Below are positions 1 to 64,000 of a stretch of 64,000 nt of DNA, piece after piece. A program made the translations under genes and the position numbers. Each line of letters opens with the position of its first letter. The first letter of the stretch is position 1. The notes under the pieces were generated by a model. That model was not told the origin of the DNA and did no database searches. It saw only the letters and a program-made list of their open reading frames with translations. The DNA lies in assembly GCA_028042835.1 (NCBI GenBank), contig JAOFOL010000001.1, forward strand, positions 62,001 to 126,000. Direction: 5' to 3'. This DNA comes from Opitutales bacterium (GTDB taxonomy: Bacteria; Verrucomicrobiota; Verrucomicrobiia; Opitutales; Seribacteraceae).

Positions 1-60
1 TTCCAGTTTACCTCCAGGAGGGCTCCACAAACCTTGATTGGGAGTTTTTTTTCTTTGTAA
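1..60 (+). CDS. Possible 3' end of an upstream gene
   Basis: Frame 1 stays open from the first base to a TAA at 58-60 and would encode the last 19 residues of a protein that begins outside the window. The fragment is too short to identify or to distinguish from a chance open frame. Bases 61-192, between it and the next start, are A+T-rich with no structure I can name. Confidence 0.2.
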   Translation, partial: FQFTSRRAPQTLIGSFFSL

Positions 61-192
61 AAGTAATAGTCGGGAGCGTAAATCTTTTGCAAATAGAAGG
101 CAGGATATCTTAAAGTCCATGGCGATTTTGCTTGTTATTAGTTGGTAAGTTTAGAAATGATATGTTTGCTTAAAGTTAAACCCCCAATCGCA

Positions 193-867
193 ATGATAAG
201 AAAAAAACTCGTACAGGTAATATTTTTAACATTATCAATAGGTGCTTATTCCGCAACCGCTCAAGTTGATCAAATTGTAAAGTTAGCTAACAAGGTGGCT
301 ATTTCGAATGAGACAGATTCATGGATAAAGGTTTCGGTTCCGTTTAATATTATTACTCACCCAAGACTTGCCGAACTTAAAGGTTCTCGGCCAACATCTG
401 TTGAAGAAGCTTTTAATCCAGAGTTCCTCAATAGTCTTAAGGTAAAGTTATATATATGTTTCAGTAATGAGTTCAAAAAGAAAGCCTTGCGGAATAGTAA
501 ATTGATGGATTCGCAATTTTATCAATATTACAGTGCTGAAGTAGATTTTAAGGCGGTTAAAATTGAACGTACAACTAAATATGCAAATTTTATGTTCCCT
601 TCATCAGTTGCAGAAAAAGATGGGTTTGGTGGAAATTATGTCAATCCTGTTGGGTACGCTATCGAAATCATGGTTGAGGGAGTACCTGTGGAGATTTCAA
701 ATTCGATTATGTTCGATAAATACAGAGATGAAGCCACATTACAAAAGTTTAAGCAGCAGGCTGAACAAAAAAGTACGAATAGCGTGGGAGTGTTACTCCC
801 AGCTCATCACGTATTTCCATCCTACTTTCAAAGCGGGGCGTACCTTAAGCCTGCAGTAGCAGAATAA
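193..867 (+). CDS. Amuc_1102-like pilus-like secreted protein
   Basis: This gene encodes a 224-residue exported protein. I start it at the ATG at 193 and not at the in-frame ATG at 142, because the later start places a clean signal peptide at the N-terminus: positively charged residues 2-5, a hydrophobic core at 6-21 and a likely cleavage site after residue 23 (Ala-Thr-Ala). The mature part has no motif I recognise. Its identity rests on position: it is the first of five plus-strand genes whose order and sizes match Amuc_1102-1101-1100-1099-1098 of Akkermansia muciniphila, where the first gene is called a pilus-like protein. The next gene starts 16 bases downstream, so co-transcription is likely. 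The function in the complex is unknown; a periplasmic accessory role is inference. Confidence 0.65.
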   Translation: MIRKKLVQVIFLTLSIGAYSATAQVDQIVKLANKVAISNETDSWIKVSVPFNIITHPRLAELKGSRPTSVEEAFNPEFLNSLKVKLYICFSNEFKKKALRNSKLMDSQFYQYYSAEVDFKAVKIERTTKYANFMFPSSVAEKDGFGGNYVNPVGYAIEIMVEGVPVEISNSIMFDKYRDEATLQKFKQQAEQKSTNSVGVLLPAHHVFPSYFQSGAYLKPAVAE

Positions 868-883
868 TTTTGTTTCAACAGAA

Positions 884-2629
884 GTGGCACAAAAAGATGA
901 AATAATAATAAACTGTGGAAACTCTCATGTTTCTGCGAATGTTTTTTCTTTAAGCTCAGGCGGACTAACATTAAAAGCCTCAGGTTTAGAAACCCTGCAT
1001 CATGACTTAACCAAAGAAGAAGCATGGTTGGATTCTCTAGTTGAAGGCCTTGAAAAACTGGTTGCCAAAATGTCGCTTAAGGGAGAGGTAAGGTTTATTT
1101 TTCCGGGTAACTTATTATTAACCAAAACAATTAGAGTTCCCCATGTAGACCCAGAAAAGCAGCGAAAAATAGTAGCATTTGAATTGTCCCAAAAAATGCC
1201 ATTTCCGCTTTCAGATCTCATTTGGGATTATCAAATAATAGATGACGACGGGGTTGAGGAAGAAGTCTTAGCTTTTGCCGTAAAGCCAGAAGTAGCGGAA
1301 AGTTTTTCAGAAAAGATGGTTGGAATCGGGTTAATTCCGAAACAGATTACACCTGCGCAAGTATTGGATTATAGCGCAATAAGAGGACAACTTGGTGATG
1401 TGGATGATCAATCTGAAGTTCTAGCGATTAATATAGGTGCGAAGTCTACAAATCTACTATTTATAAGCCCAACCGGGTTTTTAATAAGGACGATTAATAT
1501 AGGTGGAAATGCGCTTTCGCAAAACATATCAGACGCTCTTGGTATAACTTTTGAAAAATCAGAAAAATTAAAAAAAGGTTATTTTTCGCAGGAGATATCA
1601 TTAACTGAAGATGATCCTTCGGTTGGAGTTATCCAAAACGCAAGTAATCAATTCTTAGCAAGAGCCAGCCAAGAAATTACTCGCTCCATAGTAACTTATA
1701 AAAGATTAAAGAAAGGTAAATCTCCACAAAAAATATACCTTACTGGAAGGGGTGCTCTATTACCTAATCTCCCTCAATATTTATTAGAAAGCCAACAACT
1801 TCAGGTTGAATACTTTGACCCTCTTTTGAGTATTAGTGTTGGGGATGCGGTTAAGGAGAAAGTTAAACCATTGCTTCCCTTCATGACGAGTGAGGCGGTT
1901 GGACTTGCCCGGGCATCCTTCAATTCTACTAGTGAAAACTTGTCCTCAACTATCAATTTATTACCTTCATCTAAACTTAAATCATTAGGTTTAAAGCAAA
2001 AACTTCCGATTTTAGTTCTCGCTGCATTTCTTTTTAGCATCCTTCCACTCGCTTCAATTATTAATGATAATAATTTTCAATCTTCAGTCGTTACTCAAAA
2101 GGCAGACCTAGAAGATGAAATAGCAGATTTGGACGATGATCTCACAAAACTTAAAGTTCTGCATGACGAATTATTATTTTCTCAGGATTTAGTATCTAAA
2201 ATTATCTCATCTCAAATACCTTTTACTGAGCAATTTAAGACATCATGGATAATTCAAGATATAATTAATTTCATACAAGGAATTATGTCTCAGCAAGATA
2301 TTGGTGATATTTGGTTGGATACATTTAGTTTAAAAAAATCTTCCTCAAATAATCCCTACTCTAAAACAAAGCCCGACCTTCACGATTTTACTCTAACAAT
2401 AACAGGCCGTTATTTAGTAAGGGCAGATTCGGATATAAAAAAAGAGTCCGTACGTGATAATCTTATAGAATTAGATCGTGCAAAAAAAGAAAATTTGACC
2501 GCCTATCTTAATAATATACCATACATTTATAAAATACATCAGAAAACATTCTCTATTGAGGGTAAGGGCGATCTTTTTAGAAGAAATTTTTCTCATTTTG
2601 AGTATATAATTTATCTTAATGTCAAATGA
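884..2629 (+). CDS. pilM: PilM-like actin-fold protein fused to a PilN-like segment (Amuc_1101 type)
   Basis: The 581-residue product starts at a GTG. Residues 1 to about 350 resemble PilM, the cytoplasmic actin-like ATPase that docks PilN on the inner face of the membrane; a nucleotide-fold-like segment (Ile-Asn-Ile-Gly-Ala-Lys) lies near residue 187. A single membrane span follows at about 374-393, then a charged coiled coil near 403-430 and a mixed periplasmic-type domain to the end. Classic PilM is about 350 residues and has no membrane span, while PilN has exactly one span followed by a coiled coil and a ferredoxin-like domain. This gene therefore looks like PilM and PilN in one chain. 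It overlaps the next gene by four bases (ATGA at 2626-2629), suggesting coupled translation. The PilM assignment is fairly sure; the PilN assignment is from architecture only. Confidence 0.75.
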   Translation: MAQKDEIIINCGNSHVSANVFSLSSGGLTLKASGLETLHHDLTKEEAWLDSLVEGLEKLVAKMSLKGEVRFIFPGNLLLTKTIRVPHVDPEKQRKIVAFELSQKMPFPLSDLIWDYQIIDDDGVEEEVLAFAVKPEVAESFSEKMVGIGLIPKQITPAQVLDYSAIRGQLGDVDDQSEVLAINIGAKSTNLLFISPTGFLIRTINIGGNALSQNISDALGITFEKSEKLKKGYFSQEISLTEDDPSVGVIQNASNQFLARASQEITRSIVTYKRLKKGKSPQKIYLTGRGALLPNLPQYLLESQQLQVEYFDPLLSISVGDAVKEKVKPLLPFMTSEAVGLARASFNSTSENLSSTINLLPSSKLKSLGLKQKLPILVLAAFLFSILPLASIINDNNFQSSVVTQKADLEDEIADLDDDLTKLKVLHDELLFSQDLVSKIISSQIPFTEQFKTSWIIQDIINFIQGIMSQQDIGDIWLDTFSLKKSSSNNPYSKTKPDLHDFTLTITGRYLVRADSDIKKESVRDNLIELDRAKKENLTAYLNNIPYIYKIHQKTFSIEGKGDLFRRNFSHFEYIIYLNVK

Positions 2630-3756
2630 AGTCTTTTTTTAAACAGAATCTTCTTTATATACTTCTTTTCTTTGGTGCATCGACTATTTTTATAGTATTG
2701 TTAACACTTTCTTTTTCCTACTCGGAAGCTACGGAAGAATTAATTTCTGATATAAAAAGTTTACATGCAGAAAAAGATGATTTAACAACCAATATTTCCT
2801 CTTTTGGCCATATTGAGATTGATCACGAAGCATCTAGTCGTGATCTATCCAAACTTGCATCAAAAGAAAAGGATTTATTAAACTTTCTGAATTACTTGGT
2901 AAACGCAAAAGAAAATGTTTCATCAAAATGGGATTCTAAGAGTGCAGAATCAGTAAACGCTTCCTTAACAAGGCTTTTTTCACGACTGAGAAAAAAATGC
3001 AAGGATTCTAATATTATATTACCTAGTGATTTGTCACAAGTCTCTGATTCCTCCCCTTTTTCTAGTTCTGGAACTGGTAGCAAGGACAGTGCATTTGGTT
3101 TTTCCTTTTCAGCATATGACGGGTTTTGGCCTAGTTTTTCTGCCAACGAAGCTCGTCAAATTGGAGTGCAATCGGAAATTGTCAAAAGTCTTGTCGATGC
3201 GATCACGCTTTCTTCTGATGGAAATCATTCCATCGAAATTTTATCCCTTCAGAGAGAAAATGTTGGAGATATTGACAAAGCCAATATTGGGTTAGATCTG
3301 ATAGATCTTAGTGGTCTAGAAACAATTTTATTAAGACAAGTAGATGGTGTAGAAAGTTATGTGTTTCGTATTACTGTAAAAATTCAAACTTTTTCCCTTA
3401 GAAAATTTATTAATAAACTTCGTCCACCATTCCTGCTTCGCGAAGTCTCGATATCCCCTGTTGAAGATACAGCCTCTTCCTCTTCATCCGCTGACAATTC
3501 TTTCGAATTAGACCCTTTTAATACCGATCCAGTAAAAGAAGAAAAATTTATTCCCATTGTCAGTAAAGTTGACTCTAAGGTAGACGTAGTTGTTGAGTAC
3601 ATAGTTGATGCCGATAGGAACTTGGAGAATATTTATGAAAATCTGAAGTCTTCTTCAGATTCACATTCCGAAATATGCATTCAATGGTTAGAAAAATCAG
3701 GTAACAAGATTCTAGCCGACAAAGCCAAGAAATTTTTAGATGAAGATAATCGGTAA
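2626..3756 (+). CDS. Amuc_1100-like membrane-anchored pilus-like protein
   Basis: The 376-residue protein has one N-terminal membrane span (about residues 9-30) followed by a coiled-coil stretch to about residue 70 and a Ser-rich, acidic periplasmic domain. This layout resembles PilO-type alignment proteins of type IV pilus and type II secretion systems. By gene order it corresponds to Amuc_1100 of Akkermansia, a protein of 317 residues known for signalling through TLR2. This copy is about 60 residues longer, including Ser-rich insertions near residues 140-155 and 280-290. Translation is probably coupled to the PilM-like gene through the ATGA overlap, and its 3' end overlaps the next gene by 17 bases. 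Activity on host receptors cannot be inferred from the sequence. Confidence 0.7.
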   Translation: MKSFFKQNLLYILLFFGASTIFIVLLTLSFSYSEATEELISDIKSLHAEKDDLTTNISSFGHIEIDHEASSRDLSKLASKEKDLLNFLNYLVNAKENVSSKWDSKSAESVNASLTRLFSRLRKKCKDSNIILPSDLSQVSDSSPFSSSGTGSKDSAFGFSFSAYDGFWPSFSANEARQIGVQSEIVKSLVDAITLSSDGNHSIEILSLQRENVGDIDKANIGLDLIDLSGLETILLRQVDGVESYVFRITVKIQTFSLRKFINKLRPPFLLREVSISPVEDTASSSSSADNSFELDPFNTDPVKEEKFIPIVSKVDSKVDVVVEYIVDADRNLENIYENLKSSSDSHSEICIQWLEKSGNKILADKAKKFLDEDNR

Positions 3757-5011
3757 ATTTTACGATAAGATTTCTTTAGTAGTTGTTTTTATTACTGTAA
3801 CTACTGTTTACATATTTGAATTTTTAGGTGAGCAAGAAAACATAAGCACTTCAAATTTCGGTTTAAGTTCCCACTCATGGGATAGAGAATCAAGTGGTAT
3901 TATTTTTAAAACTGATATTCCTAATCAACTCATGCCAGGTGAGCATATATATTTCCATCACGAGGATTTAAATTTCACAAAAGCAGAGATATCCGAAATA
4001 AACTTTAAAAGAAGAGACGATATTTCAATACAACTTAATTCTGGTGATCAAATAAGTGGTAGGGTAAAGCAAAAAGAGGGTCTCGTATTTACTAAGAAAT
4101 GGAAATCCGTGAACAGTCCAGTTTTGATTGATGTAGATGGTAAAACAAAACCAGTTCAAATGAGGACAATATCCAAGATCAAAGGTAATCCGGAGTATGT
4201 CTTGGATGAGCAGGTGGACTTAACTCAGATAGAAGACATGCAACCTTTCTTTTATCAAAGAATTCCTTCAAGTAATTTTGTATACGAATCCACTAAAAGA
4301 CCTCAATGGATGAATATTGATACTGATAGGAATGAATCTATATTTGATCTTTTCACCCCCCCTCTCATATATTTAATTGAGGGTAAATTAACAACCACTT
4401 TACCTGATGCACCTATTGAGGAAGAAGAAAAAGAACCTTTTGGAGCCACTATTACCAGTTTTGAAAAAATACCTTACAGGTTTCGTTTATCAAGTTGGAT
4501 TGGTGACTCACCCTACATTGAAGATACAGAGCAAACAAAAAAGTCCGGTCGTGTTGTAAGAAATAGATTACAAGTTAATGGCGTTTATGAGTTAATTGAA
4601 GATCCTAAACCAGGTAGGCCATCATTAGTAAAAGTGGATGAAAATAGTTCGAAAAAGAGATTAACTCTCAAATATTTCACCGTTCAGAATATCAATCAAA
4701 AAAATGGTGGTGTTAAACCGGTCGGCCGAGCATTACTTGAAGACCACTTAATCGGTAAAAAGTCTTTTGAAGTAAACAGTCTTATGGACAATGTTTTTCT
4801 TGGACAGTTCAAAATCGGATTATCATTTAAAATTAAAAAAGAAGATTCAATGGAAGTTTTTATTTCAGATTCTGACGGTGGGAAAGAAATCGAATATAAT
4901 GGAAGAAAATATTTAGTAAGAAGTTTGGACGGTGAAAAGAAATCCGTCGTATTGCGAAAGATTTCTTCAATTCCAAGCCAATCTGAAGATTTAGAATTGA
5001 TTTCACCTTAA
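3740..5011 (+). CDS. Amuc_1099-like pilus-like system protein
   Basis: The 423-residue protein has a single N-terminal membrane span (about residues 10-29) and a mainly beta-strand-rich, Lys/Glu-rich remainder, so it is probably anchored in the inner membrane with a periplasmic domain. It has no catalytic motif I can recognise. Its start lies 17 bases inside the preceding gene. Gene order identifies it with Amuc_1099, one of the components that accompany the PilQ-like secretin in Akkermansia. The beta-rich domain between the inner-membrane proteins and the secretin suggests a PilP/GspC-like connector, which is inference. About 86 bases separate it from the secretin gene. Confidence 0.65.
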   Translation: MKIIGKFYDKISLVVVFITVTTVYIFEFLGEQENISTSNFGLSSHSWDRESSGIIFKTDIPNQLMPGEHIYFHHEDLNFTKAEISEINFKRRDDISIQLNSGDQISGRVKQKEGLVFTKKWKSVNSPVLIDVDGKTKPVQMRTISKIKGNPEYVLDEQVDLTQIEDMQPFFYQRIPSSNFVYESTKRPQWMNIDTDRNESIFDLFTPPLIYLIEGKLTTTLPDAPIEEEEKEPFGATITSFEKIPYRFRLSSWIGDSPYIEDTEQTKKSGRVVRNRLQVNGVYELIEDPKPGRPSLVKVDENSSKKRLTLKYFTVQNINQKNGGVKPVGRALLEDHLIGKKSFEVNSLMDNVFLGQFKIGLSFKIKKEDSMEVFISDSDGGKEIEYNGRKYLVRSLDGEKKSVVLRKISSIPSQSEDLELISP

Positions 5012-5097
5012 ATTTTCTAAGTTGACCATCGCTTAAGTTTCATTGAAAAGATTAAATAGCCAAGTCTTGATAAATCTGCCCCAATTTTCTTAGTCAA

Positions 5098-8000
5098 ATG
5101 TTTAACGGTTATTTCCTGATTTTTTTACACATCACGGTCGCTACATGCTCTGTTTTTGGGCAGGAAGGTTTAATCGGTTCCGGAGGCGGAATTCAAGTGC
5201 CTCAACAAACACCACCTCCCAATGCAAAAGAGGATAGTGAGAATTACAAATTCAATGATACCACCAATTTGGTAGGTTTACTTTCCAGTATTCGTAAACT
5301 CGTAGCCAAAGAAGATTTCAACAAAGCACAAGAGATGGCAAAAGCCGCTCTTGAAGGAATTAATCAAACTGAACAAAATAAATTTTATTTAAGACAAATT
5401 CGAAAGGAAGAAACTAAAATTTATTATGAGCAAGCTAAATTAGCTATGTCTCGTGAAGAATATTCTTTGGCAAGCAGATTACTGGAAAAATATCGCGAAA
5501 ATGTAGCATCTGAACTTTCTGAGCGAAAAATTCAAAGAGAAGTAGTACTCTCCAAAGACGGACCCAGGGATGCTACATTGGTAGGAAAGTTAGTAGAGGA
5601 ACTAGATAAAGCCAAGAAGGACCTTTCTGAAATCAGGGCCAAAACTGGCTTGCCAGATGACGATGCAAAGCCAGACCTTGAGAGACTAATGGAGGAGGAG
5701 AAATCCAAAATTTCTTCCACATCAAGAAATGCAGAGAGGTTGCTTCTTAAAGCACGTAGAGACAGTGCACAGGGAAAATACGATCTAGCGATTCAACAAA
5801 TTGATGAAGCATTATCTATTCTACCTGCCAACACCTCAACCATTGCTCTGGTAAGTGATCTATTTCAGGCAAAGCAACAAGTAATTTGGTATCAAATGGG
5901 TGAGGCGATGCTTAAGGGAAAAGTCCCTGATGTGCAGCAGTTGGTTCTCGATTACAAAAAAATAGAAGAATCTCGAAGGAATGCAGAGACTGAAACCCTT
6001 GGCGAGGGTGATGAAATAAACTTCGATGAAGAAATGCAAAAAGCCCAGGCTAAAAATATTGAACAAGCAGTACTAGCTGAAGAGATGCTAGATGATGCTA
6101 AGAAGGAAATAAAAAATAGAGAGTATACGAATGCAGATGGTATACTTTATAAAATAAAAAATTTCTTAGAACCTAGTACGATGACATGGCCAATTATTTT
6201 AGAGGCTTCTCTTTTGAAAAATCGTATTCATTTAGAAAAAGCAGAAGATGCTCGGAAAAATAAAGACTGGGAGACCGCAAAGAAGCATCTGGAAGACTTT
6301 AAAACGGGTTTTTATCAGGATCGGGATTTACAGGGTGATACATTATCATTTGGAAGGCCTGGGCTTAAAAGTTCGAGAGGAGAGGACGCGGTTGAAAAAG
6401 AACTGGGTTTAGCTGAAAAAATGGATAATAGAATCAAAGATGATCAGCGGGATCCATATAAAAGAGACATAACTGAATACACACCTGACTGGAGAGATAC
6501 CCGTACCGAACTTAACGATTATTTGATGCGGGCAAAAGTTCAATTTATTAATGGGGATTTAACGGGTGCCACTGAAACTTACCGAGCCATCGAAACCCGA
6601 TTTTCTGATAATTTGGAAGCTAAAAATATGCTCAAGCGAATATCCATGGTGAGGCAGCAGGAAAGTTATCTCGGATATCTCAAAACGAGGCAGGAAATGC
6701 TCGAAGAAATTGAGCGCGAGTGGGAAAGGCCCAAAGTGTTTGACCGACAAATTGAAGATGTACAGGAAGCTCGTGATGAGACTTCAGTTTTGGAAAGTAA
6801 ACTATCTTTAATTAAGATCCCTGAGGTTCCTTTCTTCGAGTCCCCATTGGACGAAGCTATGCAGGAACTGATGCGACAATCTAAGCAATTCGACCTCACA
6901 GAGAAAGATCCGTCCAAGAAAGGCGTTCAAATCATTGTTAAGAGGCCACCAGAAGGTGAGCCTTTTCCATTAGTCACAATTACTCTCAATAGTATGGAGC
7001 TTGGAAAGATGATTCAATGGCTTACGGAAATGGTAGAGTGGACTTATGATATTCGTGCAGACGCTGTGGTTATTTCTAAAACTGGGGGAAGTTTTAAAGG
7101 GCGACCTCTCGAAACTGAATTTTATGAAGTCACTCAGGGTACTATAAATCGCATGACAGGTGGAGGCGGTGGAGGCATGGGTGGTGCCGCGGCCGATCCA
7201 TTCGCACCCCCACCCGCCGGAGGCGGAGGAGGAGGAGATGATACAGGTCTAAAAATAAAAGCCTTTTTAGAAGGTGCAGGAATACCTTTTGATGACGGCA
7301 AGGGGCATAAATTTGTATTTGATGGTTTTCAAATGATTGTAACACACGACCGTAGGTCACTCGATTTGATAGAACGTATCCTTGCAAAGTTAGACCAGGA
7401 TTCAAGTCGCCAAGTAGAAATAGAAACAAAATTCCTAGAAGTACAGGAAGGTGCGCTGGATGAGATCACATTTGACTGGAAGTATAGTTTTGATAACCCG
7501 GTACCTGAGGTTGACCCCACCACGGGCATGCCAGTCTTGGATTCGCGTGGACGCCCAAAGGCAGTTTATGAAAAATCTATGGGTGGAAATACTCGAACCT
7601 TGGCCGAAGCGCATTCTCCTAGTGGAATTGCCAGGGATATCACTATAAGTTATCCGGATAATCCAGACGCCGACCGCATAATTGCAAACCCAACGCCAAT
7701 TTTACCAGGAAAGATTGGTATCGGTTCAGGAGTGTCACCCCTATTAGATGTACAGAAAAATTTTAATGGTCTTTCAGTAGGAGGACAATCTATTTTACCT
7801 GCATTTCAGGCAGGAATTTTAATTAATGCACTTAAACGAAAGCAGGGAACCGATCTTCTTAGTGCACCGCGCGTAACAGTAATGGATGGTCAATTAGCAA
7901 CCATTACCGTTGCTCAAGAGTTTATATATCCAACCGACTATCAACCAGCCCAGGCACCTGGAGCCGGTGGAGGCGGTGGAGGTGGTGCGGGCGGTTTAGG

Positions 8001-8616
8001 AGGAGGTGTTGGTGGAGGTATTACTATACAGTCAGCAACTCCATCATTTGATACGGTTGCACCTGAAGACGAAAACCCAGGTTTTCGGGAAGTTGGTGTT
8101 GTGCTTGAGGTAACTCCAACCATTGAAAAATATAACTCCATTAATTTAGATTTAAAACCAAAAGTTACTGAGTTTGACGGTTTTGTTGAATACGGCGGTC
8201 CTTCTGGAACCATCGGTACTGGTTTTTCAACGGCCACAGTTTTAGCTCCTTCTGGTATTTTGATGCCAATTTTTTCGGTAAGAAAAGTAACAACTCAGGT
8301 TACTATTTTTGATGGTGCCACCGTCATCATCGGTGGTTTAACCAGGGAAGAAGTCAAGACAGTGAACGATAAAGTTCCAGTTCTTGGAAACATACCATTA
8401 ATCGGGAGGCTCTTTCAATCCTCCGCAGAAAGTTACCATAAGCGAAACCTTTTAATTTTTGTCAGTGCGAGCATAGTTTCGCGTGGAGGTTCTCCGGTTC
8501 GCGAAACCATCCAAAATATCAGCCCACAATCAATATTCAAAGACCCTGTTATTCTGACGCCCACAGGAACGATTCGTAGGAATTTTAAAGAAGGGGATGG
8601 GGGGATTGCTGAATAA
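5098..8616 (+). CDS. Large secretin, PilQ/GspD type (Amuc_1098 family outer-membrane protein)
   Basis: The 1172-residue protein has a signal peptide (about residues 1-21) and forms the outer-membrane ring of the pilus-like machine. Residues 55-560 are helical, charged and TPR-like, far longer than the N-domains of ordinary PilQ. Residues 600-690 and 710-800 look like secretin N-domains, and about 850-1150 is the secretin barrel, with the family signature Val-Leu-Gly-Asn-Ile-Pro-Leu-Ile-Gly-Arg-Leu-Phe near residues 1095-1106. Two very glycine-rich loops interrupt it, one near residues 688-714 and one near 955-975, the second inside the barrel region. The length and helical N-terminus match the Amuc_1098 family. 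The gene ends the five-gene cluster; 281 bases separate it from the giant gene downstream on the same strand. Confidence 0.9.
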   Translation: MFNGYFLIFLHITVATCSVFGQEGLIGSGGGIQVPQQTPPPNAKEDSENYKFNDTTNLVGLLSSIRKLVAKEDFNKAQEMAKAALEGINQTEQNKFYLRQIRKEETKIYYEQAKLAMSREEYSLASRLLEKYRENVASELSERKIQREVVLSKDGPRDATLVGKLVEELDKAKKDLSEIRAKTGLPDDDAKPDLERLMEEEKSKISSTSRNAERLLLKARRDSAQGKYDLAIQQIDEALSILPANTSTIALVSDLFQAKQQVIWYQMGEAMLKGKVPDVQQLVLDYKKIEESRRNAETETLGEGDEINFDEEMQKAQAKNIEQAVLAEEMLDDAKKEIKNREYTNADGILYKIKNFLEPSTMTWPIILEASLLKNRIHLEKAEDARKNKDWETAKKHLEDFKTGFYQDRDLQGDTLSFGRPGLKSSRGEDAVEKELGLAEKMDNRIKDDQRDPYKRDITEYTPDWRDTRTELNDYLMRAKVQFINGDLTGATETYRAIETRFSDNLEAKNMLKRISMVRQQESYLGYLKTRQEMLEEIEREWERPKVFDRQIEDVQEARDETSVLESKLSLIKIPEVPFFESPLDEAMQELMRQSKQFDLTEKDPSKKGVQIIVKRPPEGEPFPLVTITLNSMELGKMIQWLTEMVEWTYDIRADAVVISKTGGSFKGRPLETEFYEVTQGTINRMTGGGGGGMGGAAADPFAPPPAGGGGGGDDTGLKIKAFLEGAGIPFDDGKGHKFVFDGFQMIVTHDRRSLDLIERILAKLDQDSSRQVEIETKFLEVQEGALDEITFDWKYSFDNPVPEVDPTTGMPVLDSRGRPKAVYEKSMGGNTRTLAEAHSPSGIARDITISYPDNPDADRIIANPTPILPGKIGIGSGVSPLLDVQKNFNGLSVGGQSILPAFQAGILINALKRKQGTDLLSAPRVTVMDGQLATITVAQEFIYPTDYQPAQAPGAGGGGGGGAGGLGGGVGGGITIQSATPSFDTVAPEDENPGFREVGVVLEVTPTIEKYNSINLDLKPKVTEFDGFVEYGGPSGTIGTGFSTATVLAPSGILMPIFSVRKVTTQVTIFDGATVIIGGLTREEVKTVNDKVPVLGNIPLIGRLFQSSAESYHKRNLLIFVSASIVSRGGSPVRETIQNISPQSIFKDPVILTPTGTIRRNFKEGDGGIAE

Positions 8617-8897
8617 TCTGAAAATTTTATTTATTCAGGCGTAAGATTCAGTTTAACAAGACATTTATTAATATGGAAAAGTTCATTTCAATTCCATGTT
8701 TTCTGAATTTGTCAGGATTCATTTTCCTTGAGGGTTTATTAATTAAATCCTTCCTTCAAAATGTAACACTCTCCAGCCTTTTGAATTCTCTATGACTACT
8801 ATCTGCAGTTATCTAATTTTAATTTCTTTTTGTATACCAAATATGTAAATAATTCCTAGCTTTTAAGAGTAATAAACACTATATTATATAGACCCTA
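8617..8897 (+). promoter_or_regulatory. Spacer between the secretin gene and the giant-gene operon
   Basis: This 281-base A+T-rich spacer is the longest gene-free stretch in the window. It is the natural place for the promoter of the giant-gene operon. A TATATTATATA run at about 8880-8890 could hold a -10 element, but I see no convincing partner -35 box, no strong terminator hairpin behind the secretin stop and no ribosome binding site before the ATG at 8898. Read-through from the secretin cluster is not excluded. Confidence 0.3.
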
Positions 8898-11800
8898 ATG
8901 CCCAAGCCCTTTCCATCTTCAAGATCAATGGGTTCTCGCAAATTCAAACCGAGAGCAACCATGGGGTTTATTCTGGTTTTTCTGACTTTGTGCTTTGGGT
9001 TTTCTTTAGTTTTTCATCATACGAGTAAAAGGCAGCCTTCGAGTAAGTCTTCTCAGGTTGTTGATCTTCGAAAAAGCAAAGCACCAAACAATAAAAAATT
9101 AAGTGATTTAAAAGCTCCAGTTACTCAACCAGTAACAAGCCCTTTCATTCCAGATGAGTGGTGTGAGGTAAGGGATTATGTTGATCTTTCCAGTGACCCT
9201 GTATTCACAGAGTTTAATTTGTGGATGTCGGATTATCAAAAAGTAATTTGTTTACTTGATGATAATTGCACTAAACATGATCCAAGGAAAATTTTAAAAT
9301 TTCTAAAGATCGGAGAAAAACTCGCACTCGAGCGAAAAAAAGTTTTTGAAAAGATAATTCGAGGAGATCCTGCAAAAGCTATCAGTATGGCTCTTTCCGA
9401 TGAGTTGATCAAATCCCTACCAAACTCAATATCAAAAAATTTAGAATCTTGGAAAAATGAAAGGATCGATCTTGATTCTATTCATGTTTGCTATGATCCA
9501 AATCATCCTGAAGGTCTTATTAAAAGATGGTCAGTTCTTGCGGATGGAACCAGATATAGGGTTTGGACACATGGAGATCGTAAAAAAATTCAAACGGTCA
9601 AAGGTATTGCATCATGGGGAGTTACTATAGGAGAAGATTTTGCGATGTCTTCGCATTCCTATCGTCAGGTAAAAGTACCTAGCGGAGAAGATGCAATCCA
9701 ATTTGCGGATAAAGTTTTCCCTTACAAAAACGAATATGAGCGGAATCTTTTTATCCAAGAGATTGAAAATGCAGAATCCGAAATTTCAGTACTCAAAAAA
9801 ACAGTCAGTTACCCAATCATGGCTGGAAGCTCTTCATTAACTGAATACTACGAGAAAAAATATGACTTAATTAGTACTCCGATGACTTGGGCCCAGGCAA
9901 ACGCTCGAGCACTTCTATTGAATGGAAGGCTAGTAGTCATTCAGTCTCAAGTAGAGCAGGATTTTGTGTACAATCAGTATAAAGATGGGGCATTGGGTTT
10001 CGATCCATCTAAGAATTCTGTGAAATACGCTTGGATTGGAGCAACGGATAGTAGTGATCAAAATGGTTCCAACTTTGACAAGGATTCAAATACCACATCG
10101 ATTTTTGACCTTAATGCCACAGAAGGAGATTGGAAATGGCTAAGTGGAGATGAAGTTAGTTTAGGCGGTTTTTCAAACTGGGAAGGTGGCGTAGAGCCAA
10201 ACGATGCAGTTAATGCAGATCGAAACTTTGCGGCATTAGATTGGAACTCCACTGGAGGAGCATGGGTCGATATTAATGAATCTTATGAACTTCCTTTTCT
10301 TGTTGAATATGATCTTGGAAGCGAGCCGGCAACCATTGCTATTCCGATTAAAGGTTTTAGGAAAGTTTTAATTGTACCTGCTCGATTTCAGGATGAGGGC
10401 TGGGGATTTGATGGATCATCTGCTCCACTTACCGATCAATTTGGCAATACACTTTATCCAGAATTGCAAAAAGATGCATTTGAGCCAGTAAGTCAGGAAA
10501 GATTGGCCGGCTCAATGGAACAAGTTACTGAGTATTTCAGGGATAATTCAGATGGAGCATTCAATCTAATACCGGTTATTTCTCCAACGGTAACTATTCC
10601 ACTTAACAAATACAGTGATTCCCAGACATTTGCCGATGGGACATCTAATCCCTACGATAGTAACGGAAGCTTAGTGGGCGTAGGGGACCTTGTGCATGAA
10701 GAATTGCCAGACTTGGGTGTTGCGGCAATTATGGCTGCATCACAGTTAAGTGAAAAATATAATATCCTCGATCATTTTTTTTGGGGAGTCCAAGGAATAA
10801 CCACTAGTTCGTCATTTGGGGGCGGATACAAGAGTCCTCCTGCTGTGAGCTTTAGAGGCGGGAATTTGGATCTCAATGGATTGGTCCACCCGGATTTTAT
10901 GCCCTGTAAAGCACGGGCAATTGTCAATGGAGACGGTAATATTACCGCTATTGAGATATTAGATCCGGGGCAATATTATTACAGTAACCCAACTGTGTTG
11001 ATAGACGGCAGTGATATTTTCAATGGAACCGATATTACTGCTACTGCCGGAAGTATCGCAGTATCCTGGGTGGCCATTACTACACATGAACCTGGTGCTG
11101 CAGGTCTGGGATATGTGGGTGGAATGGGTTCACATGTTGATGCGGTTGGCGGTTATGCCTCATGGGGGGTGATAGCCCATGAATTGGGGCACAACTTCGG
11201 ACTGCTTCATGCGAATCGATTCATATCCAGAAGTGAAAGACCGAATAGTGATGAAGGAGAACCTATTGATTATGGAAACCCTTTTGCAGTGATGGGAAGT
11301 GGATCTGGTCATATGACCATGACTGCTAAGGTAGCGATGAGGGCGAGTGGTTTTGGGTATGTTGCCGGTACAGCATCCGGTTCAGATGTCTCAGTACTTA
11401 CATCGAGAAACTCCTTACAGGCAGCTGCGACCAATAATCTTAATGTATCAGATTCCGAAAACAACAACACTTTTAGGATTTATCGCCATGACTACGAAGA
11501 TGCACCATTGGCGTTAAGCGAACAAACTTTCCAGTTGAGTTTGCCTGATTCAGTCAACCTAGACATTAAAACTTACTCAGTGCAAATATCCGGTACAGGG
11601 GAGGGTGCGAGTGCTGTTTTAGATATTACCCAGGCTTCTGATCTATTAATCATTTCGAAAGGTGGAAAAGGATTTTCTGAAGAGCCGGTAGTGGAAGTAC
11701 TCAATGACAACAACGAAACAATTCTTCGACTTGATCCATCTTGGATACGAGTCGCAACCGGAACGGAGTCAACTGCACAAGCTGTCTTAAGAAATGTTAG

Positions 11801-14800
11801 TGAAGGTTCGCCACGCGGTCTAAGAGGAGTTGTAGTGCTGGCATCACCAGTATCACCAATAGGAGAAGATTCAGTAGTAAATATGGATCATGCATGGATA
11901 GAATATAGGAGAGAAGCCAGTGAATATGGATTATCCGTGCTTATAGGACAAGGTACCCAGGAAAATTACTGGATCGATATGACTCCGGCAACCCGGGATG
12001 ACTTTAGTGATGCTTTTCTTATGCCAGGCCACACGTTTTCCGATTATTCAACAGATACTCATATAACACCGATCGCGAAAGGCGGTGTTTCCCCAATGGA
12101 GTACATTGATGTGGTTGTAAATGTGGGGAGTGTTGCCGCCGCAGAAGCTTCTGCCCCTGTTATATCATTGGATATAAGCAATCAAAATCCTTTTGTGGGG
12201 GAATATGTGACGATTACGGCTCGGGTAGATGACGGTAACAGTTCAGATTACGCTTATTCATGGTTCACCAATGAAAAAATGGAAACTTCTCCAGAGTTTC
12301 TTAATCAACCCACTTTATATAAATCGTTTACTGAACCCGGAGAATTTGTTTTACGTGTGGTAGTTTCCGATATGAAGGGGGGGCTATCTTCCCGTAATAT
12401 TGTTATTAAAGTTGGAGATTATAACTTATCTTCAAAATCATCATTATCTGGCACCGTCCGTTCACCTGAAGGATTTATACAGGGTGCTAGGGTTGAAATT
12501 TCCCCTGCAGAAATAATTGAACATAAAGTTTCTGTAACCGGAAATCCACGCGATTTATTTCTACCTACTGGCACGAATAACCCCCTTCATTATACAATCG
12601 ATGGACAGGCTTCCCCTGACTTAGTTTTTAATCGTGGAGAAATTCACCGTTTCACTTTTGACGCCAAAGCGGACGGTTTTCCCATTTCTTTTTTTGAACA
12701 CCATGAACATGAACTTCCAAGTATTCGTTTAAATATGTTAGTTCTTCCTGTTGTCGATATTGTGGGAGATAATTATGTTAAGCCTCCAGAAATTGTTTTG
12801 GATGGAGGCAGTTCTTTCAGCAGTTACTTTTCAGACGAAATTGGAACGATTGCAGACTTTCAGCTTGGTTTAATTGGAAATGCAACCAAACCCTTGGTGG
12901 TGACCAGACCCTATGCAAAAGCTCTGCTTTCTGATACGAATGTAACTGCAGTTCGTATTCGGCCTACGGAAGTAAATGATCTTGGTCTTTACATCGCTCA
13001 TGGTGGAAAAGGGCACCATCGTGATAATCCACCAAATGCGACAGTACACCGCACCAGTTTTTGGGAAGACTACAACGATACGAATGCTACTGCCAAAGCC
13101 TATGTTGATGGAGTTGGCACGATATCACCAATTAATGCCCTAAATCCTCTGGGAAGCGTTTGGGAAACAAGAAATATAAATAATCCGACTCCCAAGGTTG
13201 TAGTCTGGGGAACAGGTGCTGAACACAATGCAACGGTTGCAACTTTTGATGCATCTAAAAATCAGATAGGTATTGCGATTCATAATCAGGGTGCTGGATT
13301 TGAGCCAAATGCGACGATGGCTGTTCTTCACTATCCACATGATCCCATGGCTCTGTGGACATTTGATGTTCATGAAAGTCTCTTTGATGATGCGATTCAA
13401 TCTCGCTTCCAACCATCTCCTGCATGGAACCGTGACTTGATCATTGGCTTAACCCACTATTGGGCGTTTGATGAGGAGAATGGAACCTTGGTCGTAGATC
13501 AAATTGCAGATAAAGATATTACGGTTTCAGAATTAGCAGATAACAATAATTCAGTCTGGGGAATAAAGGGAAGAGCCATGCGTGTAAGTGATACAGCTGT
13601 TACAATAAATTCAGATATAATCGATACCGAATATACATTGTCCATGTGGCTAAAAACAGAAAGCAATGACTTTAACACTTTCAGCATTGGTGGAAATTCT
13701 TTAACCTATGTCAATGCAACGGGATCATATACCTTTGGTGGAGTAACAATAACTAGATTAAGCGGTACTGCAGGTTGGTCTCATGTAGTGTTTACTGGAG
13801 ATGGTGGTTTTTTTGTTGATGGTCAACAGGAGGTTGTGGCACCTCCGCCAAACCCAAACTTGGCGACTGGGGACTACAATGGTTCAATTGATCAATTTCG
13901 AATTTATAATAGAATTTTATCCACGGGTGAAATTAGATACTTGGCCGGTCGTTCTTTTCTTGATCTCTCGGGGAATAAATATCACGCGGTGTCTATTGGG
14001 CCAGATTTTTCAATGTCCAATCCTGACACCGATGTCGGAAGTTCAACGGATCGTCCGCAAGATTCAACAAATAACAACGCACCAGGAAAACTTGGGGACA
14101 GTTATGCGGGAGAAAATAATGGGCGTTCTGTGTCATGGGATGATAATGACAGCTACCTGGACCTCAGTTTACATGCGACAGATTTTGCTGGTGTAAATCA
14201 GGGCACTATAAGTTTTTGGATTAGGACGAGTGGCTTAAATGATTCAGGAGATACCGTTGACCAAACCGTTTTTTGTGCTTCTGATATCGATGATAATCAA
14301 TCCTATTTTCGAATCATGGTTCGGGACATTGGGGTGATGCAACTACATGCGGTCAATGATGGTACTGAAATTTCCAAATTCTATACTGATTCCAACGATA
14401 AAATAACACACGGTGCGACTGCAGCTACCGTAGGTGACTGGCATCATGTGGTTTTGGTTGTGGATGATTTAAAGTCTGCCTTTTGGATAGATGGTCAAAT
14501 GGCCACTAGTATGTCTTATAGCGATGGTGCTGGCGATAATCGTGCCTTCTTTTCAGACATTGAAAATATTGATTTTATGGGTATCGGTCTTCACCAAGAT
14601 GCCAATTTCACGAACTCATTTAAAGGAAATCTGGACGATTTTCACATCTATGATCGCCCGCTGGATTCATCTGAAATTTCATACCTCTATGAATTGAAAA
14701 AAGGGCGTGAACAAATACCTAGACTTCAGGCTTTGGTTGATGCAGTGGGTACAGTTACTGTCTCGAATATTGGTGATGGATATAAAGAGTTGCCGGAAGT

Positions 14801-17800
14801 GGAATTATCTTATGGGCAGGATGGAAATGTCACAGACGATCTCACTAACATTGGTGATGCATTGAATCCTGATTTTGGGGATATAGTTTATGATGATGGT
14901 GAATCACTCGTCAAAAGCCGTTATGTTGGCTACACGGGAGATCATCCCGATACTTGGCGGGAATACCAGAAAGCTTATGGTACGGCCGAGCTTAATGGTA
15001 CATCCGTTGATAGACTTATCTGGACCAAAGACACATTTACTGCAAATAATTTATTACTTCCCAATGACCGCAATATAACCCGCAGGTTTGTAGAATATGT
15101 ACAAGATGGTAACGGAAGTTATCCTGCACCCAGTGAAAACTTTGGAGCACCTACTGGACTTTTCGGATATACAGCGCCACCTAAATTTAGTCTTTCGCCT
15201 TCTGATTCCGGTAATCAACAAGATGATGCTACTGGCTATGCACTCTTTTTTCTAGATCAAAATAAATCGGCAGAAATCATCTCCAAAGGTATTGGGTTGG
15301 TTGATTTCAGTGCAGATGCCGCAGATGTCGTTAGAATAAGTGGAAAAGGTTTTCGCCCCGAACAAGTGTACAGGGTCCCATTGTCTTCTTTTGAAGGGGA
15401 ATCAATGGATACTGGGTATACCAATCAATTATCTCCTTTTCAAACTGTTACGAGTACTCAAATTGAGCAACCTTGGAGACGTAATCCAAATAATGGTGGC
15501 GACTTGTTTTATGGTTTTGAAGACCCTAATAACGCAACAGCTCTTGCAAGCATTCAAAACGAAACCTGGCACAGCTTTGGGGAAAATAATGAATACTTAT
15601 TTGGTGATTGGACGCAGCAAGCAGGCAATGGAGAACCTCGCGATGTAACTCTTGAATTTAGTAATTACATATCCAGCATTAAGATTACGGATCAAGGGTA
15701 TGGGTATTCGGTTCCCGTAGAAGCACATGCAGTGGGAGGGTATCCGACAACGGAAAACTTACAGAACTGGGTAAACGCAAACCCAGGCATCTCCATAACC
15801 TTCATTGAAGCCGAATTGAATGTTACAGCGGTTGATGCAACGGGTGGCATAGTAAGTATTGGAATAGTAAACGGAGGGGAGGGCTATGAAGTAGCACCCG
15901 AAATTATGATCACAGGGGGTGGAGGTCATGGGGCCTCGGCTACCTGTCAAATTGATGTAAATGGAACAATCATCAATGTAAATGTCGATGCTCGTGGGCG
16001 CGGGTATTTTAATCTTTCAAGTAAACTTACTTCCACTCTAGCTCATGATGGAAATCGAGTACTCGGCCCCACTGAAAAAGATGCAAATGTAACGGCTCTA
16101 CTTGGTGGACACCTTCACGAAGTTGGCATTTGCCCATGTGCCGAAGAATATGACTCTAATTGGCCAAATCAGGCAGCTCATGCTCACTTGGATCCCTGGA
16201 TTGAAATCTGGGACAGAAACCGTTCAGAAGCAGATATTGATAGCCGTGGAGATCGAGCTATCGCAGCCGCGAAAGTACGAAATGGAGTAATTGAAAAAGT
16301 GGTGGTGGTAAACGGTGGTCGAGGCTATGTGGATCCTGTGATCTATGTACGAGGGACTCCTCCAAATCGTACGACTGGTTCGGGCCCATACAATGTGAAC
16401 CCAACAGATTTTTTTAGCTTTAATAGTAGTGACGGTTTTCGTAATCGAACTTGGAGGTGTACAAATCTAAGGGAAAGAAAAGACGGATCTATTGTTGAAT
16501 GTGGTCATACACAAAATGGTAATTACGCACCCGAATCCTGTCCCGGTGAGACAGACAGTAACTTCTTAGCAACTGATGATCCCACACCAGAGGCAATAGA
16601 AGCCTGGCAAGATCGACATAAAGATTGTGCACAATTGGGATATTCCACGGACTCTCACTATAATGTCAATTTTCAGAGTCGAGTATGTTCCGGGACAAAA
16701 GCCAACTTCGTATTGCTCAATGATCCGTATCGTACTCCCTATGAAAACTGGGAAGTTTTTGACGCTCAATTAACCCCTTTAGTTTCAAATGGAAAAATCA
16801 CTGAAATAAAAGTAGAAAGTGGTGGTAGTATGTACGCTGCAAGTGATGTTCGGGTAGCAGGGACTGGATCGGGAGTAGATATTATTCCAATTTATGATAT
16901 GGATGGGTTCAATACTCATATTATTTTTGATGATCCCAGACTTCGAAACCTTGAAACTGATTACATTCCCCGGCCTCTCGGTACGGGTCAGGGTTTTCAG
17001 GAGAGACCTTGGTCTTTGGATGACAGATTTGTACCCACAAATGGATTAAGGGAAATCCCTATTTTACATCATTATATATCATTAGTTGATTCTGTAAATG
17101 ATGAGCAATTGGCACTTTTTGAAGATGAATTCCCCTTTTATAGAAATCCTAATTTAGGGAGTGCCCATGGGGATCGAGTGGCTGAGATTCGTATAAATGA
17201 CTCTGGGGCTTTTGACAGTAATTCAACGACTATTACCCTAACCTTTGATGGCTCGCATCGACCCGATTTGAATGGGGATAGCCAACCCGATTTTACTGCC
17301 GCGACTGCAGATATTACTATAACCAGAGGGTTAAGTGGTTTTGCCTTGGACGCAAATGGGACATTTTCTGAATCACATGATATTGATGGAGACGATGTAG
17401 ATGAAACAAGAGCACGCAGTTTATTTGTTGAAGAGCCTGTAGTAAACTTGGTTCCTGGAATTGCAGGGATTACCACAACGAATGCAGAAACAGCATCAAG
17501 CTTTTTCCGCCTTAATGGATTGGTTGATTATAGTAATACTTTTTCATCCAGTTATTTTGATCTGTATGTAGATAACCGCTTGCCTCATGATTTCTTTTAC
17601 GGACTTGGAACCAACATTGCCCCGGATATGCCTGGAATGGGTGGAAGTATTACAATTATGGAAGCACTGCCGGATGGTAATTCATCATCAGGAAGTAAAT
17701 CTATTTATACTGACCAGCATGGATTTTATTCTTTATCAGGTTTAGAAGCGGGGCTTTACAATGTAACAGTTTACATGGAAGACGAAGACTTTCAGGAAAG

Positions 17801-20800
17801 TACTTTCCGACCTGATGCCAATGAATCTCATGTAACGCGGGTTATTTATGTTCCGGGTTTGCCTACTTTGATTATGGAATCTGATCAACATGGAAAAGGT
17901 ATAAGCCGTATGATTTGGAGTCGAGAATCCAGAGAGCTTGCGAGACCGGCATCTGTTATGACCCTTGCTGAAGAGGAAAAAACTTTGGAAGGTATTGGTG
18001 CTGGTTTTCAACAGGGAACTGAACCGCAGCTTGTAATTTTACCTCACCCAGAAAATACCAGTACCGGGCAACCAAAGTTGGATGTGGATGTATTAATTGA
18101 TGGTTCACTTACAATCAAAATCCTAGATGACTTTAATACATCCACTTTTAATACAAACGACAGGTTTACAGTTACCTATTCATCCAGTATTTCAGGAGTG
18201 GATTTCCATGAAGATTATTTTTATTCTGAAAGCGATGGAGATGGTTGGTCGGGTTCGGGCTCTGCCTTGGAATATGGACAGGAACGTCTAATTATTCTTC
18301 CCAGCGATGGCAATGGTACGAATGCGATTGAGGTCCCCCTTTCTTCTGCTTCGCTCGCAGGAGATCAACCATTTACATTCCAAGCGGTGGGTTACGAGCA
18401 AAATGGCAGCCTCAAAGATTTGTCAACCTTGTCTTGGGAATTGATTTCAGATTTTAATGCCACGGAAGGAAATAATTCGAAACTTGGAAGCTTGAGTAAT
18501 TCCTCAGGAAGCTCAACCGACTTAACTCTATTTTCTACATTAAGGCGAGGTCGTGTAGACAGTGTAAAAATCTTAGCACCAGGTTCTGGATACACAGCTG
18601 GATCAATAATAAAGATATTTGGTGAGGGTGTAGACTTTGATGCTATGATCGGTGCGGTGGATTCAAATGGTGGGATTGTGGACGTGAATATTTCGAATAA
18701 GGGTACTGGATATATCGCTGAAGCAAATTTTATGATAGAGGACTCAAGCGGTTCAGATGCCGTTCTTCAATCAGTCTTGGGTGGTGGAGAAATCAGATTG
18801 CAGGCTACACTTGGAACTCTCTTTTCAAGCGTTCGTATATATGCATCGCAAAGAACTCAACTTACTGAAGAAGAAAAATGGCTGGATTTATACCTTGATA
18901 CCATTGAGGAGAGGAATGCTACCTGGTGGAACGATGATCTCGATTTAGATGGGCTTTCAAATCTTAATGAATTCAATATTGGAACACATCCTAATATGGC
19001 AGACACAGACGGTGATGGGTTAACTGATTTTAATGAGACTGACCCAACTACTGAATACCAAACAAATCCACTGTCCCGAGATACCGATGGAGATGGATTA
19101 TTTGATGGCAATGAATCAATCATAGGTACCAATCCACTCATCTCTGATACCGACCGGGATGGATACACAGACTATGAAGAGGTCATGAGTTCTAATTTGG
19201 ATCCTTTGCTAGAGGACTCACTGGTAAATTTATCGGGATTATTGTACGCGAATACTGCATTCAGCGGAGATCTTTATCTTAAATTAGAAGTTGGTTCCAT
19301 GGATAACAGTGTAAATCCGAGTATTGCAATTAAGTTGTATGAAAATAACGAGACTTTTATCAAGCGTTCGAATAATCAATTACCTCAACAATTTCAATAC
19401 GCAAACTTACTTGCAGGGAGGTATTATCGCTTAAGTGGTTACATTGATCTTAATGGCAACTTAGTCTTGGATTCAGGAGAACTTTATGTCGAATGGGAAG
19501 GTTATTTAAACGCAAATAAAGCTGGCATTGAATTAACATTTAAAGATGTAGCCCCCGATATTAACTTCCAAGATCAATATGAGGAAGTAATTCAACTAGC
19601 TAGGGGAGAAAGCTTTCAAATATCTGTATTGGCAACGGATTACCCAGACGATAACTGGACGGGTCCTCTTATTGAAAATGGGACTCCTCAAAATCGAAGT
19701 GTAGTTTTGACAGGAACTGCGTTAGATGTTCTTCAAACAGCTAATAATCAGGCTACCGCTAATAATGATGCAAAGTTTGGTACCTACTCCCTATTTTTTA
19801 CCGCATATGATTTATTAGGTACAGCATCCGAGCCTCTGGAAAGGCAAATAGAGATAACGGATAAAGTGGATCCTGTAATTTCTGTGCAAAGCGATCCCTA
19901 TCCTTGGCCTTTAGGCACGGTATGGGATCCAGTTGGTATTTATAGTGCAACGGATGATCCGGATGGAAATATAACGTCCAGTGTAATAGTAAAAGGTTTG
20001 GTTGATCCTCAAACAATTGGGCAATATCCAATCTCTCTTTATGTCGAAGATTCTTTTGGTAGATCAACCACCAAGATTATAGCTATTGAGGTCGCTGATC
20101 TATCTCCTCCAGTTATTCGATTTTTTGAAGACGATCCGTCGATAAGTTGGCTTCTTGGGCAACCGTTTAATTTACCTGAAAATTATGTAACTGCCTCGGA
20201 TAATGTGGATGGCGATCTGACCGCACAAATTGTAGTATCTGGTTTAGATCAACTTGATGAGAATACAGAATCCAATCAAACAATTTATTTCAGTGTCACG
20301 GACTTGGCAGGAAACCGAGTGGATAATCAAGCGCTTACCATTTCATTCCAACCATCCACTTTTACTATAGCAGGTCTTGCAATAGATGGGTATCTAAGTG
20401 GTTCGCTTGTTGAATTTAAAGCTACAAATTCAGAGGCAAGTAATTTAACTATTACGGCTGTAACGGATGAAAATGGCAGCTTCAACTTAGCCTTTTTAGC
20501 GGAAGACTTTTTATTGATTGATACAAATAAAAATAATGTCATAGACCCTGAGGAAGGTAGTATTATCGTCTCAGGTGGATTAGATACCACCACATCTCGT
20601 TCCTTTGATGGAGCTTTATCCGCAGATGCAAACTCCAGCATAGTAAGTCCACTTACCACTATCCTGAGTGAAATGATAAAAAGCGGTCTCGCGAAGAATG
20701 AAGCCCAGGTCAAATTAGCGGAATCATTTGGTTATTCCACTGCAGTTGATATTACAACTTATGATCCCATAGCAGCAGCAAAGTCTGGAGATTCTGACAC

Positions 20801-21983
20801 AGTAGCTATTCTTCAAGCTAACGCATTGGTGGTAAATACCCTAAAGCAAGTTACTGCGATTGCGGAATATTCTAAATTAAATGCAGATAAATCTGAACTG
20901 GCATTAGAAATCGCAGGCAAGATGAGTGACTTGGCTCAGGGTGGTTCTTTATTGAAAGATGCCCTACAAAGCTCGACAACCATAGGGAGCTTAATAGAAA
21001 ATACATACATAGCTATTGATCAGAGCAATAGTTTATCTGATGAAGATTTATCATCTTTTGTATCGGTATTAGAAAATTCAAATGTGCTCCTTGCTGACAG
21101 TTCTTTGGAAGCCTACGCTCCGGGAGAGATGTTGAAAAAATTATCTCAAAAACAAATTGCGGTGGAAGAAGAGGTGATTGAAGGAATCAGCCAAGTGAGC
21201 CAAGGAATTTTGGACCTAAGTACATTGCAGAATAATGCCGACCTAAGCACATTACAGGGTTTAGCTGAACAAATTCTAACGGTTAATAATTTCGGCCCCG
21301 AAGGTAAAAGCTTCAAGGGAGCATTGGGTAAGAGCAGCTTTCAGATGGGTGAAGTGCTTCTCCAGTTAGACATTTCTGATGCGGATGGTGACGCTGTATC
21401 CGTTTCATTGGTAGATGAAAATGATGCCCTTGATGTGGATGGCGACAATTTAGCTCCTTTAGGAGTAAATAGTAGTTATCAGATTGTAGTACTTGATGCT
21501 TCGGATCTGCAGACTTTGTTAAATGAAAATGCAACCCTGACCTTACTTCTGAAGTTGGATGATGGGAATGGAAAAACAACCCTCATTCAGGGAGTCATAA
21601 CAAAATCCGATAGTTTTGAAAATACTGGGGATGCAATCCAAAGAGTAAATATAAACGACTATTCCCTTCTTGATGCTGTGCAAAATCAAGAGACATCTTG
21701 GTATAGTTCTTCCTGGTTCGGAGACTTTTACCCAGGTCAAGATGGCTGGCTATACCATCTTACTCTTGGCTGGCTTTATTTACATCCCTCCGGAGAAAAT
21801 GGATTCTGGATCTGGGACTCTTATTACGATACTTGGTGGTGGTCATCAAAAGATCAAAATATTTTTCCTTATTTTTATTTACATAATTCTGGTGGCAATA
21901 AACCCGGTTGGGGTAAGTTTGAAAACCTTGACTCTAAGACACGAGTTTATGAATATTTTAATGAAGCTTGGAAAGAACGATGA
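8898..21983 (+). CDS. Giant multidomain exported protein with C-type lectin, metzincin-type protease, LamG and calcium-binding domains
   Basis: One uninterrupted frame encodes 4361 residues. A hydrophobic segment at about 22-42 is a signal or membrane anchor. Residues 50-300 form a helical domain like those preceding exported proteases in Verrucomicrobiota. A C-type-lectin-like domain spans about 313-470. A zinc protease follows, with HELGHNFGLLH at 761-771 and a candidate Met-turn at Met799, closest to M11/M6/M12 metzincin-like enzymes. Further on are a PKD/Ig-like domain (1085-1170), two LamG-like domains (about 1513-1682 and 1730-1935), a thrombospondin-3-like Asp-Gly-Asp calcium repeat (3345-3440), two DUF5011-like domains (3655-3810) and a Trp-rich C-terminus (4267-4361). 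A Gly-x-Gly-Tyr-x3-Pro repeat recurs throughout, even within the protease region. It is probably a cell-surface or secreted adhesin-protease; the target is unknown. The stop overlaps the next giant gene (ATGA). Confidence 0.85.
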   Translation: MPKPFPSSRSMGSRKFKPRATMGFILVFLTLCFGFSLVFHHTSKRQPSSKSSQVVDLRKSKAPNNKKLSDLKAPVTQPVTSPFIPDEWCEVRDYVDLSSDPVFTEFNLWMSDYQKVICLLDDNCTKHDPRKILKFLKIGEKLALERKKVFEKIIRGDPAKAISMALSDELIKSLPNSISKNLESWKNERIDLDSIHVCYDPNHPEGLIKRWSVLADGTRYRVWTHGDRKKIQTVKGIASWGVTIGEDFAMSSHSYRQVKVPSGEDAIQFADKVFPYKNEYERNLFIQEIENAESEISVLKKTVSYPIMAGSSSLTEYYEKKYDLISTPMTWAQANARALLLNGRLVVIQSQVEQDFVYNQYKDGALGFDPSKNSVKYAWIGATDSSDQNGSNFDKDSNTTSIFDLNATEGDWKWLSGDEVSLGGFSNWEGGVEPNDAVNADRNFAALDWNSTGGAWVDINESYELPFLVEYDLGSEPATIAIPIKGFRKVLIVPARFQDEGWGFDGSSAPLTDQFGNTLYPELQKDAFEPVSQERLAGSMEQVTEYFRDNSDGAFNLIPVISPTVTIPLNKYSDSQTFADGTSNPYDSNGSLVGVGDLVHEELPDLGVAAIMAASQLSEKYNILDHFFWGVQGITTSSSFGGGYKSPPAVSFRGGNLDLNGLVHPDFMPCKARAIVNGDGNITAIEILDPGQYYYSNPTVLIDGSDIFNGTDITATAGSIAVSWVAITTHEPGAAGLGYVGGMGSHVDAVGGYASWGVIAHELGHNFGLLHANRFISRSERPNSDEGEPIDYGNPFAVMGSGSGHMTMTAKVAMRASGFGYVAGTASGSDVSVLTSRNSLQAAATNNLNVSDSENNNTFRIYRHDYEDAPLALSEQTFQLSLPDSVNLDIKTYSVQISGTGEGASAVLDITQASDLLIISKGGKGFSEEPVVEVLNDNNETILRLDPSWIRVATGTESTAQAVLRNVSEGSPRGLRGVVVLASPVSPIGEDSVVNMDHAWIEYRREASEYGLSVLIGQGTQENYWIDMTPATRDDFSDAFLMPGHTFSDYSTDTHITPIAKGGVSPMEYIDVVVNVGSVAAAEASAPVISLDISNQNPFVGEYVTITARVDDGNSSDYAYSWFTNEKMETSPEFLNQPTLYKSFTEPGEFVLRVVVSDMKGGLSSRNIVIKVGDYNLSSKSSLSGTVRSPEGFIQGARVEISPAEIIEHKVSVTGNPRDLFLPTGTNNPLHYTIDGQASPDLVFNRGEIHRFTFDAKADGFPISFFEHHEHELPSIRLNMLVLPVVDIVGDNYVKPPEIVLDGGSSFSSYFSDEIGTIADFQLGLIGNATKPLVVTRPYAKALLSDTNVTAVRIRPTEVNDLGLYIAHGGKGHHRDNPPNATVHRTSFWEDYNDTNATAKAYVDGVGTISPINALNPLGSVWETRNINNPTPKVVVWGTGAEHNATVATFDASKNQIGIAIHNQGAGFEPNATMAVLHYPHDPMALWTFDVHESLFDDAIQSRFQPSPAWNRDLIIGLTHYWAFDEENGTLVVDQIADKDITVSELADNNNSVWGIKGRAMRVSDTAVTINSDIIDTEYTLSMWLKTESNDFNTFSIGGNSLTYVNATGSYTFGGVTITRLSGTAGWSHVVFTGDGGFFVDGQQEVVAPPPNPNLATGDYNGSIDQFRIYNRILSTGEIRYLAGRSFLDLSGNKYHAVSIGPDFSMSNPDTDVGSSTDRPQDSTNNNAPGKLGDSYAGENNGRSVSWDDNDSYLDLSLHATDFAGVNQGTISFWIRTSGLNDSGDTVDQTVFCASDIDDNQSYFRIMVRDIGVMQLHAVNDGTEISKFYTDSNDKITHGATAATVGDWHHVVLVVDDLKSAFWIDGQMATSMSYSDGAGDNRAFFSDIENIDFMGIGLHQDANFTNSFKGNLDDFHIYDRPLDSSEISYLYELKKGREQIPRLQALVDAVGTVTVSNIGDGYKELPEVELSYGQDGNVTDDLTNIGDALNPDFGDIVYDDGESLVKSRYVGYTGDHPDTWREYQKAYGTAELNGTSVDRLIWTKDTFTANNLLLPNDRNITRRFVEYVQDGNGSYPAPSENFGAPTGLFGYTAPPKFSLSPSDSGNQQDDATGYALFFLDQNKSAEIISKGIGLVDFSADAADVVRISGKGFRPEQVYRVPLSSFEGESMDTGYTNQLSPFQTVTSTQIEQPWRRNPNNGGDLFYGFEDPNNATALASIQNETWHSFGENNEYLFGDWTQQAGNGEPRDVTLEFSNYISSIKITDQGYGYSVPVEAHAVGGYPTTENLQNWVNANPGISITFIEAELNVTAVDATGGIVSIGIVNGGEGYEVAPEIMITGGGGHGASATCQIDVNGTIINVNVDARGRGYFNLSSKLTSTLAHDGNRVLGPTEKDANVTALLGGHLHEVGICPCAEEYDSNWPNQAAHAHLDPWIEIWDRNRSEADIDSRGDRAIAAAKVRNGVIEKVVVVNGGRGYVDPVIYVRGTPPNRTTGSGPYNVNPTDFFSFNSSDGFRNRTWRCTNLRERKDGSIVECGHTQNGNYAPESCPGETDSNFLATDDPTPEAIEAWQDRHKDCAQLGYSTDSHYNVNFQSRVCSGTKANFVLLNDPYRTPYENWEVFDAQLTPLVSNGKITEIKVESGGSMYAASDVRVAGTGSGVDIIPIYDMDGFNTHIIFDDPRLRNLETDYIPRPLGTGQGFQERPWSLDDRFVPTNGLREIPILHHYISLVDSVNDEQLALFEDEFPFYRNPNLGSAHGDRVAEIRINDSGAFDSNSTTITLTFDGSHRPDLNGDSQPDFTAATADITITRGLSGFALDANGTFSESHDIDGDDVDETRARSLFVEEPVVNLVPGIAGITTTNAETASSFFRLNGLVDYSNTFSSSYFDLYVDNRLPHDFFYGLGTNIAPDMPGMGGSITIMEALPDGNSSSGSKSIYTDQHGFYSLSGLEAGLYNVTVYMEDEDFQESTFRPDANESHVTRVIYVPGLPTLIMESDQHGKGISRMIWSRESRELARPASVMTLAEEEKTLEGIGAGFQQGTEPQLVILPHPENTSTGQPKLDVDVLIDGSLTIKILDDFNTSTFNTNDRFTVTYSSSISGVDFHEDYFYSESDGDGWSGSGSALEYGQERLIILPSDGNGTNAIEVPLSSASLAGDQPFTFQAVGYEQNGSLKDLSTLSWELISDFNATEGNNSKLGSLSNSSGSSTDLTLFSTLRRGRVDSVKILAPGSGYTAGSIIKIFGEGVDFDAMIGAVDSNGGIVDVNISNKGTGYIAEANFMIEDSSGSDAVLQSVLGGGEIRLQATLGTLFSSVRIYASQRTQLTEEEKWLDLYLDTIEERNATWWNDDLDLDGLSNLNEFNIGTHPNMADTDGDGLTDFNETDPTTEYQTNPLSRDTDGDGLFDGNESIIGTNPLISDTDRDGYTDYEEVMSSNLDPLLEDSLVNLSGLLYANTAFSGDLYLKLEVGSMDNSVNPSIAIKLYENNETFIKRSNNQLPQQFQYANLLAGRYYRLSGYIDLNGNLVLDSGELYVEWEGYLNANKAGIELTFKDVAPDINFQDQYEEVIQLARGESFQISVLATDYPDDNWTGPLIENGTPQNRSVVLTGTALDVLQTANNQATANNDAKFGTYSLFFTAYDLLGTASEPLERQIEITDKVDPVISVQSDPYPWPLGTVWDPVGIYSATDDPDGNITSSVIVKGLVDPQTIGQYPISLYVEDSFGRSTTKIIAIEVADLSPPVIRFFEDDPSISWLLGQPFNLPENYVTASDNVDGDLTAQIVVSGLDQLDENTESNQTIYFSVTDLAGNRVDNQALTISFQPSTFTIAGLAIDGYLSGSLVEFKATNSEASNLTITAVTDENGSFNLAFLAEDFLLIDTNKNNVIDPEEGSIIVSGGLDTTTSRSFDGALSADANSSIVSPLTTILSEMIKSGLAKNEAQVKLAESFGYSTAVDITTYDPIAAAKSGDSDTVAILQANALVVNTLKQVTAIAEYSKLNADKSELALEIAGKMSDLAQGGSLLKDALQSSTTIGSLIENTYIAIDQSNSLSDEDLSSFVSVLENSNVLLADSSLEAYAPGEMLKKLSQKQIAVEEEVIEGISQVSQGILDLSTLQNNADLSTLQGLAEQILTVNNFGPEGKSFKGALGKSSFQMGEVLLQLDISDADGDAVSVSLVDENDALDVDGDNLAPLGVNSSYQIVVLDASDLQTLLNENATLTLLLKLDDGNGKTTLIQGVITKSDSFENTGDAIQRVNINDYSLLDAVQNQETSWYSSSWFGDFYPGQDGWLYHLTLGWLYLHPSGENGFWIWDSYYDTWWWSSKDQNIFPYFYLHNSGGNKPGWGKFENLDSKTRVYEYFNEAWKER
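21213..21266 (+). repeat. Short tandem duplication inside the first giant gene
   Basis: Two adjacent 27-base units (21213-21239 and 21240-21266) share most bases over their first 18 and encode a repeated Asp-Leu-Ser-Thr-Leu-Gln motif. The reading frame is preserved. It looks like a recent in-frame slippage duplication. Confidence 0.7.
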
Positions 21984-24900
21984 ACTTTATCCGTAAGATA
22001 CTAATTACCAGTGTAGTTTTATTTGGGCTACAGCTGATTTTATGCAATTCAGTTTCCGCACAGGATGCAAATTTAAGGATTAATTTTTCGGGAAATTTGC
22101 CTTCTTCCGTTCAGGTTGGATCATATTTTGCCATACAGGGAATAGTGGAGGTTAATGGAACGAATGTACCTGCAGGCGAAACTGTAGTGGCAACTATTGA
22201 ATTCAGGGATCCGGACGGATTAATTATAGATTCTCATACCCAGACTTGGAACGGCTTTCCTGAACAAGGAAATCCTGGAAACTTAGATAATGATACGACA
22301 GGAACGAATCAGGTACTCTTTCAAGTTCCCTGGTCAGAGGCGGCCAAATGGGGTTTAACTGAGGAGTGGCAGGTCGTTGCCCGGGTTACAGGAGCCGCTT
22401 TGGAGAACGATTTAAGTGATAATGCCGTTACCCACAATTTTACTCTGGAAATCCCCAATCTTTTGATGTCGGATGCGAATGTGACTGGTAACATCTTTTT
22501 ACCAAATGGTGATGTGGTTGTGAGTGCTACGGTTACAAATCAGAGTAGTGTTCAGACCCAAAACGGTGTCTTTTTTCCAGTGGAAGCTAGATTATTTGAA
22601 GGTAGAATAACCGCGGCAACGGGCCCCATTGACCGAAATATCTTAGACCGCGAAAGGTTAATTATTCCCTTTGCGGATCAGGGAATCACTCCCACACTTC
22701 TCCCCAATGATTCGATCTCATTAAATCTACCACCTCTTCGCTTACCTGCAGATGCCGATGGAAACTATACCATTCAGGTAATTGTAGATCCCAGTGATAT
22801 GCAGCCACTTGGTTCAATTGTGGCCGAGTCTGAAGAAGATACAGACAATCATCTTCTGATAAATTTTTCGATTACACAAGGCGTACCCACTCTTCAGGTA
22901 AACCCCAACAGTTTCACTGGAGAGGTTGGTACATTTAGGGGTCTAGAACCTGTTCGTATTGGTTTTACGGTCCGGAATAACAGTAATTTCGCAATCGAGA
23001 CTAATGATAACTACACTGCTCGTGTAGTTTTATCATTGAATGATACTTTTAATACTGAAGATTTTATCCTTCGTGAATTTGATTTGGGCGGTGATGCGTT
23101 GGGAGCGCAATTATTACCAAACGAAACGGTTCAATTGGACTGGATTCAGCAAATGCCTGACAACTTAGAGGGAGACTATTATTTACTTCTACACATAGAA
23201 GAAACAGGACAAGTCTTCCCGCTTCAAAACACGCCTGTCATAAATTTGAATTCAAAAAATGAGGGGCAGATAAAAATAGCCGATTATGATGAAAATAGTT
23301 CTAGTACAGATCTAATAAATCAAATATTGGACCTTCGAGAACAAATTTCAGTCTTTCAAGATGTTTCAGTACGTTGGGGAGGAAATACATCAGGAGAACA
23401 ACTTGCATTACAAACCCAAATTGATGCCCTGGTTATAGAACTTGGTTATGCGATTAAGACTCCTGCTCGAGACCGGCCAAGGACTAGTAGTGATGGGCGT
23501 TGGTTGGTCTATGAAACAAATGATTACCAAGGATTTCAGCAAGTATTTCTCGTTAATGTATTTGCGCAAAGAAATACTAATCAAAATGCTATTCTTGTTT
23601 CCCGATCTCAATTTGATCCAAATGTAGGTGGAAATTCACATAGTTTGAGGCCAAGAATCAGTGGTGATGGATCTTTCGTTGTTTTCCATTCCCGTGCAGA
23701 CAATTTGGTTGCGGGAGATAACAATGATGTAGAGGACATATTTGTTTATTCTGTTTTGGATAATCGTGTATTTCGTCTTACTAATCCCGTAACGGGAGAA
23801 GAAGGAAACGGTGCAAGTTATTACCCGGATGTTAATCAGGACGGTTCAGTCATTACTTTCGAATCAAGAGCCTCTAATCTTTCAACTGGCACCCCCTTTT
23901 CAAACGGTAATAGACAGATTCATCTATGGAGCAGAAACTTAAGTTCATCTGATAATATTAGGCTCGTTACCACTGGAAATGCGAATAATCACTTGCCTTC
24001 GGTTAGTCAAGATGGTCGCTTCATAACTTTTGCCTCCGATGCCTCTGATCTTTTGGCAGTTCCGTCAGACGATAACAATAGCTTAAGAGATATCTTTGTA
24101 TTTGACGCTGATAGTAATGCGACCGAACGCGTCAATTTAACCCAAGCTGGCGAGCAAACAATAGATGGAACTTCTGATCAGCCTGTGATCAGCGGAGATG
24201 GCAATTATATCGCGTTCCGTTCCGAAGCAACCAATATGGTGTTACAGGGTGGAATAGCTCAGGTTGTTGTAGAAAGTGGAGGTGTTGGTTATTTTGGAAA
24301 TCCCACTCTTGAAATAAAGGATCTTATGGGTATCGGAGAAGGTGCCTTAATAGAGATTAAGGAGAATGGTATTAATGATTATGGGCAAATCAGACCTGAT
24401 GGAATAGAAGTGATTTTAGCAGGGAAAAACTATCAGTCTCCTCAAATAACTATAAAGGCCGATCCAAATTTTCCTCCACTACAAACTGCGAATTGTAAAC
24501 CATATTTAGTAAATAAAGGGGGCGAAGTTTATAGGGTACAAAACCCTCACTTGAATACTGGAACCTTAAGTTCTTGGGTAAGGGTGAGTGAAAGTTCAGA
24601 TGGCATTGGCGGAAATATGCCAAGCCGGGAACCTGCGATTAGTGATGATGGAAGCTTAGTGGTTTACACTACTCAGGCTTCTAATTTACTTGAATCTAAT
24701 GTGACCCGTGAGGACGGACGCACCTATTTCAATAGACCGGTTCGACAGGCACAAGCCCGTGCAATATTGGTTGGCGGAATTGGAGAGATAGAGGTTAATA
24801 ATGCAGGTTCTGGTTATCAGAATGGCTTTCTTCAAATCGATGATTTGTCTGGCTTAGGAAGCGGAGCAAGTGCAAGTTATACAGTTGACTCTTTCGGTCG

Positions 24901-27900
24901 GATATCTTCCATCACTATTGTAAATCCGGGCACTAACTACAACTTGCAGACTACTGTAATAGGGGTGGATAATCCCAGGGGAGGGTCTGGATTTGTTGCG
25001 GGTGATATTCGTTTTGCGAAGGAAAATGGCCAGGGTGAAAACCGCACAGGAGGAGGTAGGGTTCATCAGATAACTATAACAGATCATGGAATGGGCTATC
25101 AATTTGCAGTTGATAATATTGAAAGTTTAAATTCACTGCTTTTGATTGATGGGGATGGAGTAGATACCGATTTGGACGGAAGAGCAGATGCCCAAATAAA
25201 TACTGAAAATATTCACGTGGACCCGCAAACGGGCTCCATTTACTTGAAACAGACTTTTTCAATCAGGGTTCTTTCAAAAACAAGTCTGCCAGGTACCACC
25301 CTTTTAATTTCTGATGCAAATGATTCGGTTACAATTACTTTTTCCAATACAACAAGTGCATCTTCGCCCCCCAACAGTATCGCTACAGCTGGTTTATCTC
25401 TTGCAGCTATTCGAAATGCAATTACAGATATTATTGAAAATACATGGAATTCAAATGGAAGTATTTCCCGAGGACCTTTAGTCGAAGACAACGCAACTGG
25501 TGGAGACAGCTTTTCACTCACCGCATTGTCTGGAGAGGTAACAGTAAGCAATCCTTCTTCTGTAGAGGTAATTGCTGAGAGTAATATGCTTTTCAGCGGT
25601 ACGGGTTTTACCCGAGCTTCTCCTGTATTTGCTGCACCTCCTGTAATTCTTGGATTTTCGGAAGTGACCTCAGGAACCACGACCGTAGGTTTGAGTAATG
25701 GTAGAAATATCTTAGGTTATTCAGAAGATAAAGAGACGGATGATATTTATCTTTATGAAGAGACGAACGGTCAAACCAAGAGGGAAAGAATAAGCCGGAG
25801 TAGTTTTGGTTTCCCGGTTAATTATCGTCCATCTACTTTAACAAGCATGCCAAGTAACCGTTTACCTGCAATTAGCGGGAATGGCCGGCATATTTATTTT
25901 AGCTCTGATGCATCTGATGAAGGAGGACTGGTTTTTGATAATACGAATCAAAGGCCTCAAGATAACAATAATGGAAGAGACATTTATTATTTTGATCGCA
26001 AAACTTCCGTCCTTCCCACTCCTATCTTAACAATTAATCTTCTCTTTCCTAACAATTCGTTGTCACATAGCTTTTCCCCTAACTCTCAAATTCCCATTGT
26101 AGCTCAGGTCAACTACTCGGGAAATGATCTTGATCGATTGGAGCTTCTAGTGGATGGGAATTCTAGCTTAGTCTTAGAGGAATTTTCTCCAAATATTGGA
26201 ACAAATCGTTTTTCTGGGGTTCACCTAACACCCCAACGCGGAACTCATACCTATCAGGTTGTTGCATTTAATGTGGCAAACTTAACCATTGGTGCCAGTA
26301 TACCCGTGGAAGTTTTTATTGATGATTCAACCAACTCTTTGCCTCCAGTGGTAGGATTGGACGATTTAATTTTTAATTCTGCAACAAATGGATCAAGTAT
26401 TCCAGTTTCAATAACCGGCACAGATGAAGATGACGCTCTCGTTGGGGTGCAATATTATGTTGATGGTGTCCCATTCGGAGACGAAATCTTAAGAGATGGT
26501 AGAAATTCTGCACAATTAAACACTTTTGCATCTTCACTCAATTTTAGTAATACGGGCGTTAAAAGTGTATTTGCAATTGGTCGCGACTCATCTGGAAATT
26601 ATGTATCTTCCGAAGTTGAATCTATCTCAGTCGCCCAAGGTAGTTCCAATTTGAGTGTTTCTTTTAGCGACGGTCCAAGAAGTTTTACATTAGCTGAGCC
26701 TGATATTCAACTAACACTTTCTTTAACCGGTCAAATTATTGATGTAAATCTACCTCTCCCCGTAGGTAGAAACTTTGTAGTCACCCCCGAAGTTGAGATT
26801 ATAGGTTCCGGTTCCGGTGCAGCAATTGATGTAATAGTTGATCAAAATAGATCGTCTATTACTTATGGTATGGTAATAGGATTAAGTAGAGTAAGCGGAG
26901 GATTAGGTTACGATGAAAACACTACCATAAGAGTTGTTCCTATTATAAGAAGTGTGCAACAGGGGACTCCAGCTGAAATAATGTTGGCAACTCCACCTCA
27001 AATAGAACTCGCTAGAAACGCTGATGGAACCTTGCGAGTAGGTTCTGGCTATGTTACAAGCCCAAGAATAGTTATTCCGCCGTATGCGGGGTTAGTGCGA
27101 ATACCTCGGGCCCCGTTGCTTGGTGACGGAAGCATTGACCCAGAAACTTTTCCAATTCAGCTAGGCGGAATTACCCCCCCGGTACAAGACGCTTTTTTGA
27201 TAGGTGGTTTCTCGCAATCACCTATCCCCTTGAACTTTTCAGTTTCAAGCCCCGAAGAACTCGAATCCTTGACTCTTGTTGTGGATGGGAGAGAAATAGG
27301 CGTGGTTACAGACGAGCCTTTTACCTTTAGTTGGATACCAGACGAAGCTAAGGTATACACTATTTATGCTGCTGCTAGGGATTTTTCTGGCAATGTGGTG
27401 ATGAGTCAGCCGAATTATGTAAAGGTAGATTCTTTTAGTGGCGGAGGTATCAGTGCATCCTTTAATTCCGACAGTAATTCCACTGCTGCCATTGCCAACT
27501 CGACAATTTATGTATCCGGAGAGGCTTACTCTGAATTTGGCATAGCAGAAATTGAATTTTTTATTGATGGAATTTCTATGGGGAAAACCTTCCCTGCAAA
27601 TGGCTCCAACAACTTTGGAGCACACATTGATTTGACTGGAATAGCGAGTGGCCAACACACTATGTCAATGATTGCTAGAGATTATGCAGGTAATCAGGCA
27701 GGTACCTTTGATAGAGAACTTACGAATTCATCGGGCAAAATGTCTCAAAACCTCTTAATCTTTCCTTCATCAAGTAATATTAGTGGTAACCCCGTAATCA
27801 TTAAATATCCTTTATCTGGATCAGCATCTCCATTCTCCTCTCAATCTTTTATACCAATTATTGCAGACTTAAATGTTTCTTCCGAAGTTACTGGATTAAC

Positions 27901-30900
27901 TTATGCCTCTGTAATTTTTAATGGAGTAAAAATTGGAGATATGAATCAGCACCCAGTTCAAAATTCATTAGCTCCAAGGAATAGCGAATACTTAAGCCAT
28001 CGTTTTACCTTTTCGATTGGGCCGGATTTCACTTCAGTTGGTACTCATAAAATTCAAGTTGTTATGTTTAATTCTGGAACACAAACACCTGTTGCGATGA
28101 GTGAAATTGTGGAAATTAATATCTCTGATTTCGCTCAATTATCTCCTTCTATTTCTTTATCGGATCTTCCTTTCGAGAATATTACCACTACTTCTTCTTT
28201 GGTATTTTCAGCTAGATCAGCTGATTTGGATGGTGCCTTTGGAGGTCTTCAATTTTTCTTAGACGGTAAATCACTTGGCTCTACACTTCACCGGTCACCA
28301 GGTTTGAGCCAAGAAGAATCGGTTTATTTATATCATTACGAAGCTAATAAGAGTGGTGTTTACACCGTACATGCTGAAGGGTATGATAAGGTCGGGAATA
28401 GGGTAGCAAGTGTTCCAAGAAGCTTTATGGTTACTAATGGAACTCCGCCATCGACTGTCGATATCCCTAGAGACCTCATAAGTTTCAAACTCGAGGAACC
28501 AACAATATCGTTCACCGAAGTTGCCGGTGTAATCAAAAGTATACAGTTACAGAGCGATCTTGATCATACTTTTTTTGCTGCTCCAAGTGCTAAATTGTCT
28601 GGAGATGGTACTGGTGCTATAATCTCTGCCACCTTAGATGTTAATGGAAAATTGGAAGGGTTTGTTGTGGATGATGGGGGGGAAAATTATTCTCTCGATA
28701 GTTTGTCCTTACAATTATTGCAAGTCAGAAGAGTTGTAAGAACAGGTACTCCAGCAGAAATCACAACTAGATGGTGGGATGCACCGTGGCGGCTCTGGGT
28801 GCCAGAGGAAATTATCGTACCTTATTTACAAGCTCAGGAAGCAGACACCGCCGCACAATTGCAAGCCGCCCAGGACCAAAATGATTCTGGCGTGAACAAT
28901 CTCTTTGGAAATGCATTTAACATATATGCATCTTTAGGAATTACTTCTGGTACCACCACATTCTATTCCACAAAAAGAAGATTTGATGGTACATCTTTTG
29001 CCGGTGAAGGTTATGTTATTGCACCAAGATTTTACCCGGTCTTTGATACAACAGTTAATGAGGGTGTTGTTTCTTTGGATCGGTTGCCATTAGAAGAAAC
29101 TTTAAATGGGACAAGTCGAGTAGCTGATATAAATTTTGAACAGGAAGGTATTCATCACAAAGGAACATTATCTGGTGGTTTCACAAGGGCACCAATATAT
29201 TTAACAGCCAAAGCTTCATCTAATAAGGAAAATATAGAGTATGTTGCATTAGTACAAGATGGGGTAATAGTAGATACAGATTATCAGGAACCGTATACAT
29301 TTCCATTAATTGCTGATAATCCTAAAGATTACCAAGTTTCGTTTGCTGTCAAAGACTTTGATGGAAATATATTCTTCTCTGACCCTTCAACACTAAATGT
29401 GGATGAGTATTACGGTAGCGGAATTATCTCCAGTTTCTCGGGGGATATATTTTCAACGATGCAGATTGGGTCTGATTCTATGTTTAGTGTACTTGCAACA
29501 TCTGAATATGGCATAAGTGAAGTGGAGTTTTATATTGATGGAGTATCTGCTGGCTTTGCAGAAGATTTTGGCAATGGGAGGTACTCATTTGTAGCGGATT
29601 TTAAAGGCTATACCCAAGGTGATCATTTATTGGGTTATGTTGCTCGAGACAATAGGGGTAATGAGTCAGGTACTCATCATCCAAGTTTAACTAACTTAAA
29701 TGAATTTAAACATAAAACTATAACTTTAGTTGGATCATCCGAAAAACAGCCACCTTCTATTTTTCCGATACCAACAGCTGATGCTAATAGCACTACCGTT
29801 GTGAAATTTAAACGCGGCGATGTATCAACAATAAATCTGACTGCATCTGCAGATTCAGCGGGAAATCCTTTTCGGGTATTCCTTTTTTCCAATGGGGAGA
29901 TGCTAGAATCAACGAACGGGAATTTTTATGTAGAATTTGACGAGAACTCAACGCTTCATCAAAATGGGATTTTTAGTTTTGAGTTCATACCGAGGTTTGA
30001 GGGAAACTACACACTTTTACCTATGGTTATTGATAGCTTTGGAGTGCAAAAATTCTCACCTGATACAATCCATATGATAGTTTCGGAAACAAGTACTGCA
30101 TCTCCTTCCGTATCGATGGTTTATCCTTCGAGTGATATTACAATTAGCAGTTTTTCTTCAACTAGATTTGTGGCAACTGCCAATCATGATGATGGTTCTT
30201 TATTGGGAGTACAATTCTATCTTAATGGTAAGAAGCACGGAGAGTTTCTTTCTTATGAAAAAGACAAACCGAAGAATAGTAGTTTTTATACTTTAGATTT
30301 TAAACCTCCTTATACAAATGACATCAATTTTGTTACTGCAAGTGCAATAGATACAAGTGGCAATGAGACATTTTCACCCGCAATTGTCGTAAAGATTTCA
30401 CAGGGAGATGATAACATCCCAATTATTAATCTAGATCCGGTGAACGAATCTTACAGTGAAGAACAAAGCCTTTTCCTCAGTGCAACCGTTTCTGATTTTT
30501 CTGATTCAATTAGCGGAAGAGGAGTTGTCGAGGAGGTGTCATTTGTAATCAATGGAGTTATAGAACAAACTTTCACGCAAAAACCATACTTTTGGATATG
30601 GGATCCTATGGAATCTGGAGCCTACAATATTTTCGTTACTGCAAGGGATAATGAAGGAAATGTGGCTGTTTCGCAGGTTGAGAAAACTTTGGTAGGGTTT
30701 GATTCGTATGATAATATTCAAGAACCTACATTAGGTTCTATTTTCCCTAATGTAACTGGTGAGGTTCAATTTTATGACGAAGGGCCAATTGAAACATCTG
30801 CTTCTCAAAGAAGGAACTCAAGTAATAACCAAATAGAGCGGTATACCGTTATTAAAGGATTAAGTACTTTATTTTTGGATCAATTATCGAGTGGGCAAAT

Positions 30901-33403
30901 CATTCGATTTTCTAACGGTAAAGAAGTTACTTCTCAAAATTACGAAGTGTTTAGCATTACACATAACGACGAATTGCAATTGAAAGGATTATTAAGTGAT
31001 ATTGACAAGATTCTTCTGAGTAATTGGACAGATTTACAGATAGTAAATGTTTACCGTACTGGCTCTCTTATTCCACTGAATTTAAAATCAAATGTTAATG
31101 ACGATGAATTCGCAGTTGTCTCATTTTATGTGAATGCAATTTTACTGCAGCGTGATACGACATGGCCTTTCTCAAGTTCTTTTGAACCTACTTCAGATGG
31201 CAATTATACAATTGCAGTGATAGCTGAAAATTTTAACGGAGTACAAACACTTTATACTGAAAGATTAGAAGTTTTACCTAAGATCGGATTGCTTCCTGAC
31301 GGAAGTACAACCATTCACCCAAATCTCACTCGACGAGGATCTACTACGATTGGATCTGAACTAGTATTTTTAGCAAACTATGATGATCCTGACGGAGACA
31401 TGAATCGTGTTGAATTTTATTTGAATGGCAGACTTTCCTTTATTGACAGGGAGAAACCTTATTACTTTAAATTTAAGCCCTATTCGGACGCTACGATAAC
31501 TCAAGTAGACCGAGAATGGGAAGTTCTTGCTGTTGGAGTCGATAATGATCAAAACCGAATTGCATTGCAGGAAAATGGTACTGTTCAATCAAGTTTTTTA
31601 CTGCCAGAAGCGACAATTAAAGTACCGGTGAATAATGCAGAATATGCACATGAGCAAAGTATCAAAATAAGAATTGATGTTAGAGGAAGTAATCTCGAAA
31701 GTTTACTTGGGAGGAACTCGGGTATTGCTAATCCCAATACTAACCTTACTCCCAGGCAAATGAATGTTTTAGCAAATGGTGAACTTGTGACTGTTGCCCA
31801 GGAGACAGCTTGGGGGAGTGGAATATTCCTGGCAGATTGGGTTTGTGATCAAAACTTGGCTGGTGAATCAGGAGAAATTGAGGTGTTAGGTTCTATTGTT
31901 TTAGAAGACAACATGGTTTCCGGTTCGCCTTTTACGCCTGTCGTTTTGTCTGACATTGTAAAAATCAAAGTTGTAGAACCTAATCTGGGTGGTGATCCTA
32001 AAGCTGCGGTCAACCAAACGATAAAAGATCTTCTCGGAAAAAGTGCTACAGAGCAGGAGGTTAATTTAGCTATAACGGAAGATATGAATAACCAGTCAGA
32101 ATATCTTTTTGAAAATGATGACTTTCTTCGCTGGGCTTCCCATTTATCCGATCGAGAAATTTTCCAAAATATGGTGGATGCCATTGCTGGGCATCACATA
32201 ATGATAGGGCAGTTTCCAGATTATCTGAAAATTCGTGAAATAATGGATACATATTCCGCAATTCCAAATTATGGACAGGACGGAAGCCAGGATATTGACG
32301 GAGACGGTTTTTCTCTTCGGCAAGAAAACCTTTTTCTTACAAGCGATCAGGATGCAGCTGATTTTCCAAGTAGTGCTTTCAGTATGGGGTCATTTGTGGA
32401 CGATATGTTATCTTCAAGCGAATTTACAGATATCCATGGGGAGGTTCCTGTATTAACACCTCCTTCGGGCGGAGCTGATCGTTTCACAAACTACGAGAAA
32501 AACCGTCGTGATTTTGTTCGTATCATTTACACTAATAAATACGGTACAAGTCCAACAATACAGCAAGAAACTCAGGGTTCATATAGAATATCCGTGTTTG
32601 ATCCAGAATCGAAGGAAGCACAGCAAGCCAACCAGCTTATGATGATGCAGCAGTTGGCGATGTATTCAAATTTTGGTGTTGGAGGAGTAGGGGGTCAGGG
32701 AGGTGGAGGTGGAGGTGGAAATATTAACCCTTTTGCTTCACTTTTAGGTAATACCAACACTCAAAATCCACAACAGACAGCACCAACTTTCCGAAATGGA
32801 GAACCCGCGGTACTATTCGTGGTAAATATGATTGCTGAGGAATCAATTAATAATTTGGATATGATTTGGGGGGCTTCTTCCAAAAGAGATTACTACAAAA
32901 CGGCGGCATTAATTTCAAGCTTATGGCAGGAGAACTTGGGTGTGATGTCGGAAGATTTAATTTCTCAATATCATGGGCTGAGCACAGAGAGTCTCATTTC
33001 AACTTTGATGAGCGATTCTCGCTACTTGAGTCGTTTTGGAGGTCTTTCTATTTCTAGGGATGCACAGGAAGTTGAATCAGCCCCTGGATGGAAATTCTTA
33101 GATTGGCTTGGTCATTTCAATGACGAAAAATTCCCTTGGATATACCATTCGGGTTTAGGGTGGGTATATATTCATGGTCCGAAACAGGGGGAAGCGTGGT
33201 TTTATATTCCTAGTATTGGATGGCTATGGACTAATGAAGAAGTTTGGAAGAATAGAAACCCTGACTGGCTTCTCTGGTTTTACGAGCAAGAGAAATCAAG
33301 GTGGGTTGGATATTACACTTATGAACCATTAGGCAAAAAGCTTCTTTTAGATGGCAAAACCTTTTGGGACCCACAGACCAAAAGTGATTTTACGTACGAG
33401 TAA
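21980..33403 (+). CDS. Second giant exported protein: TolB-like propeller, Ig-like arrays and Trp-rich C-terminus
   Basis: The gene encodes about 3807 residues. I choose the ATG at 21980 over an in-frame TTG at 21968 because the ATG forms an ATGA overlap with the upstream stop and starts directly at a signal peptide (residues 1-27, cleavage after Val-Ser-Ala). Residues 30-400 look like CARDB/Ig-type domains. Residues about 494-754 form a TolB/PD40-like beta-propeller with repeated Ser-x-Asp-Gly-x-x-Phe/Val motifs; further blade-like units appear near 880-905 and 1264-1337, separated by Gly-Tyr-Pro repeats. Residues about 1345-2590 hold a long tandem duplication of Ig-like and repeat modules. 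More Ig-like domains, a helical region near 3330-3540, a Gly-rich linker near 3575 and the Trp-rich module (3704-3807) complete it. Probably a surface or extracellular protein; no catalytic site was recognised. Confidence 0.8.
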   Translation: MNFIRKILITSVVLFGLQLILCNSVSAQDANLRINFSGNLPSSVQVGSYFAIQGIVEVNGTNVPAGETVVATIEFRDPDGLIIDSHTQTWNGFPEQGNPGNLDNDTTGTNQVLFQVPWSEAAKWGLTEEWQVVARVTGAALENDLSDNAVTHNFTLEIPNLLMSDANVTGNIFLPNGDVVVSATVTNQSSVQTQNGVFFPVEARLFEGRITAATGPIDRNILDRERLIIPFADQGITPTLLPNDSISLNLPPLRLPADADGNYTIQVIVDPSDMQPLGSIVAESEEDTDNHLLINFSITQGVPTLQVNPNSFTGEVGTFRGLEPVRIGFTVRNNSNFAIETNDNYTARVVLSLNDTFNTEDFILREFDLGGDALGAQLLPNETVQLDWIQQMPDNLEGDYYLLLHIEETGQVFPLQNTPVINLNSKNEGQIKIADYDENSSSTDLINQILDLREQISVFQDVSVRWGGNTSGEQLALQTQIDALVIELGYAIKTPARDRPRTSSDGRWLVYETNDYQGFQQVFLVNVFAQRNTNQNAILVSRSQFDPNVGGNSHSLRPRISGDGSFVVFHSRADNLVAGDNNDVEDIFVYSVLDNRVFRLTNPVTGEEGNGASYYPDVNQDGSVITFESRASNLSTGTPFSNGNRQIHLWSRNLSSSDNIRLVTTGNANNHLPSVSQDGRFITFASDASDLLAVPSDDNNSLRDIFVFDADSNATERVNLTQAGEQTIDGTSDQPVISGDGNYIAFRSEATNMVLQGGIAQVVVESGGVGYFGNPTLEIKDLMGIGEGALIEIKENGINDYGQIRPDGIEVILAGKNYQSPQITIKADPNFPPLQTANCKPYLVNKGGEVYRVQNPHLNTGTLSSWVRVSESSDGIGGNMPSREPAISDDGSLVVYTTQASNLLESNVTREDGRTYFNRPVRQAQARAILVGGIGEIEVNNAGSGYQNGFLQIDDLSGLGSGASASYTVDSFGRISSITIVNPGTNYNLQTTVIGVDNPRGGSGFVAGDIRFAKENGQGENRTGGGRVHQITITDHGMGYQFAVDNIESLNSLLLIDGDGVDTDLDGRADAQINTENIHVDPQTGSIYLKQTFSIRVLSKTSLPGTTLLISDANDSVTITFSNTTSASSPPNSIATAGLSLAAIRNAITDIIENTWNSNGSISRGPLVEDNATGGDSFSLTALSGEVTVSNPSSVEVIAESNMLFSGTGFTRASPVFAAPPVILGFSEVTSGTTTVGLSNGRNILGYSEDKETDDIYLYEETNGQTKRERISRSSFGFPVNYRPSTLTSMPSNRLPAISGNGRHIYFSSDASDEGGLVFDNTNQRPQDNNNGRDIYYFDRKTSVLPTPILTINLLFPNNSLSHSFSPNSQIPIVAQVNYSGNDLDRLELLVDGNSSLVLEEFSPNIGTNRFSGVHLTPQRGTHTYQVVAFNVANLTIGASIPVEVFIDDSTNSLPPVVGLDDLIFNSATNGSSIPVSITGTDEDDALVGVQYYVDGVPFGDEILRDGRNSAQLNTFASSLNFSNTGVKSVFAIGRDSSGNYVSSEVESISVAQGSSNLSVSFSDGPRSFTLAEPDIQLTLSLTGQIIDVNLPLPVGRNFVVTPEVEIIGSGSGAAIDVIVDQNRSSITYGMVIGLSRVSGGLGYDENTTIRVVPIIRSVQQGTPAEIMLATPPQIELARNADGTLRVGSGYVTSPRIVIPPYAGLVRIPRAPLLGDGSIDPETFPIQLGGITPPVQDAFLIGGFSQSPIPLNFSVSSPEELESLTLVVDGREIGVVTDEPFTFSWIPDEAKVYTIYAAARDFSGNVVMSQPNYVKVDSFSGGGISASFNSDSNSTAAIANSTIYVSGEAYSEFGIAEIEFFIDGISMGKTFPANGSNNFGAHIDLTGIASGQHTMSMIARDYAGNQAGTFDRELTNSSGKMSQNLLIFPSSSNISGNPVIIKYPLSGSASPFSSQSFIPIIADLNVSSEVTGLTYASVIFNGVKIGDMNQHPVQNSLAPRNSEYLSHRFTFSIGPDFTSVGTHKIQVVMFNSGTQTPVAMSEIVEINISDFAQLSPSISLSDLPFENITTTSSLVFSARSADLDGAFGGLQFFLDGKSLGSTLHRSPGLSQEESVYLYHYEANKSGVYTVHAEGYDKVGNRVASVPRSFMVTNGTPPSTVDIPRDLISFKLEEPTISFTEVAGVIKSIQLQSDLDHTFFAAPSAKLSGDGTGAIISATLDVNGKLEGFVVDDGGENYSLDSLSLQLLQVRRVVRTGTPAEITTRWWDAPWRLWVPEEIIVPYLQAQEADTAAQLQAAQDQNDSGVNNLFGNAFNIYASLGITSGTTTFYSTKRRFDGTSFAGEGYVIAPRFYPVFDTTVNEGVVSLDRLPLEETLNGTSRVADINFEQEGIHHKGTLSGGFTRAPIYLTAKASSNKENIEYVALVQDGVIVDTDYQEPYTFPLIADNPKDYQVSFAVKDFDGNIFFSDPSTLNVDEYYGSGIISSFSGDIFSTMQIGSDSMFSVLATSEYGISEVEFYIDGVSAGFAEDFGNGRYSFVADFKGYTQGDHLLGYVARDNRGNESGTHHPSLTNLNEFKHKTITLVGSSEKQPPSIFPIPTADANSTTVVKFKRGDVSTINLTASADSAGNPFRVFLFSNGEMLESTNGNFYVEFDENSTLHQNGIFSFEFIPRFEGNYTLLPMVIDSFGVQKFSPDTIHMIVSETSTASPSVSMVYPSSDITISSFSSTRFVATANHDDGSLLGVQFYLNGKKHGEFLSYEKDKPKNSSFYTLDFKPPYTNDINFVTASAIDTSGNETFSPAIVVKISQGDDNIPIINLDPVNESYSEEQSLFLSATVSDFSDSISGRGVVEEVSFVINGVIEQTFTQKPYFWIWDPMESGAYNIFVTARDNEGNVAVSQVEKTLVGFDSYDNIQEPTLGSIFPNVTGEVQFYDEGPIETSASQRRNSSNNQIERYTVIKGLSTLFLDQLSSGQIIRFSNGKEVTSQNYEVFSITHNDELQLKGLLSDIDKILLSNWTDLQIVNVYRTGSLIPLNLKSNVNDDEFAVVSFYVNAILLQRDTTWPFSSSFEPTSDGNYTIAVIAENFNGVQTLYTERLEVLPKIGLLPDGSTTIHPNLTRRGSTTIGSELVFLANYDDPDGDMNRVEFYLNGRLSFIDREKPYYFKFKPYSDATITQVDREWEVLAVGVDNDQNRIALQENGTVQSSFLLPEATIKVPVNNAEYAHEQSIKIRIDVRGSNLESLLGRNSGIANPNTNLTPRQMNVLANGELVTVAQETAWGSGIFLADWVCDQNLAGESGEIEVLGSIVLEDNMVSGSPFTPVVLSDIVKIKVVEPNLGGDPKAAVNQTIKDLLGKSATEQEVNLAITEDMNNQSEYLFENDDFLRWASHLSDREIFQNMVDAIAGHHIMIGQFPDYLKIREIMDTYSAIPNYGQDGSQDIDGDGFSLRQENLFLTSDQDAADFPSSAFSMGSFVDDMLSSSEFTDIHGEVPVLTPPSGGADRFTNYEKNRRDFVRIIYTNKYGTSPTIQQETQGSYRISVFDPESKEAQQANQLMMMQQLAMYSNFGVGGVGGQGGGGGGGNINPFASLLGNTNTQNPQQTAPTFRNGEPAVLFVVNMIAEESINNLDMIWGASSKRDYYKTAALISSLWQENLGVMSEDLISQYHGLSTESLISTLMSDSRYLSRFGGLSISRDAQEVESAPGWKFLDWLGHFNDEKFPWIYHSGLGWVYIHGPKQGEAWFYIPSIGWLWTNEEVWKNRNPDWLLWFYEQEKSRWVGYYTYEPLGKKLLLDGKTFWDPQTKSDFTYE
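26010..29740 (+). repeat. Internal tandem duplication of about 600 residues in the second giant protein
   Basis: Copy A (about 26010-27760) and copy B (about 27790-29740) present the same modules in the same order. First come Ig-like units with a Tyr/Phe-x-Val/Leu-Asp-Gly motif. Next are a segment beginning Ala/Glu-Glu-Pro-x-Ile, a Gly-Tyr-Pro-type repeat, and the shared motif Gly-Thr-Pro-Ala-Glu-Ile. The copies end with a Gly-Tyr-Val-x-x-Pro-Arg stretch and a final Ig-like unit containing Glu-Phe-x-Ile-Asp-Gly. Copy B carries an extra insertion rich in Gln and Ala after Gly-Thr-Pro-Ala-Glu-Ile. A third, partial unit follows to about 30700 and lacks the central segment. Divergence is high, so the duplication is old. 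Confidence 0.65.
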
Positions 33404-33415
33404 TAATTTCTTCCA

Positions 33416-34462
33416 TTGAAAATCAATCAATTGGTTCATTCCACGGACCTAAAATCTGGAGGAGTGGCAAAAGCAGCTTTTGATTTGACTGAAGCTTTTG
33501 CAAGCTTAGGAATTTCATTAACCACCATAGAGATTCCAAGTTCCAATTGCTATGATTGTACGACTATTGCTCATGGGCTTTGGCAATGGCCGGGGCTGGT
33601 TGCTTATCAAAACTGGCGAGCCAAAAAAATACCTTATATTGTTTTTCCGCACGGTATGCTTGATCCTTGGTTTAAGAAAACTTATCCGCTGAAGCACATA
33701 AAAAAACAATTATATTGGTGGTGGCGGCAGGGAGAAATTCTGAAAAATGCATACGCAGTTTGTTTTACGACAGAGGAAGAAAGGCAACTTGCCCAAATTA
33801 CATTTTGGCCGTATCGATGCAGGGAAGTGGTTACTGGCCTAGGGGTGAATTCTCCTCCAGGAAATATTGATGAGCAAAAAGCTTTATTTCAAAAAGCTTT
33901 TCCGTTAACCAAGGGAAAGAATTGTTTGCTCTATATGGGAAGAATTCATCCTAAGAAAGGCCTGGATTTACTTTTACATTCGTTTTCCCATGTAAATAAT
34001 AAAAATTCCTTATTAGTGATTGCAGCCCCAATTGACCCCAAAGATAAGTACTACCAGAAAATTAGAAAGCAATCTCAAGAACTAGGGCAGAAAGTATTAT
34101 GGACAGATATGCTGGAGGGTGATTTGAAATGGGGAGCCCTTCGAACAGCTGAAGCTTTAATATTACCATCTCATCAGGAAAATTATGGTATGGTAGTAGC
34201 CGAGGCTTGCTCAGTTGGAACTCCGGTTCTTTTATCAAATAAGGTAAACTTGTACCGTGAAATTATAGAATATGATGCAGGTCTAGTAGGGGACGATACA
34301 CAGCTTGGTACTGACATATTGGTAGATCATTGGATAAAAGGAAAAGTACAAACCAGGGTTGAAAATGCCCAGAAATGTTTTAATGAGAAACTTCATATTT
34401 CGAAAACTACCGAAAAAATCATTACTTTGATTCAAGAAGCAAACCGGAAAAATTCTAATTGA
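33416..34462 (+). CDS. Glycosyltransferase, GT4-like (GT-B fold)
   Basis: The 348-residue protein starts at a TTG only 12 bases after the second giant gene. The N-terminal half has the Ser-Gly-Gly-Val-Ala motif of donor/acceptor loops (about residues 14-18). The C-terminal half has Tyr-Met-Gly-Arg-x-His-Pro-Lys-Lys-Gly from residue 173 and the Glu-x7-Glu nucleotide-sugar binding motif within 253-274 (Glu-Asn-Tyr-Gly-Met-Val-Val-Ala-Glu-Ala). This is the standard layout of GT4-family retaining glycosyltransferases, which use nucleotide-activated sugars at the cytoplasmic membrane. No signal peptide is present. Its stop overlaps the next glycosyltransferase start (TTGA). Sugar and acceptor cannot be read from the sequence; a role in surface glycan or glycoprotein synthesis fits the operon. 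Confidence 0.85.
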   Translation: MKINQLVHSTDLKSGGVAKAAFDLTEAFASLGISLTTIEIPSSNCYDCTTIAHGLWQWPGLVAYQNWRAKKIPYIVFPHGMLDPWFKKTYPLKHIKKQLYWWWRQGEILKNAYAVCFTTEEERQLAQITFWPYRCREVVTGLGVNSPPGNIDEQKALFQKAFPLTKGKNCLLYMGRIHPKKGLDLLLHSFSHVNNKNSLLVIAAPIDPKDKYYQKIRKQSQELGQKVLWTDMLEGDLKWGALRTAEALILPSHQENYGMVVAEACSVGTPVLLSNKVNLYREIIEYDAGLVGDDTQLGTDILVDHWIKGKVQTRVENAQKCFNEKLHISKTTEKIITLIQEANRKNSN

Positions 34463-35583
34463 AAATTAATATTTTACAGGGTGCATTTTTACCTGTTCCT
34501 CCCACCAAAGGGGGAGCAATTGAATCTGCCTGGTTTGAGCTAGGTAAAGAATTTGCAAAACATGGACATCAAGTGACCCATGTTTCTCGACTTGACCAAG
34601 GACTCAACCAAGTAGAGACGATAGATGGTGTAAAACATCTAAGGATTGGTGGTGCAAATGCAGTACGAAATTCTATCTTCTTAAAAATTTTAGAGCTTCC
34701 CTATGTGTTACGGGCAAAAAAAGTAATGCCAAGTGCAGACATTTTAGTAACGCATGCCTTTTGGGCACCCTTGTTGTTTCCCAAGTTAAAGCACGGAAAA
34801 CAGTACATTCATGTTGGGCGTTATCCTAAAGGGCAGTTGGGGTTTTACACAAAAGCTTCCCGTCTACAGGTACCTTCTCTTACAATTGCTGAAGCATGTA
34901 AGAAACAAGTACCGATGCATGTTTCTAAGATAAAGATATTACCTTATCCATTAACCTGGCAGACTTCAGGTAATCTTAATCTAGAGAATAGAGAGAAAGT
35001 TGTTCTTTATGCAGGTCGTATCCATCCTGAAAAGGGAGTTCGATACCTAGTGGAAGCATGGTCTCAAATACCCAATAAAATTTTGCAAGGTTGGACTCTT
35101 CGCTTGATTGGTCCGTGGCGAGAAGAACAGGGTGGAGGTGGTCAGCAATTTTATGATTCTCTGAAGCATATAATTGGTAGTTCAACCAATGCGATTGAAA
35201 TACATGATCCTATTTTTGAAAGGCATACATTAAAACAGGAAATGGAAAAAGTGCGTTTCTTTATATATCCTTCTGTTTCAAACAAGGGAGAAACTTTTGG
35301 ACTGGCAGTTTTAGAGGCTATGAGTTGCGGGTGTGTACCCATTGTTTCATCGTTACCTTGTTTTTCGGATTTTATAAATTTTGGAATCGAGGGTTTTTGT
35401 TTGAATGAAATCCGTAATCGAAATTTAATTGAGATCATAAATTACAAACTTTGTGAAATTCTGGAGGCTTCTGATTTAACAATTAAAAATATGGCAATCG
35501 CCTCTTGGAAACGTGCAAAAGAATATGAATTAGAAAAAGTAGCGGACCGGTATTTAGAAGATTTCAGTTCTTTGCTGTCATAA
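34459..35583 (+). CDS. Second glycosyltransferase, GT4-like
   Basis: The 374-residue protein starts at a TTG overlapping the preceding stop by four bases, so the two transferases are probably made together. It has the N-terminal Pro-x-x-Gly-Gly-Ala-Ile-Glu motif (residues 13-20), Tyr-Ala-Gly-Arg-Ile-His-Pro-Glu-Lys-Gly from residue 184, and the Glu-x7-Glu motif in Glu-Thr-Phe-Gly-Leu-Ala-Val-Leu-Glu-Ala-Met from residue 278. It is a GT-B-fold retaining enzyme by family. It is the last gene of the run that starts with the giant genes; 64 A+T-rich bases follow before the thioredoxin-like gene. Confidence 0.85.
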   Translation: MKINILQGAFLPVPPTKGGAIESAWFELGKEFAKHGHQVTHVSRLDQGLNQVETIDGVKHLRIGGANAVRNSIFLKILELPYVLRAKKVMPSADILVTHAFWAPLLFPKLKHGKQYIHVGRYPKGQLGFYTKASRLQVPSLTIAEACKKQVPMHVSKIKILPYPLTWQTSGNLNLENREKVVLYAGRIHPEKGVRYLVEAWSQIPNKILQGWTLRLIGPWREEQGGGGQQFYDSLKHIIGSSTNAIEIHDPIFERHTLKQEMEKVRFFIYPSVSNKGETFGLAVLEAMSCGCVPIVSSLPCFSDFINFGIEGFCLNEIRNRNLIEIINYKLCEILEASDLTIKNMAIASWKRAKEYELEKVADRYLEDFSSLLS

Positions 35584-35647
35584 ATTATTTGTAACTTTCA
35601 GTTTAGTTTTTCTTTGAATAACAAATGAAATTGATTATTTTTAATAT

Positions 35648-36166
35648 ATGAAAAGCTCACTCTTTTTTCAGGTTATCATTTTCTCACTTTTTGCCTCTAC
35701 TCATTTCCTTCATGGAGATACGGATGTAGATAAAGCTTTTCCTGATGATGTAATTGTTATCCCAAACATATTAGTCGACAAATCTGGGGAAGAGTTATCG
35801 TCCGAAATTCTTGATAAAAAGTATGTTGGACTTTATTTTTCTGCAAGTTGGTGCGGGCCTTGTCGAAAATTTACCCCTAAGTTAATTGAGTTCAGAAATA
35901 AACATGCTGAGGATTTTGAGGTTATTTTAGTTGGAGCGGATGGCAGCCACAAAGCTCAAGCTAATTACATGAAAAAATATTCAATGCCTTGGTTGGCTAT
36001 GAAAAATAAATCGCTTGAAGCAAAGCATGCCAGTAAAATATCTGGAGTTGAAGTAATTCCTTATTTAGTAATCCTTGATCAAAAAGGTAATATTATTTCT
36101 AAAAGTGGAAAGAATGATTTATCTAAATTCGGCGATGGGACTCTTGAGTACTGGAAGGACTTGTAG
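35648..36166 (+). CDS. Exported thioredoxin-like (nucleoredoxin/TlpA type) protein
   Basis: The 172-residue protein has a signal peptide (about residues 1-24) and a thioredoxin fold. The active site is Trp68-Cys69-Gly-Pro-Cys72 followed by Arg-Lys-Phe-Thr-Pro, the nucleoredoxin-like variant common in Verrucomicrobiota and Planctomycetota. The cis-proline region is likely Val-Ile-Pro-Tyr near residues 137-140. It probably acts as a periplasmic disulfide reductase or isomerase. It converges on hisF with 28 bases between the stops. It may keep its own promoter in the 64-base upstream gap. Confidence 0.85.
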   Translation: MKSSLFFQVIIFSLFASTHFLHGDTDVDKAFPDDVIVIPNILVDKSGEELSSEILDKKYVGLYFSASWCGPCRKFTPKLIEFRNKHAEDFEVILVGADGSHKAQANYMKKYSMPWLAMKNKSLEAKHASKISGVEVIPYLVILDQKGNIISKSGKNDLSKFGDGTLEYWKDL

Positions 36167-36194
36167 GATCAGGGAAGAGCCGGACGTTTATATT

Positions 36195-36956
36195 CTACAG
36201 GCGAACGGGCACACCTTGGCTTTGCATAATCTTTTTCGATTCCTCTACTGAATACTCACCAAAATGAAAAATACTTGCCGCTAGTACTGCACTTGCCCGC
36301 CCTTTTAAAATACCCTCAGCTAAATGTTCCGGCTTACCGACGCCTCCTGATGCAATAACAGGAACCTCGACCGCATCACTGACTGCACGAGTCAATTTAA
36401 GATCGTATCCATCTTTTGTCCCATCTCTGTCCATACTTGTAAGTAGTATCTCACCTGCTCCACGCTGAACAACTTCCTTGGCCCAATCAACGGCATCTAA
36501 AGTTGTAGCTTTTCTTCCACCGTGAGTGTAGACAATCCACTTATTTGGGGCGTCTGCTTGTTTTGCATCGATTGCAACCACAATACATTGATTACCAAAT
36601 GTTGAGGATGCCTGGTTGATTAAATCGGGGTTTAAAATGGCTGCGGTATTAAGACTTACTTTATCCGCACCACAAAGAAGCATATTACGGATGTCTTTTA
36701 ATTCACGAATCCCCCCTCCTACAGTAACCGGCATAAAGCAGGAAGCTACTGTTTTTTCCACAACATCCTTCATTGTTTGCCTTTCATCGCTTGAGGCAGT
36801 TATGTCCAAAAATACAAGTTCATCTGCACCCTGATCTTGATAAGCTTTGGCAACCTCAACAGGATCACCCGCGTCTCTTATTTCCTTAAAGCGAACACCT
36901 TTTACTACACGACCACCATCAACATCCAAACAGGGAATTACGCGTGCAGAGAGCAT
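36195..36956 (-). CDS. hisF: Imidazole glycerol phosphate synthase, cyclase subunit
   Basis: The 253-residue protein is full length for HisF, the TIM-barrel subunit that uses ammonia from HisH to convert PRFAR into imidazole glycerol phosphate and AICAR in histidine synthesis. Both catalytic aspartates sit at their canonical positions, Asp11 (Pro-Cys-Leu-Asp-Val-Asp) and Asp130 (Val-Ala-Ile-Asp). The phosphate-binding loops Val-Gly-Gly-Gly-Ile and Ala-Ser-Gly-Gly-Val are intact. hisH is not adjacent, so his genes are scattered here; hisC lies about 6 kb away on the same strand. Confidence 0.97.
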
Positions 36957-37015
36957 AGGGTTACAAAATTAGACTTCATACCGAACGAACCCACATCCAT
37001 TGATGATTTAAGGGT

Positions 37016-38776
37016 TTATTCGTCCGCAAAAGCGACATCAGGGTGGTAAGATAAAGAAAGTTTGTATTGTTGACCAGGTCGCATCACCAATGGGTGATCT
37101 CGAACAAGAAATTGTACATAATGAATATTTCCGGAATAACCACGATATTCGGGGTCATCTGATACCGTTTCAAATGAGCTCCATTTAGCTTGAAAGTCAT
37201 CGGTTTCCACATTGGCTCGAAGGCCTTCGGAGCCTTGCCTAAGGGTGGTACCTAATCGGTAAGTTGAGTGGGGAGATCCAATGATTAATGCCAATCTCAT
37301 TTGATCTAAAGTAACTTGATTTTTTACTTTAAAGCTAAACTCAGATTGTATTTTTCCGTCTCCAAAAGTCCACTGAACATGGCAGCTTCCCAACCCGTGA
37401 GCATATTCGCCATTTGTTTTAATTAAGTCTGGTTGATCGAAACGAAGATAAAAAGACTTTCGTAATCCAACTCCAGTAACGCAATTTTTACCGTAGTAAG
37501 ATGGAATTACAGTAATGTCTCCAAATGTAAGCTCAGGTAACATTACGGGAAGGTAGCGATTAACTGGCCAATCAAAAATACCGGGGCAGTGAGGAAATGA
37601 TAGGTTATCACAGTTTGGCTTAGCGCCTGGACCGATGAGAGGTAATTGGTATTGAAGCCCATTATTTTCATCGCGATAGAGAAATAAACCGTGTTCTTTT
37701 TTGTGAGACTTATCAAATGTAACAAATCGCCCGGCTACTTTTGATCGCTGAGGGGGAGGTACGGCCAAGGAGCCACCGATAACTCTAGCAAGTCGAGACC
37801 ATTGGCAAAGATAACGAGCGGCATCATAGTTTGCCATTCTCGTGGTATGATTGGGAACAGTGTTTCGATCTTCGTCACGGATAACGAGATCTCCTTTTTC
37901 CTGATCTAAATATGTAACAAAGAAATATTGAAACAATCTTCGGAGAGTGTCCAAATATAATGGCATTTTTTCTGACGAGATCCAATGATCCCGCATCGAT
38001 TGTAAAATCATGCTGATACAATGCAATTGCCCGTAAGCTCCAACCGAAGTGCCATAATTCCAGCCCAATCCATCTTGTCTGGCAATATCAGGAAGCATTC
38101 GTAAATATTTCTCAGCAAATGTACGAAGTTTTGGAAGTTTTCTATCTTTCAAATGAACATTCGCATGTAATTGGAGAGCTTGTCTGATAAAAATGAATGA
38201 GAGGGGACCATAAAGATTATATACCCCACAAATACCATCTGGGTAATCATTGCAGTACCCAGTGGAACTATTGGCCTCGATTCTCTCAACGAAGCGATCA
38301 ATTACTTTACCTGTATCGTCTTTTTTGGTTAGGCCAAAACTAAATCTTGCAACTGACTTTGCTACATTAAAGGCCTGAAAATGATCTTTATGATCCGAGC
38401 GATCCATGAGAGATGAATCTAGTTGTTCTCTTGTTGGGTCCTGCAATCTTTCCCAAACGGCGTTACGTTCCTTGGATGCACCAAATGAAAGCAAGCCTAA
38501 GGCAGCATATGGTAAACCATTTTCGGATGCTTCCTCGGTGAAAGCTTGTTGAGTTACACAACGTGCGGTCAGATCAAAAAGGTCAAATCCTTCAAGCTCT
38601 ACCTCTCCAGATGCTCGGAAAAATTCTCCAATTGCCAATGCGGCGTGACCAGGTTCATCCACGCGTGAATTCTCACCGGGAGCAGGAGTAACGCTGCCGT
38701 CTTCATTAATGTGCTTAAGGTTGTTACCCAGCAGTGAGCGGGCAAGGTCCAAGCATTGTTCGGAAAAGTTATGCAT
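37016..38776 (-). CDS. Unrecognised 586-residue protein, possible alpha/alpha-toroid plus beta-sandwich
   Basis: I do not recognise this family with certainty. The first 340 or so residues are helical with repeated aromatic and His/Tyr-containing segments (for example Gly-Leu-Gly-Trp-Asn-Tyr-Gly and Asn-Tyr-Asp-Ala-Ala-Arg-Tyr), as in alpha/alpha-toroid carbohydrate-active proteins. The remaining 250 look like beta-sandwich with little helix. That two-part layout resembles heparinase II/III-like and DUF2264-like proteins, but I see no confirmed catalytic set. There is no signal peptide, so it is probably cytoplasmic. It lies upstream of hisF on the same strand with a 59-base gap and downstream of rho with a 67-base gap. 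A role in sugar or uronate metabolism is a guess. Confidence 0.5.
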   Translation of the reverse strand: MHNFSEQCLDLARSLLGNNLKHINEDGSVTPAPGENSRVDEPGHAALAIGEFFRASGEVELEGFDLFDLTARCVTQQAFTEEASENGLPYAALGLLSFGASKERNAVWERLQDPTREQLDSSLMDRSDHKDHFQAFNVAKSVARFSFGLTKKDDTGKVIDRFVERIEANSSTGYCNDYPDGICGVYNLYGPLSFIFIRQALQLHANVHLKDRKLPKLRTFAEKYLRMLPDIARQDGLGWNYGTSVGAYGQLHCISMILQSMRDHWISSEKMPLYLDTLRRLFQYFFVTYLDQEKGDLVIRDEDRNTVPNHTTRMANYDAARYLCQWSRLARVIGGSLAVPPPQRSKVAGRFVTFDKSHKKEHGLFLYRDENNGLQYQLPLIGPGAKPNCDNLSFPHCPGIFDWPVNRYLPVMLPELTFGDITVIPSYYGKNCVTGVGLRKSFYLRFDQPDLIKTNGEYAHGLGSCHVQWTFGDGKIQSEFSFKVKNQVTLDQMRLALIIGSPHSTYRLGTTLRQGSEGLRANVETDDFQAKWSSFETVSDDPEYRGYSGNIHYVQFLVRDHPLVMRPGQQYKLSLSYHPDVAFADE

Positions 38777-38843
38777 AAAAGCCGAAAGGGATAATCAACG
38801 AAAACCGCTAAAAGTGCCTTGTAATAGAGGATTTGTCAACGCG

Positions 38844-39980
38844 TTATGAAGTTTGTATTAGTTTAAGAAATTCTTGGTTGGAAGATGTCTTGGCAAGACG
38901 CTCAAGAAGAGTTTCGGCAGCGTCTACTACTTTCATGGGTGACATGGCCCTGCGAAGAAAGGATGTTTTTTCCAAAATGTCTGCCGGAACAAGGTCTTCT
39001 TCTTTTCTAGTACCTGAAGAAGCCAGGTTAATTGCCGGCCATAGCCTGAGTTCAGCAACTTTACGATCAAGAATAATTTCACTATTTCCGGTTCCTTTGA
39101 ATTCTTGAAAAATTAATTCATCCATTTTTGAGCCTGTCTCAATTAATGCAGTTGCGATGATTGTAAGTGAGCCGGATTCTTCGGAGTTCCGAGCTGCGGA
39201 AAATATTTGGCGAGGTTTTTCAAGGGCACGAACATCCAAGCCACCTGTCATGGTACGTCCACTTTTACCTGAATTTGCATTGTATGCCCGGGATAATCTG
39301 GTGATTGAATCCATAAGCAAAATTACATCTTTTTTTGACTCAACAAGTCTTTTAGCTCTCTCGATCGCAAGTTCAGCGACTCGAATGTGACTTTTTACTT
39401 CTTCATCGTTGGAAGAAGCATAGATTTCTGCATCAACCGTTCTTCTGAAATCAGTTACCTCTTCAGGTCGCTCATCAACGAGCATAACCATTAGATGACA
39501 TTCGGGGTGATTCTCTTCAATTCCTTTAGCAATGTCGTGAAGAATTGTAGTTTTCCCTGCTCGTGGAGGTGCCACGATTAGCGCTCGTTGTCCTTTTCCA
39601 ATCGGGCAGAAAAGATCAATAACACGAGTCGTCATAGTGCCACTGCTTGATTCGAGGTTAAATTTCTCTTTTGGCTGTATGGTAGTAAGTTGATCGAAAC
39701 GGAAGAGTTTTTTTCTTTCATGCAAAGGTAGACCATCTACCGAGTGAACATATTGCACCTTGGGGTTTGGCCTTCTTTTGTCAGTATGAGCATCAGCACG
39801 AATGATTGAGCCCCGTTTGAGTTTAAATCTTCTTACTAATTCCTTAGAAACAAATGGATCAAGCGGAGTGGTTTTTCCACCTCGAGTTGGATCAAGCAAT
39901 ACGCCTGACTTATTTTCGACTAGGTCGAGTATGCCCTCAACCTGTTTTTGGTCGGGAGCGGAATCTTTTTCTTCGCTCAT
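38844..39980 (-). CDS. rho: Transcription termination factor Rho lacking the N-terminal helical domain
   Basis: The 378-residue protein is a Rho hexameric RNA-DNA helicase. The cold-shock-type RNA-binding domain spans about residues 14-105. The ATPase core has Walker A Ala-Pro-Pro-Arg-Ala-Gly-Lys-Thr-Thr at 137-145, then Val-Asp-Glu-Arg-Pro-Glu-Glu-Val-Thr-Asp and Leu-Met-Asp-Ser-Ile-Thr-Arg, followed by the Q- and R-loop regions. E. coli Rho has its Walker A some 40 residues later, so the small Rho_N helical domain is absent or reduced to a 13-residue acidic tail. No upstream in-frame extension is evident. The gene is divergent from metG with a 185-base gap that must hold both promoters. Confidence 0.95.
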   Translation of the reverse strand: MSEEKDSAPDQKQVEGILDLVENKSGVLLDPTRGGKTTPLDPFVSKELVRRFKLKRGSIIRADAHTDKRRPNPKVQYVHSVDGLPLHERKKLFRFDQLTTIQPKEKFNLESSSGTMTTRVIDLFCPIGKGQRALIVAPPRAGKTTILHDIAKGIEENHPECHLMVMLVDERPEEVTDFRRTVDAEIYASSNDEEVKSHIRVAELAIERAKRLVESKKDVILLMDSITRLSRAYNANSGKSGRTMTGGLDVRALEKPRQIFSAARNSEESGSLTIIATALIETGSKMDELIFQEFKGTGNSEIILDRKVAELRLWPAINLASSGTRKEEDLVPADILEKTSFLRRAMSPMKVVDAAETLLERLAKTSSNQEFLKLIQTS

Positions 39981-40165
39981 ACGATGCGTAATGGATTGAG
40001 CCCAAAAAGTTGGGCGGGATTTACGGGGATAGTCCGAAGGTGATATAATCTACACAACAGACATGCCCCTATTCAAAATCTCCCAACCGATATGTCAACA
40101 AAGTAAGCTTTAAATTTGTAAATGAGATGGTTCTTTCGTTTAAAATAACATATAAAGATATCTAG

Positions 40166-41689
40166 ATGAAATCTTTTTACCTTACCACTGCGATTGATTA
40201 CGCTAATGGGTCTCCCCATTTAGGACATGCCTACGAAAAGATACTTGCTGATGTTATAAGTAGGACGAAAAAGGCTATGGGTCAACCGACTCACTTCGTC
40301 ACTGGCTTAGATGAGCATGGACAAAAAGTTCAGCAGGGTGCCGAGCAGGAAGGGGTAGAGCCTCAATCGCGTTGCGACCGAATCGCAGAAGAATTCAAAA
40401 ACTTACTGGATAAATTAAATATTTCCAATGATGACTATATTAGAACCTCTGAGACCAGGCATAAAAAAGTAGTTTCTTCTATATTACAGGATTTATTTGA
40501 TCGAGGAGAGATTTATCAAGCAGAGTATAGCGGATTTTATTCCATGCGGGCTGAGCAATTTCTTCAGGAAAAGGATAAGGTGGATGGAGAATGGCCAGAG
40601 ATATTTGGAGAAGTAACGGAAATTACAGAAAAAAACTATTTCTTTAAATTGGGAAAATATAAAGAATGGCTTTTACAATTTTTAGAGGATAATCCTAATT
40701 TCATTCTTCCCTCTCATCGCCAAAATCAAGTTGTTGAGTTTTTAAAGGAACCCCTAAATGACCTTTGTATTTCAAGGCCTAAGGAAAGACTTACATGGGG
40801 AATACCTTTACCTTTTGATAAAGGATATGTGACTTATGTATGGTTTGATGCACTGGTAAATTATGTAACGGCGGCAGGCTTCGAGGAAGATTCTTTCCCC
40901 GATTTTTGGCCAGCTGACCTTCATGTGATAGGGAAGGATATTCTTGCACCTCCGCATGCCGTTTATTGGCCCATAATGCTTAAGGCATGCAATCTTGAAT
41001 TGCCCAAACAAATCTTAGCACATGGATGGTGGACTAGCTCGGGGGCAAAAATGTCAAAGAGTACGGGCGAAACAGTAGATCCATTGGAATTAGTAAATGA
41101 GTATGGATCCGATGTCTTTCGCTATTTTGTAATGCGGGAAATGAAGGTAGGGCAGGATGCAGAGTTCTCTTTAGAAAGATTTGAATCGAGGTATCGAGCA
41201 GACTTAGGAAACGATTTAGGAAATTTAGTAAGCAGACTTTTACACATGTGCACCAGTTATTTTGAGGGGATTGTACCCGAGCATTTTAGTTTATCTGAGC
41301 CAGAAAATGTACTGATGAGCAAGTGGGAGGAAGCGAAGGAAAAGTCTTTAGATTTATTTGCTCAGTTTCAGTTCAGTCAGGGTCTCGATGAGTTATCGGG
41401 ATTTATTCGTTCGATTAACAAATATGCTGACGAATGTCTCCCATGGAAGCTTGCTAAATCGACAGAGGAAAAAGATCAGCAAAACTTGAAGACCTGTATA
41501 TCAACAATGGTGGAAGCGTTGCGACTTGCCAATGCTTTGCTTGTAGCCGTTATGCCCGAAGTTCATACCAAGATTAACGAACGACTTGGGCTATCTTTAA
41601 CTGAAGATTGGACAAAAGATTTAAGTTGGGACAATCGATTGAACGGAAAACAATTGAAAGAAAAAATTATTCTGTTCCCTCGGAAGTAG
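40166..41689 (+). CDS. metG: Methionyl-tRNA synthetase, short form without zinc-knuckle cysteines
   Basis: The 507-residue class I synthetase charges tRNA-Met. It has the HIGH motif as His18-Leu-Gly-His21 and the Lys-Met-Ser-Lys-Ser loop at 295-299, followed by a helical anticodon-binding domain with the Asn-x-x-Asp-x-x-Pro-Trp-x-x-Ala/Lys pattern near residue 420. The connective region near residues 125-160, where many enzymes hold zinc with Cys-x2-Cys pairs, has no cysteines (Phe-Tyr-Ser-Met-Arg-Ala-Glu-Gln-Phe). There is no C-terminal dimerisation domain. Its last 23 bases overlap the convergent CorC-like gene. Confidence 0.96.
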   Translation: MKSFYLTTAIDYANGSPHLGHAYEKILADVISRTKKAMGQPTHFVTGLDEHGQKVQQGAEQEGVEPQSRCDRIAEEFKNLLDKLNISNDDYIRTSETRHKKVVSSILQDLFDRGEIYQAEYSGFYSMRAEQFLQEKDKVDGEWPEIFGEVTEITEKNYFFKLGKYKEWLLQFLEDNPNFILPSHRQNQVVEFLKEPLNDLCISRPKERLTWGIPLPFDKGYVTYVWFDALVNYVTAAGFEEDSFPDFWPADLHVIGKDILAPPHAVYWPIMLKACNLELPKQILAHGWWTSSGAKMSKSTGETVDPLELVNEYGSDVFRYFVMREMKVGQDAEFSLERFESRYRADLGNDLGNLVSRLLHMCTSYFEGIVPEHFSLSEPENVLMSKWEEAKEKSLDLFAQFQFSQGLDELSGFIRSINKYADECLPWKLAKSTEEKDQQNLKTCISTMVEALRLANALLVAVMPEVHTKINERLGLSLTEDWTKDLSWDNRLNGKQLKEKIILFPRK

Positions 41690-42980
41690 GCGAAGTTTTT
41701 TCTTCCAAACTTTCGAGTTCCATCGAAAGGACTCGAGTATCATCTGCATCCAGGATGGTCACTTTTAAGTCAAGTAAGTGAGCAACTTCTCCCTTTTCAG
41801 GTATTCGGCCTAATTCACCGGTTATTAATCCACCGACTGTAGCCATATCATCTTCCTGTTCAGGTTGCCTGATTTCATCTGGAAGATCGTGCACCGGAAC
41901 CAGTCCAGAAACTTTCCATTTATTTTCACTAATGACCTCTATAGGTTTTTCATCAGTATCAAATTCATCCTGAATTTCTCCTACTACTTCTTCAAGAATA
42001 TCTTCTAGTGTAATAACACCATCTATGCCCCCAAATTCGTCACGGACCAGAGCCATGTGGACTTTAAGTCTCATCATTCGTTTTAAAGCAACGGGCAATG
42101 GTTCTTCGCTGGATAAAAGAGCGGGGGCTTTGGTTATTTTTTGAAGCTCAAAATTCTCGCCCGTCTCGGCAAGAGCCCGGAAAGCATACTTTACATGAAC
42201 AATGCCCAGGCATTGATCCAAATCGTTATTACATAATGGTAATCGTGTATGACCGCAGGACTTAGCAATTTCAAGATTGGTGGAAAATGAATCATTAGTA
42301 TCAAGAATCTGTACTTGATTACGGGGAATCATTACATCGTTAACCTTAAGTTGGCTCATTTCAATTGTGTTCCCCATAATTTCCAGGATATCGGGATCTA
42401 AGTTAGTCCCTTCACGTCCAACAATTCGAATATGGTCAGCAACTTCACTGCCTTCTTCCTTTTTAGAAATAATTTTTTGATTAGATGACTGTAAGACCTT
42501 TTCAAGCAGATGCATGACTATAGTAATAGGTTTGCAGAATAGCCTGATAATAAGAACAGGGAAAAGTCCTGATTTGAGATGTAGGTCCAGTTGTCTTGTC
42601 TGCGTAATTTTCTTTGGGTACATCCAGGAAGAAAGTCGCTCAATGGCAACGGCAGCAATAAAGCTTAAAAAATAATCCAGAAGGAGATTCCCTGTGTTAA
42701 AAACGGAATCGCTGAGAATTTTTGCGAATACAAAAAAGCCAAAAAAAACCTGAAGTGATGAAGTAAATGCGGCTTCTACATGAAAGGGTCTTTCGTGATT
42801 TGGTAGTTTCAGGCATTCCGTGAAAACATTCGTGATACGATTGCCAATAGATGGCGTAGCAACTAAACCAGAACGGATTCTATCCACAAGCGTACGATAA
42901 ATTCCCAGAGACGAAGACAATAGAATAAGGATAATCCATATAACTATAAAATAAGTTAAAGGAATATTTTCTGGTATCAT
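41667..42980 (-). CDS. HlyC/CorC-family membrane protein with paired CBS domains
   Basis: The 437-residue protein has N-terminal hydrophobic segments (about 7-27, 70-90 and 100-120, with a further one near 135-155), as in CNNM-domain magnesium/cobalt efflux or homeostasis proteins. A CBS pair follows, marked by Val-Asn-Asp-Val-Met-Ile-Pro-Arg and by Asp-Glu-Phe-Gly-Gly-x-x-Gly-Val-Ile-Thr-Leu-Glu-Asp. The C-terminal CorC/HlyC domain contains Glu-x-Asp-Asp-Met-Ala-Thr-Val-Gly-Gly. Its start overlaps the hisC stop by four bases, suggesting coupled translation, and its end overlaps metG tail-to-tail. Transport of divalent cations is the family expectation; the ion is not evident. Confidence 0.88.
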   Translation of the reverse strand: MIPENIPLTYFIVIWIILILLSSSLGIYRTLVDRIRSGLVATPSIGNRITNVFTECLKLPNHERPFHVEAAFTSSLQVFFGFFVFAKILSDSVFNTGNLLLDYFLSFIAAVAIERLSSWMYPKKITQTRQLDLHLKSGLFPVLIIRLFCKPITIVMHLLEKVLQSSNQKIISKKEEGSEVADHIRIVGREGTNLDPDILEIMGNTIEMSQLKVNDVMIPRNQVQILDTNDSFSTNLEIAKSCGHTRLPLCNNDLDQCLGIVHVKYAFRALAETGENFELQKITKAPALLSSEEPLPVALKRMMRLKVHMALVRDEFGGIDGVITLEDILEEVVGEIQDEFDTDEKPIEVISENKWKVSGLVPVHDLPDEIRQPEQEDDMATVGGLITGELGRIPEKGEVAHLLDLKVTILDADDTRVLSMELESLEEKTSPTSEGTE

Positions 42981-44080
42981 GAAATATTTGAGCTGCTCAC
43001 GATATAATTTAACTCGGTGAGGACTTTGTCATTTTCTCTTTCAGTACCGATCGAAATTCGAAGATAATTCGAAAGTTCTTTAGGCATAGGACGAGTAATG
43101 ACACCTTTCTTTTGAAGTTTTTCAAAAGTTTTTTGACCATTTCCCACATCCACGAGAATAAAATTTGCCTGGCTTGGAATATATTGAAGTCCAAGTTTTT
43201 TGATACCACTCTCCATTTGTCTGAGGCCTTCAAGATTGCGTCTCCTGCATTGTTTGACCCAGCTTTCATCCTCCAATGCACCAATGGCCGCTGCCTGAGC
43301 AATCAGGTTTACATTGAAGGGTTGCCGTGCTTTCTGGAGTAATGAGATCATTTCTTCAGAAGCGTATCCATAGCCAATACGAAGACCGGCTAAGCCGTAA
43401 ATTTTTGAAAATGTACGCAGGCAAATTACTTTTTTTCCTGCTGTAATAAATCTGCGCAGATCAGGAGGGTTATCCAAATATTCTGCATAAGCTTCATCAA
43501 GGCAAAGGATCACATGTTCTGGAAGACTTTCAACAAAAGATAAAATTTCTTCTGTAGTGTTGGCTGTTCCGGTAGGATTATTTGGACTTGGCAAGAAAAT
43601 GATTTTTGTGTTGGGAGTGATTGCCTTATGCAAGAGTTTAAGATCATGCTTTAGCCTAGGCATCTCAACTGATACAGCTTTACCGCCCATTAATAGTGTT
43701 ACTAATTTGTAGACAGCAAAAGCATGTTGGCCAAAAATTATTTCATCGTCGGCACCGATAAAAACATGGCCCAACAATTCAATAATTTCATTGGAGCCAT
43801 TACCGAGGATAAATTGTTCAGGGTTTAGTAGGAATTTTGAACTCAGTTTATCAATAAGTTCTGTGCCGCTACCATCTGGATAAAGATGCACTTTCTGTAA
43901 TGCTTGTTTTGCAATGTCCATAGCATGGGGTGATGCTCCCCATGGGTTCTCGTTGGACGCTAATTTTACAATATCTTTAGCTACCAAACCAAATTCTTCA
44001 GCAACTTTTTCGATCGGTTTACCGGGTGTATAGACAGGTTGGTCCAGTATGCGACTATTCGCAAGTTGGGATAAGTTCAT
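42977..44080 (-). CDS. hisC: Histidinol-phosphate aminotransferase
   Basis: The 367-residue fold-type I PLP enzyme transfers an amino group between glutamate and imidazole acetol phosphate in histidine synthesis. Key motifs are Ser-Asn-Glu-Asn-Pro-Trp-Gly near residue 41, Pro-Asn-Asn-Pro-Thr-Gly near 165, Asp-Glu-Ala-Tyr and the PLP lysine in Thr-Phe-Ser-Lys226-Ile-Tyr-Gly-Leu-Ala-Gly. Length is normal. It is the first gene of a two-gene unit with the CorC-like gene and diverges from the RmlD-like gene across 103 bases. Some relatives also act on aromatic amino acids, so a broader role is possible. Confidence 0.93.
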   Translation of the reverse strand: MNLSQLANSRILDQPVYTPGKPIEKVAEEFGLVAKDIVKLASNENPWGASPHAMDIAKQALQKVHLYPDGSGTELIDKLSSKFLLNPEQFILGNGSNEIIELLGHVFIGADDEIIFGQHAFAVYKLVTLLMGGKAVSVEMPRLKHDLKLLHKAITPNTKIIFLPSPNNPTGTANTTEEILSFVESLPEHVILCLDEAYAEYLDNPPDLRRFITAGKKVICLRTFSKIYGLAGLRIGYGYASEEMISLLQKARQPFNVNLIAQAAAIGALEDESWVKQCRRRNLEGLRQMESGIKKLGLQYIPSQANFILVDVGNGQKTFEKLQKKGVITRPMPKELSNYLRISIGTERENDKVLTELNYIVSSSNIS

Positions 44081-44183
44081 TTGATTTGTTTAAACTACCC
44101 GCATGTCGCCGATACTTCAAGTAAAAGCTTCATTTACCAATCGCGTATTGTGCCGCACGCTAAGTTGATTAATAATAATTAGT

Positions 44184-45134
44184 GTGAAAGTAGCTTTATT
44201 TGGTGCATCAGGACTTCTTGGCTGGTCAATTCATCACGAATTGGAGCGCAGAGGCTTTCAGAGTTGCGGATATCTCTTAGGTGAGAAACAAGAGAAAAGG
44301 TTTCAGTCTTTTCGCAGTCTTGATCTTAGGAATGAGCAAAAGGTAACCCGTGAACTTTTGGATTTGTGGCCAGATGCCATAATCAATTGTGCGGCAGTTT
44401 CTTCTCCAGATGCAGTAAATAAAAATCCGAAGCTGGCAGATGAGATAAATGTTGATGCAGCTCAGCGCTTAGTTGAAATTTCAGCTCATTTGGGAGCTAG
44501 GTTTGTACATATATCGACAGATATGGTATTCGAAGGTAGAGATGAACCGTATCGTTCCACTGATAGGCCATGTCCTTTAAGTGAATATGGGAAGCAAAAA
44601 CTAAATGCAGAAAAGAGAGTTTTGGCCGCAACCGATGAGAATGTAGTTGTTTTAAGAATTACTCTTCTCAACGGAAACAGTCCGCGTGGAAACCGTAGTC
44701 CTCATGAAAGAATCTTGGAATGTATAAAAAATAAAGATCCTCTCATTCTTTTTGATGATGAATACAGGCAGCCCTGTTCCGCCGATAATGTGGCTTCGGT
44801 GATTGTGGAATTGCTTGAAAGGCCAAACTTAAATGGCCTTTTTCATTGGGCTGGCAGCGATGTAATCTCGAGATATGAGCTGGGTATTAAAATACTAGAT
44901 AGATTTGGTTTTTCATCGAAATACATCACAAAATCCTCATTGCTTACTGAAATAAATCGGGTCGGGCAACGTCCCTCAAACTTAACCTTTGAGTTAGCAC
45001 CATTGGTTGGGAAAATAAAAACAAAGCCAGAGAGTATTGCAGAGCAGGTTGAAAATCTAAAAGTTCCAAATGATCTTTTCAGTTGGTACAGGATGCATGC
45101 TGATGATCCAACAAAGTATATTTTACGAATTTAA
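44184..45134 (+). CDS. RmlD-like NAD(P)-dependent sugar-nucleotide reductase
   Basis: The 316-residue protein starts at a GTG, chosen because the nucleotide-binding motif follows at once: Gly-Ala-Ser-Gly-Leu-Leu-Gly at residues 7-13. The short-chain dehydrogenase active site is likely Ser-Glu-Tyr-Gly-Lys-Gln-Lys near residue 135, with Ser-Thr-Asp-Met-Val-Phe just before. The pattern fits RmlD/dTDP-4-dehydrorhamnose reductase-like proteins, extended SDRs that often act on nucleotide sugars. None of the other rml genes is nearby, so a rhamnose role is unproven. Six bases separate it from the lipoate-ligase-like gene, so the two are probably co-transcribed. Confidence 0.8.
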   Translation: MKVALFGASGLLGWSIHHELERRGFQSCGYLLGEKQEKRFQSFRSLDLRNEQKVTRELLDLWPDAIINCAAVSSPDAVNKNPKLADEINVDAAQRLVEISAHLGARFVHISTDMVFEGRDEPYRSTDRPCPLSEYGKQKLNAEKRVLAATDENVVVLRITLLNGNSPRGNRSPHERILECIKNKDPLILFDDEYRQPCSADNVASVIVELLERPNLNGLFHWAGSDVISRYELGIKILDRFGFSSKYITKSSLLTEINRVGQRPSNLTFELAPLVGKIKTKPESIAEQVENLKVPNDLFSWYRMHADDPTKYILRI

Positions 45135-45140
45135 ATAAGA

Positions 45141-45836
45141 ATGCTGGTATATCCAACATCAACCGATTCAGGGATTAATAATATGGCTACGGATTGGTGG
45201 CTTTTTGAGAATGCAGAATCCCCGCTATTCAGGCATTATAAATGGAAGATTAATGAAACTAGTTTTGGCTATGGTCAAGATTGGGAGTGGGTAGAAAAAG
45301 TGACATCTTTATCAGTTAACCAATTGATTAGAAGGCCAACAGGTGGAGGGATCGTGAAACATGGTAAGGATTGGACATATTGTTTGGTCATACCCAAGAA
45401 TCACAAATCCTTTACGATTTCTCCCCTTGATTTCTACAAATATGTTCACCAATCAATTGGGAAGGCATTGAAAAAACAAGAAATAATAACCAATCTACAA
45501 CCATGTCCGGCGGTAAAAGGTAGGGTCATTCCCGGAGATTGTTTCGAGGAACCAGTGGGTTGGGATCTTATGGATTTTCATACAAATGTAAAAATTGCAG
45601 GAGCAGCAATGAAGCGTTCTCGTAGGGGTCTGCTGCTCCAGGGAACAATTTTTGTTAATAATGAATGGGGATTAGATCACGAAGAATTTTACAGTAACTT
45701 GGTAGTTTTTTTTGGAGAAATGCTAGGAGATAAAGAGCTTAGAGAGGCGTCCCTCGATACTTCTATTGAAGAGCGAAAAATAGTCAGTAAACAATTTTCT
45801 CAACTTTGCTGGAAAAAAGAAAGAAAGTGGGTTTAG
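45141..45836 (+). CDS. Lipoate/biotin-ligase-fold protein (LplA family)
   Basis: The 231-residue protein has the family motif Arg-Arg-Pro-Thr-Gly-Gly-Gly at 64-70, His74, and the conserved lysine Lys151 in Val-Lys-Ile-Ala-Gly-Ala-Ala, which in LplA contacts the lipoyl-adenylate. It is shorter than E. coli LplA (about 337 residues) and lacks the C-terminal accessory domain. It could be a lipoyl transferase or a ligase needing a partner; many such short proteins are annotated only as lipoate-protein ligase A family. Its last four bases overlap the convergent methyltransferase gene. Confidence 0.8.
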   Translation: MLVYPTSTDSGINNMATDWWLFENAESPLFRHYKWKINETSFGYGQDWEWVEKVTSLSVNQLIRRPTGGGIVKHGKDWTYCLVIPKNHKSFTISPLDFYKYVHQSIGKALKKQEIITNLQPCPAVKGRVIPGDCFEEPVGWDLMDFHTNVKIAGAAMKRSRRGLLLQGTIFVNNEWGLDHEEFYSNLVVFFGEMLGDKELREASLDTSIEERKIVSKQFSQLCWKKERKWV

Positions 45837-47053
45837 CTATTTTTTTGTAAGGTTACAACGCATTCTATATGGCGAGTCTGTGGGAAAAGATCAAAAGGCT
45901 GAATTTCTAAAATAGAATAACCGCCATCGATTAAGGTTTTTGCATCCCGTGCTTGAGTCGCTGGGTCGCACGATATGTAAACGATAAATTCTGGCCCAAA
46001 AACAATTGTCTGAGAAAGAAACTCGCTACTACATCCTTTTCTCGGTGGATCAATTATCAGAGTGCAGGGCTGAATTTGAGAGTCAATGCTTCCAAATATT
46101 GAAGTTGCATCTCCAAGAATAAATTCGGCATTTGAAATTTTATTCAACTTTGCGTTTGCCTGAGCGCCAAGAAAACCTTCCTGACTGATTTCAATGCCGA
46201 TAACTTTTTGAAAGTGAGACGCTGCGGAAAGTCCGAATAAACCGCTTCCGCAATAAGCATCAATCAGATAGAAGGACTTTTGAGGAAACGATTGTTTAAT
46301 TACATAGTCTACAAGTCGAGGAAGTATGAAAGGGTTATTTTGAAAGAATTCACCAGCTCTGAACTGGAAGGTCAGTTCCCCTACGCGTTCCTGGACAAAC
46401 TCATTGGGGTCTTGGACGACCCCAATTAAAGTATCCCGTAAAAGCAAAGTCCCCCCTTTTTTTAAAGAAGACTTCTTGTCCGATACTGCGGTTCTTGCAT
46501 CAGGTAGACTTTGATTAATTCCTTCAGTGGCGATTGGACATTGTTCAACATCAATGAGCGATCTGCGGGTCCCTTGCTTTAAAAAACCTATTTTAAAAGC
46601 ACGATCTGCATTTCCCTTTTCAAAGTGAGGAGTTAATTTCGATCGATACGCATATTGTTTAGGAGATGCAATCGTTTCATTAATTTTAAATTCGACTTCT
46701 GCGATTCGTTCAAAAGAGTCCCTTACTTGATTTCTCTTCCATTCAAGTTGTGATCCATAATCTAGGTGTTGATACTGGCAGCCTCCACACTCCCCGAATA
46801 ATGTACACTTGGGTGAAATTCGTTCAGGGGATGGATCTATAACATCGACACAATCTGCCGAAGAATAATTTTTGTGATTTCGATAAATTCGAGCTCGAAT
46901 TTTTTCTCCTGGAAGGGCATAGGGGACTTGCACTACCCATCCCTGATCACGACCAACCCCAACTCCTAAGTTGGTGAGAGATTCAATCTTTAATTCGATT
47001 TCATGATGGTAAGGGTAAGGATCTGGTTTAAATCCCTTTGGAGAATTGTTCAT
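45833..47053 (-). CDS. rlmD: RlmD/TrmA-family RNA (uracil-5-)-methyltransferase
   Basis: The 406-residue protein has an N-terminal TRAM-like beta domain (about residues 15-75), then a cysteine cluster Cys-x5-Cys-Gly-Gly-Cys-x-Tyr-Gln-His near 90 that with a later Cys (Gln-Cys-Pro-Ile-Ala) fits the 4Fe-4S site of RlmD. The SAM-binding domain shows Asp-Ala-Tyr-Cys-Gly-Ser-Gly-Leu-Phe, Asp-Pro-Pro-Arg-Lys-Gly and the catalytic Ser-Cys-Asp-Pro-Ala-Thr. It would methylate C5 of a uridine in rRNA or tRNA. The family is certain; RlmD rather than another member rests on the cluster and is less so. Confidence 0.88.
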   Translation of the reverse strand: MNNSPKGFKPDPYPYHHEIELKIESLTNLGVGVGRDQGWVVQVPYALPGEKIRARIYRNHKNYSSADCVDVIDPSPERISPKCTLFGECGGCQYQHLDYGSQLEWKRNQVRDSFERIAEVEFKINETIASPKQYAYRSKLTPHFEKGNADRAFKIGFLKQGTRRSLIDVEQCPIATEGINQSLPDARTAVSDKKSSLKKGGTLLLRDTLIGVVQDPNEFVQERVGELTFQFRAGEFFQNNPFILPRLVDYVIKQSFPQKSFYLIDAYCGSGLFGLSAASHFQKVIGIEISQEGFLGAQANAKLNKISNAEFILGDATSIFGSIDSQIQPCTLIIDPPRKGCSSEFLSQTIVFGPEFIVYISCDPATQARDAKTLIDGGYSILEIQPFDLFPQTRHIECVVTLQKNS

Positions 47054-47109
47054 TATATTATTCTTTTATCGGGCTCGCGTTGGACAGGCAAAGCCGTTTT
47101 TTTGAATAA

Positions 47110-47916
47110 GTGACAGAAAGAATAGAAAGTACATCAAACCCCAAAGTAAAACATTTAGTCAGGTTACGAAAATCAAGTCGTTATCGTAATGAGATGGGCC
47201 TTTTTATTGTCGAGGGTAAACGTGAAGTTGAGGCAGTTCTAGAAAGTGGTAGAATTTTTGAAGAAATTTATTTTTCTAATGAATTTGTAGAGGGAGAACT
47301 ATTGGAGCAGTTATTCCCGGGACTAAATAAAGATACGGAAACATTTGAATTATCAGCAGATGCCATGAGTAAAGTTTCATACCGCGAACAGGTGAAAAGC
47401 GTCATCGGTATTGTTAAAATGTGGAATTTGGATCTACCAAAGATTGAATCTCTCGGTTTCGAATTAATACTTATTCTCGATGAAACAGAAAAACCCGGCA
47501 ACTTAGGTGCAATTCTGCGTACTGCTGATGCAATGGGTGTTGATGCTGTTTTACTTTCTGATTCTCATGTAGATTTTTTTAATCCAAACATGGTTAGATC
47601 TTCAATGGGGCTTTTTGCCTGCATGCCAGTTTACAGTGCCAGCAAAGAGAAAATCATTGATTGGCTTAAAAAGGTTAATCCCAAGATCGTTGGAACTAGT
47701 TCAAAGGCCAAGCTGTCGGTTCATCAGTTTAACTTTGATAAACCTTCAGCTATTGTTATGGGAAGTGAAAGGGATGGCTTGGGTAAATCTTGGGAAAAAA
47801 TTGTTCAAGACATGGTTTCTATACCATTGCATGGTAAAGCCAGTTCTTTAAATTTAAATAGTGCTACAGCTTGTGTATTAATGGAATTTAATCGCCAATT
47901 GAACTGTCAGAAATAG
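47110..47916 (+). CDS. TrmH/SpoU-family RNA 2'-O-methyltransferase
   Basis: The 268-residue protein starts at a GTG. An N-terminal substrate-binding domain (residues 1-100, Glu-Ser-Thr-Ser-Asn-Pro-Lys-Val-Lys) precedes the knotted SPOUT domain. Motif 1 is Asn-Leu-Gly-Ala-Ile-Leu-Arg-Thr-Ala-Asp near residue 131, motif 2 is Val-Met-Gly-Ser-Glu-Arg-Asp-Gly-Leu, and motif 3 is Leu-Asn-Leu-Asn-Ser-Ala-Thr-Ala. It methylates a ribose in rRNA or tRNA using SAM; the target position is not predictable. It converges on oleD with a 29-base overlap of coding ends. Confidence 0.9.
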   Translation: MTERIESTSNPKVKHLVRLRKSSRYRNEMGLFIVEGKREVEAVLESGRIFEEIYFSNEFVEGELLEQLFPGLNKDTETFELSADAMSKVSYREQVKSVIGIVKMWNLDLPKIESLGFELILILDETEKPGNLGAILRTADAMGVDAVLLSDSHVDFFNPNMVRSSMGLFACMPVYSASKEKIIDWLKKVNPKIVGTSSKAKLSVHQFNFDKPSAIVMGSERDGLGKSWEKIVQDMVSIPLHGKASSLNLNSATACVLMEFNRQLNCQK

Positions 47917-48901
47917 CCTGAAGCCAAGGTATCGTCTTATCCAATGCCTTTTCCATACTTATAATTGGTCTATACCCAAGATCTTTTTCAGCAGCGTAAT
48001 TAGAAAACCAATGATCATGACTTAATTGGCAGGCTGCAAATCTGCTCATCGGCAGGTCCTTGCTAAAATTGAACAAACCCCATAAGGATTCTGCAACCAT
48101 ACCTGCAAGATACGCTTTTTGAAAGGAAACCCGTTTTTTTAGGGGCGGCAATTTAAGCTTGATGAATAAATCGTTAAGCCATTTCCATAATTGGACAGGC
48201 TCACTTTGACTTATAAAGTATGCCTTTCCCCCCACAGGCTTATTTGAAATAAGAGCGTTCATTGCGGTCACATGTGCGTGCGTAACATTGTCAATATGAG
48301 TTAAATCTACTTGGTTCAAACCATCGCCAACTATTTTAAGTTTCCCTTCAGCATGGCGTCTAATAACTTTTGGAAGTAAATGTGGGTCACCTTCGCCCCA
48401 AACTAAATGGGGTCTGAGTGCAATTGTTTTAAAATTTATATTATCATTTGAATTTAAAACTTCTTTTTCGGCGATCGCTTTCGTTTGTGCATAAGGAGAG
48501 ACTTTATTTTTAATATAAGGTAAGTTTTCGTTAGCATTCTTAATGGGTTCTTTTGTAAAGACTACGCTTGGAGAGCTTGTATAAATAAAATTTTGAACAC
48601 TGGATGATTTACATGCGTCTAAAAGTCGTTTTGTTGCTAAATAATTGGACGCATAATAATCATTATATTTCCCTTCAATACCAGCTTTTGCTGCAACATG
48701 AAAAACCACATCAACATTTTTCAGAATTTGATGATTTAAATTATCTTTTGATAAATCATACTGATGGTGTGCTGTAATGTATTCTTTTTTCCTATAATCA
48801 GAAGATCGGCTTACAGTGCTTATCTCATGTCCGAGCATTGAAAGTTTTTTAGCTATTGAATTGCCAATAAAACCTTTTCCGCCCGTGATCAGTATTTTCA
48901 T
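47888..48901 (-). CDS. oleD: OleD-like 2-alkyl-3-oxoalkanoate reductase
   Basis: The 337-residue extended short-chain dehydrogenase has the Rossmann motif Gly-Gly-Lys-Gly-Phe-Ile-Gly at 7-13 and Tyr137-x3-Lys141 with Ser-Ser-Pro-Ser-Val-Val-Phe before it. Features typical of OleD are Phe-His-Val-Ala-Ala-Lys-Ala-Gly and the late Pro-Met-Ser-Arg-Phe-Ala. In the Ole pathway OleD reduces the 2-alkyl-3-keto acid made by OleA to a beta-hydroxy acid with NADPH. It follows oleC by an ATGA overlap, which strengthens the assignment. OleA and OleB are not in this window. A generic 3-beta-HSD-family role is the alternative. Confidence 0.82.
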   Translation of the reverse strand: MKILITGGKGFIGNSIAKKLSMLGHEISTVSRSSDYRKKEYITAHHQYDLSKDNLNHQILKNVDVVFHVAAKAGIEGKYNDYYASNYLATKRLLDACKSSSVQNFIYTSSPSVVFTKEPIKNANENLPYIKNKVSPYAQTKAIAEKEVLNSNDNINFKTIALRPHLVWGEGDPHLLPKVIRRHAEGKLKIVGDGLNQVDLTHIDNVTHAHVTAMNALISNKPVGGKAYFISQSEPVQLWKWLNDLFIKLKLPPLKKRVSFQKAYLAGMVAESLWGLFNFSKDLPMSRFAACQLSHDHWFSNYAAEKDLGYRPIISMEKALDKTIPWLQAISDSSIGD

Positions 48902-50553
48902 AGTCGGATACCTAGTTTAGTATTTTTTACAACAGCTGTTGTCCATTTTTTTGCCAGAGCAAGTCTATGTATCTTTGCATTATGTCTCGGATCGACTGGG
49001 AGTTGTTTTTCATGAAAAACTCTGACAATATTATATTTTCTAAAATGCTTCTTCATTCGCTTTTTTACCTCTGCTGAGATTATCTCAAATGCATCACTTT
49101 TTTGAGAATCAGTCTGTACCACCAAGCATGGTTCTTTTATCTTTTTATTCCCGATGCCTATCAATGCTGATCTTTTGACTCCTGGTATTATGTTTACCAT
49201 AGGTTCACATCTTTCTGTTTCTAGTGGACCGTTCTCAGTTTGAACACATTCTACTTTCCTTCCAAGAAATCGTAAGACTCCGTCCTTATCCCAATAACCG
49301 AGGTCTCCCATTCGATGATATTCGGATGATTTGTATATGAATCTTGCGTCTCTTGTAGCTCCAGGCATCTTATCATATCCATCTGTAACTGTGTCTCCTG
49401 AGGCACAAATTTCCCCAGGTTGTAATGGTTTAACGATTGGTTCTATTTTTTCTTCATGTTCGTGAGGTAATGGACTATTCCGTATCGGCATTAATACAAT
49501 CGAAATATTTTTTATTGGTTTACCTATACACGAACCATCTCCATAAACTATCGATTGAGATAATTCTCTAATTTGACGGTGGTCAGTGAATGAAACCGGA
49601 AGTGCCTCCGTTGCTCCATAGGGCACAATAACTCTGCCGTTCGAGATTATTTCTGATAATTCTTTTATGAGACTGGGCGAAGAAGGAGCTCCAGCGAGCA
49701 TGAACCGTTTAATGCGAGGGAGTATTATATCATTCGTGTTACAATATTCTGATATTTTTTTCCCAATAATTGGTGAACAGAATGCAGTCGTAACATTATG
49801 ATTAATCAATGTATCAACAAGTATTTTAGCATTAGCTTCTGCTGGTTTTCTTGGGTTCATTTCAGGAATAACTGAAGTGATTGCTAGGGCAGGATTAAAT
49901 AGAGCAAATATTGGTAAAGTTACTAAATCAATCTCTCCTTCACCTAGGCAAAATTCCTGATGTAGAGTTTGGATTTGAGCATTAAAGTTTCTGTGTAAGT
50001 ACCTCACTCCTTTGGGGCACCCTGTCGAACCAGATGTAAAAACGATTGCTGCTAAATCTTCATCTCTCGTTTCGTGGAAATTTATTGAAGAATCGATTGA
50101 TTTCGAATCGCATTTAATACATTCAACGAAATTGTTTGGTATTTTTATCCTTACTGAAATGGAGTTGAAAGATTTACGGAAAGCATAAGATAACCAAAAG
50201 GCAGCAGGAAATGCAATTAGGGATTTGGGGGTTGAAGTTCGGATGCATTTTAACAGTGCTTTCATGCCCATACCCGGATCAATAATAATCGGTATTGCAC
50301 CTAAGTATAAAAGCGCAAAACAGCATACAATTAAATCGTATCCAGGTTTTACAAGAAGTAATGTACGATTATTTTGTTTAACTCCTTTTTTATTAAAAAA
50401 AGCAGCTACAATTTTAACATCTTGATAGAGTGTTTCAAAGTCTTTACTTTGGAAATCATTGGTTGCAGAAATAACAGCCTTTAATTTAGGAAACTTTTTT
50501 GCACTTTTTTCTAAATGCTGAACAAGATTGCCCGTGAAAATAGATTCAGGCAT
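48898..50553 (-). CDS. oleC: OleC-like beta-lactone synthetase
   Basis: The 551-residue enzyme of the adenylate-forming superfamily has the P-loop Thr-Ser-Gly-Ser-Thr-Gly at 173-178, Tyr-Gly-Ala-Thr-Glu-Ala-Leu-Pro and Gly-Asp-Leu-Gly-Tyr. It also has the OleC hallmarks Asp-Pro-Gly-Met-Gly, Phe-Ala-Leu-Phe-Asn-Pro-Ala-Leu and Gly-Arg-Lys-Val-Glu-Cys-Val-Gln-Thr. OleC converts a 2-alkyl-3-hydroxy acid to a cis-beta-lactone with ATP. I choose the ATG at 50553, eight bases after the trxB stop, over a GTG at 50586 that lies inside trxB, because the family begins with a short tail before Asn-x3-His/Arg-Leu. The next gene, oleD, overlaps by four bases. Confidence 0.88.
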   Translation of the reverse strand: MPESIFTGNLVQHLEKSAKKFPKLKAVISATNDFQSKDFETLYQDVKIVAAFFNKKGVKQNNRTLLLVKPGYDLIVCCFALLYLGAIPIIIDPGMGMKALLKCIRTSTPKSLIAFPAAFWLSYAFRKSFNSISVRIKIPNNFVECIKCDSKSIDSSINFHETRDEDLAAIVFTSGSTGCPKGVRYLHRNFNAQIQTLHQEFCLGEGEIDLVTLPIFALFNPALAITSVIPEMNPRKPAEANAKILVDTLINHNVTTAFCSPIIGKKISEYCNTNDIILPRIKRFMLAGAPSSPSLIKELSEIISNGRVIVPYGATEALPVSFTDHRQIRELSQSIVYGDGSCIGKPIKNISIVLMPIRNSPLPHEHEEKIEPIVKPLQPGEICASGDTVTDGYDKMPGATRDARFIYKSSEYHRMGDLGYWDKDGVLRFLGRKVECVQTENGPLETERCEPMVNIIPGVKRSALIGIGNKKIKEPCLVVQTDSQKSDAFEIISAEVKKRMKKHFRKYNIVRVFHEKQLPVDPRHNAKIHRLALAKKWTTAVVKNTKLGIRL

Positions 50554-50561
50554 AGATTCTA

Positions 50562-51494
50562 TCAGAAAATCTGTTCGGCAAGCCACCTTTCAGCTTCAAT
50601 TGCTGCCTGACACCCCATACCAGCTGCAGTAATTGCTTGCCTGTACACATGATCTGCACAATCACCTGCAAGGTAAACTCCGGGAATTGATGTTAAAACA
50701 GAACTTCCTGTCTTTGGGACTAAATAACCATTTTCATCCAATGGTATGACATCCTTAAAGCAACTTGTATTTGGAGTGTGGCCAATAGCAATAAAGACAC
50801 CCTTACACGAGATTTCCGAACTTTGATTCGATACCGTGTCAGTGACAGTAATGGCATTCACCTTGCCGTCTTCCCCAGGAAGAATTTCATTTAGTTTAGA
50901 ATTCCACACAACTTCAATTTTATCATGCTCTAGAACACGCTGAGCCATGATTCTTGAAGCTCTTAATTCATCCCTTCTATGAATTAATTTAACAGAGGAG
51001 CAAAACCGAGTTAGAAACAATGCCTCTTCGCAGGCTGAGTCCCCACCTCCGATTACAACCACATCCATGTTTCGGTAAAAGGCACCGTCGCAAGTTGCAC
51101 ATGTTGTAACTCCTTTTCCACCATACATTTCTTGTTCTCCTGGTACACCAAGAAGTCGAGGTGCCGCCCCTGTTGCAATGATTACAGCTTTTGCATCATA
51201 GGAATCTGCACCCGACTTTAGAACTTTTATCTGCTGAGAAAAGTCGACCTCATTAATAAAAGAGTTTTGTATTCTAGCGCCAAATTTTACTGCTTGTTTC
51301 CGAAGGTTATCCATTAACATAAAACCGTCGATCCCTTCGGGAAACCCAGGGAAGTTTTCAACTTCTGATGTAGTAGTTAACTGGCCTCCTGGTTGCTTAC
51401 CTTCAAGTATGAGTGGGTTGAGATTTGCTCGTGCTGCATAAATTGCTGCGGTGAATCCTGCGCAACCGGTTCCGATAATTATAATGTTTTCCAT
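50562..51494 (-). CDS. trxB: Thioredoxin reductase
   Basis: The 310-residue flavoprotein has the FAD motif Gly8-x-Gly-Cys-Ala-Gly13, the redox pair Cys132-Ala-Thr-Cys135 followed by Asp-Gly, the NADPH motif Gly-Gly-Gly-Asp-Ser-Ala-Cys-Glu, and the C-terminal FAD motif Gly-Val-Tyr-Leu-Ala-Gly-Asp-Cys. It reduces thioredoxin with NADPH in the cytoplasm. It is the first gene of a minus-strand trio with oleC and oleD and diverges from tatD across 71 bases. Confidence 0.96.
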
Positions 51495-51565
51495 AGAAGA
51501 GATTTAAATTTAGGAGAATAAAATTTAAGATCGTTATAATTGCCTTAATTTTTTACAAAGTCGAG

Positions 51566-52363
51566 ATGTCTTTCATTGATAGTCATTGCCACCTAAAGTC
51601 TTTTCATGATGAATTAGCCTTGGATCAAACTTTAGGCAAAGCTTCTACTGTTGGCGTCGATCAAATGATAACTGTTGGAACTAATACTGATGACTGGGAT
51701 TTGTATGAAAACCTCTCCATTATCTATGCTGGCAAGGTTTTCTACACGGTTGGAATTCATCCTTGCTATGTTGATAAAAGTTGGGCAGCACAAAGCAAAA
51801 TGATTAAAGCCTTTTGGACCCGAGAATCGAAACCCGTTGCATTAGGAGAAATAGGTCTAGATTATTTCAGACTACCTAAGGATAAAAATGCGTCAAAAGA
51901 TATAATTTCGCTCCAAATTAAATGCTTTAATGAGCAACTTAAAATCGCTAAGTCTTTGGATTGCCCGATCGTTGTTCATTCAAGAGACTCCTTTGAAGAT
52001 TGCTTGAGTTATATTGATAAAAGCGGAGTAAATTGGAATAAAGTAGTCTTCCATTGTTTTTCAGAAGGCAAAGAAAGAATGCAGCAAATCATTGACAGAG
52101 GTGGCACTGCCTCATTTACGGGTAACATTACCTATGGTAAAAATAAGCATCTGCATGAAGCAATAAAGTTGCAGGGAATTGATAATTTAATGTTAGAGAC
52201 TGATAGCCCATATTTGACTCCTGAACCTAATAGAAGGGACCGAAATGAACCCTCAAGTATACCTAAAATCGCCCAATTCATTTCAAATATTCTAGGTATC
52301 AGCGAAAATGATGTAGAAAGGATCATATATTCTAGGACTAAAACCTTTTTTAATATTATTTAA
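51566..52363 (+). CDS. tatD: TatD-family metal-dependent hydrolase/DNase
   Basis: The 265-residue TIM-barrel protein has the metal-binding His7-x-His9 (Ile-Asp-Ser-His-Cys-His), Gly-Glu-Ile-Gly-Leu-Asp-Tyr, Val-Val-His-Ser-Arg-Asp, Phe-His-Cys-Phe and the final Leu-Glu-Thr-Asp-Ser-Pro-Tyr-Leu motif. This is the complete residue set of the TatD/YcfH/YjjV group, which cut DNA or remove 3' ends. Which paralogue it represents cannot be told. Confidence 0.93.
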   Translation: MSFIDSHCHLKSFHDELALDQTLGKASTVGVDQMITVGTNTDDWDLYENLSIIYAGKVFYTVGIHPCYVDKSWAAQSKMIKAFWTRESKPVALGEIGLDYFRLPKDKNASKDIISLQIKCFNEQLKIAKSLDCPIVVHSRDSFEDCLSYIDKSGVNWNKVVFHCFSEGKERMQQIIDRGGTASFTGNITYGKNKHLHEAIKLQGIDNLMLETDSPYLTPEPNRRDRNEPSSIPKIAQFISNILGISENDVERIIYSRTKTFFNII

Positions 52364-52486
52364 AAATTGAAACTCACTATTCAAACTTGCAGTATGACAA
52401 ATATTTGTAATAATTATTCTATTGCGGATCCATCCATTATTCATCTTTCAAACCCCATAGTTCACCCTTACATCTAAAGTTGACTC

Positions 52487-53260
52487 ATGAATGATACAGA
52501 CTCAGATAGCGAAGAACCTTTGGAGGAGGATGTTGAGGATGCCCCAAATACTCAAATTGAAAGAGAGCTTTCACCAAGAGAAAAAGAGAGAGAATCAAGG
52601 GTTGCCGTAAGAAAAGAACTCCGTGACCAGAGGCAGGTAATGCGTGATTTGCGTCAAAGAGTTAAGAACGGAGAAAATCTTACGGACGATATAGAAGCAT
52701 GTAAGGGACAGATTGATCTTTTGTATAAAGAACTTCAATCCATTGAAGAGGGGGGGCATACAACCTTTTTGGCAGCCAAAGAGGTTATAGCTCCCAAAAT
52801 GAATTATTCGGAGAAAAAAGAAGATTTAAAGCAAAAGATTAAAGATGTTAAAAAAGAAATTTCTCTTTTAGAAGATTCTCTTTATGAACCTAATCTTACA
52901 GATCAAGTAAGAGATGGAATAATAATTGAAATATCTACTTTAAAAAAAGATCAGGAAGATTTATCAGAGGAAATGAATGCCATTCTTCAATTTAATCACA
53001 CTCGTTTCGTAGAAGCACGTGAGGAAAATAAAGAAAACATAATAAAAGTTCAGGAAGAGCAAGAATTGGAGGCTGATAAAGATTCTCTAAATCGAGAACT
53101 TAAAGCAGCTAACGAGGTATCAGATCTTAGTCTTGCAAATGAAATTATCACTAAGCTTGCAGATGTTGAGGCAAAAATTAAAAATTTAAATCGACCGAAA
53201 GAGGATGTATTTCTCGACCAATTTACAGATAGTACGGAAGATCCGTTTCTAGAAAGATAA
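52487..53260 (+). CDS. Unrecognised acidic coiled-coil protein
   Basis: I do not recognise this 257-residue protein. It has no signal peptide or membrane span. Nearly the whole chain is charged heptad-like helix rich in Glu, Lys, Asp and Arg, with breaks near residues 85-105 (His-Thr-Thr-Phe) and 168-175 (Asn-His-Thr-Arg-Phe). These two spots are similar (x-His-Thr-x-Phe-x-x-Ala), so residues 40-100 and 110-180 may be a weak internal repeat. It stands alone between tatD (123-base gap) and a convergent SulP gene (14-base gap). A cytoplasmic structural or scaffold role is a guess. Confidence 0.6.
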   Translation: MNDTDSDSEEPLEEDVEDAPNTQIERELSPREKERESRVAVRKELRDQRQVMRDLRQRVKNGENLTDDIEACKGQIDLLYKELQSIEEGGHTTFLAAKEVIAPKMNYSEKKEDLKQKIKDVKKEISLLEDSLYEPNLTDQVRDGIIIEISTLKKDQEDLSEEMNAILQFNHTRFVEAREENKENIIKVQEEQELEADKDSLNRELKAANEVSDLSLANEIITKLADVEAKIKNLNRPKEDVFLDQFTDSTEDPFLER

Positions 53261-53274
53261 ATCTTTTTAAAGCC

Positions 53275-55029
53275 TTAAGATTTTTCATTAGCATATATTG
53301 TAACTTTAGCCTCATTGTGGCTTAAAAGATATTTTGCACGCTTGATTGCTTTAGCTGTGGATAAGGTTGGATTAGAACGAATGTGAGGAAAAATATTCTG
53401 GCGATTTATTCTGCTTAATACACCAGAGTTTCGCAAGATTCTGATAGCATCTTTCCGAACTTCACATAAAAGGATATTACAGTTCTTTTCTTTGTAATAA
53501 TCAAGGAGTTCTTCAAGGGCTAAAACGGAAGTACCGTCTAGGTGGTGTGCATTTAAAAGTTTGAGAATAAGAACTTTAATATTTCTTTTTTCACCGACCC
53601 GTCTTATTTGTTCGTAAAACAGGTCAGCTGCAGCAAAAAAAAGTTCACCTTCAACATGTACAATAGAAACTTCAGGTTCTGAATTTTTTGATTTGTTTGA
53701 AATCTGAAAAATTTCTCCCTGTTCATTATATCCATGCTCGATCATTTCTGGTTCAGCAACCTTCTTGAGGAATAAGAGCAAGGAAGTAAGAACACCAACA
53801 AATATCGCCAATTGGAGGGAAAACATTAAGCCAACTAAAAAGGTTACCGCAAAAGTCACAGCATCGGAACGGGAAGACCGAATTGCAGTAATTAACTGAT
53901 TTTTTTTTATCAGTGATATTCCTATAAATACAACAAGAGTAGCTAGTGCGGATACTGGAATAACATGAACAAGGTTCCCTAAATTAAAAAATCCAATTAA
54001 AACTAATGAGCCTGTAATGATATTAGAAAAACCGGACTTTGCATTTGAATTAACATTAAGCGAAGACCTGGTCAAAGAGCCTGAAGCAGGCATTCCGGAT
54101 AAAAATGCACAACCAATATTTGCAACTCCGAAAGAAAGCGCCTCACGATCACTTTTAATTCTTTTGCCGGACCTAGAGGCCAAAGATTTACCTATAGATA
54201 AACCTTCTATTAAGCAGAGTAATGCAAGGGCTATGGAAGTCTGGAAGATAATTTCCCAATTGCTGATAGAAAGTTCAAAGTTTGGTAGTGATACAGGAAT
54301 ATAATTTGAATTAAATGATTGTAAGCAAGGTACCTTGTATCCATTGCGAATTAAATATTGTCCCATGATTGAGCCTAATACCAAACTTATTGCAACATTG
54401 GGTAGTGCTTTAAATTTTATATTTAGGATTATATATGTAATCCCTGTAAAGAAACTTAGAAATATAGAAGCACTGGAGTTGTCTGCTATATTTTTAAAGA
54501 TGTGAATCAATGATTGGAAGAAATTTGATCCTGGTGGATACGGGTTTTCCATTCCAATAACTGATCGTACTTGATTCGATATTATCAGGAGTGCGGCAGC
54601 GGTTATGTATCCAGTAATCACTGTTCTAGAAATAAATTTTGTAAGAAAAGAAACCTTTAAGGTTCCAGCACCTATTAAAATTAAACCGGTGCATAGTAAA
54701 ATACTTGGAAGAATTAAAAGTGCATCACTTACAAGCATCCCATTGGGTGCAACCATCTCCATTTGGGCGAAAACCCCAAAAAGCAGAACTGCTGTCGCAT
54801 TGGTCGGCCCAAGTGTTATAAAGCGACCGCCACCGAGAACCCCACCGAGAAAAGCAGCAATGCCTGAAGCCAATAGGCCAAAATAGAGGGGTAAGCCAGC
54901 GATCAGGGCGTAAGCCATACCCTGCGGTATGGCAAGAAGGGAAACATTAATACCTGCCCGTAAATCCCTTTGAATCGTAAAAATATCTTTAAATTTAATT
55001 TTCAAGCTTTTCAAACTTAGTTGAATCAA
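53275..55029 (-). CDS. SulP-family anion transporter with STAS domain
   Basis: The 584-residue protein has ten or more hydrophobic spans over about residues 25-410, starting with the SulP signature region Asp-Leu-x-Ala-Gly-Ile-Asn-Val-Ser-Leu-Leu-Ala-Ile-Pro-Gln-Gly-Met-Ala-Tyr-Ala. A cytoplasmic STAS domain follows at about 440-560, with Asp-Gly-Thr-Ser-Val-Leu. Members carry sulfate, bicarbonate or dicarboxylates; the substrate is not predictable. Its start lies 35 bases inside the upstream coiled-coil gene, so the two are probably expressed together. Confidence 0.92.
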   Translation of the reverse strand: MIQLSLKSLKIKFKDIFTIQRDLRAGINVSLLAIPQGMAYALIAGLPLYFGLLASGIAAFLGGVLGGGRFITLGPTNATAVLLFGVFAQMEMVAPNGMLVSDALLILPSILLCTGLILIGAGTLKVSFLTKFISRTVITGYITAAALLIISNQVRSVIGMENPYPPGSNFFQSLIHIFKNIADNSSASIFLSFFTGITYIILNIKFKALPNVAISLVLGSIMGQYLIRNGYKVPCLQSFNSNYIPVSLPNFELSISNWEIIFQTSIALALLCLIEGLSIGKSLASRSGKRIKSDREALSFGVANIGCAFLSGMPASGSLTRSSLNVNSNAKSGFSNIITGSLVLIGFFNLGNLVHVIPVSALATLVVFIGISLIKKNQLITAIRSSRSDAVTFAVTFLVGLMFSLQLAIFVGVLTSLLLFLKKVAEPEMIEHGYNEQGEIFQISNKSKNSEPEVSIVHVEGELFFAAADLFYEQIRRVGEKRNIKVLILKLLNAHHLDGTSVLALEELLDYYKEKNCNILLCEVRKDAIRILRNSGVLSRINRQNIFPHIRSNPTLSTAKAIKRAKYLLSHNEAKVTIYANEKS

Positions 55030-56149
55030 ATGAAATATGGATTTTATTATTATTCCAGAAGGTTAGATTATCATAGTATTCGGTCTTTAATTTGTTTAAA
55101 GATAGACTTACCTTCTCAAGTAACCTGGTATCTGAGGTATTATTATTTATATCTGTTTTTTGATTCGCTAAAGTAAGCTGTTTATTACGCAGTGAAGATA
55201 TTTTGTTTTTTGATTCGAGAATTTGTTCATTAAGATTTCGAATACATTTATCATATTCTTCTTTTAAGAGAAGCGATAATTTTGATTTATTTTTTTTGAT
55301 TTCTTCAGATATGGGAGTCGATTTTTTTCCCGAAATTAATTCATTAATTTGTTTAAGAAGTTGATTGTAGTCCTGAATCTTTCCAAAATTCTTTAAGTAA
55401 GGAATCTCCAGTGATTTTTCGAAACTATCCTCTTTTTCACTTTTAGATATTTTTTCTAAGGTGGATATCAATTGTTTTAATTCCTGTTCTAAAATCGTAA
55501 TTTCTGAGTTTGTGGAGATTTGATCAAGGTTGTAACCGCTCCCTTTTAGGTTGAGGATTCTGTTTTTTAATTCAGTGGACTTGTTTTCGAATAGTCGGAT
55601 TTTATTAAATATGTCATTCACTTCATGGATTGCTAAAATTGAGCCTTCGGAATTTTCATAAAATTTTGTTAACGCTTTCTGAATGGCGATTTGAAGGATT
55701 ATTGCATTTTTCTTTTCTTTACCCTTTGTGATTAGATAATGATCTTCCGATACATATTTTGTGTAATAAAGGGTAGACAGGAAAAGTGTTGAATTAAAAT
55801 CTATCGAAAATGATTCACCTTGGGATAAGATTATTTCCTTTGCACTAATGCTTTTATCTAGAAAATTGTACAAAAATGAGTTGAATTTTTTACTGTTAAT
55901 AATCTTATCGTTTAGAGTACGTATAACTCTATCTTGATTAGAGTAATTTATTTTAGTTTTTAGGCTTACCCAATCCGTGGGTGTAATTTTTACAGGAGGT
56001 TGTTTTGTATTAAAGTTTAGATTATCCTGGATGTTTATTTTTGTGGATGTTGCATATTGCTTTTGGATATCTTTTCTAATTGTAAAGTAATAAAACACGA
56101 CTATTGAGCTTACTATAACTATGATACAAAAAAGCGGTTTTACTCTCAT
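54995..56149 (-). CDS. Unrecognised membrane-anchored coiled-coil protein
   Basis: This 384-residue protein has an N-terminal membrane span (about residues 6-23) and a long Lys/Glu/Asn/Ile-rich chain with extended coiled-coil heptads at about 195-245 and 300-365. It is probably anchored in the inner membrane with the rest in the periplasm. The base composition is more A+T-rich than in its neighbours. It overlaps the SulP gene by 35 bases and diverges from the ECF sigma gene across 82 bases. I see no domain that names a function; a link to anion uptake or to the sigma factor is only positional. Confidence 0.6.
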   Translation of the reverse strand: MRVKPLFCIIVIVSSIVVFYYFTIRKDIQKQYATSTKINIQDNLNFNTKQPPVKITPTDWVSLKTKINYSNQDRVIRTLNDKIINSKKFNSFLYNFLDKSISAKEIILSQGESFSIDFNSTLFLSTLYYTKYVSEDHYLITKGKEKKNAIILQIAIQKALTKFYENSEGSILAIHEVNDIFNKIRLFENKSTELKNRILNLKGSGYNLDQISTNSEITILEQELKQLISTLEKISKSEKEDSFEKSLEIPYLKNFGKIQDYNQLLKQINELISGKKSTPISEEIKKNKSKLSLLLKEEYDKCIRNLNEQILESKNKISSLRNKQLTLANQKTDINNNTSDTRLLEKVSLSLNKLKTEYYDNLTFWNNNKIHISFDSTKFEKLEN

Positions 56150-56231
56150 TTCGGAAAACTTGTAATGTGGGTTTTAATTTAAAAGTTCTTGCTACTAAGT
56201 AAGAGTTTAAGTGTGATTATGGTAAATTGTA

Positions 56232-56768
56232 ATGAGTACAGTATCCATCGAGTATTCCCAAAAGTTGACTTCAATCCAGAGGTCCTTGTATGCATTTATA
56301 CTTTCATTATTGCCTAATCGAACGGAAGCCGAGGATGTTTTGCAAGAAACGAATTTAATTTTGTGTAAGAAAGCACACGAATATGATCCACAAGGTCATT
56401 TTCAAGCTTGGGCATTTAAAATCGCTCGTTTTCAAGTAATGAAATTTCTAACCAAGAAAAAGCGAAGTAAAATCCATTTTTCAACTGAGATTGTCGAAGA
56501 TATTGCCGCAGAGGAGTTTGACTTGAAAAGAGTTGCGGTCGTACAAAAGGCTCTCGCTATTTGTTACGATTTATTACCTCAAAATATGCAAAAGATTGCG
56601 CACCTAAGGTTTAAGGACGATTCTAGTCTCAAGACCATTTCGGAAAAAGTGGGAAGACCGATGGGAGCCATTTCATCTACCTTATATAGAATCAGGCAAA
56701 AATTAAACGACTGTGTAAAAGAAAAAGTTACCATTGTAGAATCTGAGATGGATTTTAAAAAATCATAA
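56232..56768 (+). CDS. ECF-type sigma factor, Rhodopirellula/Verrucomicrobium group
   Basis: The 178-residue protein has sigma region 2 at about residues 12-80 (Ala-Glu-Asp-Val-Leu-Gln-Glu-Thr-Asn and Phe-Gln-Ala-Trp-Ala-Phe-Lys-Ile-Ala-Arg). Region 4, a helix-turn-helix, lies at about 110-165 (Leu-Lys-Thr-Ile-Ser-Glu, then Ser-Ser-Thr-Leu-Tyr-Arg-Ile-Arg). Regions 1 and 3 are absent, as in ECF sigma factors. It directs RNA polymerase to a dedicated promoter set. The next gene, 48 bases downstream, encodes a membrane protein that likely binds it. No matching promoter motif was identified. Confidence 0.93.
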   Translation: MSTVSIEYSQKLTSIQRSLYAFILSLLPNRTEAEDVLQETNLILCKKAHEYDPQGHFQAWAFKIARFQVMKFLTKKKRSKIHFSTEIVEDIAAEEFDLKRVAVVQKALAICYDLLPQNMQKIAHLRFKDDSSLKTISEKVGRPMGAISSTLYRIRQKLNDCVKEKVTIVESEMDFKKS

Positions 56769-56816
56769 TCAATCGTGTAATATAAAATAGCTTTGTGCTA
56801 ATACACTGCATACCCC

Positions 56817-57806
56817 ATGAATATCTCAAATACTGAATTCGATACTTTGGTAAGCAAAGCTTTAGATTCCAATTTATCTGCATCTGAAAATGAACTTCTT
56901 ACTTCTGCTCTAAAGGATGAACCAAATTTACAAAGAAGGTATTGTAATTTTATTTTACATGAGTCCCTTCTGCATTGGGAGTCGGAAGTAATTCCCGAAG
57001 AGGAGCCAAATGTAATAATGTTTCCTTTTTGGGTCTTATTATCTTCTGCAGCGGCTGTCTTCGTTTGCTTGTTTTCAGCATGGTTTCTTCATCAAGAATA
57101 TTCTTTAAATGTAGAAGAAGAACAGTTTGCTATAAATACTCTTCCTGTCCAATCAGTTCAATCTTCCGAAATATTTAGCCAACCAGTTGCAGCCATGAGC
57201 AATGAAGTAGTTCACAAATCATTACTTGATGATTCCCTAGAACTTATTCAAATGCTTTCTGACGGTGATTCATACATAGATGGTGCTTCCCTAATGTTAC
57301 GAAATGGTTTTTCTTTTGTCTCAAGAGACCATCAACTTTCAACCTCTTCTATTGACGGTGTTTTACCCTTAAATGATACTCAGATGATTTTATTTCGGGA
57401 AATGTCCGTAGATACTATTTCTCAAAGATCCGAAGCCATTGAAACAATACGCGTTTATGATCTTAAAAACCATCCTTCGAATTTTGAGAATATTGTAGAT
57501 GCTTCAGTATGTTTTAACCAAAGCCATTCTGATTTTGGTGATTCAACAGAATTTTCTTTGTCCCTCTTGGCTGTTAATGATTTAGAAGAAAACAATTTTG
57601 TTGAAGTTGGTTCATCATCGCAGGTTTTGAATAGTGATAATGATCACTCGACCTGGGAACGCGTCGATACTACATTTATCCTTCCTGAAGGGACCGATTA
57701 TTTGGTTGTCTCCTTGGTGGCTAAAAAGAGCGGGCCAAGTGCTTTAAATTCTAATTTGCAAAGTTTTTTTGCTGATGAATTAGAGCTTTCTTTTGCAGGT
57801 ATATAA
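56817..57806 (+). CDS. Membrane-anchored partner of the ECF sigma factor (anti-sigma-like)
   Basis: The 329-residue protein begins with a short cytoplasmic helical domain (residues 1-58, with Leu-Leu-Thr-Ser-Ala-Leu-Lys-Asp-Glu-Pro and Arg-Arg-Tyr-Cys) of the kind found before FecR-type anti-sigma proteins in Planctomycetota and Verrucomicrobiota. One membrane span follows at about 62-84. The periplasmic part (about 110-329) ends in a beta-rich, jelly-roll-like domain that may bind a ligand. Position 48 bases after the sigma gene supports a sigma/anti-sigma pair. No zinc-binding His-x3-Cys-x2-Cys motif is seen, so it is not a ZAS-type anti-sigma. Confidence 0.7.
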   Translation: MNISNTEFDTLVSKALDSNLSASENELLTSALKDEPNLQRRYCNFILHESLLHWESEVIPEEEPNVIMFPFWVLLSSAAAVFVCLFSAWFLHQEYSLNVEEEQFAINTLPVQSVQSSEIFSQPVAAMSNEVVHKSLLDDSLELIQMLSDGDSYIDGASLMLRNGFSFVSRDHQLSTSSIDGVLPLNDTQMILFREMSVDTISQRSEAIETIRVYDLKNHPSNFENIVDASVCFNQSHSDFGDSTEFSLSLLAVNDLEENNFVEVGSSSQVLNSDNDHSTWERVDTTFILPEGTDYLVVSLVAKKSGPSALNSNLQSFFADELELSFAGI

Positions 57807-57807
57807 T

Positions 57808-57851
57808 TCCTCTTGTAACCTTCTTTGTCTCAATTTGAGACGCTAAGAGGA
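57808..57851 (+). terminator. Nested inverted repeat behind the sigma-factor operon
   Basis: Right after the stop, TCCTCTT (57808-57814) pairs with AAGAGGA (57845-57851), and inside it GTCTCAA (57827-57833) pairs with TTGAGAC (57835-57841) around a single T. Both arms are perfect seven-base matches. It may be a transcription terminator, although no clean U-run follows, or a protein-binding site in front of the propeller gene at 57903. Confidence 0.45.
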
Positions 57852-57902
57852 GTTTGTGTCGGTTTTGGTTGAGTTGAAGTTGGTAATCTTTTAGCTAAAG
57901 CG

Positions 57903-59126
57903 ATGAAATATTTATTGTTTGTAATTTGGTTGGTGTTTACTTGTAAATCTTTCTCCAAGGATTGGCCTCGATTTGGGGGCATAAAGGGTGATTTTACTTC
58001 GGGTGAAAGTGGGTTGAAGAAAGACTGGAAAGCGGCAGATCCTGATGAACTTTGGAAACTTGATGTTGGACTTGGCTTTTCGTCTGTTATTGAATCAAAT
58101 GGTCTTGCCTATACAAAGGGTTATTCAGACGGAAAGATTCTGTTATTTTGCGTGGATGCTGCAAATGGAAAAGTAATATGGAAAAAACAATTTCCCTGCT
58201 CGAAAGGTGATAATTACTTTAAAGGTGGTAGCCGATCTACACCAGTAGTTTACCATAAAAAACTTTACACGATAACTCATGACGGTGATTTTTATTGTAT
58301 AGACGCGTTGAAAGGAACCATTATTTGGGGTGTAAATTTAGTTGATGATTTAGGGGGTATGCGCCCGACTTGGGGCTACGCCGGTTCTCCTGCGATTGTT
58401 GGTCAAAATGTAATTTTGGCAGTAGGGGCAAAAGAATCTGCCCTTGTAGCTTTTAATAAAGATAATGGTAATGTAGTCTGGAAAAGTGGAAATTATGAAG
58501 CTTCATATTCAACTCCCTGTAGGCTTCAAGGCACCGAAGAAATAGCGGTTTTTCATGGATCAGGTTTATCGATTCATGGGTTGAGTGATGGGACAGTCAA
58601 AAGATTTTATCAGCATAAAACACGGTATGGTATTAATGCTTCCCAGCCCATTCAGATTGGGAAAAAACTATTAGTATCGAGTGCTTACGGGAAAGGCTCC
58701 GCATTGGTGGATTTTTCAAAAACTAAACCTCGGATTGAATGGAAAACCGAGAAAATAGCTAGTCAAATGGCAAGTTCTGTTTACAAAGACGGTTATGTAT
58801 ACGGTATCCACGGACAGGCAGGCACCAGATCTAAATTTTCTACCCTCTTTTGCCTTGATATAAACAAAGGAAAAGTTTCTTGGGAAAAAAAAGGCTTTGG
58901 TCTCGGCACGTTAATCTTAGTTGAGGATACCTTGGTATTATTATCTGAAAACGGGGAACTAGTTTTAGTAGATGCGATTCCTGAAAAGTTTCAGGAATTA
59001 GCGAACTTTCAGGTTTTGTCAGGAAAAGATAACTGGGCTCCGCCAACCTATTCTAATGGAAGGTTGCACTGCCGTTCGAGCGATGGCGAGTGGAAATGTT
59101 TAGCTATGGGTTCTACTTACTACTAG
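57903..59126 (+). CDS. Exported PQQ-type beta-propeller protein
   Basis: The 407-residue protein has a signal peptide (about residues 1-18) and the Asp-Trp-Pro-Arg-Phe-Gly-Gly start seen in exported quinoprotein-like proteins of Verrucomicrobiota. Propeller blades are marked by Asp-Ala-x-x-Gly-x-Ile/Val-x-Trp repeats, for example near residues 80-90, 133-142 and 184-194. It resembles BamB and PQQ-dependent dehydrogenases in fold, but I see no evidence for a bound quinone or metal site. Its last four bases overlap the convergent MarR gene. It may depend on the sigma factor upstream; this is positional inference. Confidence 0.82.
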   Translation: MKYLLFVIWLVFTCKSFSKDWPRFGGIKGDFTSGESGLKKDWKAADPDELWKLDVGLGFSSVIESNGLAYTKGYSDGKILLFCVDAANGKVIWKKQFPCSKGDNYFKGGSRSTPVVYHKKLYTITHDGDFYCIDALKGTIIWGVNLVDDLGGMRPTWGYAGSPAIVGQNVILAVGAKESALVAFNKDNGNVVWKSGNYEASYSTPCRLQGTEEIAVFHGSGLSIHGLSDGTVKRFYQHKTRYGINASQPIQIGKKLLVSSAYGKGSALVDFSKTKPRIEWKTEKIASQMASSVYKDGYVYGIHGQAGTRSKFSTLFCLDINKGKVSWEKKGFGLGTLILVEDTLVLLSENGELVLVDAIPEKFQELANFQVLSGKDNWAPPTYSNGRLHCRSSDGEWKCLAMGSTYY

Positions 59127-59605
59127 TTGTAAAAGCATCTGTTTACTTTTTTTAGAAAATCTATCAGCTGTGCCTTTTGGGAGTCACTTAGTGCACCTAA
59201 GGCTTTTCGTTCAAGTGAATATGCTATTTTAGATGCCTGTTTCCATTTCTCAATACCTTGCGAAGTAAGTTTAATAACTTTCTTCCTTTTGTCATGGGGA
59301 CAATTACTTCTCAGAATAAAATTCTTTTTCTCCATCCTTTCAACTAAAGCAGCTACATTATTTGCATCAGTAAACATTAATTTTACCAAATCCTTTTGGC
59401 AAAATTCTTGAGAATTGACTTCTTTAATCCAACGAAGAGCAGAAAATTGGTCAGCTGTTATTCCAACGCTTTTGAGGCGTTTATTAAAGATTCCATTTAA
59501 TGTAATCCAGCAGGCACGAAGGGCTGAGGGGAATTTTTCGTGAGTGGGGTTGATCAATGAATTTGCAGGTAAACGGACAAGGATGTTTGACAAATTAGTA
59601 CACAC
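59123..59605 (-). CDS. MarR-family transcriptional regulator
   Basis: The product (up to 160 residues) is a winged helix-turn-helix repressor or activator. Residues about 50-125 carry the MarR pattern: Ile-Thr-x-x-Gln-Phe-x-x-Leu-Arg, Asp-Ala-Asn-Asn-Val-Ala-Ala-Leu-Val-Glu-Arg-Met-Glu, then the wing Asp-Lys-Arg-Lys-Lys-Val-Ile-Lys-Leu-Thr-x-x-Gly. The start is uncertain. The GTG at 59605 lies within a perfect palindrome that is probably the operator, and in-frame TTG codons downstream could serve instead. It diverges from the propeller lipoprotein operon, the obvious target. Confidence 0.9.
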   Translation of the reverse strand: MCTNLSNILVRLPANSLINPTHEKFPSALRACWITLNGIFNKRLKSVGITADQFSALRWIKEVNSQEFCQKDLVKLMFTDANNVAALVERMEKKNFILRSNCPHDKRKKVIKLTSQGIEKWKQASKIAYSLERKALGALSDSQKAQLIDFLKKVNRCFYN

Positions 59606-59617
59606 AAGTACTAATTT
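59592..59617. promoter_or_regulatory. Perfect palindrome, likely MarR operator
   Basis: AAATTAGTAC (59592-59601) and GTACTAATTT (59608-59617) are a perfect ten-base inverted repeat around a six-base spacer. The site lies between the MarR gene and the lipoprotein start at 59649. A TTGACA box (59587-59592) abuts it, and TACTAA (59609-59614) stands at 16-base spacing, so a promoter reading toward the lipoprotein could be covered by the bound regulator. Confidence 0.7.
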
Positions 59618-59648
59618 CGTCTATCACAAATTATATTATCCCAATGCT

Positions 59649-61961
59649 ATGTCTAAAAGAATAATTATCCCTTCTATATTTTATGCCATTTTTGTTTTAC
59701 AGGGGTGTATCTCTACTTCACAGAAAACAACCGAGGATCCTGTTGATAAAACAGTTCAATCCGATTGGTTGTCTTGGCGTGGACCGTATGGATCCGGTGT
59801 TTCATCGCAAACTAATTTGCCGGCAGATTTAAACAGTACTTTAATTTGGAGTCACGATATTCAGGGGGGTGGCGTACCTGTTATAGCGGGAAGCAAAGCT
59901 TATCAATTTGGATATTACGGCACAACTGAGGACTTGCAGGAGGCTCTTGTATGCTTCGATACAAGATCAGGTGAAATTCTATGGGAACAGCGTCACAGTG
60001 ATTTTATAAGTGATATCGTATACAACCGCTACGGTGTAGGTGCAGCGTGCGTAGATCCCGCATCTGGTAATGTTTATTTTCAAACCAGTCCGGGATTGTT
60101 AATAGGATATGATTCGAATGGAAATAAATTATGGGAGCGTTCTCTGATGGAGGAATTCGCACGACTTACATTTCCAAATGGACGAACAGGAGGACCATGC
60201 GTTGATGGAAATTTGATAATTATCCATGCAATAACTGCAAATTGGGGTAAACAGGGGCCAGCTAGAGATCGATTTTACGCTTTCGATAAAAAAGATGGTA
60301 AACTGGTTTGGGTGTCGACCCCTGGGATTACTCCAAAGGACAGTTCCTTTGCCCCTTTGATTTTTGAGGATCTACCGAGTGGTCGTCGAGTTTTCTACAG
60401 TGGTACTGGCTGTGGTCATGTGGTATGCATAGATGTTCGTACAGGGCAACCACTTTGGAGGTTTCAAATGTCTTATGGCGGGGTAAATGCAGGAGTCGTC
60501 ATACACGAGGACGCAGTCATTGCAGTGCATGGCAAAGAAAATACCGATAGTACTGTTATTGGAAGGATGGTTGCGATCAAGAAACCCGCGAAGCTTCCAG
60601 GAATAGGAGAAGATATTTTAGTTCTTGGAAAAGATCATGAAATTTGGAGAAATAATGGTATTGAGGCTTTCACAAGTACTCCTGCCTACCGAAACGGAAG
60701 AGTTTACTCAACCATCAAGCGTGGCGAACTTGTTTGCCTAGATGCAAGTTCAGGCGAGGAGCATTGGGTTCTAAAACTTGCTCCTGATCAAATTCACGCT
60801 TCGCCAACCTGGGCTGATGATAAACTTTATGTTCCGATGTTTAATGGCAAAGTTTTCGTGGTAGAGGATGAAGGCTTAAATGCGAAGGTTTTGAGCGAGA
60901 TTGATCTTGGGGCTGCCTGCTTAGCGGCTCCTGCTGTAGCCCATGGACGTGTTTTAGTGCAAGCTAAGAAAAAACTTTATTGCTTTGGCTCGGCTGACCC
61001 AGCACCTGCATTTGTTGCTCAACCTCAAGAGTCGAATAAACACATATCTTCATCATCTGATGGCGATATTGTGTCTTTGCAAGTGGTTCCTGCTGAATTT
61101 ATTTTACAGGCTGGAGAAAATATTCATTTCGAGGTGTTCGGGTTAGATTCGTCTGGTAGAAGGATTAGAAAAATAGAAGAAGGGTTGACCTGGCGCAGAT
61201 GGATACCTCCTACAGCGAAGGTAAAATCAAAAGTAGATGCTGAGATTAGTCCTGAAGGTATTCTTAGTGCAGAAATGAATGCTTCCCTTTCTGCAGGGGC
61301 TCTACAGGTTTCCAGCGGGGGATTATCAGGTACTACCAGAGGTAGAGTTCTTCCGAATTTACCTTATTATGAAGATTTTGAAGAAGATTTTGAATTTGTA
61401 CATACTAGCACTGATAATATCCCTTTTTCGTTTCCGCCACTTTCTTGGCTTGGTGCAAGAATGCGCTGGCAGGTCCAGGATATGGAAGAAAACAAAATTG
61501 CTGGTAACACCCTAGATCGGGTTCTTTTTCAGCGAGCTATTAACTTTATTGGTAATAAGGACATGTCGAATTATACGATGTCTGCTGATGTTATGACAGA
61601 TGGTGATCGTCGAACGAAATCTAACATTGGGTTGATTAATCAGAGGTATATTTTTGTTCTAGTTGGGAATAGTCAAAAACTTGAAGTTGTATCTAATTTT
61701 GATAGATTCCGTCATTCAGTTCCTTTTTCAATTAAGACTAATTCCTGGTATACTTTGAAGACGAGGGTTGATCTAAATGAAATGGGCACTGGAGTCGTAA
61801 GGGCAAAAGCGTGGGCAAAAGATGAACAGGAGCCAGAAAACTGGACCATAGAGGTGGAGCATAACAACGCTCATACGCATGGCGCACCTGGACTTTATGC
61901 GATGTCACCACAAAGCAAAAAGAAAGTTTACATCGACAACATTGCAGTCATACAGAATTAA
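59649..61961 (+). CDS. PQQ-type beta-propeller lipoprotein with C-terminal jelly-roll domain
   Basis: I start this gene at the ATG at 59649, giving 770 residues, not at the in-frame ATG at 59544. The later start sits downstream of the operator and opens directly with a lipoprotein signal ending in Leu-Gln-Gly-Cys (Cys20). The earlier ATG lies inside the MarR gene. Residues about 40-455 are propeller blades with Asp-x-x-Ser/Thr-Gly-x-x-x-Trp motifs. Residues 480-555 form an Ig-like segment. Residues about 560-770 form a concanavalin-like sandwich similar to DUF1080-type domains. It is probably anchored in the outer membrane or periplasm. The next gene starts 20 bases on. Confidence 0.85.
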   Translation: MSKRIIIPSIFYAIFVLQGCISTSQKTTEDPVDKTVQSDWLSWRGPYGSGVSSQTNLPADLNSTLIWSHDIQGGGVPVIAGSKAYQFGYYGTTEDLQEALVCFDTRSGEILWEQRHSDFISDIVYNRYGVGAACVDPASGNVYFQTSPGLLIGYDSNGNKLWERSLMEEFARLTFPNGRTGGPCVDGNLIIIHAITANWGKQGPARDRFYAFDKKDGKLVWVSTPGITPKDSSFAPLIFEDLPSGRRVFYSGTGCGHVVCIDVRTGQPLWRFQMSYGGVNAGVVIHEDAVIAVHGKENTDSTVIGRMVAIKKPAKLPGIGEDILVLGKDHEIWRNNGIEAFTSTPAYRNGRVYSTIKRGELVCLDASSGEEHWVLKLAPDQIHASPTWADDKLYVPMFNGKVFVVEDEGLNAKVLSEIDLGAACLAAPAVAHGRVLVQAKKKLYCFGSADPAPAFVAQPQESNKHISSSSDGDIVSLQVVPAEFILQAGENIHFEVFGLDSSGRRIRKIEEGLTWRRWIPPTAKVKSKVDAEISPEGILSAEMNASLSAGALQVSSGGLSGTTRGRVLPNLPYYEDFEEDFEFVHTSTDNIPFSFPPLSWLGARMRWQVQDMEENKIAGNTLDRVLFQRAINFIGNKDMSNYTMSADVMTDGDRRTKSNIGLINQRYIFVLVGNSQKLEVVSNFDRFRHSVPFSIKTNSWYTLKTRVDLNEMGTGVVRAKAWAKDEQEPENWTIEVEHNNAHTHGAPGLYAMSPQSKKKVYIDNIAVIQN

Positions 61962-61981
61962 TTTTTAAATCTCAATTTCCT

Positions 61982-63493
61982 ATGAAAAGTATAAAAAAAA
62001 TCTTAATTTCGTTCATTTTTTCTTCAACCGCGGTTTTTTCTGCAGATTGGCCAACATGGGGAGGGAATGATACTCGTAACATGGTTTCTTTGGAAACCGG
62101 TCTTGATTTGGATTTCAATCCCGGAGAAATGAACGATGACGAAAGTGTGGATATGAGTACCACAGAAAATGTTAAATGGGTGGCTAAACTTGGATCCCAA
62201 GCTTACGGAAATGTCACTATAGCGAACGGCTATGTTTTCGCTGGCACAAACAATGAATCTCCTCGTGATTCTGGTAAAAAAGGTGATCGGGGAGTTGTAA
62301 TGTGTTTTGACGAAAAAACCGGTAAACTTTCATGGCAATTAGTAATTCCGAAGTTAGGTGCGGGTAAGGTAAGTGATTGGGAATACATCGGTGTTTGTTC
62401 ATCTCCGGCTATCGAGGGAAATAGAGTTTATGTTGTGACCAACAAATGCGAAGTTGTTTGTTTGGATTTAAAGGGTTTTTCGAACGGTAACGATGGACCA
62501 TACATGGAAGAAGCCAATTATGTAAAACCCAAGGGCACCGGAGATGTTCTGAACGAGGAGATAGACGCTGATATTTTATGGATGTATGATATGAGAGACC
62601 AACTTGGAGTATTTCCTCATAATGTTACTAGTTCATCTGCCTTAATCATTGGCGATTCTTTATTCGTTGCTACTTCAAATGGTGTCGACTGGTCTCACAC
62701 CAATATTCCAAGTCCATTATCACCAAGTTGGATTGCTTTAGATAAAAATACGGGTGAATTAATTGGGGAGGATGGTTCGGGTGCCAGTGCGGGTGCACTT
62801 CACGCGGCATGGTCTTCTTTGACTTATGGCAAAATTAAAGATGAAGAAATTTTAATCTGGGGAGGAACGGATGGATTTTGCTACGGTTATCTTAACAAGA
62901 CTCAAAAAGATGAAGATGGATATGATTTATTCCAGCCAAAATGGAAAGTAGATTGTAATGAATTGAGTTATCGAAAAGATAGCGACGGAAAGAAAATACC
63001 ATATGCGACACCTCCTGGTCCAAGTGAACTTATTGGCACGCCAGTTTTGTATGAAGATAAAGTCTACTGTGCAATAGGGCAGGACCCTGAACATGGAGAT
63101 GGAGTGGGGCGATTATCCTGTATTGATGCAAGTAATGGAAAAGTCCTGTGGAAGTATACGGATGTTGGTCGAACAATTTCCACCGCATCTGTTCATGAGG
63201 GTCTGGTATATCTCGCAGAATATTCTGGTATTATTCATTGTTTAGATGCTGAGACGGGGAAGGTGTATTGGACTCATGATTCTTTTAGCCGTATTTGGGG
63301 ATCAACTCTTGTTGTGGATGGAAAGGTTCTTCTTGGTAATGAAGATGGAGATTTACTTATTTTAGATCATGGTAAATCTAAGCCAAAGGTGAAAACAATA
63401 AATATGGGAGCTCCGGTTTACAGCTCTCCTGTTGTTGCTAATGGAACATTATATGTGGCCACTCAAACACATTTGTACGCGATAGGAAAATAA
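61982..63493 (+). CDS. Exported PQQ-type beta-propeller protein
   Basis: The 503-residue protein has a signal peptide (about residues 1-20) followed by Ala-Asp-Trp-Pro-Thr-Trp-Gly-Gly, the usual beginning of exported quinoprotein-like proteins, and blades with Asp-Ala/Glu-x-x-Gly-Lys-x-x-Trp repeats (for example Cys-Ile-Asp-Ala-Ser-Asn-Gly-Lys-Val-Leu-Trp). It lies in the operon begun by the lipoprotein and is followed 14 bases later by the DUF3311-like gene. The tight link with a symporter suggests a role in handling the transported compound. No catalytic residues were identified. Confidence 0.85.
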   Translation: MKSIKKILISFIFSSTAVFSADWPTWGGNDTRNMVSLETGLDLDFNPGEMNDDESVDMSTTENVKWVAKLGSQAYGNVTIANGYVFAGTNNESPRDSGKKGDRGVVMCFDEKTGKLSWQLVIPKLGAGKVSDWEYIGVCSSPAIEGNRVYVVTNKCEVVCLDLKGFSNGNDGPYMEEANYVKPKGTGDVLNEEIDADILWMYDMRDQLGVFPHNVTSSSALIIGDSLFVATSNGVDWSHTNIPSPLSPSWIALDKNTGELIGEDGSGASAGALHAAWSSLTYGKIKDEEILIWGGTDGFCYGYLNKTQKDEDGYDLFQPKWKVDCNELSYRKDSDGKKIPYATPPGPSELIGTPVLYEDKVYCAIGQDPEHGDGVGRLSCIDASNGKVLWKYTDVGRTISTASVHEGLVYLAEYSGIIHCLDAETGKVYWTHDSFSRIWGSTLVVDGKVLLGNEDGDLLILDHGKSKPKVKTINMGAPVYSSPVVANGTLYVATQTHLYAIGK

Positions 63494-63507
63494 ATCAGAA
63501 TTTTTTT

Positions 63508-63720
63508 ATGAGTAAAATTATAATTTGGTCTCTATTCGTAGTGCTCTTTTTCATGCACCAAGATTTTTGGTGGTGGAATGATTCTGAGTTAGTTTTTGGA
63601 TTCATGCCAATGGGGCTAGCTTACCATGCGGGCTTTTCAATTGCGTGCTCTATTTTAGGATGGTTGGCCATCAGATTTGCTTGGCCTCATGATTTGGAAG
63701 CATTTGCAGAAGAAAAGTGA
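63508..63720 (+). CDS. Small membrane protein, DUF3311-like
   Basis: The 70-residue protein has two hydrophobic spans (about residues 4-17 and 32-58) separated by a Trp-rich stretch Phe-Trp-Trp-Trp-Asn-Asp. Proteins of this size and pattern (DUF3311) are usually encoded immediately before sodium:solute symporters, as here, 40 bases upstream. It is probably an accessory subunit or stabiliser of the symporter; this role is inferred from linkage. Confidence 0.75.
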   Translation: MSKIIIWSLFVVLFFMHQDFWWWNDSELVFGFMPMGLAYHAGFSIACSILGWLAIRFAWPHDLEAFAEEK

Positions 63721-63760
63721 GAGTTTATAACATCGGATTTAATTTTTTAAACCTATCCTT

Positions 63761-64000
63761 ATGACCACACTATTTGTAATCATCGGCTATTTATGCCTGC
63801 TTTTGGCTTTAGGTTTTTTTAGCAACCGCCTCTTTCGGGGTACGAGTAAAGATTACTTTGTGGCAAGCCATAGTATTGGACCTTTTCTTCTTTTGATGAG
63901 TGTGTTTGGCACGACTATGACTGCATTTGCATTGGTGGGATCAACAGGAAAATCATTTGAAAGGGGAATTGGAACTTATGGGTTGATGGCATCGATAAGC
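63761..64000 (+). CDS. Sodium:solute symporter family protein, N-terminal part
   Basis: The ATG at 63761 opens a frame that runs to the window edge (80 codons). The first span (about residues 3-21) is followed by the family pattern Thr-Ser-Lys-Asp-Tyr-Phe-Val-Ala-Ser-His-Ser-Ile-Gly and a second span beginning Phe-Leu-Leu-Leu-Met-Ser-Val-Phe-Gly-Thr. This is the conserved beginning of SSS-family transporters, which use the sodium gradient to import sugars, organic acids or amino acids. The substrate cannot be told. The gene is cut by the window edge, not broken. Confidence 0.88.
   Translation, partial: MTTLFVIIGYLCLLLALGFFSNRLFRGTSKDYFVASHSIGPFLLLMSVFGTTMTAFALVGSTGKSFERGIGTYGLMASIS

Follow-up and report, generated by a model that had tools for sequence, protein, structure and literature searches.

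A conserved palindrome as the predicted operator of a MarR-family regulator beside a propeller-symporter gene cluster

Between a MarR-family gene and a divergent beta-propeller gene of an Opitutales bacterium lies a perfect inverted repeat, and the question raised by this locus is whether the repeat is the operator of the adjacent regulator or a product of chance. MarR genes that diverge from a pathway and share a common operator with it are well known, as described in a review (PMC5487221) and in a study of CrtR (PMC5401885). We analysed the 64,000-nucleotide stretch of DNA that contains the repeat (hereafter, the window), the genome from which it came and the corresponding loci of related genomes. 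The features discussed below are as follows (PQQ407, PQQ503 and PQQ805 are ad hoc labels by frame length, not database names):

57903–59126, plus strand: PQQ407 beta-propeller gene, tail to tail with the MarR gene, 4-bp overlap (gene calls, Pfam, gene order)
59123–59557, minus strand: MarR-family regulator, 144 aa from the favoured TTG start (PF01047, 22-sequence comparison, modelled MarR fold)
59587–59592, plus strand: -35 element TTGACA of the propeller-cluster promoter (TTGACA in 24 of 25 aligned rows)
59592–59617, no strand: putative palindromic operator, arms AAATTAGTAC and GTACTAATTT, 6-nt spacer (sequence and conservation)
59595–59614, within the palindrome: conserved operator core TTAGTAC-N6-GTACTAA, 20 bp
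59603–59605, minus strand: GTG start of the longest MarR open reading frame, inside the palindrome, rejected as ancestral (22-sequence comparison)
59609–59615, plus strand: putative -10-like element TACTAAT, 16 nt after the -35 element, also an operator half-site (from sequence)
59649–61961, plus strand: PQQ805, lipoprotein-like beta-propeller, first gene of the cluster, ATG at 59649 (PF13360, E 2e-29)
61982–63493, plus strand: PQQ503, second beta-propeller (PF13360; adjoins PQQ805 in 20 of 20 genus loci)
63761–64000, plus strand: start of a sodium:solute symporter gene extending to 65464 in window numbering (PF00474, E 7e-30)

The palindrome and the genes around it

Analysis of the palindrome, AAATTAGTAC-ACACAA-GTACTAATTT, confirmed the original prediction of a perfect 10-6-10 repeat, with all ten arm pairs matched, and it was the sole match in the window at up to three mismatches (0.01 expected by chance). 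Symmetry alone was weak evidence, because perfect 10-bp repeats are expected about once per window in shuffled sequence: the window held two perfect inverted repeats (arms of 10, gap of 0–10 nt), and 20 dinucleotide shuffles averaged 1.25. Symmetry by itself was therefore rejected as proof of function. The other perfect inverted repeat, ATTCCTGAAAAGTTTCAGGAAT at 58977–58998, was inside the PQQ407 propeller gene and likewise at chance level.

A search for unrelated copies across the genome, which had been proposed as a check, found the 20-bp core exactly once in the source assembly (2.1 Mb, 63% complete). At up to three mismatches the core matched 45 places, fewer than the 160 matched by a reversed control. 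The next-best copy (one mismatch; G000 C79, L002) was rejected as a second regulon member since it was within a 620-aa coding frame, which we read as a flavoprotein subunit. A weak repeated site in three genomes, TTCGTACTTGTATTTACCAA, was also rejected as it was inside one coding frame common to them. The abundance of unrelated copies that would have told against the original prediction was not seen. By eye, no such site was seen upstream of the second MarR gene of the source genome (C72, L094).

The regulator had a MarR winged-helix domain (PF01047, E 1.1e-9, 38.4 bits against a cut-off of 24.6), its monomer model had the MarR fold, and solved MarR proteins were matched both by profile and by fold. 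The best solved relative of its profile was HosA (E 1.6e-18), with other MarR proteins close behind, and no NCBIfam equivalog reached its cut-off with this protein. The original prediction had placed the annotated GTG start of this gene inside the palindrome, suggesting a later start or a leaderless arrangement. The position of the GTG was correct, but the start had been set by the open reading frame caller, not by an annotation. Comparison of 22 genus sequences favoured the later start: all 22 had a start codon in the MarR frame 53–80 nt past the first base of the 20-bp core, the equivalent in the window being the TTG at 59557, and 12 had an in-frame stop downstream of the in-palindrome GTG position. 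That GTG was found in the window only, and five other genus sequences had an in-frame TTG inside the palindrome. A GTG or leaderless start within the palindrome was thus rejected, and the MarR protein is probably 144 aa long. The palindrome is 34 nt upstream of the TTG and, on its other side, 31 nt upstream of the PQQ805 ATG.

Past the window, the propeller strand continued with genes for the symporter and for AMP-ligase-like, aldehyde-dehydrogenase-like and iron alcohol dehydrogenase proteins. Further genes on this strand encoded a propeller, a radical SAM protein, a 180-aa protein, a flavin enzyme of the halogenase group, a glycosyltransferase, a thioesterase, a small membrane protein, a second AMP ligase and an ABC transporter. 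The order of this cluster of approximately 15 genes (59649–64000 and L097:3762–17978) was kept from marine Opitutales to a planctomycete; it was largely kept in the other genera examined, and up to the glycosyltransferase in a Planctomycetales ZRK34 record. PQQ805 is the first gene of the cluster predicted to be under the control of the palindrome; PQQ407 is not counted in it. A gene with a sigma-70 region 2 (ECF-like) and a gene without a Pfam match precede PQQ407 at 56232–57806.

The 180-aa protein (L097:11755–12297) had no Pfam match, and its invariant residues included R77 and E176. The nearest structure to its model (mean pLDDT 92.1) was the DUF98 protein 2nwi (E 1.7e-8), followed by the chorismate lyase 1jd3 (E 1.2e-5). 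The chorismate-lyase-like fold also occurs in the effector domains of GntR regulators, so the modelled fold does not by itself show lyase activity.

Conservation of the site within the genus and across phyla

Homologues of the MarR protein were identified in 31 of 57 related genomes (E 1e-8), and the full motif, TTAGTACTTGTRTGTACTAA, was found at up to three mismatches in 23 of the 57, at 30 places in total. In 22 of these genomes, which all belong to the same genus (27 genomes in the set), the site was between the MarR gene and the PQQ805 propeller gene; the remaining eight motif places were every one inside open frames. The five genus members without the site were three with no PQQ805 match (G006, G017 and G020), one in which the copy was cut by a contig end (G023) and one with no MarR match (G001). 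The gene order PQQ407, MarR (opposite strand), site, PQQ805, PQQ503, symporter was the same in all 20 genus loci examined. Across the 22 genus sequences TTAGTACTTGT was invariant, and the outer end of the opposite arm varied.

A search of genome contigs with the single MarR protein found no relative, whereas a 13-sequence MarR alignment used as the query gave 96 relatives in named genomes; we retained the 80 best. This deep set came mainly from Opitutia/Opitutales and other Verrucomicrobiota, with Phycisphaeraceae and other Planctomycetota; some metagenome bins in it carry record titles that seem doubtful, such as Klebsiella or Akkermansia. A divergent PQQ805 homologue was beside MarR in 68 of these best 80 loci. 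In this set, which overlaps the close relatives from which the pattern was derived, the gap between MarR and propeller gene contained the TAC-N6-GTA core in 67 of 68 loci, the sole exception being L209, and at least five of seven arm pairs in 63 of 68. The reversed pattern gave 7 of 68 and 3 of 68, respectively, and random windows matched in length had symmetric sites in 5 of 1131 cases. The 6-nt spacing was specific. Two other spacers also scored in the deep set: a 2-nt spacer gave matches of any kind in 40 of 68 loci, nine of them symmetric, and a 9-nt spacer gave 12, seven of them symmetric. We took the 2-nt matches to be TACACGTA-like letters nested within the site.

Among the 12 deep loci without a divergent PQQ805, the core was present in three: L205 and L216, which are truncated by contig ends, and L206, which carries PQQ503 in the place of PQQ805. 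It was absent from the other nine, so that none of the nine MarR homologues without a propeller partner had the core in the 180 nt searched. One genome (G028) had a second MarR-propeller pair (L141:976–1563) with its own related site, AAAATACCTGTACGTACTTT. Together, these data settle what symmetry could not, and argue that the palindrome is functional rather than a chance repeat.

The cluster promoter and relatives without MarR

The original prediction of a TTGACA promoter overlapping the palindrome was borne out by the conservation of this -35 element, whose last base is the first base of the palindrome. The row without a call (L093) was in the opposite orientation and has TTGTCAAAC when read on the MarR strand. 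In the 24 rows, the distance from TTGACA to the -10-like element was 16 nt in 21, 15 nt in two and 17 nt in one. The site overlaps these predicted promoter elements of its target. On the propeller strand the invariant arm reads TACTAA, downstream of TTGACA. Given its position 16 nt after the -35 element, one arm seems to be both half-site and -10 element; TACTAAT is a weak match to TATAAT.

Five genomes (G001, G027, G030, G033 and G035) had the propeller gene and no MarR. The TAC-N6-GTA core was in none of their gaps, and by eye all five had TTGAC(A/G/T), 16 nt and a TACTAAT-like element, though G027 and G030 are near copies and the five may partly reflect one loss event. The absence of the core, with the promoter spacing kept, indicated that promoter and operator are separable; these relatives are in effect a natural experiment in which the operator symmetry is gone and the underlying promoter is kept. 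The gap of G001 had an apparent decayed site, TCAGTACTTGCATGTTCTTT, and no MarR match. In the MarR-less loci (L118 of G001, L126, L127, L128 and L129) PQQ407 was directly followed by PQQ805 on the same strand.

Farther afield the promoter letters were less constant than the operator. Of the 67 deep loci with the core, 33 kept TGTCAA (the -35 element) beside the site and 34 did not, the consensus of the latter being about ATAATAC-nTAYAC-GTATnAT. The operator therefore outlives the surrounding promoter letters, and the promoter layout is not universal. In deep loci without TGTCAA (L191, L197, L200, L207, L213, L221, L225 and others), CTATTCTACA-like letters recurred by eye upstream of the site on the MarR strand. 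These read TAGAAT on the propeller strand and perhaps represent a shifted cluster promoter.

In the other direction, no conserved marR promoter was found among the genus sequences. A minus-strand promoter-like match at 59657–59630 was unsupported as a marR promoter, since one was seen versus 1.3 expected by chance and its columns were not conserved. One dimer bound here could act on both genes, in line with the original prediction; judged from its position, control in the marR direction is likely.

A predicted MarR operator, its alternatives and its possible regulon

We consider it highly probable that the palindrome serves the adjacent MarR homodimer as its one dedicated operator, from which the dimer would repress the propeller-symporter cluster and damp marR. 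The phylogenetic footprint is what points to MarR, as the site is found beside MarR and a divergent propeller gene and is absent without MarR. We infer MarR binding to the site, repression and a ligand from these sequence comparisons. In the proposed mechanism, the recognition helices of the dimer would enter the major grooves at TAC and GTA, and its wings the flanking A/T-rich minor grooves. In MarR dimers, recognition helices lie in successive major grooves, with the wings in the minor grooves next to them (PMC5487221, PMC3737563); the TAC/GTA half-sites, about one turn apart and with A/T flanks, would fit this layout. The bound dimer would cover the spacer and the -10 element of the cluster promoter and so block RNA polymerase, and would also damp marR, whose start codon follows the palindrome at a distance of 34 nt. 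MarR would be released from the operator by a ligand that the cluster either produces or imports.

Several other explanations were weighed against this one. That the palindrome arose by chance in an A/T-rich gap is hardly credible: such repeats do occur about once per window by chance, but this one is conserved across phyla with a fixed spacing, which refutes chance unless the deep set is an artefact. A role in RNA, as a leader hairpin or terminator, is very improbable. A stem of ten base pairs closed by a 6-nt loop could form, and paired changes (GTAC to ATAC/GTAT) were seen across phyla, but a dimer site would give the same changes. Further, no terminator-like site was found at the palindrome, variation is confined to one of the two arms, and the overlap with the -35 and -10 elements in the genus would place the palindrome upstream of the propeller transcript.

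Rather improbable, if less so, is that MarR is a bystander and that another regulator binds the site, for example one tied to the ECF-like sigma gene, which is 2.8 kb from the site and listed in 18 of the 20 genus loci. The site is retained where the stretch shows no PQQ407 or sigma neighbourhood, as in L237, which has a sulfatase-like frame there; it is missing in the relatives that keep propellers without MarR, and the core is missing beside the nine MarR homologues that lack a propeller partner. The strongest of the competing explanations, still unlikely, is that MarR binds the site and activates the cluster, or represses only its own gene. The absence of the TGTCAA letters from 34 of the 67 core-bearing deep loci is consistent with this, as is the TAGAAT-like element seen by eye further into the propeller side there; in those genomes the cluster promoter may lie outside the site. 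In the genus, however, the site covers the spacer and the -10-like element, the usual place for a repressor (PMC5487221, PMC5401885).

The preferred reading, repression by MarR from a single operator, has counterparts in known systems. CrtR of Corynebacterium glutamicum is also a MarR protein whose gene diverges from a pathway operon (crt) with one intergenic region controlling both, and its ligand is a pathway intermediate, geranylgeranyl pyrophosphate (PMC5401885, PMC7432914). The CrtR operator differs in containing TTAA, the pathway and ligand are different, and binding is proven for CrtR whereas it is predicted here. HucR of Deinococcus radiodurans likewise has just one site, in the intergenic region that separates the regulator from its divergent target, uricase (PMC5487221), but that target gene is another one and the HucR ligand is urate. 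The MarR protein SCO3205 of Streptomyces coelicolor also binds a pseudopalindrome as a dimer, its recognition helices lying in successive major grooves (PMC3737563); its core is TTnAAnnnTCAA, and it has two operators upstream of its gene. HosA of Escherichia coli, the best profile match among solved structures, has a short palindromic operator and is freed from DNA by 4-hydroxybenzoate (PMC6261655); the similarity is modest, many MarR structures score near it, and operator letters and genomic context differ.

The chorismate-lyase-like gene in the cluster, and HosA as the closest solved relative, led us to guess that the MarR ligand is an aromatic acid or its CoA ester. On this basis we tentatively suggest, as a possibility that we hold to be rather less than even, an undescribed MarR regulon across Verrucomicrobiota and Planctomycetota, in which a single operator in the marR-propeller gap would gate approximately 15 genes making or handling an aromatic compound, the compound or its CoA ester being the ligand. 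Such a regulon would comprise propellers, symporter, acyl activation and reduction, radical SAM protein, chorismate-lyase-like protein, flavin enzyme, glycosyltransferase and transporters. A search of the open-access literature (motif, MarR regulons in Verrucomicrobiota/Planctomycetota, cluster) found nothing on the site or the cluster, which is no proof of absence. MarR-type switches themselves are common; what is unusual here is the depth of conservation, over two phyla, and the uncharacterised cluster.

The operator points to the genes that are probably under common control in this long and widely kept cluster. Its motif offers a query for further genomes, and the metabolite of the cluster might be found by using the MarR protein as a sensor.
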